40,555 bases of DNA from assembly GCA_949514915.1 (NCBI GenBank), contig CATFLP010000028.1, positions 1 to 40,555 of the forward strand, written 5' to 3'. A program made the position numbers and the translations under genes. Source of the stretch: Methanobacteriota archaeon (GTDB lineage Archaea; Thermoplasmatota; Poseidoniia; Poseidoniales; Poseidoniaceae). Position 1 is the first letter of the stretch. Each line of letters opens with the position of its first letter. The notes beneath the pieces were generated by a model. That model searched no databases. It saw nothing but the letters and a program-made list of their open reading frames with translations, and was not told where the DNA came from. Shown here one piece after another: positions 1-40,555 of the stretch.

Positions 1-820
1 GTTCTAATGAACAAGAAACTAAATTCCTTCCACAAACTTCTCCTATTTTTTTACCAACTTCAGTACTTCCCGTGAAACTGATTTTGTTTATTTTACCTTC
101 ATCAACGGCATCTATGATGTGTTGACCAGCACCGCTTCCTTTCCCATGAACTAAATTGATAACACCATTTGGTAGTCCTGCTTGATGCATTATTCTTGCT
201 AGTGCGAATGAAAGCAAAGGAGAATCTTGTGGAGATTTCCAAACACAGGTATTTCCACACATAATTGCTGGAATCATTTTCCAGAATGGAACTGCAGACG
301 GGAAATTACAAGCATTAATGATTCCACAAACACCCAAAGGCCTTCGATATGTGAACAATTCTTTGTTAGGTAATTCAGAATTTACAGTTTGTCCGTAAAG
401 TCTACGACCTTCAGATTGGAAGAAGAGGCAAGTATCAATCGCTTCTTGAATTTCTCCCCCACATTCTTTTATTGTTTTACCAATTTCACGAGATTGTAGG
501 CGAACTAAATCTTCCTTGTGTTCCATTAGTAGCCTACCCATGTTTCCTATAATTTGACCCCTTGTAGGAGCAGGAGTGTTTGACCATTTTGTAAAAGCAG
601 ACCTTGCTGCAGAAATGGCATCATCAACATCTTGTTTTGTTGACAACGGAAAAACCCCTAAACAATCATTTTTATTTGCTGGGTTAATACTTTTAAATGT
701 TTTTTGATCACTTGCAACTTTCAATTGTCCATTAATAATATTATATCCTTTTACACAGGGCAAATTGGTTTCATTATTAGATTCAATGAAGTCTAAACCG
801 GTTTCAAGTACAGCGGGCAT
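1..820 (-). CDS. Aldehyde dehydrogenase family protein, 5' part (cut by window start)
   Basis: This gene is not in the ORF track because it runs off the window. Translating the minus strand from ATG at 820 gives about 273 residues of an NAD(P)+-dependent aldehyde dehydrogenase, which oxidises an aldehyde to its acid in the cytoplasm. Visible family motifs are NPAN near residue 47, NACNFP (usually PWNFP), CGNTCVWKSP in the cofactor-binding region, LPNGV, and FTGSTEVG. The last residues, LE, match the start of the conserved LELGG block, so the catalytic cysteine and the C-terminal half lie outside. The NFPSAV and CGNxxxWK spelling leans towards the ALDH7 type (aminoadipate semialdehyde dehydrogenase), but substrate cannot be assigned. 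It is divergent from the Cdc48 gene, with about 109 bp between the starts. Confidence 0.9.
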   Translation of the reverse strand, partial: MPAVLETGLDFIESNNETNLPCVKGYNIINGQLKVASDQKTFKSINPANKNDCLGVFPLSTKQDVDDAISAARSAFTKWSNTPAPTRGQIIGNMGRLLMEHKEDLVRLQSREIGKTIKECGGEIQEAIDTCLFFQSEGRRLYGQTVNSELPNKELFTYRRPLGVCGIINACNFPSAVPFWKMIPAIMCGNTCVWKSPQDSPLLSFALARIMHQAGLPNGVINLVHGKGSGAGQHIIDAVDEGKINKISFTGSTEVGKKIGEVCGRNLVSCSLE

Positions 821-929
821 AGCACGTCCGAAACAACTCACAATGATGAACTTGATGTAATTAAGGCACTTAGAAAACAGTGGGTTTAAGGATTCCCTAA
901 ATTTAACGATGTATGTCGGAGAGAGTTAT
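821..929. promoter_or_regulatory. Divergent promoter region, aldehyde dehydrogenase / cdc48
   Basis: This 109-bp intergenic stretch must hold promoters for both neighbours. Candidate AT-rich boxes are TAATTAA near 857 and TAAATTTAA near 894; neither is a clean archaeal TATA box. GGAGAG at about 917-922 is a Shine-Dalgarno site for ATG 930. Assignment of boxes to genes is inference. Confidence 0.35.
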
Positions 930-3179
930 ATGGCTGCTAAAGGTTCGGATACATTACAATTGAGAATTGCAAAAGCAATACCTAGTGATGTAGGTTTTGG
1001 GAGAGCTAGGATTTCAAGTGATAATGAACTTGGATTAAAACCTGGAGATATTATTGAAATTAAGGGAGAAAATGGATTAACTGCTGCAACATATTGGAGA
1101 AGCCGACCAGAAGATAGTAAAATGGACATTGTAAGAATTGATGGAATTATTAGAAAAAACGCTGGAGTTTCATTAGGAGATAAGGTAGAAATAAGAAAAG
1201 TAGATGTCGTTCCTTGTAAAAAGTTAGTATTATCTCCAGTGATGGTAAATAAGCCAAATAAGAAACCATCTGCAATGCAATTTGGCCCAAATATAGAAGG
1301 TTTCGCTCGAAGAGGTTTGAATAAAAGGCCCATTGTTGCAGGAGATAGAATATTTATTCCAGGAATTACATTATTTGCTGAAACATTACCTTTTGCTGTA
1401 AGGTCTACAACACCTAAAGGGATTGTACAAGTATTGCCAGAAACTGAAATAGTAATCAAAGAAGAACAGTTTGACGAAGAATCATCTGCAGATTCGGAAG
1501 GAATTACTTATGAAGATATAGGAGGTATTGGTAATCAACTACAAAAAGTTCGAGAAATGATAGAACTACCATTGAAACACCCAGAATTATTCAGAAGATT
1601 GGGAATAAGTCCACCTAAAGGAGTTTTATTACATGGCCCACCTGGAACTGGAAAAACAATGATAGCAAAAGCAGTTGCAACAGAGACAAATGCTCATTTT
1701 AAATCAATTAATGGTCCTGAAATAATTAGTAAATATTATGGTGAATCAGAAAAACAACTTAGAGAAATTTTTGACGATGCAGCTGAAAATTCACCTGCAA
1801 TTGTATTTGTAGATGAATTGGATAGTATCGCTCCAAAACGTGAAGATGTTACTGGGGAAGTTGAAAGAAGAGTTGTGGCACAATTGTTAACTTTAATGGA
1901 TGGAATGCAAGGAAGGGACAACATTGTCGTAATTGGTGCAACTAATAGAAGAGATGCAATAGATCCTGCTTTAAGAAGGCCAGGAAGATTTGATAGAGAA
2001 ATCGAAGTAGGGGTTCCAGATAGAAATGGCAGGGCTGAAATTGTAGATGTACATACAAGAGGAATGCCATTAAGTGATGATTTTGACATAGAATGGATTT
2101 TAGAAAATACTTATGGATTTGTAGGTGCAGATGTTTCAGCATTAGTTAGGGAAGCTGCAATGAAGGCATTACGAAGATATCTTCCAGAAATAGATTTAGA
2201 TGCAGAAGTAATTCCTCCAGAAGTATTAGAAAAAATGGAAGTAATTATGGATGATTTCAAATTAGCGATTAGAGAAGTTGAACCTAGTGCACTACGTGAA
2301 ATTTATGTTGAAGTGCCAGAAACAGGATGGGATCAAGTTGGGGGCTTAGAAGAAATTAAAAATAGATTAAAGGAAAGTGTGGAATGGCCTTTAACAAAAC
2401 CCGAATTGTTTGAACATTTTGGAATTAAACCTCCGAGAGGGATTGTATTATTTGGAGCACCAGGAACTGGAAAAACATTGTTGGCCAAAGCAATAGCAAA
2501 TGAAGCTAAAGCAAATTTTATTTCAGTTAAAGGGCCTGAAATGATTAGTAAATGGGTTGGAGAATCAGAAAGAGGAATTAGAGAGATTTTTAAGAAAGCA
2601 AAGCAGGCATCACCATCAATAATTTTCTTAGATGAATTTGAAAGTATTGCTAATGCAAGGTCTTCTTCGGGGATGGACGGAGGAAGTTCCCAATCAGGAA
2701 ACAGGGTGGTAAACCAATTACTGGCAAGTATGGATGGTATAGAATCTTTAGATGGAGTAATTGTTGTCGCAGCTACGAATAGACCTGAAATGATTGATCC
2801 AGCATTAATTCGTAGTGGTAGATTTGAAAGAGTTTTACACGTACCTCCTCCAGATTCAAAAGCAATCAAGGAAATTTTTTCTATTCACACAGAGGGTATG
2901 CCTTTAGGTAAATTCAATTTGGCTGATATTTCAAAGAAAATGAGTGGATATACGGGTGCAGATGTAGAATCCGTATGTAGGGAAGCGGCTCTAACTGCTA
3001 TGAGGGAATCCAAGAAAACAGTTACAAAGAAACATTTTGAAACAGCATTAGGAATGGTAAGGCCTACTGTTAATGATGATATGTTAGAATATTATAAGAA
3101 AATGGAGTCTTTACTAGTTAGTGGGCTATCTACAGTTCGTAGAGGAAAGGACACCCAAAGAGGCATGGAATCAGTTTGA
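930..3179 (+). CDS. Cdc48/VAT-type AAA+ ATPase (two AAA domains)
   Basis: The product unfolds proteins with ATP, usually as a hexamer feeding substrates to the proteasome or dismantling complexes. About 749 residues: an N-domain (double-psi barrel plus second lobe, residues 1-190), D1 with Walker A GPPGTGKT (about 236) and Walker B FVDELDS (about 293), and D2 with Walker A GAPGTGKT (about 508) and Walker B FLDEFES (about 567). Arginine-finger motifs RRPGRFDR and RSGRFER are present. Length is normal for archaeal VAT. The track starts at 909, but ATG 930 has GGAGAG upstream and gives the usual N-terminus, so I prefer it. D2 is slightly unusual: GAPGTGKT instead of GPPGTGKT, and DEFES instead of DEIDS. 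Its stop TGA overlaps a GAGGTGA site serving the next ORF. Confidence 0.96.
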
Positions 3180-3189
3180 GGTGAGATAA

Positions 3190-3435
3190 ATTAGTATTAC
3201 TGTTTTTGGATATGAACTTGTAGGTAGAGATGTTTACGATAGAGGTGAAGAATTATTAGGAATTGTTACTGAGATTCATATTAATTATGGTAATGGAAAT
3301 GTAGAATTTATTTGTGTTAAATTAGTAAATGGGATTAATTCAGATAAATTACCTTGGAACGTTACTGATGATGTCGTACAGGTTCCCCCAAGTGAAATAG
3401 ATCGGATAGAAGGCTCAATTTATCTAAGAAGATAG
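3190..3435 (+). CDS. Small PRC-barrel-like protein with apparent ATT start
   Basis: This ORF is missing from the track. The frame from 3190 to TAG 3433-3435 encodes 81 residues beginning ISITVFGYELVGRDVYDRG and ending IEGSIYLRR. The opening resembles PRC-barrel domains (a G-x-V-x-D-x-x-G core followed by G-x-V-x-x-I), small beta-barrels that mediate RNA or protein contacts. An in-frame TAA at 3187-3189 blocks extension upstream, and I find no in-frame ATG, GTG or TTG. However, a full GAGGTGA site (3178-3184) overlaps the Cdc48 stop and lies exactly 5 nt before ATT 3190, the same spacing as other genes here. Translation from ATT, coupled to Cdc48, is therefore the simplest reading. A sequencing error in the start codon is the alternative. 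Confidence 0.65.
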   Translation: MSITVFGYELVGRDVYDRGEELLGIVTEIHINYGNGNVEFICVKLVNGINSDKLPWNVTDDVVQVPPSEIDRIEGSIYLRR

Positions 3436-3487
3436 TCTAATCATGACCTAGTAAGCGTATTAAGGCAGTCAATACCGTCGCTCTGTT

Positions 3488-3500
3488 AGCGCTTGGCGCT
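3488..3500 (+). promoter_or_regulatory. GC-rich hairpin just before the DUF4350-like gene
   Basis: AGCGC-TTG-GCGCT is a perfect 5-bp stem with a 3-nt loop, ending 2 nt before GTG 3503. It lies in a locally GC-rich patch (3455-3505) of an otherwise AT-rich genome. It could tune translation initiation or be an end-processing hairpin; function is unknown. Confidence 0.35.
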
Positions 3501-3502
3501 GG

Positions 3503-5152
3503 GTGTTAGTGTTGGCCAGAAAGAAATTTAGAAAAATTCAACGCCGTGCCCTTATTTCTAGTTTTTATTTAGCGCTATTATTCCTTGTATGGCTTTTACT
3601 TTCAAGTTATATTAATTTAGGGAATACAAAACAATTATCTGCATATGATGATGATTGGGATGATATTTCCGAGTTTAGAAAAGAGATTTCAAATTTAGGA
3701 ATTGATACTAAAAGTTTAGTTTCAAGTCCTTTATTATTGAATGAAATAGAGAATCCTACGAATACTACATTTGTAATTAGTGGAGTTGAAAAAGATACAT
3801 TTTCATTACCATCTATTGGTTCAGATTCAGGATTTATTAGTTTTAGTGAACCAGAAGGTTATAGTGGCTCTGAAATTTCAGCAATTACAAGTTTTGTAGC
3901 TAGGGGAGGAACTGTAATTGTTTTAGATGATTTTGGCTATTCTAGTGGAATTGCTGATGAAGTAGGGATTAGTTATAGTAATCATCGATTATATGATGAC
4001 GAATATGCTGTAGAATTAGATTATAATTATGTGTGGATGAATATTAGCCAAAATCATACAGATTGGGAGGACTCAGAACAATTTCATATTGGGCATTCAA
4101 GATGGCATCAGGGAACAGATCCAACGGGTACTGGAATGCATCCATGTTCCATATGGTCTGAAAGTGAGATAGTCTTTGCCACTAAAGAAGAAGCAGGTTT
4201 ATGTTCTCATCATTATAATTCTACAAGTAAAATGATTGATTATAGTCCCGATTATAATTTGTTGTTAAATGCCCCTTCTGCATTTGAATCTATTGAATTT
4301 TCAGGTGATTTCTCATATTATGAAGCAGTAGGTCGTTCAAGTCCTCAATCATATTTGGATTTGAATGATGATGGAAAGGTAACTCTTGAAACTGAAACAG
4401 CACAATCTGAAGCAGATGCCCAAGGTCCATTTGATGTATATATTGAAACATGTGATTCATCAGATTGTGCAGATTCTCGAGGAGGTAGAATATATTTTAT
4501 CAGTGATGGAAGTGTATTGATTAATGCAATATATGATTTTGAATCTGCTAATTCAGGAGAATATGATGAAGATGGTAAATCAATTGCAAATATCCCCGTA
4601 AATGATAATAGAAAATGGATTTTAGATGTAATTGCTGAATCTGCATTAACTGCAAATAATTTTACAAATAAAGATGCAATTTTCGCAAGTAGTGATGCCA
4701 TGGTAATTTTTGATGAAAGTAGACATAGTCAAAATGTATTATTTACAGATGCATATAATTTAATTTACTTTTTATTGGTGTATTTAACTGGAGATGGGAT
4801 TGGAATGTTATTATTATTTATTTTATTATTTTTAGCATTTGAAGCAGTTCTAATCAAAAAAACAGACCCTGAACCATGGAGACATATTTTCAATATTATT
4901 TATTATGGGTTTGGAGATGCAAAAAGATATGGATATTATACAAGAACTAACAAAATTAAGCAGGTGTTTTTATCAAGAGTTCGGAATTTAAATGCATTGT
5001 CAAGGGAAGAATTCGATAGAATGCCAGCCCAACAACTACAAGAATTGATAAAAGATCCTCAATTAATAAAATTTGTTTTTGAGAATAAGAAATATGATTT
5101 AGAACAAACAGTTGCAATAGTTAAAAGAATTAAAGCGTGGCAAAAGAGTTGA
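3503..5152 (+). CDS. DUF4350-like membrane protein
   Basis: 549 residues. An N-terminal membrane helix (about 17-40, LALLFLVWLLLSSYI) is followed by a large probably extracytoplasmic part, a second hydrophobic stretch near 420-450 (LVYLTGDGIGMLLLFILLFL), and a cytoplasmic basic C-terminus. The region around residues 85-155 resembles the DUF4350 / glutamine-amidotransferase-like fold: alternating beta strands and the phrase FVARGGTVIVLDDFG. The neighbouring DUF58 gene supports this, since DUF4350 and DUF58 proteins are often co-encoded. The exported part carries a calcium-loop-like DLNDDGKVTLE near residue 287. Starts GTG 3503, GTG 3509 and TTG 3512 are all possible; none has a good Shine-Dalgarno site. 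The role is unknown beyond a likely membrane complex with the DUF58 protein. Confidence 0.7.
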   Translation: MLVLARKKFRKIQRRALISSFYLALLFLVWLLLSSYINLGNTKQLSAYDDDWDDISEFRKEISNLGIDTKSLVSSPLLLNEIENPTNTTFVISGVEKDTFSLPSIGSDSGFISFSEPEGYSGSEISAITSFVARGGTVIVLDDFGYSSGIADEVGISYSNHRLYDDEYAVELDYNYVWMNISQNHTDWEDSEQFHIGHSRWHQGTDPTGTGMHPCSIWSESEIVFATKEEAGLCSHHYNSTSKMIDYSPDYNLLLNAPSAFESIEFSGDFSYYEAVGRSSPQSYLDLNDDGKVTLETETAQSEADAQGPFDVYIETCDSSDCADSRGGRIYFISDGSVLINAIYDFESANSGEYDEDGKSIANIPVNDNRKWILDVIAESALTANNFTNKDAIFASSDAMVIFDESRHSQNVLFTDAYNLIYFLLVYLTGDGIGMLLLFILLFLAFEAVLIKKTDPEPWRHIFNIIYYGFGDAKRYGYYTRTNKIKQVFLSRVRNLNALSREEFDRMPAQQLQELIKDPQLIKFVFENKKYDLEQTVAIVKRIKAWQKS

Positions 5153-5157
5153 TAGTA

Positions 5158-6411
5158 ATGTGGACAAGGAAAGCAGCATTTAGTATTACAGGAGGAATCT
5201 CTCTTGTATTAATAGGAATGATGATTTCTAATTTTCAGTTAATGGTAATTGGATTAACATTTGTAGCATTTACAGTATTAAATGGATGGATAAAAGGTCA
5301 TGGGAATGTTGAGGTCCAAAGAATTTTATCTGCAGATAATTTGTATAAAGGTGATGACTTATTTGTAGAATTAAGAATTACTAATCGTTCTATGAGACGT
5401 ACACAACAATTAGAGATTTATGATAATGTACCACATGAAATGAAGTTAAGAAGTGGTTTAAATTACATGAGAGTTAATTTAGGTCCAGGACAGAGTACAA
5501 GGATAAGATATTCACTAAGGTGCCCATTAAGAGGACATTATTCAATTGGTCCGATTAGCATTAGATTTAGAAATACATTTAATTTATTTGCACAAGAAAT
5601 GTTTGTTAGCCATCATAGTGATTTAATTGTATTTCCACAAGTCAAAGATGTCGAAGAGGCATTTATACGCAGTAGAACTCCTAAAATGTATACTGGTGCA
5701 TCAACATTAAGAACTCCTGGGCCAGGTTCAGAATTTTACAGCCTTAGAGAATATGTGACTGGAGATCCTTTCAAAAATATCAACTGGAAAGCTTTTGCTA
5801 GAACTGGAGAATTAATGGTAAATGAAAAGTGTCGTGACGCTGTAACAGATTTATTCATAATTTTAGATAGTCGAGATATTAGCAGAATTGGAACAGTTCT
5901 AAAGAATCCACTTGAAATGGGAGCAGTTGCCGCAGCTTCTTTAGCAGCATTTTTTATCAAAAGAAGAGACAGTGTTGCGCTTGCAATTTATGATGATGGC
6001 GTATCATATCTTCCTGCAGACACAGGAGACAAACAATATTTCAAAATTTTGAGTAGTTTAGCAGGAGTGGTTCCAAAGGGGAAAATGCCTCTCCAAGCAG
6101 TTACAAATTCTCTTGCACCTAGGTTTAGTAGAGGTTCTCCAGTATTTATTATTAGCAGTATTGAGGGAGATGGAACAGTACCTAATGCAGTACGTGATTT
6201 AGTTGGGAGAGGACATGAAGTTACAATATTATCACCTTCAAGTCTTGACTTTGAAAGGTTGGTAAGTAGGATTCCTCGAATGAGTTATGAAGTTCTCAAA
6301 TTAGAGCGTCAAAATAGACTGACGGGATTAGCAGGCTTTGGAGCATCAGTTATTGATTGGATGCCAGATGTTGAATTATCTCAAGCATTACTGCAAGTAA
6401 AGGACATTTGA
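5158..6411 (+). CDS. DUF58 family protein
   Basis: About 417 residues. Two N-terminal membrane segments (FSITGGISLVLIGMMI and LMVIGLTFVAFTVL) precede an Ig-like/beta region and the DUF58 signature YVTGDPFKNINWKAFART near residue 200, followed by NEKC and a vWA-like strand LFIILDSRD. DUF58 proteins usually sit beside a MoxR AAA+ ATPase and transglutaminase or DUF4350 proteins, acting in envelope assembly or complex maturation. Here the neighbour is DUF4350-like but no MoxR is seen in the window. The track begins at GTG 5137, which would overlap the upstream gene; ATG 5158, 5 nt after that gene's TGA, gives a natural N-terminus. The exact biochemical role of the family is not established. Confidence 0.88.
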   Translation: MWTRKAAFSITGGISLVLIGMMISNFQLMVIGLTFVAFTVLNGWIKGHGNVEVQRILSADNLYKGDDLFVELRITNRSMRRTQQLEIYDNVPHEMKLRSGLNYMRVNLGPGQSTRIRYSLRCPLRGHYSIGPISIRFRNTFNLFAQEMFVSHHSDLIVFPQVKDVEEAFIRSRTPKMYTGASTLRTPGPGSEFYSLREYVTGDPFKNINWKAFARTGELMVNEKCRDAVTDLFIILDSRDISRIGTVLKNPLEMGAVAAASLAAFFIKRRDSVALAIYDDGVSYLPADTGDKQYFKILSSLAGVVPKGKMPLQAVTNSLAPRFSRGSPVFIISSIEGDGTVPNAVRDLVGRGHEVTILSPSSLDFERLVSRIPRMSYEVLKLERQNRLTGLAGFGASVIDWMPDVELSQALLQVKDI

Positions 6412-6423
6412 GGTGTATTAAAT

Positions 6424-7617
6424 ATGGCAGATGATGTACAACCCCAACAAGAAGGAATGCGAACATTACATTTGAGGTTATTAAGAATTCAATGGCAAGT
6501 TGTAACGTTACAAGTGATTAGTACTATTGCGTTGCTGTGGATGTATCTTAAAATGGTTGATTTGTATATTGTTGATTCAATAGATCATGCTCTTGCAATA
6601 GAATTTTTCGACACTCAATTAAGAACTGCTAATTTAGAAATGCCTTTACCTGCTTGGTTAACTGGGGAAGATGCTATTGGATTAACAAAGTTCTATCCAA
6701 TAATGGTATTGAGTATTGTAATTGGTGGAGGAATTGCTACATTAACATTTCAAAATCCTGTAATTCAACGTAGGGTTCGATTAGGATTACTCTTGGCATT
6801 TGTGATTTGGTTATTTGGCCCATTTATGATTAAATGGTTATTTTCAAATTTTGGAAAAGGAGAATGGTGGATTCCTCCTGATGATTCAGTAGAATCTCTT
6901 TTCAAAGGAGTAATTGTGGTATTGGAAGTAATATTAATTGGAATTTATATTATTCCTTTAGTATTAGGAATTCGCGGTATTTGGGGTCTTTCAAAGAATG
7001 CTATAGCTTGGTCAACTGGAATAATGCTATTATTTTTAATCTTACATGCATTATTAACATTCCAAATTGTAGAAGATTTATTATTTGGAGTAACAGGAGA
7101 TGGATTAAAGAAAATACCCTCATTAGCAGGAGAACCAACAATTTTAGGATTAATTAGTCCAAATCAATTTAGTCTTTTACAACTTTCATTGTTATTGATA
7201 ATCTTCCAAGAATCGTCAATGGGTGTTATAAGATATCTTGAATATGCATTTAGATTACCAGAAACATGCAAAAAAGATCCTGAATATGTCACTCAATTTT
7301 ATAATTTATTAAATGGTCATATGATTCAAACAATAGTTTTAATGAGTCTATGCGGAATTACTACAATCATTGCTTTGGGATTCCATACTCTTCTTTTATC
7401 TATTGTAGCAGCTTTACCTGGTGATGGTCAATGGGCATATCAGATTCAAGAATCTATTGAACTTGAATTGACTTATGGTTTGGTCATTTCAGCAATGTTA
7501 TTTTTATTATTATTAGCTGGTTTAAGGTACATTTTACCATGGCAAAGAATAAGTGGAATAATCGAATCATTATATCAAAAAAGAGACGAGGTTTCTCCTC
7601 CTCAAGAAGAATATTAA
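6424..7617 (+). CDS. Polytopic membrane protein of unknown family
   Basis: I do not recognise this 397-residue protein. It shows about eight membrane helices: near residues 26-48, 90-112, 120-142, 162-186, 192-222, 240-265, 295-325 and 340-370. The N-terminus (MADDVQPQQEG) and C-terminus (QKRDEVSPPQEEY) are hydrophilic. No transporter or enzyme motif is evident. The GAGGTG site overlaps the stop TGA of the DUF58 gene, 12 nt before ATG, so it is very likely co-expressed with DUF4350 and DUF58 and may be the membrane core of that module. Its stop shares a TTAA with the stop of the convergent gene. Confidence 0.7.
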   Translation: MADDVQPQQEGMRTLHLRLLRIQWQVVTLQVISTIALLWMYLKMVDLYIVDSIDHALAIEFFDTQLRTANLEMPLPAWLTGEDAIGLTKFYPIMVLSIVIGGGIATLTFQNPVIQRRVRLGLLLAFVIWLFGPFMIKWLFSNFGKGEWWIPPDDSVESLFKGVIVVLEVILIGIYIIPLVLGIRGIWGLSKNAIAWSTGIMLLFLILHALLTFQIVEDLLFGVTGDGLKKIPSLAGEPTILGLISPNQFSLLQLSLLLIIFQESSMGVIRYLEYAFRLPETCKKDPEYVTQFYNLLNGHMIQTIVLMSLCGITTIIALGFHTLLLSIVAALPGDGQWAYQIQESIELELTYGLVISAMLFLLLLAGLRYILPWQRISGIIESLYQKRDEVSPPQEEY

Positions 7618-7865
7618 TTATTAAAATACTGAATAATTCTTCCAATTATTTCAGCAAGTGATAGTGCAAATAATGGAGCCAAACAAATTCCAAATAAGAT
7701 ATTCAATCCTTTTGATAATTCTAAATTATTTGAAATTAATATTATTAGTGAAATAGAAATAATTATTGAAAAAATCAAACCAAAACGTTCTAGATAAATG
7801 GGGTATTTTTCCCCTAATGTTTCAGTTCTCCCCATTAATGTGAGCTGATTTAGCTCTTTATCCAT
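7614..7865 (-). CDS. Small membrane protein downstream of the coiled-coil gene
   Basis: 83 residues, family unknown. A hydrophilic N-terminus (MDKELNQLTLMG) is followed by two membrane helices (FGLIFSIIISISLIILI and GLNILFGICLAPLFALSLAEII). The track start at 7874 is a GTG that belongs to the Shine-Dalgarno sequence itself; ATG 7865 lies 5 nt after GAGGTGA and is the better start. That site overlaps the stop codon of the upstream coiled-coil gene, so the two are probably translationally coupled. This protein could anchor the coiled-coil/Roadblock assembly to the membrane; this is inference from position. Confidence 0.65.
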   Translation of the reverse strand: MDKELNQLTLMGRTETLGEKYPIYLERFGLIFSIIISISLIILISNNLELSKGLNILFGICLAPLFALSLAEIIGRIIQYFNN

Positions 7866-7875
7866 ATAATTCACC

Positions 7876-10800
7876 TCAAATTTCGAAATTATCTAATTCA
7901 TTATTTAATTCATCTAAAGAATCATCATCATCATCATTTTCTGGGTTAATATTTCTCCTTTCCCAAGCATGATCTAATTTTGCTAATTCTGCTTCAATAG
8001 TAACTCTATTATCTTCTTCAAATGATTTTTCTGGTATTTCATCATCGTTTGCTTTTGGAATAGAGACAGTTTCCATTGAAGTCCACCCATCTTCATTGTT
8101 TACTGTATCATTGCTGACTTCAACGCTTTCAGCATTACTAGCATTATGAGGATTTAACTCACGAATAATTTCATCAGATACTGTTGGTCTTTCAGATTCT
8201 AATTTTACATCTTCGTGTGGCAAAAGTCCATCTTCTTGGAATCTCCATAGTGATGTTGGCTTTTTTGAACTAAAGGTAAGGCCAGTGTCATCTAATTGCT
8301 TCATTGCTTCATCTAATGATTTTGCTGTTTTTTCCATGAGTACTGCAGTTCCTGCATCTCCTTCATCTGCTTCAAGATAAATCGAATCCAGAGCAGATTG
8401 TATGGTTTCTCGTAAATTATTTGCAATATGTGGCAATGCTTCAGGTCTATTACACAGTGCTTCAAGTCGGTATAATGTATCTTTAGGAACTCCCAATTCT
8501 TCAAGTTGGGTAATCATTTGTCTCATTTTTCTTAATAGAGTTGTTGATCTTTCAAATTCATCAAGTAATCCTTCTAAATCTAAAACAACTAATTGAACAA
8601 TTTCTTTTAATTTGCTTTCAAGTCTTTGCCTTACTGACCAATTAGTTAATCCTCTAATTGTATTCGCAGTCTCAGGTGTTTGAGATTCTAATAAATCCAT
8701 AACTTCGCTTGATAATAAGTATCTTGGGGTTTTAGCAACATTATCTACATTATGTTGAATAATTGTTAACCCTCTTTCAATGGCTCTATCCATTAATGTT
8801 AAACTAAATCCTAAATCTCTCATTCTATCTAGTCTTTGCATAATTGGTGCTAGGGATGAAAAACCATGATCTTGTCCTAATAGGGCTTGAGCCAATGGTT
8901 CATCCCTTAACTTCGCTCTGATAATTCCAGCTTCGTTTATATCTTCTAGAGCAGCATCATGAGCATCTCTCAATGATTCTGCAGTTGAAATCAAATTATT
9001 TACTTCAGTTTCAGCTTCGGATCTTCTTGCACCTAAATCTCCCAATTCTCTCATTATTCTTCGTCTTTCTTCACCTAATTCTCTAACTTCTGCATGTAGA
9101 TGCCCTAGACGCCTTTCAGAATCAAGGAAATATGCTCTTTCTTCTTCCATTAATTTTCTATGTGATTTTGCTTCAGCATCCAAATCTTCTAGTTCTTTAT
9201 TTTGGCTTTCAATTCTCCTTTCTAGTTCATTAGAAATCGTTGTAGCTTGCCTGTGTCTTTCTCTTTGAGCTTCTAGTTGATCTGCAACCATTCTATGTCT
9301 TCTATCATCAGCATCAATTGATGATCTCAATTGTCTTAATCTAATATCTCCAGCTTCGATTTCTGATTTTAATTGGATTTCTTGTTCTGAAAGTTTGCTA
9401 ACCATTCTTTGTAATTCTTCTCTACTTTCTGATTCTCCGACAGCCTGAGAGAGTTCTTCTATTCTTTTTTCTACTTGATTTTCTAATTCTTTAATTCTTT
9501 GAGTTAGACTTTCATTTCTATTCAATGCTAATTCTTGACCATTTGTGGCTTCTCTCAACTCAATTTTAAGTTGTGAGATTTCATCGACATTATTTGAATT
9601 TAATTTTTGCATTTCAGAGATTCTCACACGCATACCATCAACTTCAACTTTAGAAGCATTATAGGATGCTTTCACATCATCCCTTTGTCTTTCCATTCGC
9701 CCAACTTCTTTAATTAAACGCGCTTGCTCTTGTTTGATTTTATCATATTCACCAGAATCTACAACTGATGTCGGCATTAACATTTTACCAGTTTGTGCTT
9801 TTGGAAGTAGTTTGGCACCTGTAGATTTTTTCTGTTTAAGAGTCCAATTAGTTAAACCTTCATTGAGATCTTCAATTCCAATGGCAAATCCAAACATTTT
9901 CATTAATCTTTTATTAATTTGTTTTTCTCTATCCTTCGATCTTGTTCTGGCTTTAGCAATATTTGTACAAAATGAATTTAAATTAAACTTAGGAGTAGTA
10001 TTAAGGTGATTTTTCAATCTGCCTACTTTTGGTAAGGAGTATAACGTTAATTTTGCTTTAGGTGCAGTTGAATTATAAGCAACTTTAGAAATAGATAGTG
10101 GCTTTTCTGAACGTGCACCAACGGGAATACCATTACAGAGGAGTATGTCTAGGGAATCTTCTTCATTTTCAACTCTAATATAGCCATTGATTTGTTCAGC
10201 ATTTCCTCTAGAAAACATAGAAAGTAGATTATCTAAACCTCCTTTTCTTTCAAGAGTGTTTAACCCTTCTTCAAGCATACTTCCGTCATCGTCAGCGATA
10301 TTTGATGTCGGTTGTGCTTCTAATTTGGCAATTGAATCAATTAATATTGCATCGTGATCTGCTCCATCAGATACCCAGGCAACAACATCTAAATCATCAA
10401 CTCTAATCATCATTAATGATCCATCTTGCATATGCATTGTTACCCTGTTAAGTGTTGGCAATTCTAATTTATTTACGAATTTAGTAGTTCGATCTAATTC
10501 TGTTTTTATTGTTGCTGCAACATCTTCAACTTTCCCAGGCATTTCTCCTTTTGAATGTATGACCATTCCTTGTTGAGACGCTAGGGCGCCGATTACTGAT
10601 GCCTTTTCAGTAAGAGTATCAACAAATGAACTAGCCTGTAATGAGTCAAAACCATCAGTGAATGATTGTCTTGTTGAAACCCATGTTAAAGAATTTAAAT
10701 CATAGAATGCAGCTGGAATTAAAATAGCAACTTCTGCAAATTCTTTTTGTGTCCATGTATGTCTTATTGTTTTCAATTCATTTTTCTTATTTAATTTTTT

Positions 10801-11022
10801 AAGTTCCTCAATGGCATCTTTTGCTCCAACATAATTTTTCTTTTTACCAGATTGAACAATACATCCAACAACTTCCTTACCTGCGATTAGACGATATCCA
10901 CAGGGAGTTTTTGATTTTGGTAAAAAATAACTAATGACTCCATAATCAATTTCGCTACTTTTCATTTCCAGATCTGGTTTTGTACCTTTCTTTTCATTAT
11001 TTCCTATTGGTAAACTAAACAT
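7876..11022 (-). CDS. Large coiled-coil protein with Roadblock-like and DUF4388-like N-terminal regions
   Basis: About 1048 residues, no family I can name as a whole. Residues about 140-238 (ASQQGMVIHSKGEM, then DGSLMMIRVDDLDVVAWVS) read like a Roadblock/LC7 domain. Residues about 260-335 (GGLDNLLSMFSRGNAEQ, LLCNGIPVGAR) resemble the DUF4388 effector domain. Residues about 430-705 are a long heptad-rich coiled coil (RIKELENQVEKRIEELSQ). A helical domain follows (710-900), then an acidic tail ending DDDDDSLDELNNELDNFEI. The motif GLTNWTLKQ before the coil recurs as GLTNWSVRQ after it. The track start 11031 is a GTG inside the AGGTGG Shine-Dalgarno site; ATG 11022 is preferred. It follows a separate Roadblock gene. 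A scaffold or cytoskeleton-like role is inference. Confidence 0.75.
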   Translation of the reverse strand: MFSLPIGNNEKKGTKPDLEMKSSEIDYGVISYFLPKSKTPCGYRLIAGKEVVGCIVQSGKKKNYVGAKDAIEELKKLNKKNELKTIRHTWTQKEFAEVAILIPAAFYDLNSLTWVSTRQSFTDGFDSLQASSFVDTLTEKASVIGALASQQGMVIHSKGEMPGKVEDVAATIKTELDRTTKFVNKLELPTLNRVTMHMQDGSLMMIRVDDLDVVAWVSDGADHDAILIDSIAKLEAQPTSNIADDDGSMLEEGLNTLERKGGLDNLLSMFSRGNAEQINGYIRVENEEDSLDILLCNGIPVGARSEKPLSISKVAYNSTAPKAKLTLYSLPKVGRLKNHLNTTPKFNLNSFCTNIAKARTRSKDREKQINKRLMKMFGFAIGIEDLNEGLTNWTLKQKKSTGAKLLPKAQTGKMLMPTSVVDSGEYDKIKQEQARLIKEVGRMERQRDDVKASYNASKVEVDGMRVRISEMQKLNSNNVDEISQLKIELREATNGQELALNRNESLTQRIKELENQVEKRIEELSQAVGESESREELQRMVSKLSEQEIQLKSEIEAGDIRLRQLRSSIDADDRRHRMVADQLEAQRERHRQATTISNELERRIESQNKELEDLDAEAKSHRKLMEEERAYFLDSERRLGHLHAEVRELGEERRRIMRELGDLGARRSEAETEVNNLISTAESLRDAHDAALEDINEAGIIRAKLRDEPLAQALLGQDHGFSSLAPIMQRLDRMRDLGFSLTLMDRAIERGLTIIQHNVDNVAKTPRYLLSSEVMDLLESQTPETANTIRGLTNWSVRQRLESKLKEIVQLVVLDLEGLLDEFERSTTLLRKMRQMITQLEELGVPKDTLYRLEALCNRPEALPHIANNLRETIQSALDSIYLEADEGDAGTAVLMEKTAKSLDEAMKQLDDTGLTFSSKKPTSLWRFQEDGLLPHEDVKLESERPTVSDEIIRELNPHNASNAESVEVSNDTVNNEDGWTSMETVSIPKANDDEIPEKSFEEDNRVTIEAELAKLDHAWERRNINPENDDDDDSLDELNNELDNFEI

Positions 11023-11031
11023 TTTTTCCAC

Positions 11032-11376
11032 CTATATTAATTGAGCAATTGCTTCTTTTTTTGTATTCAATTCATAACTTAAACGACCCAGATTTGGATT
11101 TTCAGAAGTTAATATTCCAATGTATTTCCGATCGGGTAGTGCGCATAAAAGAATACTTCCATTTGCGGATTCAATCCAACACTGATTTGCATCCCCCATA
11201 TCAAATAATTTAGAACTCATATCGAGTGTTTGTAACAGCCCGCCAAAGTCCATGAATGAAACGTCTTGTCTATTAGTACTATAAGTTTGCATCAATTCAT
11301 TACCAATATTATCGATAATTGCTGCAAATTGAACTCCTGGGATTTGACAAAATGATGCCAATAAACGTTGTAACAT
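11032..11376 (-). CDS. Roadblock/LC7 domain protein
   Basis: 114 residues, matching a single Roadblock/LC7 domain: an initial helix (LLASFCQIPGV), strand FAAIIDNIGNELMQTYS, a middle helix (FGGLLQTLDMSSKLFDM), and the strand pair CWIESANGSILLCALPDRKYIGIL. These proteins dimerise and commonly bind or regulate small GTPases (MglB-MglA in bacteria, many archaeal examples). No GTPase is encoded in the window. The stop TAG overlaps the AGGTGG Shine-Dalgarno site of the downstream coiled-coil gene, so the two are coupled. It is the first gene of its unit; no Shine-Dalgarno site is seen before ATG 11376, so the mRNA may be leaderless. Confidence 0.8.
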   Translation of the reverse strand: MLQRLLASFCQIPGVQFAAIIDNIGNELMQTYSTNRQDVSFMDFGGLLQTLDMSSKLFDMGDANQCWIESANGSILLCALPDRKYIGILTSENPNLGRLSYELNTKKEAIAQLI

Positions 11377-11583
11377 ACTGTCTCAAATCGAATTAGTATA
11401 CACACTAGTTCAAGATATTTGGGGCTGAATAGCTTTTAATTTACTAATTCTTTAAGAAATAAAATTAAGCCAAAAATAATTTTTTATTGTATTTTCCAAT
11501 TGAAAAATTAAAATTTAAATTGAATAATTGTAAATAAGGGCATTTTTCCAAACAATCAAATCTAAATTATATCAGCGAATAGC
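11377..11583. promoter_or_regulatory. Divergent intergenic region, Roadblock gene / Trm9-like gene
   Basis: At 207 bp this is the longest gene-free stretch. It is extremely AT-rich. TAAATAAG near 11532 is a candidate TATA box for the methyltransferase gene; GTATACTA near 11396 (either strand) may serve the Roadblock gene. I see no RNA gene or long repeat in it. Confidence 0.35.
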
Positions 11584-12276
11584 ATGGACCCACGAAAAGT
11601 AGTCAAATTAGCTTATGATTCGATAGGTCCTGAATTTGGAAAAAAACGTAAAAATACATGGGACTTTGTAGTAGATTGGTTAGAGAAATTACAATTAAAA
11701 CAAACAGATAGGCCTTTGAAATTATTAATAGCAGGTTGTGGAAATGGAAGACATGTAAAATTGGCAAATGATATGGGCTTTGATGTATTTGCTGTTGATA
11801 TATCCCCTAATATGGTAAGTGCTACAATTCAATCTGAGATTGAAAATGGAAGAGATGGCTCAAATATTTCAGTCTCTGATATTTGTGATTTACCTTTTCC
11901 AGATCATGAATTTGATGCAATAATGTCAATTGCAGTTTTACATCATTTGCCATTTGATTTATGTGAAACAGCATTTTGTGAATTTTCAAGGGTTTCAAGT
12001 ACAAGGGGAGATATTCTGATTTCATGTTGGGATCCTTCAGCACCTTCTGTAGTTAAAGGTAAAAGAGATGCAGAGCAAAAAGATGTTGTATGGGTTTCTT
12101 GGACGTTGCCAGATTCATCAATAGTTTCAAGATATTATCATGTCCCTGAAATAGATGTTAGAATGAAATATTGGGAAGAAATTAAAGGCTTGAAATGTAA
12201 TCATTTTGAATTAAGAAATTTCAATCAATTATTTTATTTTTCTAAGTTAAAATCCCCCGATGAATTGAAGCGTTAG
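11584..12276 (+). CDS. Trm9/ALKBH8-like tRNA wobble-uridine methyltransferase
   Basis: 230 residues, a class I SAM-dependent methyltransferase. The SAM-binding motif is LLIAGCGNGRHV (about 46-57), followed by VFAVDISPNM, DLPFPDHEFDAI and SIAVLHHLPF. The pattern SIAVLHH, then a short W-containing strand (ISCWDPSA), a linker, and VVWVSWTLPDSSIVSRYYHVPE is characteristic of the Trm9 family, which methylates 5-carboxymethyluridine at tRNA position 34. The adjacent Ncs6-like thiolase gene, acting on the same base, strengthens this. Eukaryotic Trm9 needs Trm112; no Trm112-like gene is seen here. A generic methyltransferase remains possible. No Shine-Dalgarno site precedes ATG 11584, suggesting a leaderless or weak start. 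Confidence 0.75.
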   Translation: MDPRKVVKLAYDSIGPEFGKKRKNTWDFVVDWLEKLQLKQTDRPLKLLIAGCGNGRHVKLANDMGFDVFAVDISPNMVSATIQSEIENGRDGSNISVSDICDLPFPDHEFDAIMSIAVLHHLPFDLCETAFCEFSRVSSTRGDILISCWDPSAPSVVKGKRDAEQKDVVWVSWTLPDSSIVSRYYHVPEIDVRMKYWEEIKGLKCNHFELRNFNQLFYFSKLKSPDELKR

Positions 12277-12293
12277 ATTCTGTGCGGGTATTA

Positions 12294-13289
12294 ATGTCGG
12301 CTGTTGAAGTTTCGCAATGTTCTCGTTGCCGAAAACCCGCTATTATATTTCAAGAATATTCAGGTCAACATTATTGTTCAAGTTGTTTAATTCGTAGTGT
12401 AAGAAAAAGAATTGGGAAAGAATTACGTAAACAATTAATACTTCCAAAAAGTGATAAAAATGAATTAACAACAATTATGGTTGCTGTTAGTGGAGGAAAA
12501 GATTCAGCAGTACTTTTAGAAACTTTACATCATTTTTTAAAAAATAGAAAAGATGTAAAATTAATTGCTGGTTGTGTTAATGAAGGAATAGAGGGATATA
12601 GGAAACCTTCAATGAAATGCGCAGAAAAATTAGCGAATTCACTTGATATTGAATTTAGAACTTTAAGTTACAAATCATTAGGGTTCGATGATATGGATAA
12701 TGTAGTTAAAATAATGCCTAATATTAGTGAAAAACATGAAGAAGCAAAAGGGATGTCTCCTTGTTCATTTTGTGGTGTATTCAGGCGTCAAGGAATAAAT
12801 AAATTAGCATCAGAAACTCAAGCAGATTATGTTGCTCTTGGGCATAATTTAGATGACATGGCTCAAACTGTATTGATGAATTTACAAAAAGGAGATTTAG
12901 ATAGAACATTAAGGTTGGCACCTCATTCATGGTCACCAATTAAAGGAATGGCACCAAGAATTGTTCCAATAAGGTGGATTCCAGAACAAGAAGTACAAGC
13001 ATATGCAATGTCAATGGATTTACCATTTCATGATGATGAATGTCCTCATTCACATCAAGCATTACGAATATTGCATAGAGATATTGTTGCAAGGATGGAA
13101 GATGCAGTACCAGGCACAAGACATGGTTTAGTTCATTCATCAGATTCAGTTAAAGAAATGTATATGAAAAATAAAACACCAGATGAAGAGGAATTTACTA
13201 AAGTTGCTAATAATTGTAAATCATGTGGACAAATAACAAGTCAAGAGATTTGTAAAGCATGCATCATGAAAAAATGGTTAATTGAGTGA
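12294..13289 (+). CDS. Ncs6/TtuA-family tRNA 2-thiolation protein
   Basis: About 331 residues. It activates tRNA uridine by adenylation and inserts sulfur to give 2-thiouridine. Features in order: N-terminal zinc knuckle (CSRCRKPA and YCSSC), PP-loop AVSGGKDSAVL (about 65-75), catalytic/Fe-S pair CSFCG (about 156), GHNLDDMAQT, a third cluster cysteine in DDECPHSHQA, and a C-terminal zinc finger CKSCGQITSQEICKAC. This layout is that of Ncs6 (U34) and TtuA (U54); the Trm9-like neighbour favours U34. The track start is GTG 12282; ATG 12294 places the zinc knuckle normally, but both are possible. Its TGA is directly followed by the stop of the convergent xth gene with no gap. Confidence 0.9.
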   Translation: MSAVEVSQCSRCRKPAIIFQEYSGQHYCSSCLIRSVRKRIGKELRKQLILPKSDKNELTTIMVAVSGGKDSAVLLETLHHFLKNRKDVKLIAGCVNEGIEGYRKPSMKCAEKLANSLDIEFRTLSYKSLGFDDMDNVVKIMPNISEKHEEAKGMSPCSFCGVFRRQGINKLASETQADYVALGHNLDDMAQTVLMNLQKGDLDRTLRLAPHSWSPIKGMAPRIVPIRWIPEQEVQAYAMSMDLPFHDDECPHSHQALRILHRDIVARMEDAVPGTRHGLVHSSDSVKEMYMKNKTPDEEEFTKVANNCKSCGQITSQEICKACIMKKWLIE

Positions 13290-14060
13290 TTATAATTTCA
13301 AATCAATAATTACTGGTGCATGATCACTAACAATTAACCCCCCTTCACGATTTATTTCAGCATTCGTGATTGATTTAACTGCGGCTTCATTAGCTAGGAA
13401 ATAATCAATTCTCCATCCTCTATCAAGAATTCTTGCTCTTCCCCTATTTGACCACCAAGAATATGGTCCCTTTTTCTCACCGAAAAAAGTTCTACAAACA
13501 TCAGTCCAACCGCATTCTAGTAATCTATCAAACCATTCTCTTTCATGTGGTAAAAAACCAGATGTCATTTTATTCCCTGACGGATTCCAAATATCATTTT
13601 CTGTATGTGCAATGTTTAAATCTCCTGCAATAATTACTGGTGTATTTAGAGAAACATACTCATTAAGCCAAATCAAAAAATCTTCCATCCATTTTTCTTT
13701 ATACATTTGTCTTTCAACTTTTGAACTTCCACTGGGTAAATATGTGTTGATTAATGTCAAATCCCCATGTTTAGTTACAAGAATCCTTCCTTCTTCATCA
13801 GAGTCATTTCCTTTTCCCTTTTTAATAACTTCAAATGTATTATTTGAAAATGTGGCGACCCCCGAATAACCTTTCCTTAAGGCAGGATGCCAAGAATATG
13901 TCATGTCAAGTGGTGGAGTCCAATTTTTTGGTAATTGTTCTTCTAGACATCTAATTTCTTGTAGCATTAAAACATCAGGTTTCATTTCTTCAATAAAATC
14001 ATCTAAACCTTTCCGAATTGCAGCTCTGATACCATTTACATTCCATGAAATAATACGCAT
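13290..14060 (-). CDS. xth: Exodeoxyribonuclease III / AP endonuclease
   Basis: About 256 residues, the usual length of the ExoIII/APE1 family of base-excision repair enzymes, which cut DNA at abasic sites. Motifs: MRIISWNVNGIRA with the metal/DNA-binding Asn, LMLQEIR (metal-binding Glu), NTYLPSG, AGDLNIAH (catalytic Asp-Asn), WRIDYFLAN, and SDHAPVI with the catalytic His. The track starts at TTG 14081, inside pyrI; ATG 14060 gives the canonical MRIISWN N-terminus and lies 4 nt after the pyrI stop, so it is probably translationally coupled to pyrBI. Why a repair enzyme follows pyrBI is unclear; simple operon packing is likely. Confidence 0.95.
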   Translation of the reverse strand: MRIISWNVNGIRAAIRKGLDDFIEEMKPDVLMLQEIRCLEEQLPKNWTPPLDMTYSWHPALRKGYSGVATFSNNTFEVIKKGKGNDSDEEGRILVTKHGDLTLINTYLPSGSSKVERQMYKEKWMEDFLIWLNEYVSLNTPVIIAGDLNIAHTENDIWNPSGNKMTSGFLPHEREWFDRLLECGWTDVCRTFFGEKKGPYSWWSNRGRARILDRGWRIDYFLANEAAVKSITNAEINREGGLIVSDHAPVIIDLKL

Positions 14061-14064
14061 ATTC

Positions 14065-14544
14065 TCACAATAAATTTCCAATTAATCGTTCTAAATTTTG
14101 GTTTCTTCCACAATAATGGCATTGTAAGATAAGAGGTTTAGTACTTAGTACTTTTAGCCTATGAGGTAGTGGTTCTCTAACAGAATTACTTATACAATTA
14201 GAATATACACAATGTGCGACATTAATCATTTCATCAGATAATTGAATTGTTAATTTTTCTGCAACAGAATAATTTCTAATTATTGATACTGAAGCCATTG
14301 GGGCAATTAATGCTAACCTATCAAGCTCATCTTGTGTCAATTCACGATCTTCGATTTTCAAAATATCTTTGGTGCCAAGTTTTCTTGATGGAACATTCAT
14401 TACCAAGGATATTGGATTTGATTGTCTACCATCTATATTAAAAATTTGTAATGCTTGTAATACCAATCCACCTGGGATATGATCTATTACAGTACCATTT
14501 CTAATTGCAGTTACTCTTCTCATTGATTGTTCATCAGCACTCAT
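14065..14544 (-). CDS. pyrI: Aspartate carbamoyltransferase regulatory chain
   Basis: 159 residues. It binds nucleotide effectors and holds PyrB trimers in the allosteric holoenzyme. The nucleotide-binding domain begins at RRVTAIRNGTVIDHIPGG. The C-terminal zinc site has four cysteines: C-x4-C in CVYSNC followed by CHYC, spaced as in the family. GGAGGTGA precedes the start, and its ATG overlaps the pyrB stop codon by one base (TAATG), a typical coupled arrangement. The gene order pyrB-pyrI is common in archaea. Confidence 0.96.
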   Translation of the reverse strand: MSADEQSMRRVTAIRNGTVIDHIPGGLVLQALQIFNIDGRQSNPISLVMNVPSRKLGTKDILKIEDRELTQDELDRLALIAPMASVSIIRNYSVAEKLTIQLSDEMINVAHCVYSNCISNSVREPLPHRLKVLSTKPLILQCHYCGRNQNLERLIGNLL

Positions 14545-15485
14545 TATTTTTCACCTCCAATTTTTTCAGGAATTGGTATATTTAACATGTCACAAAGCAA
14601 TGCCATCCTTGTTACAACTCCATTAAATGCCTGTTCAAAATATGCAGCATGTCTTGTAGAGTCTACATCAGGATTTATTTCATCAACACGAGGCAGTGGA
14701 TGCATTACTATCATGTCTTTTTTAACAGAAGATAAATCATCTGCAACTAATTTATACACTCCTGCAACTCTTACATATTCATCTTCATCTGGAAAACGCT
14801 CTTTTTGAATTCGAGTCATATATACGACATCAGCATTTTCTAATTGTGGCTTAAGATCCTCAGTAATTTCTAATTCTCCACCTTGCTCTTTTAATTCGTT
14901 AATAATTTCATCTGGTAATCTAAGGCTTTCTGGACTAACCAATGTCAATTTACAACCAAATCTTACTAATGCATACGAAAGAGAATGTACCGTTCTTCCA
15001 AATCTTAAATCGCCAACTAAAACAACATTCAGGTTTTCTATTTTCCCATGTGCTTGTTTAATTGTAAATAAATCAAGCATTGTTTGAGTAGGGTGGTGTC
15101 CTGCACCGTCACCTGCATTTGCAATTGGTACATTTGCACAATCAGATGCATATTGTGCTGCACCTTGCAACGGATGTCTTAATGCAATAACATCAGAATA
15201 TCCATCAACCATTCTTATTGTATCGTGCAATGTTTCGCCTTTAACAACAGAAGATGATGCTACTGCACCCAAATTAACTACATCGCCTCCTAGGCGTTTC
15301 ATTGCAGTTTCAAATGACATCCTTGTCCTAGTGGACGGTTCAAAAAATAAATTGCCAAGAATCTTTCCTTGTAATAGGGGTAAGTGTAAATTTCCCTTTG
15401 CAACAGGTAATAATTTTTCAGCATCTGCAAGTATTCTGTGGATGTCATCATTTGTCAAATCGTTCATCGTTATCAGAGAATTCAT
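14544..15485 (-). CDS. pyrB: Aspartate carbamoyltransferase catalytic chain
   Basis: 313 residues, full length. It joins carbamoyl phosphate and aspartate to make N-carbamoylaspartate, the committed step of pyrimidine synthesis. Motifs: FEPSTRTRMSFE (carbamoyl-phosphate site), ALRHPLQGAAQ, HHPTQTMLDL, VGDLRFGRTVHSL, YMTRIQKERF, and MHPLPRVDEI. The Shine-Dalgarno site AGGTGG lies 7 nt before ATG 15485, directly next to a small hairpin (15500-15517). First gene of pyrB-pyrI-xth. The first enzyme of the pathway is not in the window; pyrG is about 13 kb away. Confidence 0.97.
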   Translation of the reverse strand: MNSLITMNDLTNDDIHRILADAEKLLPVAKGNLHLPLLQGKILGNLFFEPSTRTRMSFETAMKRLGGDVVNLGAVASSSVVKGETLHDTIRMVDGYSDVIALRHPLQGAAQYASDCANVPIANAGDGAGHHPTQTMLDLFTIKQAHGKIENLNVVLVGDLRFGRTVHSLSYALVRFGCKLTLVSPESLRLPDEIINELKEQGGELEITEDLKPQLENADVVYMTRIQKERFPDEDEYVRVAGVYKLVADDLSSVKKDMIVMHPLPRVDEINPDVDSTRHAAYFEQAFNGVVTRMALLCDMLNIPIPEKIGGEK

Positions 15486-15499
15486 GTTCTTTCCACCTA

Positions 15500-15517
15500 A
15501 CGGGCTTAGACGCCCGT
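15500..15517 (-). promoter_or_regulatory. Inverted repeat in the pyrB leader
   Basis: ACGGGC and GCCCGT are perfect 6-bp arms around a 6-nt loop. Read on the pyrB strand, the second arm abuts the Shine-Dalgarno site of pyrB. It could be an operator or an mRNA hairpin affecting ribosome access; no known archaeal pyr regulator is implied. Confidence 0.4.
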
Positions 15518-15561
15518 CAATAACCCTTGCCCTATGTTGAAATGCAAAATAATTGAACTAA

Positions 15562-15626
15562 TAGGGGTGTCATTCTTGAATAAGAGCATTGTCCGCTCTT
15601 TTATGATAGTTAGCCGAACACCCCTA
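15562..15626 (+). promoter_or_regulatory. Nested inverted repeats enclosing the hddA-like gene start
   Basis: TAGGGGTGT (15562-15570) and ACACCCCTA (15618-15626) are perfect 9-bp arms. Inside them AAGAGC (15582-15587) and GCTCTT (15595-15600) form a 6-bp hairpin. ATG 15603 lies between the inner and outer arms, and the outer left arm contains the GGGGTG that could act as Shine-Dalgarno site for the alternative TTG 15576. Folding of the mRNA would hide both. Transcription must begin upstream of 15562 for this to work. Confidence 0.45.
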
Positions 15627-16571
15627 AGAGTTTCATTTTGTGGCGGTGGTTCGGACTTAAAAGAATATTACAAATCTTCAGAAAAAGGAGGAAGAGTTAC
15701 TTCAGTAGCATTAAAAAAATATGTGTATGTTACAGTTAATTCACGTTTTGATGATTCAGTAAGAGTTTCATATTCGCAAATGGAAATTGTTGATGATTTT
15801 GAAAAATTAAATCATCAATTGGTTAAAGAAGCAATGAGAATGACAGGAATCGTAAAAGGAGTTGAAATAACAACTATTGCAGATATACCAAGTAAAGGAA
15901 GTGGGTTAGGTTCCTCCTCGTCAGTTACTGTAGGGCTATTGCATGCATTACATTGCTTTGCTGGAAGAACTCCTACATCAGCACAATTAGCAGAAGAAGC
16001 ATGTAAAATTGAGATTGAAATTTTAGGACAAACTATTGGAAAACAAGATCAATACGCTGCAGCTTTTGGTGGTTGTAATCATATTATCTTCAACCCTGAT
16101 GACACTGTTTCAGTTGAAAAATTATCTACAGATGTACAATTTGAGAATAATTTTGCATTATTATATACGGGAATAACAAGATTAGCAAATAATATCTTAA
16201 AAGAGCAAAATGAACAAACAGAAAAAAATCGTAAAAGTTTAGATTTATTAGTAGAACAAGCAAATCTTGCTAAAGATATGATTCTTGATAATAATTTTTC
16301 AGGATTAGCAAATTTGCTAAATGAAACTTGGATATGTAAAAAAGAATTGGGTTCCAATGTTACAAATGAAAAAATAGATTTAATGTTCAAAAAATTATAC
16401 AACTGCGGAATAAATGGAGCAAAATTATTAGGTGCAGGAGGAGGAGGTTTTATCCTATTTGAAGGAGGTAATGATGCTATGGAAATGGTAAGATCTGAAT
16501 TTTTAGATAAAAAGATTATACCTTTGGAAATCGATAATAATGGCTCTTGTATTTTATTTTCAGATAGGTGA
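15603..16571 (+). CDS. HddA-like GHMP sugar kinase
   Basis: 322 residues. GHMP-family kinase closest in layout to D-glycero-D-manno-heptose 7-phosphate kinase (HddA), which feeds nucleotide-activated heptose into surface glycans. Motifs: SRTPLRVSFCGGGSDL at the N-terminus, IPSKGSGLGSSSSVTV (ATP loop, about 90-105), GKQDQYAAAFGG, and GAKLLGAGGGGFILF (GHMP motif 3). The track start 15534 adds 23 residues absent from the family; ATG 15603 begins exactly at the conserved MIVSRTPLR. TTG 15576 is an alternative. The next gene, only 4 nt away, encodes a surface protein, which fits a role in envelope glycosylation. Other heptose-pathway genes (gmhA, gmhB, hddC) are not in the window, so the true sugar is unknown. 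Confidence 0.85.
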   Translation: MIVSRTPLRVSFCGGGSDLKEYYKSSEKGGRVTSVALKKYVYVTVNSRFDDSVRVSYSQMEIVDDFEKLNHQLVKEAMRMTGIVKGVEITTIADIPSKGSGLGSSSSVTVGLLHALHCFAGRTPTSAQLAEEACKIEIEILGQTIGKQDQYAAAFGGCNHIIFNPDDTVSVEKLSTDVQFENNFALLYTGITRLANNILKEQNEQTEKNRKSLDLLVEQANLAKDMILDNNFSGLANLLNETWICKKELGSNVTNEKIDLMFKKLYNCGINGAKLLGAGGGGFILFEGGNDAMEMVRSEFLDKKIIPLEIDNNGSCILFSDR

Positions 16572-16575
16572 TTTA

Positions 16576-18939
16576 GTGAAAAAAGAAATATTGATTGTTT
16601 TTTGTTTATTTTTCAGCATATTTTCTAGCATCATGCCATCAACATTTGCAGAATCCGATACAGGAAATGAATTAATGGAGTTATCATTTGATTTATTTGA
16701 TTTAGATACAGGAGAAATAATTGATTCTGCTGAAATTTTTGTAATTGAAGGTTGGTCTGGAACGATTCTTGAGCAAAAAACGTTTTTTTCTGGAGATTCC
16801 ATTGATGTAATAAAAAACCATAGTTTAAGATTTAAATTTTCTAAAGAAGGATACAATGATTGGAATTCAATATCAAATATTTATTATGAAGAAGAAATCA
16901 TTAATGTTAATTTCACAACTAATGATGAAACATATAATTTCACAATTGAAGAGGAAGCAAATGTAACTGGAGGTAATGTGGGATTATTTTTTACTTCAAT
17001 GTCTAGCGACTCAAATATTAATTTAAGTTGGGAGGCAAATTACGAGTTTTCCATGCATTTAGGTACAAATTTACTTCCAACAAAATCATTAGGGTTATCT
17101 GGACAAATAGATTATTGGATAGGAAACAGGGATGGTATTTTACAATTTGAAGAGGAAGAAATGTTTACTGGTTGGTTTCAACAACAAGCTTGGACAGATC
17201 CCTATTTTGGAGGATGTTGTAAAATTGATGGAAACTACCCCTTAGTTTCAGATTTAGTATCTCCGGAAGATACATGGTTAAATTTAGAGTTAGGAATTTG
17301 GGGGTGGAATGAATCAACAACATTATTTGTACATTCTGGATTTACTGGAAATAGGTTGTTGGAAATACCTTTACAGAATGATATTAGACAATTAGCAAAT
17401 ATGCAAATAACAACACATCCTGATTGGGAATATCGATATTCTCCAAATTCAGAGTGGATTCATGGAAGTCCCACAAATATTAATATTAATAGGAGCATTT
17501 CAGGTATTGGAGGTTTTATTCCGATTACTTTTGCTAAGAATACAGCACCAATTGCTCAAACAACAATAATTGGATATATGGGCACATCATTACCTTTAGG
17601 AGTAAATATTACATTTGACGGTTCTAGTTCTACAGATTCATCTCATAATATTGGTCTAGGCTCTAATTTAGAATGTGTTTGGACGTTTAAATCTGGTGAT
17701 TTGACATATGATTTTCCTCAAATGACAACAATAGTTAATTTAACAGATTTAGGCTTTTTATCAAACACAACATTAGAGACAATTTTAGAGTGTACAGATC
17801 CACAAGGATTGACTGATTTATGGAATAAAAGTTGGTATCTTGATACCACTTCTCCAAATGCTATTGAATTATATGGTGATGCAGAATGTATTGACAAACC
17901 ATCAGAAACAAATTTATTAGAATGTAATGAATTATTAGTGGAATCTAGTAAGATGTTATTGTTTAATTTAACTTTGGAAGATGATGGCCCAGCTAACCCA
18001 ATTGTATTTTGGTCATCCAATCATATTGATGGTTGGGCGGCTGAAGGGAATGAAATGAACGTAGCTTTCTGGCAAGGGCAAAATACGAATATAAATTTTG
18101 TAATGTATGATCAACATCACCAAGAAAGAGAATTATCTATTTGGAATTTAAGTCTTAGAGTTTCTGATGAAGTAGCAAATGATTGGATTAAATCATGGAA
18201 TGTTACCGTATTAGATGGTTCAGCACCAAGAATAAAGATGAAATTATTAAATCAAGAACAACTTTTAGACCCTATGAATATTTATTTTGGAGATGAAATT
18301 TTTATTGATTTAAATTCTAGTTTCGATGATATTAATTCTATTGAAGATGTAAAATTTATTATTAAATTAAATGGGAATATTATAGCAAACAGTAATGAAA
18401 TTGGTTGGGATGAAATAAAATTATTCTCATTACCTGAACTTGAAGTTGGAGTTCATGAATTAACCATTAATGCAACAGATAAATCTGATAATTATGTTGA
18501 AGAAAGACATCAAATATATATTCAACCTGCTCTTTCAATAAATATTAGTACGGAAGTAAATGTGCCCTTAGGAGAATTAATTGAGGGAGAAAATAATATA
18601 GAATTTAAATTAATAAATACAGAAGGCTCTCCTTATGATGTAATAATTTGTATACAAAGTGATTGTTTAGATTATAATGGAACTGGAGCCACAATAGATG
18701 GGTTTGGTTATACAAATTTCACTTTAACATTTAATTTAAATAAATCCGAATCATTAGATGTAAATTATACTTTCAAATTTAATTCAGAAATGATTCAATT
18801 TAATGAAACATATAACTTTGAATTTAAGGATAATGAGGAGAATAACATTTTAGTAACATTATTCATAATTTTCATTGCATGTGTTTGTATTATAATAGGG
18901 AAAAAATTTGTAATTGATAAGAAAAGAATAAGATTCTGA
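16576..18939 (+). CDS. Large exported surface protein with C-terminal membrane anchor
   Basis: About 787 residues, family not recognised. GTG 16576 is chosen because AGGTGA overlaps the hddA stop 4-5 nt upstream and because it yields a clean signal peptide: VKKEILIVFCLFFSIFSSIMPSTFA, then ESD. The track's 16540 start would bury the signal. The body is rich in Ser, Thr, Asn and aromatic residues with many Asn-x-Ser/Thr sequons. It contains Ig/PKD-like stretches, for example FDGSSSTDSSHNIG near residue 345 and the beta-rich segment around 640 (LEVGVHELTINATDKSDNY). A C-terminal helix (ILVTLFIIFIACVCIII) with a basic tail (KKRIRF) anchors it. Likely a glycosylated cell-surface protein; ligand unknown. 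Confidence 0.75.
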   Translation: MKKEILIVFCLFFSIFSSIMPSTFAESDTGNELMELSFDLFDLDTGEIIDSAEIFVIEGWSGTILEQKTFFSGDSIDVIKNHSLRFKFSKEGYNDWNSISNIYYEEEIINVNFTTNDETYNFTIEEEANVTGGNVGLFFTSMSSDSNINLSWEANYEFSMHLGTNLLPTKSLGLSGQIDYWIGNRDGILQFEEEEMFTGWFQQQAWTDPYFGGCCKIDGNYPLVSDLVSPEDTWLNLELGIWGWNESTTLFVHSGFTGNRLLEIPLQNDIRQLANMQITTHPDWEYRYSPNSEWIHGSPTNININRSISGIGGFIPITFAKNTAPIAQTTIIGYMGTSLPLGVNITFDGSSSTDSSHNIGLGSNLECVWTFKSGDLTYDFPQMTTIVNLTDLGFLSNTTLETILECTDPQGLTDLWNKSWYLDTTSPNAIELYGDAECIDKPSETNLLECNELLVESSKMLLFNLTLEDDGPANPIVFWSSNHIDGWAAEGNEMNVAFWQGQNTNINFVMYDQHHQERELSIWNLSLRVSDEVANDWIKSWNVTVLDGSAPRIKMKLLNQEQLLDPMNIYFGDEIFIDLNSSFDDINSIEDVKFIIKLNGNIIANSNEIGWDEIKLFSLPELEVGVHELTINATDKSDNYVEERHQIYIQPALSINISTEVNVPLGELIEGENNIEFKLINTEGSPYDVIICIQSDCLDYNGTGATIDGFGYTNFTLTFNLNKSESLDVNYTFKFNSEMIQFNETYNFEFKDNEENNILVTLFIIFIACVCIIIGKKFVIDKKRIRF

Positions 18940-18952
18940 AAATGGTGGTAAA

Positions 18953-20680
18953 ATGCAAAATTCGATTTCAGAAATTGTTGAAAAGAAAGAGTTAATAATT
19001 CAAAAAAGAATCGAAAACCTTTCTTTATTTTCAGGATTTATTTTGTTTTTAACTGCATTATGGTGTTTATGGCCAATTTTCAGTAATAAGATAGATCCAT
19101 TAGATGTACTAACTCCAGCAATTATTGCATTAGTATGGGCAGGATTGATTCCTGACTTTTCAGTTTTAAATTCTACAACACGTTCAAGGCTTGGTGCTGC
19201 AACAAGTGTTTTTTGGCTTCCACTTGCAGTAATAGGGGCTAACTCAATTTTAGATTCTGATTATAAAATAATTGGAGGTGTTTTACTAATTGCCTGCTCT
19301 TTGTCATTATTATTTATTTCCAGAAATTTACTTTATGGAGAATATAAAGTAGTTCGATACCGTTCAATTATGGGTTTTGTTGGAGTTTTTGCAGGGTTAT
19401 CAGTATTAATTCCCCAAGGTTTTGAAACCAATTACTTAGGCCTTGTTATTGTTTTCATAGGATTTATTATTCCATTGAAAGATTGGTTCGGTAGTGATGA
19501 AAATAGATTAATTAGAAAGCAATTTAAACAAAAATTAGATTTGATTGAAAATGAATTATTGATTCATCGATCTAAGGGTAGAGCAGTAGATCAAGCAGCA
19601 TCATTAGTTCTTTCAGCATCTCAAGAAGGACATTTAGACCCCGAATATGGTCTTGAAATGATTTCTAGAGCAAGAGATTCAATGACAAGAGCAATTCGCT
19701 TAGAAGAGGATATTGTTGAAATTAGAGAAGATACTGAAATAATAATTTCAAAAGCAGAAGATATAGCCCCAATTGCGAAAACTCCGCGTAGAACTTTCAT
19801 TCAAGCAGAAAGAGAGGTGCAATTAGGAAGTTTAGAAGAAGGAGAATTTTTGTATCGCTTATCAAAAAAACAAGCAACTGAGATTTGTGAATGGTGGGAA
19901 AAGGCTGAATTTGCAATAAGTGATGCTAAAAGATTACTAATTGAACAAAAAGGCCAGGCCATAGAATCATTAGAATCATTGCTTACTGAAGCAATTACAA
20001 GTTTAGAGACTGAAAAACCAAAACAAGCATATGAATTTGCAATATCAATACCTATTCAATTATCTTCGGTAGAAGGTAATGCTGAAATTGGAATTCAAGC
20101 TATAGAATTAGCAAAGCAAAAATTAAACGAATCTGATGGACTCAATACTGAATTGTGGATTGAAAATTTAGAAAGAGCTGAGAAAGCAATAGAAATAGGA
20201 GATTATAGTTTAGGAAGAGGTTTAGCTGAAAGTATTTTAAGACAAATTGATAGTGAAAGAGAATCTATGGACTTTCTTAGAAAGGCGCTTAGAAAAAGAT
20301 CAAAAATTAGATTGAAATGGGAAAACTTTGCAAATAGTTCTGAATGGGATAAACGATTAGAAGAAATAGAAGATGCAGCAAATGAGTTAGAATGGAGTCA
20401 TGCAGTAGTACTCTTTGAACGTTTAAATGAATCATTAGAATCTGAGATCAATGCTTTTGCTGAAGCAAATGAATTATTAGAATTTGCAAAGAATGAATGG
20501 GCAATATTAAAGAATAAATGTGAGTCTATAGGGATAGATCTTCTTGATGAACAACGTAGAACTGCTGAACAATTTATTTCAGAGGCAATAAAAGCAATTG
20601 AAAATGGTGAATTAGAAGTATGTTTAGACAAATTAGGAGAATCAGAGAATATGATGGAGAAATTAAGAAGAAGAGTTTAG
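18953..20680 (+). CDS. Membrane protein with long helical cytoplasmic domain
   Basis: 575 residues, unknown family. The N-terminal 180 residues hold about six membrane helices (LSLFSGFILFLTALWCLW, TPAIIALVWAGLI, ATSVFWLPLAVIGA, IIGGVLLIACSLSLLFI, and two more to about 178). The remaining 390 residues are almost entirely charged amphipathic helix, with TPR-like pairs such as RAEKAIEIGDYSLGRGLAESIL and EAIKAIENGELEVCLDKLGE. GGTGG lies 7-10 nt before ATG. It follows the surface protein by 13 nt and ends the hddA operon, suggesting a membrane-cytoplasm scaffold for the same envelope function; this is inference. Its 3' end is 5 nt from that of the convergent SCO1 gene. Confidence 0.7.
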   Translation: MQNSISEIVEKKELIIQKRIENLSLFSGFILFLTALWCLWPIFSNKIDPLDVLTPAIIALVWAGLIPDFSVLNSTTRSRLGAATSVFWLPLAVIGANSILDSDYKIIGGVLLIACSLSLLFISRNLLYGEYKVVRYRSIMGFVGVFAGLSVLIPQGFETNYLGLVIVFIGFIIPLKDWFGSDENRLIRKQFKQKLDLIENELLIHRSKGRAVDQAASLVLSASQEGHLDPEYGLEMISRARDSMTRAIRLEEDIVEIREDTEIIISKAEDIAPIAKTPRRTFIQAEREVQLGSLEEGEFLYRLSKKQATEICEWWEKAEFAISDAKRLLIEQKGQAIESLESLLTEAITSLETEKPKQAYEFAISIPIQLSSVEGNAEIGIQAIELAKQKLNESDGLNTELWIENLERAEKAIEIGDYSLGRGLAESILRQIDSERESMDFLRKALRKRSKIRLKWENFANSSEWDKRLEEIEDAANELEWSHAVVLFERLNESLESEINAFAEANELLEFAKNEWAILKNKCESIGIDLLDEQRRTAEQFISEAIKAIENGELEVCLDKLGESENMMEKLRRRV

Positions 20681-20685
20681 TGTTA

Positions 20686-21363
20686 CTATTCTGCTAGTAA
20701 AATTTTCACATCTTCTACAACTAATTCTGGAACCCAATCTAAATCCATCCATTCAACTCTTTGTTTTAGATTTCTATCTAAGATAAATGAAGATGTTGTA
20801 TGGTCTAAAAAATATTCAAATGGGTGGTGTCGTGCATTGGTTTCTGAATTATTTTCATCATTTGCTTTATAGGTTTTTAATCCGACACCAAAAGCCCCCC
20901 ATATTTCTTCCATTACTCCCATTTCTTCAGGATTAAATGTTCCATCTCCATCAGGATCAACATCCCAAGAAAGAAAATTCCAATCAACGGACATATTTTC
21001 TTTCCATTGACCCATTGCTTCAGGAGTATCTAACCAAGGATCTACAGTAATTGCAAGGATTTCTAAATCATTATTATATTCCTCAGGAAATTGCTCTGAG
21101 AGCCATTTTAGAGATTGAACTACAACAGGGCAAACATCAGGACATCTAGTAAATACAAAAGAGATTACAACAACTTTACCTTCAAATTCAGTAATATTGA
21201 ATTCAGTATTATTTTCAGTAATTAAAGTAAACATTGGAACATCTTTACTTTCAATGTCAATTCCAAAAAATACATCTTTGTTTTCCACACTTGCTGGTTC
21301 ATAACATCCAGGAAGTAGAATTATCATCATTAAAAGAACAGAAATTGTTTTTTTCACATACAT
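20686..21363 (-). CDS. SCO1/SenC-family copper chaperone lipoprotein with EF-hand-like loop
   Basis: About 225 residues. SCO1 proteins have a thioredoxin fold and deliver copper to the CuA site of cytochrome c oxidase or reduce its cysteines. Visible: signal with lipobox-like LLPGC (membrane lipoprotein or simple anchor), FEGKVVVISFVFTRCPDVCP with the copper-binding CxxxC, and the conserved metal-binding His in DHTTSSFILD. An insertion between them carries DPDGDGTFNPEE, which fits the EF-hand calcium loop (D1, D3, D5, G6, E12); ordinary SCO1 proteins lack this. ATG 21363 is preferred over the track's 21399 because AGGTGA, overlapping the upstream stop TAA, lies 5 nt before it. Co-transcribed with the LVIVD protein. 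Implies aerobic, copper-dependent respiration. Confidence 0.9.
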   Translation of the reverse strand: MYVKKTISVLLMMIILLPGCYEPASVENKDVFFGIDIESKDVPMFTLITENNTEFNITEFEGKVVVISFVFTRCPDVCPVVVQSLKWLSEQFPEEYNNDLEILAITVDPWLDTPEAMGQWKENMSVDWNFLSWDVDPDGDGTFNPEEMGVMEEIWGAFGVGLKTYKANDENNSETNARHHPFEYFLDHTTSSFILDRNLKQRVEWMDLDWVPELVVEDVKILLAE

Positions 21364-21373
21364 TTGTTTCACC

Positions 21374-23194
21374 TTAGGAATTTGTATAAGGAATGTCAAT
21401 ATCCAACTGCATCACATATAATCCTGTAGTAATACATGATGCGTATGTAATGCCATCTTGCCATTCTGCAGCCCATAAGAATGGAGTCCATCCAAAATCA
21501 TAGTAGTTAGAATCAAGTGGAACACCATCTTGTCCATGCGGTAAATAATAAGCAACTGTTGCTTCAAAATTGATATCAGTTCGATTGTCAGTGTCTTTTG
21601 CAGCCATTAATGTTTCAATATCTACAACCCATAAACCTGCATGATAGTGAGAAATATACAGTCTTCCATCCCATTCACCCCCATGAGATGTATCTGTATT
21701 CTCATCGGTAACAAAATATTCAGAATCTAAGTTATGAGGGCTAAATAATAACCATTCTTCTGCACTAGGATGTGCTACGCAATCTGCTCCATAACAATGG
21801 TCATCTGCATAAGGAATTTCCCAATCCCTAATTAATTCAGGTAAGAATCTTAAATTCCCATTTTCCATTTTATATTCTGTTGTGTCTATTAGGTAAATAA
21901 GGCCTGTTCCTACATTTGTAGAAAGTACTTCAACTGCAGCTAGAGTAAGATGCCTTTCACCTTCATAACCAAGATGGCTTGCATCTACCATTTCTGGGAA
22001 TGGTTCAGTATAATGGATATAGGAAGATCTCCCTCCATTTTCATTACTAGTAGTTCCACTATCTGGTTCACCATTTCCATCAAAATCTGCAAATTCCATC
22101 CATTGTCCTACTTCTGGAGCTCTCCATCTACAAAGTACAGGATTTCCTAATCCTGCTTTACAAGTAGTAGCCATTAGAGTATACGCTTCAGGAGAGTTTT
22201 GAGGATGCGGAACATCTGAAACATCTGCAATTCTAAGTCCAGCTTCCCAATAGGCACCATAGATGTAGGTTCTTCCATATCTTGGATCTTCAGGGTCATC
22301 ACCAGGCCATAATTGAACAGTCATATCATGAATGTAAATCCAGCCACCTCTAGTTGAGTCCCAATTTACTTCATATTCTCCAACTTTGATAACAGTATGT
22401 CCAGCACCTGAAGACTGTACACCAGGTAATAAATTAGCAGCAGATCCTTGTAAATTTAGATGAGCAATTGTCACTCCTCCACATGCTTCCCCTACAGCAG
22501 TATCACAGTCATCATAATCAGGATTTGCAACAAAAATATACCACTCATTATCAATCATATGAGTGTAAAGGTTGTGTGGCCCACTAGGATGGTCAGCATC
22601 ATACCAAGAGTCTACATGTGTTGGATTTTCTTTATCAGTAACATCTATCAGATTTACAGAAACTTGCATAGGATCTGACCATTCTCCTACATTTGGATCT
22701 GCGTATCCTGGATCAATTAATTGATTTTGAGTAATAATATATTCTTTACCATCATATTCAAGATATTTTACATCTAAAACTTGTGTATTTGGATCATAAT
22801 ATTTCCCAACTTGAGTAATATTACGAGGATCAGTAACATCAGTTATATGGAATTCAGACCACCCTGCTTGGTACACATATGTTCTCCCATCTGGAGAAGT
22901 AGCGACTTGAATTTCTGCATTCCCTGGATTTGTTAGAGGTTCAAAATCTAATAGTTCTACATTTCCAGAAGATAAATTATGTTGAGAAGCGTTTCTATGG
23001 TCATGCTCATCACCTTGTAAGAGCGGGTCTCCACTTTCAAATAATGAATTTGTGTTTTCATTAACTACTTTTTCACTTCCCAAAAAGAAAATAGAACTTG
23101 AAATTATACTAATAATTACTAATGTTGAAAGTAAAAAAACTAAGATTTCTTTACTTTGAAAATTAAGTGGCGCAATCTCTGTTTGTTCACCCAT
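21374..23194 (-). CDS. LVIVD-repeat beta-propeller-like surface protein
   Basis: About 606 residues. One N-terminal membrane helix (LVFLLSTLVIISIISSSIFFLG) anchors a large extracytoplasmic domain. Repeats of LVIVD type are visible: FHITDVTDPRNITQVGKYY, VNLIDVTDKENPTHVDSWY, LRIADVSDVPHPQNS, IYLIDTTEYK, and LWVVDIETLM. Such repeats build propeller-like folds of unsettled function. A His-rich stretch (GDEHDHRNASQHN) follows the membrane helix, and a DFDGNGEPD loop may bind calcium. The track's TTG 23206 is less likely than ATG 23194, which has GGGTG about 8 nt upstream. The coupled SCO1 gene and the divergent cupredoxin-like gene hint at copper handling, but that is inference only. Confidence 0.8.
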   Translation of the reverse strand: MGEQTEIAPLNFQSKEILVFLLSTLVIISIISSSIFFLGSEKVVNENTNSLFESGDPLLQGDEHDHRNASQHNLSSGNVELLDFEPLTNPGNAEIQVATSPDGRTYVYQAGWSEFHITDVTDPRNITQVGKYYDPNTQVLDVKYLEYDGKEYIITQNQLIDPGYADPNVGEWSDPMQVSVNLIDVTDKENPTHVDSWYDADHPSGPHNLYTHMIDNEWYIFVANPDYDDCDTAVGEACGGVTIAHLNLQGSAANLLPGVQSSGAGHTVIKVGEYEVNWDSTRGGWIYIHDMTVQLWPGDDPEDPRYGRTYIYGAYWEAGLRIADVSDVPHPQNSPEAYTLMATTCKAGLGNPVLCRWRAPEVGQWMEFADFDGNGEPDSGTTSNENGGRSSYIHYTEPFPEMVDASHLGYEGERHLTLAAVEVLSTNVGTGLIYLIDTTEYKMENGNLRFLPELIRDWEIPYADDHCYGADCVAHPSAEEWLLFSPHNLDSEYFVTDENTDTSHGGEWDGRLYISHYHAGLWVVDIETLMAAKDTDNRTDINFEATVAYYLPHGQDGVPLDSNYYDFGWTPFLWAAEWQDGITYASCITTGLYVMQLDIDIPYTNS

Positions 23195-23247
23195 TGATAC
23201 ACCCAATACAACGTTTTTTATTTATGCATTGGTGACATGGGCTCATC
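23195..23247. promoter_or_regulatory. Short divergent promoter region, LVIVD gene / cupredoxin-like gene
   Basis: About 53 bp separates the two starts. It contains the T-rich run ACGTTTTTTATTTATGC (about 23211-23226). No Shine-Dalgarno site precedes ATG 23248. The two units probably share control sequences. Confidence 0.3.
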
Positions 23248-23913
23248 ATGCACAGACAAGGTGTGAGCATAATCTTGCTTTTTTTGATGATTTTTTCAAT
23301 GTTTATACCTCCAGGGAGTACTCATGATGCAAGTGCATTAACAACAAACATTAAACAATTAAATGCGGAACCAAATATTGCAACTATTTTGATAGGAGAT
23401 AGTATATATTGGATTAATCTTGATAGTAGAGAAAATATAACTCATAGGATTGTTTTTGATTCAAATGGAGACGGTCTTTACAATGGAACTAATGAATGGG
23501 ATTCTGGAACATTATTAGCATGGACATCAAATGGAACTTGTCTTGATGAAACAGGAAATAAAACCCCTGGCTGTGCAGTAACTTTTGAAGTCTATTTTAA
23601 TGATACAGCGGATATAGGAACATATGTATATACAGATATGATTTATTTGAATGATACACTTGTTGAAAGTAGAAATTTTACAATTATTGTAAAAGCAGAT
23701 ACACATATGGATGCAATTAACAGTTATTGTTTCGGTGCTGATTGTGAAGAAGAAGAAGTCGAACAATCAGCAATAGAACCTTCAGATAACAATCAAAATG
23801 AAAAACCATATTGGTTATTATTTGTTTCAGGAGGAACTGGGTTTTTAGCCTTACTTTTAGGTTTGAAGATGGTATTTTCACCGAATAATTTACAACATTT
23901 TCAAGAGGAATAA
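23248..23913 (+). CDS. Exported membrane-anchored protein, possibly degenerate cupredoxin fold
   Basis: 221 residues. Signal peptide (VSIILLFLMIFSMFIPPGSTHDA), a roughly 140-residue beta-rich domain, an acidic linker (DCEEEEVEQSA), and a C-terminal membrane helix (YWLLFVSGGTGFLALLLGLKMV). The domain has cupredoxin-like phrasing: GDSIYWINLDSRENITHRIVFDSNGDG resembles GDxVxWxNxD...HxVxxD, and FNDTADIGTYVYTDMIYLN resembles the plastocyanin C-terminal strand. However, the C-x-H-x-M copper-ligand set of that strand is absent, so it may not bind copper or may do so differently. DSNGDGLYNGTNE is a calcium-loop-like sequence. Four cysteines (TCLD, PGCAV, SYCF, ADCE) could form disulfides. Divergent from the LVIVD-SCO1 unit. 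Function unknown. Confidence 0.65.
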   Translation: MHRQGVSIILLFLMIFSMFIPPGSTHDASALTTNIKQLNAEPNIATILIGDSIYWINLDSRENITHRIVFDSNGDGLYNGTNEWDSGTLLAWTSNGTCLDETGNKTPGCAVTFEVYFNDTADIGTYVYTDMIYLNDTLVESRNFTIIVKADTHMDAINSYCFGADCEEEEVEQSAIEPSDNNQNEKPYWLLFVSGGTGFLALLLGLKMVFSPNNLQHFQEE

Positions 23914-23943
23914 ATGTAAATTTTCGTAATGGATTGATTTAAA

Positions 23944-24681
23944 ATGGGAAAGCAGATTCGACAAGATCATCTTCCATTTCCAATGCCAAAAAGGTCACAT
24001 TCTCTTGTACAAGAATGGCGAAACTTAAGTTTTTTACATTGGGAAGTTGAGCCTGAAAAATTGAAACAATACATTCCAGAAGATGTAGAAATTGATTATT
24101 TCAATGGTAAATCCTATGTTGGAGTGATTCCTTTTTTAATGAAGAATGTAAGACCTAGATACTTACCTGCAGTGCCTGGAATCTCAACATTCCCTGAATT
24201 TAATATTAGAACATATGTAAAGAAGAATGGTAAAGCAGGGGTACTTTTTTTGACATTAGATGCACAAAGTAGAGTTACTTGTGCATATGCGCCAAGAGCT
24301 TATGGGTTACCTTACAATTATGCAAAATGTAAGTTGAAAATTAAAGAAGACATTTTTCAATGGGAATCAAGAAGATCAAAAGAAGGATTTGAATTGAAGG
24401 GGAAATGTGTTGCAATTAGTGAAGAAATGCAAGCAGAACCTAATTCGATAGAGGAATTTTTGTTTGAGAGATATTCTTTATATGTCAAACATAAAAACAC
24501 ATCTAAAATGGCATATACATTGCATAATCCTTGGATTTTCAAGGAAGGTAAAGCAACATTAAGTGTAAATACACTTACAGAATCTTATGATCTTGGAATT
24601 AAAAATCCGTTAATTCCTGATATTGTACATATGTCAAATGGTGTTTATGTTCATACATGGTCTATTGAATCTACAGAGTGA
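23944..24681 (+). CDS. DUF2071 (YqjF-like) family protein
   Basis: 245 residues. The sequence follows the DUF2071 pattern: QEWRNLSFLHWEVEPEKLKQYIPEDVEIDYFNGKSYVGVIPF, then FPEFNIRTYVKKNGKAGVLFLTLDA, AYGLPYNYAKC, and FLFERYSLY. The family has an acetoacetate-decarboxylase-like fold and no firmly known reaction. No signal or membrane segment. The next gene (DCC family) starts 5 nt after its stop. In bacteria DUF2071 and DCC genes are sometimes neighbours, so the pair may work together or have moved together from bacteria; that is inference. Confidence 0.88.
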   Translation: MGKQIRQDHLPFPMPKRSHSLVQEWRNLSFLHWEVEPEKLKQYIPEDVEIDYFNGKSYVGVIPFLMKNVRPRYLPAVPGISTFPEFNIRTYVKKNGKAGVLFLTLDAQSRVTCAYAPRAYGLPYNYAKCKLKIKEDIFQWESRRSKEGFELKGKCVAISEEMQAEPNSIEEFLFERYSLYVKHKNTSKMAYTLHNPWIFKEGKATLSVNTLTESYDLGIKNPLIPDIVHMSNGVYVHTWSIESTE

Positions 24682-24686
24682 TTAAA

Positions 24687-25067
24687 ATGGTTAGGAAAAA
24701 AGATACTTTATTACTTGATGGAGAATGTGGATTATGCAATAAAGTGGCAATATTCGTTGACAAAAGAAAATCCTCGAAGGCAGAGATAGAATATCTTTCA
24801 ATAGAATCTGAAGAAGCTCAGGAATTGATTACTAAATTTTCTCAAAAACAAAAAGATGCAGATACTGTGTATCTAATAAGAAATGGTAAACCATATATTC
24901 GTTCAGCGGCAGGAATTAGAATTCTTCTTTATTTGAAATGGTATTATGCAATGTGGTATCCTATTTGTTGGTTATTTCCTTTACCACTTCGAGATATTGT
25001 GTATAGAATTATTGCAGCTAATAGACATAGAATTTTTAAAAAGCCTGATGTTTGCTTATTCAAATAA
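24687..25067 (+). CDS. DCC-family (DUF393) thiol-disulfide oxidoreductase-like protein
   Basis: 126 residues, typical for DUF393. The defining motif is LLLDGECGLCNKV (usually DGxCxxC) near residue 8, giving a thioredoxin-like CxxC. Later family features are YLIRNGKPYIRSAAGIRIL, YPICWLFPLPLRDIVYRIIAANRHRIF and a terminal CLF. Start GTG 24678 in the track overlaps the preceding stop; ATG 24687 is preferred. Probably cytoplasmic redox protein; substrate unknown. Its stop is 2 nt from the end of the convergent thrS. Confidence 0.9.
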   Translation: MVRKKDTLLLDGECGLCNKVAIFVDKRKSSKAEIEYLSIESEEAQELITKFSQKQKDADTVYLIRNGKPYIRSAAGIRILLYLKWYYAMWYPICWLFPLPLRDIVYRIIAANRHRIFKKPDVCLFK

Positions 25068-25069
25068 AA

Positions 25070-27088
25070 TTATTCTTTAGGTGTCAAATTATATCCTTGT
25101 TTTTTTGAAGTTATTTCTTCAAGTAATTCAGACATAAATTCGTCAATTCCAATTCCATTTCTTTGAGCATTATTTAATCCTCTAATACTAACTTGATTAT
25201 TATTTATTTCTTCATCACCAATAATTAGTGTATATGGCGGTTTTAATTTTCTCAATGTTTTTATTTTTTTACCAATAGTTGAATCCGAGAAATCAGAATC
25301 AACCCTCACCCCTAATGAATGTAATTTTTCTGCAATTTGATTACCATAATCTGAATGTTTTTCAGAAATTGTTGCAATAGCAACCTGTGTTGGAGAGAGC
25401 CAAGTAGGGAATTTTCCTGCAAAATGCTCAATTAAAACACCACAAAACCGTTCCATTGAACCAAATGGTGCTCTATGAATCATCACTGGCCGATGCATTT
25501 CTCCATCAGAACCAGCATATTGTAAATCAAATCTTTCAGGTAAATTATAATCAACTTGTACAGTTCCAAGTTGCCATTCTCTTCCAAGTACATCTTTTAC
25601 TACAAAATCAATTTTCGGTCCATAAAATGCTGCTTCACCAGGTTCTTCAGAGAATTCAACTTCAAGGGATTTCGCAGCATTTCTACATGCTTCTTCGGCA
25701 GAATCCCAAAGATTTTCTGAACCTACATATTTGCTACTGTCAGGATCTCTCAATCCTACACGTACTCGATAATTTTCCATACCTAATGTTGAGAATATAG
25801 TCTTCACTAAACTTAGGCATCCTAGTAATTCTTCTTCAATTTGATCTTTACGACAAAATAAGTGAGCATCATCTTGTGTAAATCCTCTGACTCTAGTCAT
25901 CCCACTTATTTCTCCTGATTGTTCCCAACGATATACTGTTCCGAATTCAGCTAATCTTAATGGCAAATCTCGGTAAGATCTCGGTTGAGACGAATAAATT
26001 TTGATATGGTGAGGGCAATTCATAGGTTTCAAGAGGTATCCATTAAATTCACCTTCTTTCATTTTATTTGCTAAATCTGAACAGGAACAGCCTTCATCTG
26101 CAAATTTTTTCATTTCATCGTGGTTAATTAATGGGGGATATTGACTTTCTTGGTAATATGGGAAATGACCACTTGCCCGATAAAGATCTAATTTTCCAAT
26201 GTGTGGAGTAAAAACTTGTTTGTAATATTGTTTGTGAAGTTCTGAGGAAATAAAATTTTGTAGTTCTTGACGAATACTTGCACCTCTAGGAGTCCATAGG
26301 ATTAATCCTTGTCCAACTGTTTCATCTATGTGGAATAATTGCATATCTTTACCAATTACTCTATGATCTCTTAATTTTGCTTCAGATAATTGCCTAATAC
26401 GTTCCTTTAGTAATTCTTTAGTGGGATATACCATTCCATAAATTCTAACTAATTGATCATTAGATTGGTCACCTCTCCAATATGCTGAAGAAATCGATGT
26501 TAATTTGAAGTGCATTAGATTAGAGGTGAAAGGAACATGAGGTCCTAAGCATAAATCAACAAAATCACCTTGTTTGTATAAACTAGAACCTTCACCTGCC
26601 TCTAATTTATCATTAATAATTTCAATTTTGTAAGGGTTATCTTTGAAAATTTGTTTTAATTCATCTTCAGTATATTCAAAGCGTTGAATATTCAAATTTT
26701 TCCTACATATTTCACTCATTTTTTTCTCAATTAATTTTAATTCTTCATCTCCTATGTTTTGCATAGAAAAATCATAATAAAATCCATTTTCAATCGCAGG
26801 ACCAATTGTGGGTTTTGCGTTAGGGAATAATTCAGTAACTGCTTGTGCTAATAGATGTGCACAAGAATGTTTTAGGATATGCATTCCTTCTTCAGAATCA
26901 GCCTTAATTCCAGAGATTTCACAATTTGTAGATAACTCAAATGAAAGGTCTCTTTCAATTCCATCAATAATTGCTGCAACACAACCATGTTTTCTTCCAT
27001 GAATGTCTGAAATTACTTCTGCTGCAGTAATACCTGATGCGTATTCATTGACTTCATTAGTCTCTAAGAGAACTGATATCAGTGACAT
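25070..27088 (-). CDS. thrS: Threonyl-tRNA synthetase, bacterial-type architecture
   Basis: 672 residues. It charges tRNA-Thr. Order: TGS domain (1-65), second additional domain with editing motif HILKHSCAHLLAQ and CLGPHV (the HxxxH and CxxxH zinc/editing site), class II core with motif 2 near RWEQSGEISGMTRVRGFTQDDAHLF, catalytic zinc Cys in KPMNCPHH, motif 3 HRAPFGSMERF, and the anticodon-binding domain (PTQVAIATISEKH). Most archaeal ThrRS instead have a DTD-like N-terminal editing domain, so this is the bacterial form, likely acquired. There is a small Cys-containing insertion (DEGCSCSDLANKMKEGEF) ahead of the KPMNCPHH block. Monocistronic by context. Confidence 0.97.
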   Translation of the reverse strand: MSLISVLLETNEVNEYASGITAAEVISDIHGRKHGCVAAIIDGIERDLSFELSTNCEISGIKADSEEGMHILKHSCAHLLAQAVTELFPNAKPTIGPAIENGFYYDFSMQNIGDEELKLIEKKMSEICRKNLNIQRFEYTEDELKQIFKDNPYKIEIINDKLEAGEGSSLYKQGDFVDLCLGPHVPFTSNLMHFKLTSISSAYWRGDQSNDQLVRIYGMVYPTKELLKERIRQLSEAKLRDHRVIGKDMQLFHIDETVGQGLILWTPRGASIRQELQNFISSELHKQYYKQVFTPHIGKLDLYRASGHFPYYQESQYPPLINHDEMKKFADEGCSCSDLANKMKEGEFNGYLLKPMNCPHHIKIYSSQPRSYRDLPLRLAEFGTVYRWEQSGEISGMTRVRGFTQDDAHLFCRKDQIEEELLGCLSLVKTIFSTLGMENYRVRVGLRDPDSSKYVGSENLWDSAEEACRNAAKSLEVEFSEEPGEAAFYGPKIDFVVKDVLGREWQLGTVQVDYNLPERFDLQYAGSDGEMHRPVMIHRAPFGSMERFCGVLIEHFAGKFPTWLSPTQVAIATISEKHSDYGNQIAEKLHSLGVRVDSDFSDSTIGKKIKTLRKLKPPYTLIIGDEEINNNQVSIRGLNNAQRNGIGIDEFMSELLEEITSKKQGYNLTPKE

Positions 27089-27180
27089 GGTTCTGATACT
27101 TGCGTTTATGTGGTTATATTTGACAACGCCGCCTTATCTTACACTAGTTGAGTTATTATGGTGTTTCTTCACGTAGTGTC

Positions 27181-28341
27181 GTGGCGCGAATTGGTGTGCT
27201 GGTAAATCCTGATGCAGGCCTTGGAGGGAAATTAGGTTTCAAAGGTAGTGATGGTCGTGCCGAAGAAGCACGAAAATCGGGTGCAAAAGATCGTGCTGGT
27301 CCAAGAATGAGAGAAACATTAGCTAATATTTCTGAATTAATTAAGTTGGGAAGATGTGCGGAATTTGAATTGATAATTTGTGGCGGAAAAATGGGTTCAG
27401 ATTGGATAAAGGATATTAAATTCCAAGAAAAAAAAATAGTAGGTGAATGGAATGGCAAGACCACTTCAGAAGATACTCATAAAGCTGTAGAATTAATTCT
27501 AGAAGAAAATATAGATTTGTTACTTTATGCTGGAGGAGATGGAACTACAAGGGATATTGTTGAAAAATTGGAATCATTAAATGCATCAAACACCCCCTTA
27601 ATTGGCGTACCTTCTGGAGTTAAGATGTATTCTGGTTGTTTTGCAGAAGATACTAATGCAGCCGCAGAAGTATTAGTTGCATGGATTAATGGAGAATTAG
27701 GTTTTTCAACAACAGAAGTACTTGATATGGACGAGGAATCTTATCGAAAAGGAGAATGGAAAATTGATATGTTTGGGCAAGCAATAACTCCAGCAAGCCC
27801 ACTTTGGATTCAAGGAAGTAAGCATCAAATACAGGCCATTGGAGAAGAAGAAATCATTGAGTCATTAAGTGAACATATTTCCGAATTATATATTCAAAAT
27901 AAAAATAATTTAATTATTTGGGGAGCGGGAGGAAGTCTCAATAAAATTGCAAAACATTGTGGATTAAATACTACATTGCTCGGAATAGATATAAGTAAAG
28001 GGAATCAATTAATAGGAGCCGATTTATCAGAAAACGAAATTATTAAAATTTTAGAAAATAATGAAAATAATGAGTTGATATTGTTATTATCTCCAATGGG
28101 AGGTCAAGGGTTTTTGATAGGGAGAGGTAATTTACAATTGTCTCCTAAGGTGTTAAGGAAAATAGGAATTGGAAATATAATGGGTGTCGCTACACCAGCA
28201 AAGTTGCTTTCAATTTCAAGAATAAGAATTGATACTGGGGATTCATTATTAGATGAAGAAATCAGAGGAAAAAAATATATCAAAATGATACAAGGATATA
28301 GGACAATTAAAATTGTAAAAATAGATTCTCCAAATAATTAA
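27181..28341 (+). CDS. ATP-NAD kinase-like protein (AcoX/COG3199 type)
   Basis: About 386 residues. N-terminus [24 protein letters not shown] matches the AcoX/COG3199 group of predicted ATP- or polyphosphate-dependent NAD kinases. The nucleotide loop [13 protein letters not shown] (GGDGT) is intact, followed by [14 protein letters not shown]. The C-terminal part ([23 protein letters not shown]) also fits this group. Whether it phosphorylates NAD is unproven for the group. Start: the track's TTG 27148 adds 11 residues; GTG 27181 begins at the conserved [17 protein letters not shown] box near 27112 fits a start site around 27140. Its stop shares TTAA with the convergent pyrG stop. Confidence 0.85.
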
Positions 28342-29990
28342 AGTTGTTTTGATGCAGCCATTAATAATCCATAAAATGGTGGACTTGGTCTTGTAGGGCG
28401 AGTTTTAAATTCTGGATGATATTGAGTGGCAAAGAAAAAAGGATGATTTGAAAGCTCAATAATTTCCATACGTTGACCAGTTTCATCTTTACCTACAAAA
28501 TTCATGCCTGCTAATTCGATCTTTTCGATAACATCTGGATTAACTTCATATCTGTGACGATGTCTTTCATAAACTATTTCAGCTCCGTCATATAATTTTG
28601 AAGCCATACTTTTTCTATCTTTGATTATTGTTCCTCGAGAACCTAATCTCATGGTTCCACCAAGATGTGTTTTAGATATTTCAGGCATATAAATTACAAC
28701 GGGATGAGGTGTGTTATCATTGAATTCTGTTGAATTTGCGTTATCCCAGTTCAAAACATTTCTACAAAATTCAATTATTGCTATTTGTAATCCTAAACAA
28801 ATACCGAGATATGGAGTAGATGAAGTACGTGCATATTCAGCAGCTAATATCTTTCCTTCAATTCCTCTATCTCCAAATCCACCAGGAACTAAAATACCAT
28901 CTGCGTTTTTTAATCTCTCCCAAGAGTCAGCATGAATTTGTGGATCTGATTTGGCAACATTATTTTCTAGATTACTCGCTTCTATCCATTCGATTACTAA
29001 CTTTCTAGATGAAGCTATAGATGCATGATTTAAAGCTTTAATTACAGATAAATAAGAATCAGAGAGGCCAGTATATTTCCCAACCATAGCAATACAAACT
29101 TCTTCAGTAAGGCCATCGACATTTGTAGCCATTTCCATCCATTCGTCTAATAGAGGCCTTTCTGCTGGAATTTTAAAACCAAATTTTTGTGAAAGTAGAA
29201 CTAATGCACCTTGCTGATCAAGTAAAAGTGGTACTCGATATATATTTGAAACATCACTTGCAGACAAGACAGCGTTAGGTTTAACATGGCAAAATAAAGC
29301 AATCTTTTGCCTTGCATCTTCAGATAATTGTCTTTCAGAACGGCAAATTATTACATTTGGAGTAATACCTAAACCTCTTAATTCACGTACCGAGTGTTGA
29401 GTAGGTTTGGTTTTTTGTTCACCAACAGGACTCATGACTGGGATAAGAGATACATGAACAAAGCAAATATTTTCAGGCCCAACTCTAAATTGAAATTGCC
29501 TCAGTGCTTCAATAAAGGGTGCACTTTCTATGTCTCCAACAGTTCCTCCTAATTCGACAACACATACATCAGGAGTATTATTCGTTCCTTCTTCTGGTCG
29601 ATGAGCAACTTCTTGAATCCAATCTTGGATAGAATCAGTAATATGTGGTACTACTTGTACAGTTTTTCCAAGATAATCTCCTCTTCTTTCAGATTCAATT
29701 ACTTTAGAATATATTTTTCCAGTAGTCAAATTATTATCGCGACCTAAAGTTACATCAAGAAACCGTTCATAGTTACCCAAGTCTAAATCAGCTTCTCCGC
29801 CATCATCTAACACAAAAACTTCTCCGTGTTCAAAGGGACTCATAGTACCTGCATCACTATTCAAATAAGGATCTATTTTTATTGCAGTAACGCATAATCC
29901 TGCCGATTTTAGCAATACACCAAGACTAGAGGCAGTTACACCTTTACCTAATCCACTTAGGACTCCACCCGACACTATGACGTACTTCAT
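28338..29990 (-). CDS. pyrG: CTP synthase
   Basis: 550 residues, full length. It aminates UTP to CTP using glutamine. The synthetase domain starts [24 protein letters not shown] (ATP loop) and includes [27 protein letters not shown] and [11 protein letters not shown]. The glutamine amidotransferase domain has PGGFGDRG, the nucleophile in GICLGLQ (about 398), and the His/Glu pair in QYHPEF. No membrane or extra domains. Single gene, divergent from tdh with a 126-bp gap. Confidence 0.98.
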
Positions 29991-30116
29991 GCCATCAACG
30001 GGGTAATAATCCCTTCGTCCCCTTTAATTATCATTTTGTTTATTTTTGATTATTGAGCATTAAATTCGGTAATTAATACCTTTAGATTCAAGTATCGACT
30101 ATCTTGTAGAAGGGTT
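29991..30116. promoter_or_regulatory. Divergent promoter region, pyrG / tdh
   Basis: 126 bp, AT-rich. TAATTAATACC near 30070 could be the tdh promoter box. For pyrG, AT-rich sequence lies near 30023-30045. I see no RNA gene or clear operator. Confidence 0.3.
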
Positions 30117-31064
30117 ATGGGGGAGTCTTCAGAAAGACGAATTTTAGTTACAGGTGCCCTCGGCCAAATAGGAATTGAATTATTAAATGCTTTATCAAAT
30201 AAATTTGGTTCAGAATGTATAGTTGCAACAGATATACGTGAAACAAATAAGTTAGAAAACACAGGAATCAATTTTTTAAAATTAGATGTGCTTGATTTAG
30301 AACAATTGGAGAGCGTAATTAAAAAATTTAAAATCAATGAAGTTTATCATTTAGCAGCAATTTTATCAGCAGCAGGTGAAAAAAACCCTGAATTATGTTG
30401 GAAAATAAATATGGATGGATTATTAAATATTTTAGAACTATCTAGAAAATATAAATTTAGAATATTTTCTCCATCCTCTATTGCTGTATTTGGTTCAGAT
30501 GTAGGTAATCTTGCTTTTCAGAATTCTCCATTAAACCCATCAACAATTTACGGAGTTACAAAAGTAACTGGTGAATTGATGGCAGAATATTATCATTCGG
30601 TGCATGGAGTTGACATTAGGGGGCTTCGCTATCCAGGATTAATTTCATGGAAAGTAATGCCTGGTGGAGGAACCACAGATTATGCGGTTGAAATTTTTCA
30701 CGAGGCTATTTCATCGAAGAAATATACTTGTTTTGTTGAAAAAGACACCCGACTCCCAATGATGTATATCGATGACGCTATTAGGGCAACACTTCAATTA
30801 ATGGATGCACCAAGTGAAAAATTAACAATTCGTGGAGGTTATAATTTACCTAGTTTGAATTTTACAGCTGAAGAGTTATCTCTAAAAATCCAAGAAAAAA
30901 TACCTGGATTTGAATGTACTTTTGTACCAGATCACCGTCAAGAATATGCAAATACATGGCCTGATGAAACTGATGGCACATTATCAGAACAAGATTGGGG
31001 GTTCAAATTAGAGTATGATTTAGATTTGATGTGTACAAAAATGATAGAATCATTGAGTAAATGA
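30117..31064 (+). CDS. tdh: L-threonine 3-dehydrogenase, short-chain (SDR) type
   Basis: 315 residues. Oxidises threonine to 2-amino-3-ketobutyrate with NAD+, opening threonine for catabolism. Extended SDR features: TGALGQIG (GxxGxxG, residues 12-19), YHLAAILSAAGEKNP, FSPSSIAVFG, catalytic YGVTK, and the family-specific LRYPGLISWKVMPGGGTTDYAVEIFHEA plus LPMMYIDDAIRATLQLMDAP, which separate it from UDP-sugar epimerases. Zinc-dependent Tdh enzymes are unrelated. Fits an amino-acid-using lifestyle along with the peptidases here. Start ATG 30117 has AGAAGGGT upstream, a weak ribosome site. Confidence 0.92.
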   Translation: MGESSERRILVTGALGQIGIELLNALSNKFGSECIVATDIRETNKLENTGINFLKLDVLDLEQLESVIKKFKINEVYHLAAILSAAGEKNPELCWKINMDGLLNILELSRKYKFRIFSPSSIAVFGSDVGNLAFQNSPLNPSTIYGVTKVTGELMAEYYHSVHGVDIRGLRYPGLISWKVMPGGGTTDYAVEIFHEAISSKKYTCFVEKDTRLPMMYIDDAIRATLQLMDAPSEKLTIRGGYNLPSLNFTAEELSLKIQEKIPGFECTFVPDHRQEYANTWPDETDGTLSEQDWGFKLEYDLDLMCTKMIESLSK

Positions 31065-31067
31065 TTA

Positions 31068-32687
31068 TTATTCAAGGCCTTCTTCTTCACCAATACCTTC
31101 AGGAATTGTAGGATCATTTTTTGCCCAAAGAACATCATCAATTCTCAATATGCTTATTGCTGCGGATGTAGAGCCTGCTAAGCATTGTTGATGATTTTGT
31201 ATTGTTTCTATGACTCCCAACTCATACATATTTGATATTGTAGAATCGTGAATATTTATCCCTAATTTACTGGAAATATTTGATTTTGCAGAAGCTTGTG
31301 CAGCATTTAGTGCTAATATTTGGTCAATTGGATCCAAACCCGCATTAATTGCTAATGTACGAGGTATGATTTCTAATGCGTCAGCATATGCAAGAATTGC
31401 AAGAGATTCTCTACCTTCAAACCCTTGAGACCATTCTTTCAAAGTTCTGCTTAATGCCATTTGAGTCGCCCCCCCTCCAGACAGAACTTTCCCATTTTCT
31501 ATTATTTGACAAGCGACATTCAAAGCATCTGAAAAAGAAAGTTCAATTTCTTGTATTAGTTGATCACTACTTCCTCTGATTACTAAAGTAACGCCATTTT
31601 GTTTTGTCCCCTTCAAAATCCAATGTACAACTCCAGACCAGTTTTCTTCATAACTTCCTTTAAAGAGCCCTAAATCACTCTTTTTTGCAGACATAGGAGA
31701 TGCTACAATAGATGCTGAACAAGCTCTTGATAATAGCTCGAAATCATTTCTTTCAACTCTTCTATATGCAGTAATGTCATTTTTTTCCAATAATCTAATG
31801 GCAGCATCATCTATACCATCTCTACAAACAACAATAGTAGGTTTTAGTTGAATTATATTTTCTATTTGTTTTGAAATCAATTCTAATTCTTTTTCTCTAA
31901 AGGCTGAAATCATTGATGGGTCGGTGAAATTAATTTTTGATTGAATTGTAGTTTTCCTCTTTTCAATTCCTCCATCAATAATTAATATTGTACCTTCTTC
32001 ATGATTTCTTTTCATATCTGGGCTACATGCTTGTTTTGCTAGAACTAATCCCTCTACAAGGTAACTGTCAGTCGCAACCCCTCCTTTTTGAGAAATAATT
32101 TTCACATTATTTGGGTTTGCAATAATTTCATTTTTCAAGGGAATAGATATCCCTTTTGCTGCTTTGCATGTTAATTCAGTCAGAGTTTCTTGCAATTTTA
32201 AACCTCCAATACCAGAAAGAGAAGTTTTTGTTGCAGATTCTAATAGTTTATCGTTATTTATTTTTATTGCAAATTCTTCAATTAATTCATTGCATTTATC
32301 GTATGCAAGGGAATATCCATTTGCTATTATTGAAGGATGAATGCCTTTTACATATAATTCCCAAGCGTTTTGTAATAATTCTGAGGCTAATAAAACTGAG
32401 GTAGTTGTACCATCCCGAACAGTATTTTCTTGATTAATTGCAATATCAATTAGCATTTTTGCAATTGGGTGTTCTATTTTTGCATTTTTTAATACATTTA
32501 CCCCATCGTTAGTTATTTTTACAGTACCATTGTCTGAAACCAACATTTTATCCAGGCCTTTAGGACCTAAAGTAGATCTTATTGCCCCAGATAGTGCATC
32601 AGCAGCCTCAATATTTCTGAATAAAGCCTCCTTTCCTTTGATACGACTTGTATCATTCAATAACTGGGCCTCATCTCCTCCACTCAT
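31068..32687 (-). CDS. Thermosome subunit (group II chaperonin), divergent
   Basis: About 539 residues. Forms double-ring ATP-dependent folding chambers. Equatorial motifs: AADALSGAIRSTLGPKGLDKMLV, ITNDGVNVL, VRDGTTTSVLLASELL, GGGATQMALSRTL, and INAGLDPIDQILAL. Compared with typical thermosomes, GDGTTT is RDGTTT, GGGAxE is GGGATQ, and the Gly-Met-rich tail is replaced by IGEEEGLE. The hydrolysis-linked Asp in SFSDALNVA is kept. It may be a specialised paralogue; a second subunit elsewhere is expected. TTG 32696 in the track is less likely than ATG 32687. Convergent with tdh (3 nt), divergent from the sHSP-dnaK unit. Confidence 0.93.
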   Translation of the reverse strand: MSGGDEAQLLNDTSRIKGKEALFRNIEAADALSGAIRSTLGPKGLDKMLVSDNGTVKITNDGVNVLKNAKIEHPIAKMLIDIAINQENTVRDGTTTSVLLASELLQNAWELYVKGIHPSIIANGYSLAYDKCNELIEEFAIKINNDKLLESATKTSLSGIGGLKLQETLTELTCKAAKGISIPLKNEIIANPNNVKIISQKGGVATDSYLVEGLVLAKQACSPDMKRNHEEGTILIIDGGIEKRKTTIQSKINFTDPSMISAFREKELELISKQIENIIQLKPTIVVCRDGIDDAAIRLLEKNDITAYRRVERNDFELLSRACSASIVASPMSAKKSDLGLFKGSYEENWSGVVHWILKGTKQNGVTLVIRGSSDQLIQEIELSFSDALNVACQIIENGKVLSGGGATQMALSRTLKEWSQGFEGRESLAILAYADALEIIPRTLAINAGLDPIDQILALNAAQASAKSNISSKLGINIHDSTISNMYELGVIETIQNHQQCLAGSTSAAISILRIDDVLWAKNDPTIPEGIGEEEGLE

Positions 32688-32828
32688 TTCAAACAAAGGG
32701 TCGAATTAATAGTTAGTATTAAGCCCATCTGAAAAGTGTTTGATTGTTGATACAAATGTAAATTTTACTCTAAATAAAAAAATGTTTATATATCTCCACT
32801 ATACAACCTCAGGTTACCTAGTGAAGTG
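32688..32828. promoter_or_regulatory. Divergent chaperone promoter region with strong TATA box
   Basis: TTTATATATC at about 32783-32792 is the clearest archaeal TATA box in the window; transcription would begin near 32815, about 15-20 nt before the sHSP-like gene. On the other strand CTATTAAT near 32705-32712 may serve the thermosome. A shared heat-responsive control is plausible but no known operator was recognised. Confidence 0.5.
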
Positions 32829-33461
32829 ATGAGCATGTCCGACGAAGCAAGTGACAAATTTGAAGACGAAGTAATTAAACAATTAATGGAATTATTTTCT
32901 GGAATGAATTTACCTATGGATGAAAAAATATTTGCAAATATGGTTAAGGATATGATTAAACAATTTGATATGATGGGCATAGATCCAGAAAAATTTAATT
33001 CAAAAGATGTGAATTTTAATATTGACATAAGTTCAATCAAAGACGCTATTTCTGGTGGTGCAGACATAGCAGAAATGTTCAATAATCTTGGATTTAGAGT
33101 TGAACAAAAGCCAATTAGGAAAAAAGAAAAAATGAATATAGAAATTCAAGAAGAGTCAGATATGGAAGAAATACAAAATTTACCAACAGCAGATTGGTAT
33201 TTAGATGGTTGGCATTTACATGCAACAACTGATGTTTCGAAATATGATATCGTTAGTGATGAAATGTCCTTACATTTGGTAAATAATGGCAAATTATTAG
33301 AGATTTTTTCAACATCACAAGTCTCCCCACTTAAGAGAATAAGTCTCCCACAATCATGTGATACTCTTGAGAAATGGGATTTAAATAATGGAATTCTAGA
33401 TATGAAACTTAAGCTTAGACCACCAAGTTCAAGTGGAATGATTAGTATAGAGGAGGAATAA
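32829..33461 (+). CDS. Small heat-shock-protein-like (Hsp20/CS-fold) protein
   Basis: About 210 residues. An N-terminal helical, Met- and acid-rich region ([32 protein letters not shown]) is followed by a beta-rich C-terminal domain (about 120-205): [31 protein letters not shown], then [28 protein letters not shown]. The last phrase resembles the alpha-crystallin pattern LPxxVD...AxxxNGVLxVxLPK. Similarity is weak and the usual C-terminal IxI motif is not seen, so Hsp20-like or CS-domain is a tentative call. The position, 2 nt before dnaK and under a strong TATA box, supports a chaperone role. Starts at 32826, 32829 and 32835 are possible. Confidence 0.6.
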
Positions 33462-33463
33462 AA

Positions 33464-35344
33464 ATGGGTACAGTAATAGGAATAGATTTAGGAACGACAA
33501 ACAGTTGTGTAGCAACACTTGAAAATGGAGAAGCGGTAATAATACCCAATTCAGAAGGAGCAAGAACTACTCCTAGTGTTGTTGCATTTACTAAGGAAGG
33601 AGAGAGATTGATTGGAATAACTGCTAAACGCCAGGCAGTAACAAATTCTGATCGTACAATTTTATCTGTAAAGAGAGAAATGGGAACCAAATGGAATATG
33701 GATTTAGATGAGAATAAATATACTCCACAAGAAGTTTCTGCGTTTATTTTACAGAAATTAAAAGCAGATGCAGAAGCATACCTTGGCCATAAAGTGTCAA
33801 AGGCAGTAATAACTTGTCCAGCATATTTTACAGATGCGCAAAGGAAGGCTACAAAAGACGCAGGTAGAATTGCGGGTTTAGAGGTATTGAGAATTATCAA
33901 TGAACCTACAGCAGCAGCACTTGCTTATGGCGTTGATAAAGAGGATGATCAGACAATCTTAGTATATGACCTCGGTGGGGGGACTTTCGATGTGTCTATA
34001 CTAGAAATTTACACAGTTGATGGCCAACCTCAAATTGAAGTTAAAGCAACAGATGGTAATAATAGATTAGGAGGAGATGATTTTGATGAAGCCATAATCA
34101 AATGGTTAGTCTCTGATTTTAAAAAATCAACAGGAATTGATCTCAGTAATGATAATCAAGCAATGAGTAGATTGAAAGAATCAGCTGAGAAAGCAAAGAT
34201 TGAATTGTCAGGAACATCACAAACTCAAATTAATCTACCATTTATTACTATGAAAGATGGTCAACCAGAACATCTTGACATTAATCTTACAAGGGCTAAA
34301 TTTGATGAGTTAACTTCCAAATTAGTAGAATCAACTATGAAACCTACAATGAGGGCAATGAAAGATGCAGGAATTGGAAATAGTGAGGTTGACAAAGTAA
34401 TTTTAATTGGAGGGTCAACTAGGATCCCTGCGGTTCAAGATGCTTTAGAGAAAGCAATTGGAAAGAAACCATTCAAAGGCATGAATCCCGATGAAGCAGT
34501 GGCTGCAGGTGCAGCTTTACAAGCAGGAATAATTGTTGGAGATGAAGATGTAGGAGATATTTTACTTCTAGATGTCACTCCTCTTTCACTTGGAATTGAA
34601 ACATTAGGAGGGGTAATGACACGTTTAATTGATAGAAATACAACAATCCCAACGAGACGTAGTGAAGTGTTTTCTACTGCTGCAGATAATCAACCAGCAG
34701 TTGAAGTACATGTACTTCAAGGTGAACGTGAGTTTGCAAAAGATAATGTTACATTAGGTCAATTCCACTTAGTTGGAATTCCAGCAGCACCACGTGGAGT
34801 ACCTCAAATAGAAGTCACATTTGATATAGATGCTAATGGAATTGTAAATGTTACAGCAAAAGATTTGGGAACTGGAACAGAACAATCAGTGAAGATTGAA
34901 TCTCAAACTTCGTTAACTGAAGATGAAATACAAACAAAAATTAACGAAGCAGAAGAATTTGCTGAAGAAGATAAAAGAAGAAAGGCTCGTGTTGATTTAC
35001 GTAATCAAGCAGATAGTATTGTTTATCAGACTAAGAAAACATTAGACGAAGCAGGAGATAAATTAGAAGATACAGAAACAGAGGGAGTTAAATCACTTCT
35101 TGATGAATTAGATTTATTAATTCGTAAAGATGATCAATTAATTGATATCGAAGAGATAGATGAGGCTGCAATTCAAGCTAAGGTTAGTGAAATAGAAGCA
35201 GCTATGCATGGTATTTCAACTAAACTTTATGAGGCAGCAGCGGCAGCAGTTTCAGAAGAACAAACTGCAACTGAAGGTACATCAATAAATATTGAAGATG
35301 ATGTTGTTGATACTGATTATGAAGTGATTGATGATAATGATTGA
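33464..35344 (+). CDS. dnaK: Hsp70 chaperone DnaK
   Basis: 626 residues. ATP-driven binding and release of unfolded proteins. ATPase motifs: [65 protein letters not shown], and [14 protein letters not shown]. The substrate domain follows from about 360 ([17 protein letters not shown]) and the lid from about 480, ending in an acidic tail ([12 protein letters not shown]). The segment between SVKREMGT and YTPQEVSA is short, lacking the roughly 24-residue insertion of proteobacterial DnaK, as in Gram-positive and archaeal forms. The GAGGAGG site before ATG is strong. grpE and dnaJ, often adjacent, are not in the window. Confidence 0.98.
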
Positions 35345-35404
35345 ATGTAGGAACCTTGATTTTTCTTACGATTCATTCAAAGTCTAAATTAATGTTGCCC
35401 ATTC

Positions 35405-37024
35405 ATGGCGAAGTGGCACCTTTGGTGGATTGGCTGGCTGACCGCAGTATTAGGAGCATCGTGGTTTAGCAATGATTACCTTGTAGATATTTTTGGAAAT
35501 GGAAGCCTTTATCATATTTTTTCTTTGTTAGCAGGAGCCTTATTAATAGGAATAATTATATTGTTTTTCCATGATTTTTTTCAAACTGCAAACCCTGTTC
35601 AAAGACGTTTCCCAGTCCTTTATTGGGGACGTTGGGTTTCAGTACATTTAGGTCCTCTTTTACGTCAATATTGGTTTGCGAATGATCTTGAAGAAAAACC
35701 ATTTAATAGAGTTACTAGAAATTGGGTCTATTCAACCTCCAAGGGTAAAAATAACACTATTGGTTTTGGAAGTCAAGTTGATTTTGATGCAGTTGGAACT
35801 TATACTGTAATGCCCTCTATGTTCAAAAGAAAAGAAAACGAACATGAAGGCTACCATAGAGTAATTGGAGAACATACAGGAGTAAAAAATACGGTAACAT
35901 TGAAACATTTTGTTCATATCTCTGCAATGTCATTTGGCTCATTATCATCTCGTGCTGTTTCAGCATTAAATAAAGGAGCAGGAAAAGTAGGAATATATCA
36001 TAATACGGGTGAAGGTGGTTTTGCTCCATACCATCAGATGGGAGGTAATGTAATCTTTCAACTCGGTACAGGAAAGTTTGGTTGTAGAGACGAAGAAGGA
36101 AATTTTTCAGATGAGGCTTTCGGAAAAATAACATCTCACGAAAATGTTGGAATGGTTGAACTAAAATTGATGCAAGGTGCAAAGCCAGGAAAAGGAGGTA
36201 TTTTACCTAAAGAAAAGATTACTTCTGAAATAGCAGAAATACGAAAAGTTCCAAGGGGGAAGGATATTCTTTCACCTCCTAGACATGATGAATTTAAGGA
36301 CCTTGCAGGTTTATTTGATTTTTTAGATCGTTTACGTAAGATAGCAGATAAACCAATTGGAATTAAAATTGTCGCAGGGCATATTGAGGAAATTGAAGCA
36401 ATTGCAGAAGCAATGGCTGCAGAACCAGGACGTGGACCTGATTTTATTTCTGTAGATGGTGGAGAAGGAGGTACTGGAGCTGCACCTTTGGTACTTGCTA
36501 GCCATGCAGGAGTTCCTATGAAACAAGGTATTGCAATGGTTGACTGGGCTTTACGTAAACATGGTGTAAGAGATAAAGTGTATTTGTTAACTTCAGGACA
36601 GATTGCTACACCTATTGATGTTGCAGTTGCAATGGCTCTTGGAGCAGATGGAGTCTATATTGCACGTGGTTTTATGTTGGCTTTAGGTTGCATTCAAGCA
36701 TTAGATTGTAATTCTAATAGATGCCCAACAGGTATTGCAACTCAAGATAAAAAATTAGAAAGGACATTAGATGTAGAAGCTGCTGCAAAAAGGGTTGCAA
36801 ATTATGCTAAAACCTTAGAAAAAGAGGTATATATGCTATGTGAATCTTGTGGATATTCATCGCCAGATCAATTTACTTCAGATGATATTATGGTTGTAAC
36901 ATCACCTGGACATCTTGATTATCTTTCAGAACTTTACATGGTATCTGCATCTGAAGCATCAAAAGAACGTGGAGCAGCAAAGCAAGCGGGAATGACAGTT
37001 GGAGAAATGAAATCTTCAACTTAA
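35405..37024 (+). CDS. Membrane-anchored FMN-binding glutamate-synthase-domain protein
   Basis: 539 residues. Two N-terminal membrane helices (WWIGWLTAVLGASWF and IFSLLAGALLIGIIILFF) precede a glutamate synthase FMN/Fe-S domain. Motifs: HISAMSFGSLSSRAVSALNKGA, NTGEGGFAPYH, QGAKPGKGGILP, SVDGGEGGTGAAPL, GADGVYIARGFMLALGC, and the 3Fe-4S ligand pattern C-IQALD-C-NSNR-C-PTGIATQD (Cx5Cx4C). It lacks the amidotransferase and GltD domains, so it is not a complete glutamate synthase; such stand-alone proteins are widespread with uncertain substrates. No Shine-Dalgarno site before ATG 35405, so possibly leaderless; the gap to dnaK is 60 bp. Confidence 0.92.
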   Translation: MAKWHLWWIGWLTAVLGASWFSNDYLVDIFGNGSLYHIFSLLAGALLIGIIILFFHDFFQTANPVQRRFPVLYWGRWVSVHLGPLLRQYWFANDLEEKPFNRVTRNWVYSTSKGKNNTIGFGSQVDFDAVGTYTVMPSMFKRKENEHEGYHRVIGEHTGVKNTVTLKHFVHISAMSFGSLSSRAVSALNKGAGKVGIYHNTGEGGFAPYHQMGGNVIFQLGTGKFGCRDEEGNFSDEAFGKITSHENVGMVELKLMQGAKPGKGGILPKEKITSEIAEIRKVPRGKDILSPPRHDEFKDLAGLFDFLDRLRKIADKPIGIKIVAGHIEEIEAIAEAMAAEPGRGPDFISVDGGEGGTGAAPLVLASHAGVPMKQGIAMVDWALRKHGVRDKVYLLTSGQIATPIDVAVAMALGADGVYIARGFMLALGCIQALDCNSNRCPTGIATQDKKLERTLDVEAAAKRVANYAKTLEKEVYMLCESCGYSSPDQFTSDDIMVVTSPGHLDYLSELYMVSASEASKERGAAKQAGMTVGEMKSST

Positions 37025-37032
37025 TTCAAACT

Positions 37033-38532
37033 TTATTCGTTTTTGAGTAAATGGTAAAGCGTTCTTACATGAATTCCAGTTGCTCCATGTGCAACAGTTG
37101 CATTTGTAGATGCACCCCATGCAGTTCCAGCGATATCAAGATGTGCCCAAGGGTATTGTTCAGCATCTTTATCATCACTCATATTTGGTACGAATTGTTT
37201 TAGGAATGCTGCAGCAGTATTTGATCCACCCCATCTAGTAGTTCCTAAATTTCGAACATCTGCAATTTTTGATCCAGTCATTTCTTTTTCAAAAGCAGGT
37301 AATAATGGCATTGGCCATGCAAGTTCATCTACTTCTGCACCCATTGCACGAATTTTTTCACGCAACTCATCATTATTTGACCAAAGTCCACTTGCTTCGT
37401 GACCTAATGCAACTACACAAGCACCAGTTAATGTTGCTAAATCAACAATAAATTTTGGATTAAATTCTCCAGATTTCCATAAACCATCTGCAAGAACATT
37501 TCTTCCTTCAGCATCAGTATTTAGAATTTCAATTGTTTTTCCAGAATAGGTAGGTATTACGTCACCTGGCCTATATGCGTTAGAGCCTGGCATATTTTCA
37601 GCCATACATGAAATTCCAACAATGTGTTTTGAATGGCCACATGCATGAAGTGCTTGCATTAGTCCAAATACTGTTGCAGAACCATGCATGTCATATTTCA
37701 TTTCATCCATACTAGCTCCTGGTTTAAGAGAGATGCCTCCAGTATCAAATGTAATCCCTTTACCTACAATTACTGGTGGATTTCCTTTCCCACTAGGTTT
37801 GTTCATTTCAAAGATGACCATACATGGTTTACGGCTACTTCCTTTGCCAACATTCTCAAGCCCTCCCATTTTATTTTCAAGAATTCCTTCCCAATCAATT
37901 ACTGTAACTGATACATTCTTTTTTCCTTTAGCCCAATCTTTTGCAATATTTGCATAGGCCATTGGATAAAGATCATTTGGTGGTGAATTACCTAAATCTC
38001 TTGCTAAATGAACACCAGTTGCAATATTGTAACTTTCTTCACACATATTTTTCAGATTATCTACATGTCTTGGTGAACATTGTATATGTAAATTGAATGG
38101 GCTATCATCATTATCATCATCTTTCTTTGAGATATATTTGTCATATTTGTAATCTCTTAGAATCATACCTTCTACAAAAGCAGCCATCATATTTAATTTC
38201 CATTCTGAAGAAAATCTGATAGTCAAATCCTTGCCATGATTTTTAGAAAGCTTTGCTAATGTTTTTGCTCCTGTATCTCTCGCAATTTTTGTAGTGATGT
38301 TATCCTTTTTTCCTAATCCTACTAGGATTACTTTATTCCCTCCGCCAAAAACACTCATGTTTTCTTCAGATTTTCCCGAAAAATCATCGCTTGCTAGAAT
38401 TTTTTTAATTAAACTTCTAGTTACTCTGTCTGCTTCGTTCATTGTTTTACTTGGTGGTTTTTCGCAACCTTCAAAACAAGGTAATATTAGTGTGCCATTT
38501 AGAGCTGAAATTTCTCCTACTTGTATTTTCAT
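37033..38532 (-). CDS. pepA: Leucyl aminopeptidase, M17 family
   Basis: About 499 residues. Removes N-terminal amino acids from peptides; hexameric cytoplasmic enzyme with two metals. Catalytic domain: GKGITFDTGGISLKPGASMDEMKYDMHGSA (metal and Lys ligands), GDVIPTYSGKTIEILNTDAEGR (metal Asp/Glu and catalytic Arg), LATLTGACVVALG, and ADVRNLG. The N-terminal regulatory domain is less conserved and includes a lysine/aspartate-rich loop (KKDDDNDD). Track start 38553 (MAPSSDT) or ATG 38532 (MKIQVGEI) are both possible; AAGTGAT upstream of 38532 favours the latter slightly. With tdh and the M14 enzyme it suggests peptide and amino-acid use. Confidence 0.93.
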   Translation of the reverse strand: MKIQVGEISALNGTLILPCFEGCEKPPSKTMNEADRVTRSLIKKILASDDFSGKSEENMSVFGGGNKVILVGLGKKDNITTKIARDTGAKTLAKLSKNHGKDLTIRFSSEWKLNMMAAFVEGMILRDYKYDKYISKKDDDNDDSPFNLHIQCSPRHVDNLKNMCEESYNIATGVHLARDLGNSPPNDLYPMAYANIAKDWAKGKKNVSVTVIDWEGILENKMGGLENVGKGSSRKPCMVIFEMNKPSGKGNPPVIVGKGITFDTGGISLKPGASMDEMKYDMHGSATVFGLMQALHACGHSKHIVGISCMAENMPGSNAYRPGDVIPTYSGKTIEILNTDAEGRNVLADGLWKSGEFNPKFIVDLATLTGACVVALGHEASGLWSNNDELREKIRAMGAEVDELAWPMPLLPAFEKEMTGSKIADVRNLGTTRWGGSNTAAAFLKQFVPNMSDDKDAEQYPWAHLDIAGTAWGASTNATVAHGATGIHVRTLYHLLKNE

Positions 38533-38579
38533 TGTATCACTTGATGGGGCCATTAAGTTCGACTATTCAAAGTCGGCGA

Positions 38580-39932
38580 TTAATAACGACGTTTATTCCA
38601 ACTGGCTGCTAACAAAAATACTAAAATAACCGCAGTGGGATCAAAAATTAATGAGCCCCCAAGAAAACCATCCTCTTCCTCTGAAAAGACTATTATTAAG
38701 TCATTAGAAATGTTTTCATTAACCCATTTTGATGAATCAATCACACGTTTTTGATAATATAATTCAAAATTTCCATTTTCAATTAATGTTAGATTAGATG
38801 CGTCTAATATCACATTTGAACTATTTGTAGCATTCACAGAAAAATTGTTTGAATTCCACAATACAGTACCAGAGTCATCAAGATATTGTATGGTTGCATT
38901 TGAAGTAGTTGCATACCCTAGATTTTTAACATTGAGATTAATTTCTACACCTTCATTAATTTCCATTGAAGTGATATTTAATCTAGCCCTCCAATACCAA
39001 ACGTTATTGATTAGATATCTCATAACATCCATTTCTTCATCCAATCGATCTTCTAAGGATTCGAAAGAGCCTGGAACAAATTGTTCATCATCGGTTTCGA
39101 AGGTGAATGTGGGGAAGCCCATTACCCCGTATCCATAGTCTCTGCTAGTTCCGCAGTTTGGATATAAACCTTGATTTGCATTCTGAATTGGAATATCTGA
39201 GATATTGGCATGAACATCATCACGAATATGATGGAACAATTCCCAATCTGATGGTTGTTCTGGCCATTTACCCCATGGATAGAGCATTATCCAAACTCCA
39301 GTATGCATTGTAACATAGAGGTCAGCATCGGGAACGACAGTATTCATGTAAATTGAATTAGCAAGAGTTTCAGACTCACTGAATGCACTACTTCCAGGCT
39401 GTGTAGTTGGGCATGTATTCCAGTAATGATCATAATTACGATTCAAATCTACTTGGTTGATATTCCATCGTGTATCGAAGTCATTACCATCTGGATTTAG
39501 CATGATTAGAATGTGGACTTCTGAATTTTGTAATACTTGAACCGCTTCTTCATTTCCTTCGATCCATCCATTGATGTACCATTTTGCTGATAACCATGCA
39601 AGGGCGGTACCTAGGTATTCATTTCCATGGTGTCCTCCATCAATGTATATGATTTCTTTAGGACTTCCATCAGCTTTTGTTTCCATAGACCAATCAGATA
39701 ATCGAACAACCCAGAGACTCTTGCCAAGTTCTGATTTACCAACATCAGCCAAATCAACAATATCTGGGTGTTCGTCTGCCCATTCATTGACTTCAAGTGT
39801 CATAGCAGCCCAACTCATGTGAACGTGATTATCAATTGGTTCCCCAGGCCATGAACTTTCTGCCATATTGACATTAGAAAATAAGGAAGCTGAAATAAAA
39901 AAAGAAAGAAGAACAAGACACCTTAATTTCAT
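38580..39932 (-). CDS. Secreted M14 zinc carboxypeptidase with C-terminal membrane anchor
   Basis: About 450 residues. Signal peptide (KLRCLVLLSFFISASLFSNVNMA), M14 catalytic domain, a CARDB/Ig-like beta domain (about 325-420), then a C-terminal hydrophobic segment (FDPTAVILVFLLAASW) and NKRRY. Zinc site: GGHHGNE (His and Glu) and YVTMHTG (His). Substrate-binding Arg in DLNRNYD, catalytic Glu in FTFETDDE. All key residues are present, so it should be active outside the cell, anchored by its tail. The tail (DP, hydrophobic, basic) resembles C-terminal sorting signals but lacks PGF. The track start 39941 is a GTG inside AGGTGA; ATG 39932 is 5 nt after that site, which overlaps the cutA stop. 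Confidence 0.92.
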   Translation of the reverse strand: MKLRCLVLLSFFISASLFSNVNMAESSWPGEPIDNHVHMSWAAMTLEVNEWADEHPDIVDLADVGKSELGKSLWVVRLSDWSMETKADGSPKEIIYIDGGHHGNEYLGTALAWLSAKWYINGWIEGNEEAVQVLQNSEVHILIMLNPDGNDFDTRWNINQVDLNRNYDHYWNTCPTTQPGSSAFSESETLANSIYMNTVVPDADLYVTMHTGVWIMLYPWGKWPEQPSDWELFHHIRDDVHANISDIPIQNANQGLYPNCGTSRDYGYGVMGFPTFTFETDDEQFVPGSFESLEDRLDEEMDVMRYLINNVWYWRARLNITSMEINEGVEINLNVKNLGYATTSNATIQYLDDSGTVLWNSNNFSVNATNSSNVILDASNLTLIENGNFELYYQKRVIDSSKWVNENISNDLIIVFSEEEDGFLGGSLIFDPTAVILVFLLAASWNKRRY

Positions 39933-39941
39933 ATTATTCAC

Positions 39942-40244
39942 CTACTGATTATTTATCCAATTTTCAAATTCATTATTTGCTGTTGCAGTGATTCTTATTA
40001 TGCAGGGCACCTCGTATGAATGTAATTCCTTAATTCGCTTTTCTATTTCATCTATTTTATTTTTATTGAATTTAATTAAACTCACAATTTCATTTTCCTT
40101 AGTTTTTTTATTTTCCCAATTAAAAATACTATTTATTGGGAATAAATTTGCGCAAGCAATTAAATTATCATCTAATAATGATTGACAAAGAGCATCAGCC
40201 TCCTTTTCATTTGGGTGAGTAACGTACAATAAGCCAAGCCCCAT
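39942..40244 (-). CDS. cutA: CutA1-like divalent-ion tolerance protein
   Basis: 100 residues, the usual CutA1 size. Pattern: YVTHPNEKEADALCQSLLDDNLIACANLFPINSIFNWENK, then EIVSLIKFNKNKIDEIEKRIKELHSYEVPCIIRI and NEFENWINN. CutA1 forms very stable trimers with a ferredoxin-like fold; the link to copper tolerance is old and uncertain. It is first in a unit with the M14 peptidase, whose Shine-Dalgarno site overlaps its TAG stop. No Shine-Dalgarno site before ATG 40244, which may be leaderless. The functional link with a secreted peptidase is unclear. Confidence 0.93.
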   Translation of the reverse strand: MGLGLLYVTHPNEKEADALCQSLLDDNLIACANLFPINSIFNWENKKTKENEIVSLIKFNKNKIDEIEKRIKELHSYEVPCIIRITATANNEFENWINNQ

Positions 40245-40333
40245 TATTGGTGCCTTAGGCTATCAATACAATTTAATTTTGGTAGTTTAGTATATTGTGA
40301 ATCATTATTATCATCATGATAAGTGGAGTATAC
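40245..40333. promoter_or_regulatory. Divergent promoter region, cutA / acidic repeat protein
   Basis: TAGTATATTG near 40287-40296 is a TATA-like box for the plus-strand gene, placing a start site near 40317. AATTAAATTG (minus strand, around 40270) may serve cutA. GGAG at 40324-40327 is the Shine-Dalgarno site for ATG 40334. Confidence 0.4.
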
Positions 40334-40555
40334 ATGGCCAATGAAGGTGAAGCCACAGAATCAAGTGAAGAGAATGTAGATTATTCTAAATGGACAGATG
40401 AACAATTAGTTGAAGCAGGATGGACAGCACAACAAGTTGTAGATTTAAGATTAGGGAATTCTGATCAAGTAGAAGAAACTGTAGAAGAAACTGTAGAAGA
40501 AACAGTAGAAGAAACAGTAGAAGAAACAGTAGAAGAAACAGTAGAAGAAACAGTA
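40334..40555 (+). CDS. Acidic protein with VEET tandem repeat, 5' part (cut by window end)
   Basis: Not in the ORF track because it is open at the window end. 74 codons are visible. An acidic start (MANEGEATESSEENVDYS) leads to the small helical-looking segment KWTDEQLVEAGWTAQQVVDLR, then a run of VEET repeats up to the edge. Chosen start ATG 40334 has GGAG 6 nt before it; ATG 40316 is in frame but less well placed. Nothing can be said about the C-terminal part. The WTDEQL-x-x-AGWT segment may be a small interaction domain; the repeats look like an acidic linker. Function unknown. Confidence 0.75.
   Translation, partial: MANEGEATESSEENVDYSKWTDEQLVEAGWTAQQVVDLRLGNSDQVEETVEETVEETVEETVEETVEETVEETV
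40469..40555 (+). repeat. 12-bp in-frame tandem repeat (gtagaagaaaca)
   Basis: Seven full units plus the first codon of an eighth are visible, running off the window. The first two units end in act, the next five are identical and end in aca. Each unit encodes VEET. Uniformity at synonymous sites points to recent expansion by slippage or recombination. Confidence 0.95.

Follow-up and report, generated by a model that had tools for sequence, protein, structure and literature searches.

A Roadblock protein, a coiled-coil protein of fixed rod length and a two-helix membrane protein encoded side by side in Poseidoniales: a possible membrane-associated spacer

The locus and its gene organization

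The window analyzed here, meaning the whole stretch of 40,555 nucleotides, belongs to a fragmented 1.79-Mb genome (130 contigs) of Marine Group II, order Poseidoniales. Three closely packed genes on its reverse strand encode a single-domain Roadblock/LC7 protein (ROBL), a multidomain coiled-coil protein (BIG) and a small two-helix membrane protein (Table 1), with the start of BIG directly abutting the stop of ROBL on neighbouring bases. An earlier reading of this DNA, made from the letters alone and referred to below as the sequence-only reading, had described three tightly coupled genes, the largest of them coding for a giant protein of 1048 residues. The coupling was borne out, as the trio is packed and conserved across the fetched loci, and the giant protein stands as well, while its length has to be corrected to 1051 residues counted from the GTG start.

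In the fetched loci, the distance between ROBL and BIG ranges from -44 to +13 nt and that between BIG and the small gene from -32 to +11 nt, the few large overlaps being due to the choice of start codon. A Roadblock-like ORF lies directly 5' of BIG in the 40 loci read, save for L096, which is a 3.5-kb fragment; a small hydrophobic two-helix ORF follows 3' of BIG in the same loci, save for L075, where none was recognized. Thus, the gene-neighbourhood survey suggested in the sequence-only reading revealed a three-gene order conserved across Poseidoniales loci. The statement in the same reading that no archaeal system of this make-up had been described also holds, as our literature search found none.

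The trio is flanked by genes for CDC48, DUF4350, DUF58, a membrane protein and TtuA. The run of CDC48, DUF4350, DUF58 and membrane-protein genes (window 909-7617) adjoins the cassette site with the cassette present or absent, and its last member (window 6424-7617) matches no Pfam family. In the genus of the window (window, L063 and L064), a methyltransferase gene is located between ROBL and TtuA (window 11584-12276), to which the remaining fetched loci showed no match. The closed MG-II chromosome CM001443 (L065:6800-9975) carries a BIG gene whose tail is truncated by either an in-frame TGA or a frameshift. A promoter scan, which covers bacterial promoters only, gave nothing above chance.

Table 1 Position of the three genes and of the parts of BIG in the window
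Feature	Position	Strand	Remarks
ROBL, Roadblock/LC7 single-domain protein	11032..11376	(-)	ORF of 114 aa
BIG, multidomain coiled-coil protein	7876..11031	(-)	1051 aa, GTG start
BIG residues 24-125, alpha/beta domain, no known family	10657..10962	(-)	AlphaFold2 pLDDT mostly ~90
BIG residues 126-245, internal Roadblock domain	10297..10656	(-)	Profile, Pfam, model topology
BIG residues 250-350, alpha/beta domain	9982..10284	(-)	AlphaFold2 pLDDT ~95
BIG residues 399-425, variable linker	9757..9837	(-)	10 indel intervals in 27 residues, 103 sequences
BIG residues 426-710, coiled coil	8902..9756	(-)	285 residues, no indel in 103/103 sequences
BIG residues 711-945, conserved all-helical domain	8197..8901	(-)	No detectable relatives
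BIG residues 946-1051, acidic length-variable tail	7879..8196	(-)	32 D/E vs 8 K/R
Two-helix membrane protein, ORF	7614..7874	(-)	86 aa from GTG 7874
Two-helix membrane protein, likely form	7614..7865	(-)	83 aa from ATG 7865, per homologues

The stand-alone Roadblock protein

Searched as a single sequence against the PDB, ROBL of the window yields weak matches to Rv3364c (9hef, 9.8e-5) and to MKD1-RB (7yh1, 8e-4), and it stays below detection in Pfam. A profile of 30 ROBL relatives matches 7f8m, the Thorarchaeota Roadblock Thor-RB, with 3.3e-9, followed by 7yh1 (3.1e-7) and MglC (4e-4), and Pfam Robl_LC7 is found in 15 of the 30 relatives (best 9e-8). For modelling with AlphaFold2, an in-frame read-through of ROBL and BIG 1-425 was used, in which the intergenic TAG was entered as Gly, together with 57 sequences; this composite reached a mean pLDDT of 85.4 and a pTM of 0.70. 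ROBL displays the topology alpha-beta-beta-alpha-beta-beta-beta-alpha in the model, with elements H2-10, E15-21, E27-33, H44-57, E65-70, E73-80, E84-90 and H96-114. Foldseek matches the model to Roadblock structures at a probability of 1.00 and a target TM of up to 0.77, the best solved matches being Roadblock proteins of Asgard archaea, MglB and MP1/p14. Hence, the stand-alone Roadblock/LC7 protein recognized in the sequence-only reading is confirmed by profile and fold.

A second, divergent Roadblock protein is encoded in genera g2 and g16 (L215:2297-2614 (-), L216:5288-5635 (+) and L217:5454-5813 (-)). The respective loci adjoin coiled-coil genes (DUF7121 in g2), and the one in g2 additionally carries a Cid1-like nucleotidyltransferase and a GNAT gene; no GTPase was found among the neighbouring genes examined in g2 and g16.

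Domains of the N-terminal half of BIG

The middle one of three alpha/beta domains in the N-terminal half of BIG is itself of the Roadblock type, as had been proposed earlier. In profile searches of the PDB, 3leq ranks first (1e-3), followed by 7f8f (0.014) and then LAMTOR4/5; Pfam Robl_LC7 is detected in 9 of 34 relatives (best 4.8e-4), and residues ~129-240 follow the Roadblock order alpha-beta-beta-alpha-beta-beta-beta-alpha in the AlphaFold2 model. Alignment of the internal domain with the ROBL profile by hhalign is weak and in register (E 0.0019, probability 14%).

The DUF4388-like domain that the sequence-only reading had placed in BIG had to be given up: Pfam and PDB profile searches were negative, though the region forms a folded alpha/beta domain in the model. 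DUF4388/PATAN (PF14332) was matched by no member of either alignment, be it of residues 24-125 or of 250-350, and PDB profile searches with both domains gave no DUF4388 match and, for 24-125, nothing of note. The genome itself holds no detected DUF4388 protein, while the same model was positive in three control genomes. An internal duplication relating the first and third domains was likewise rejected (hhalign E 0.24).

Foldseek matches ROBL plus BIG 1-425 (window 9757-11376) to the tri-longin Rab GEFs Mon1-Ccz1, BLOC-3 and Fuzzy-Inturned at E ~1e-6. As the corresponding TM values are only 0.13-0.19 with an rmsd above 20 A, a shared architecture was rejected and the hits are read as serial matches of roadblock/longin-like domains; by this model comparison, ROBL and BIG 1-425 may have a serial roadblock/longin-like architecture.

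A coiled coil of invariant length

BIG residues 426-710 constitute a coiled coil with a heptad period of 3.50 residues, comprising exactly 285 residues in each of the 103 distinct sequences. The sequence-only reading had correctly identified the coil and estimated it at ~275 residues, which the alignment does not uphold; the fixed length of this heptad coil is new. In the 103 sequences, 10 indel intervals fall in the 27-residue linker, 24 in the three N-terminal domains, 60 in the tail and none in the rod, and anchor residues 509 and 712 are 203 residues apart in 35 of 35 relatives. At the same time, mean pairwise identity over residues 426-500 amounts to 27%, with the best fit at shift 0, i.e. 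in register, in 99 of the 103 sequences. Coiled coils rise by 0.1485 nm per residue, which gives ~42 nm for the fully extended 285-residue coil. Most likely, the coil would be a parallel dimer.

A fixed length combined with a diverging sequence is a recognized mark of spacer coils (PMC5082667), as exemplified by the ROCK2 ruler (PMC4686654), and the rod of BIG fits such a fixed-length spacer in that its length is conserved more than its sequence. Coiled coils in general, however, vary on average 3.6-fold less in length than other regions (PMC5082667), and therefore a fixed length by itself is no proof of a ruler. Dividing the indel rate of the N-terminal domains by 3.6 as a null yardstick, ~5 indel intervals would be expected in the rod. 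Their complete absence is unusual, with a probability of the order of 0.01 in a rough estimate that ignores relatedness.

The C-terminal domain, the acidic tail and the small membrane protein

The far end of BIG is highly conserved, mean column identity over residues 640-950 being 74% among 34 relatives and thus far above that of the N-terminal part. The C-terminal domain is predicted by AlphaFold2 to be all helix (pLDDT 80, pTM 0.56). Foldseek returned no match below E = 1.2 for it, and a viral structure library gave nothing meaningful; a likeness to FliS (E 0.011) was dismissed as too weak. Among the invariant polar residues, Arg, Glu and Asp prevail. As no conserved metal or nucleotide site is discernible among them, the domain would suit a role as binding hub, for which it is a candidate judging from its residue pattern. 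The subsequent tail is acidic, as had already been noted; we count 32 acidic versus 8 basic residues over 946-1051. It closes with short motifs that are conserved and helical, LEAELAxLDxxW and, at the very end, DxLxxLxxxLxxx, with D1020 and L1042 as invariant residues.

The proposed two-helix membrane protein was corroborated, two hydrophobic segments being present in 28 of 29 relatives. Lys and Arg are richer at both ends than in the loop in all 29, and conserved positions comprise a YP near residue 21 and a GRxIQ at the C-terminus. By the positive-inside rule, both conserved ends are predicted to be cytoplasmic.

Distribution and joint inheritance

Homologues of BIG are present in 88 of 146 genomes of the order Poseidoniales, with best E-values from 0 to 1e-91. 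They occur in 72 of 73 genomes of the family of the window (Poseidoniaceae) and in 16 of 73 genomes of the sister family, there in genera g14, g16, g18 and g21. A profile of the most conserved part of BIG found no match among 21 genomes sampled from elsewhere in the class; run against 243 genomes sampled across the phylum, it matched Poseidoniales genomes only. When 85,462 species genomes were scanned, the best 80 of 190 BIG relatives were all titled Poseidoniales or generic Euryarchaeota. Among the genomes sampled, BIG is found only in Poseidoniales and in none of the sister order. Since ROBL and the small protein both evolve fast, many of their relatives are invisible to plain BLAST and were recovered by gene position and alignment.

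In 13 sister-family loci without BIG, the flanking genes stand in unchanged order and only the trio is absent. These cassette-less loci form one clade with support 1.0 in a tree of five flanking proteins, and none of the cassette-lacking genomes tested gave a match to the ROBL profile. Most simply, the entire cassette would have been lost once in the sister family; as a single event, this demonstrates linkage and not repeated co-loss. The trio is inherited as a lineage-specific unit, and most of the sister family can dispense with it. A resembling pattern is reported for oligosaccharide-degradation genes, which occur in MGIIa, here taken to be the family of the window, and within MGIIb in basal clades alone (PMC6336850), and both patterns may reflect one ancestral loss.

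Possible function of the cassette

A Roadblock protein is commonly taken to be the partner of a small GTPase, and the sequence-only reading had envisaged a GTPase encoded elsewhere in the genome. This found no support in searches with Arf-type PF00025 and Roc-type PF08477, each of which was above the Pfam cut-off in 0 of 50 Poseidoniales genomes while control genomes were positive. An MglA would have been caught, as the control sequence, verified against MglA PDB entries, scores 36.3 bits with PF00025 at a cut-off of 22.3. A GTPase too divergent for both families is possible.

We give a probability of roughly 0.5 to the cassette being a membrane-associated scaffold that acts as a molecular spacer independently of a GTPase. 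The N-terminal half of BIG would provide a platform of three alpha/beta domains with the Roadblock domain in its middle. Roadblock domains usually pair, and ROBL would probably do so either with the internal Roadblock domain of BIG or with itself. The rod of ~42 nm would keep this platform apart from the conserved helical hub at the C-terminal side, and the small two-helix protein may hold the assembly at the cytoplasmic membrane by way of its ends, which are conserved and face the cytoplasm by prediction. A small GTPase would not be needed, because none is detectable. More tentative is the wider proposal that Marine Group II has an architecture system, hitherto undescribed and independent of a GTPase, in which a Roadblock platform and an orphan hub, kept ~42 nm apart by a ruler coil and attached to the membrane via the two-helix protein, would set an intracellular distance.

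Rather unlikely is a role as anchoring or positioning factor for the archaellum or an archaellum-like adhesion filament. The archaellum operon occurs in all Poseidoniaceae and in about half of the genera of Thalassarchaeaceae (PMC6461757), and archaellin and cassette are both present in all genera of the window's family as well as in g14 and g18. In the sister family, however, g16 possesses the cassette without detected archaellin, whereas g13 and g20 possess archaellin without the cassette, which moreover lies outside any archaellum locus. As cassette and archaellin differ in their distribution within the sister family, the link was rejected.

A polarity or cytoskeletal role, as put forward in the sequence-only reading, is a guess. 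Its explicit form, a GTPase-driven switch of the MglA/MglB kind whose Roadblock parts serve as GAP or GEF and whose coil positions the switch in the cell, appears improbable. The nearest solved relatives include MglB, MglC and Asgard Roadblocks, and small GTPases are frequent binding partners of Roadblock platforms (PMC10933270); against this stand the negative GTPase searches described above and the lack of a GTPase among the conserved neighbours of the trio and the genes examined at the second Roadblock locus.

There is also little to be expected from a cytoplasmic sensory or signalling platform resembling the actinobacterial conservon CvnA-D, with BIG as effector scaffold. Both Roadblock parts have CvnB5 (3leq) among their top profile matches, Rv3364c (9hef) is the best single-sequence match of ROBL, and CvnB, too, is a Roadblock protein encoded in a conserved cassette of several genes. 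The identified neighbours of the present cassette, however, include no histidine kinase, DUF742 or GTPase gene, and its small membrane protein is without a sensor domain. Finally, a chromosome-organizing SMC- or Rad50-like protein is very improbable, as the match of NCBIfam SMC_prok_B to BIG residues 428-686 (E = 5e-10) is confined to the coiled coil and reaches 37.8 bits against a cut-off of 567, and Pfam finds no ABC ATPase head, the ends of BIG being Roadblock and helical domains instead; membership in this family was rejected.

Comparison with known systems and significance

With regard to the favoured spacer scaffold, several known systems share individual traits with the cassette. The Asgard Roadblocks (MK-D1 Roadblock3 9jue, MKD1-RB 7yh1, Thor-RB 7f8m) have the same fold and are the best Foldseek and profile matches. 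To our knowledge, they have no coiled-coil partner or membrane cassette of such kind. In contrast to the cassette, they consist of a single domain, form homodimers and occur in genomes with many small GTPases (PMC10933270). MglB/MglA of Myxococcus and Thermus likewise combine a small Roadblock protein with the idea of a membrane-associated scaffold, whereas a cognate MglA-like GTPase was undetected in the 50 Poseidoniales genomes tested. We know of no link of MglB to a fixed-length coiled-coil protein with a Roadblock domain of its own.

In Ragulator (LAMTOR1-5), several Roadblock domains are assembled on one membrane-anchored scaffold, which serves the Rag GTPases and is anchored via lipidated LAMTOR1. 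The cassette resembles it in having multiple Roadblock domains, and the profile search with the internal BIG domain gives LAMTOR4/5 as weak matches. It differs from Ragulator in its 285-residue rod and in its anchor, which would be a separate two-helix protein. Golgins, Ndc80 and ROCK2, in turn, are similar in that a rod whose length is kept more than its sequence joins functional ends (PMC5082667, PMC4686654), but they are eukaryotic and their end domains unrelated. The ROCK2 coil varies with a standard deviation of ~3.5 nm among orthologues (PMC4686654), while the BIG rod is identical in length in 103 sequences, all from one order.

A conserved Roadblock module in genomes without detectable Ras-like GTPase suggests that the link to a GTPase can be lost or was not always present, a point of relevance to how Ragulator-like platforms arose. 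Marine Group II ranks among the most abundant surface-ocean archaea, and very little is known of its cell architecture; the literature found reports no cultured member. If the proposed architecture system is real, these cells would hold a fixed distance, for example from the membrane to the chromosome, a filament base or an internal assembly. The rod of invariant length offers a concrete object to express, image and measure.
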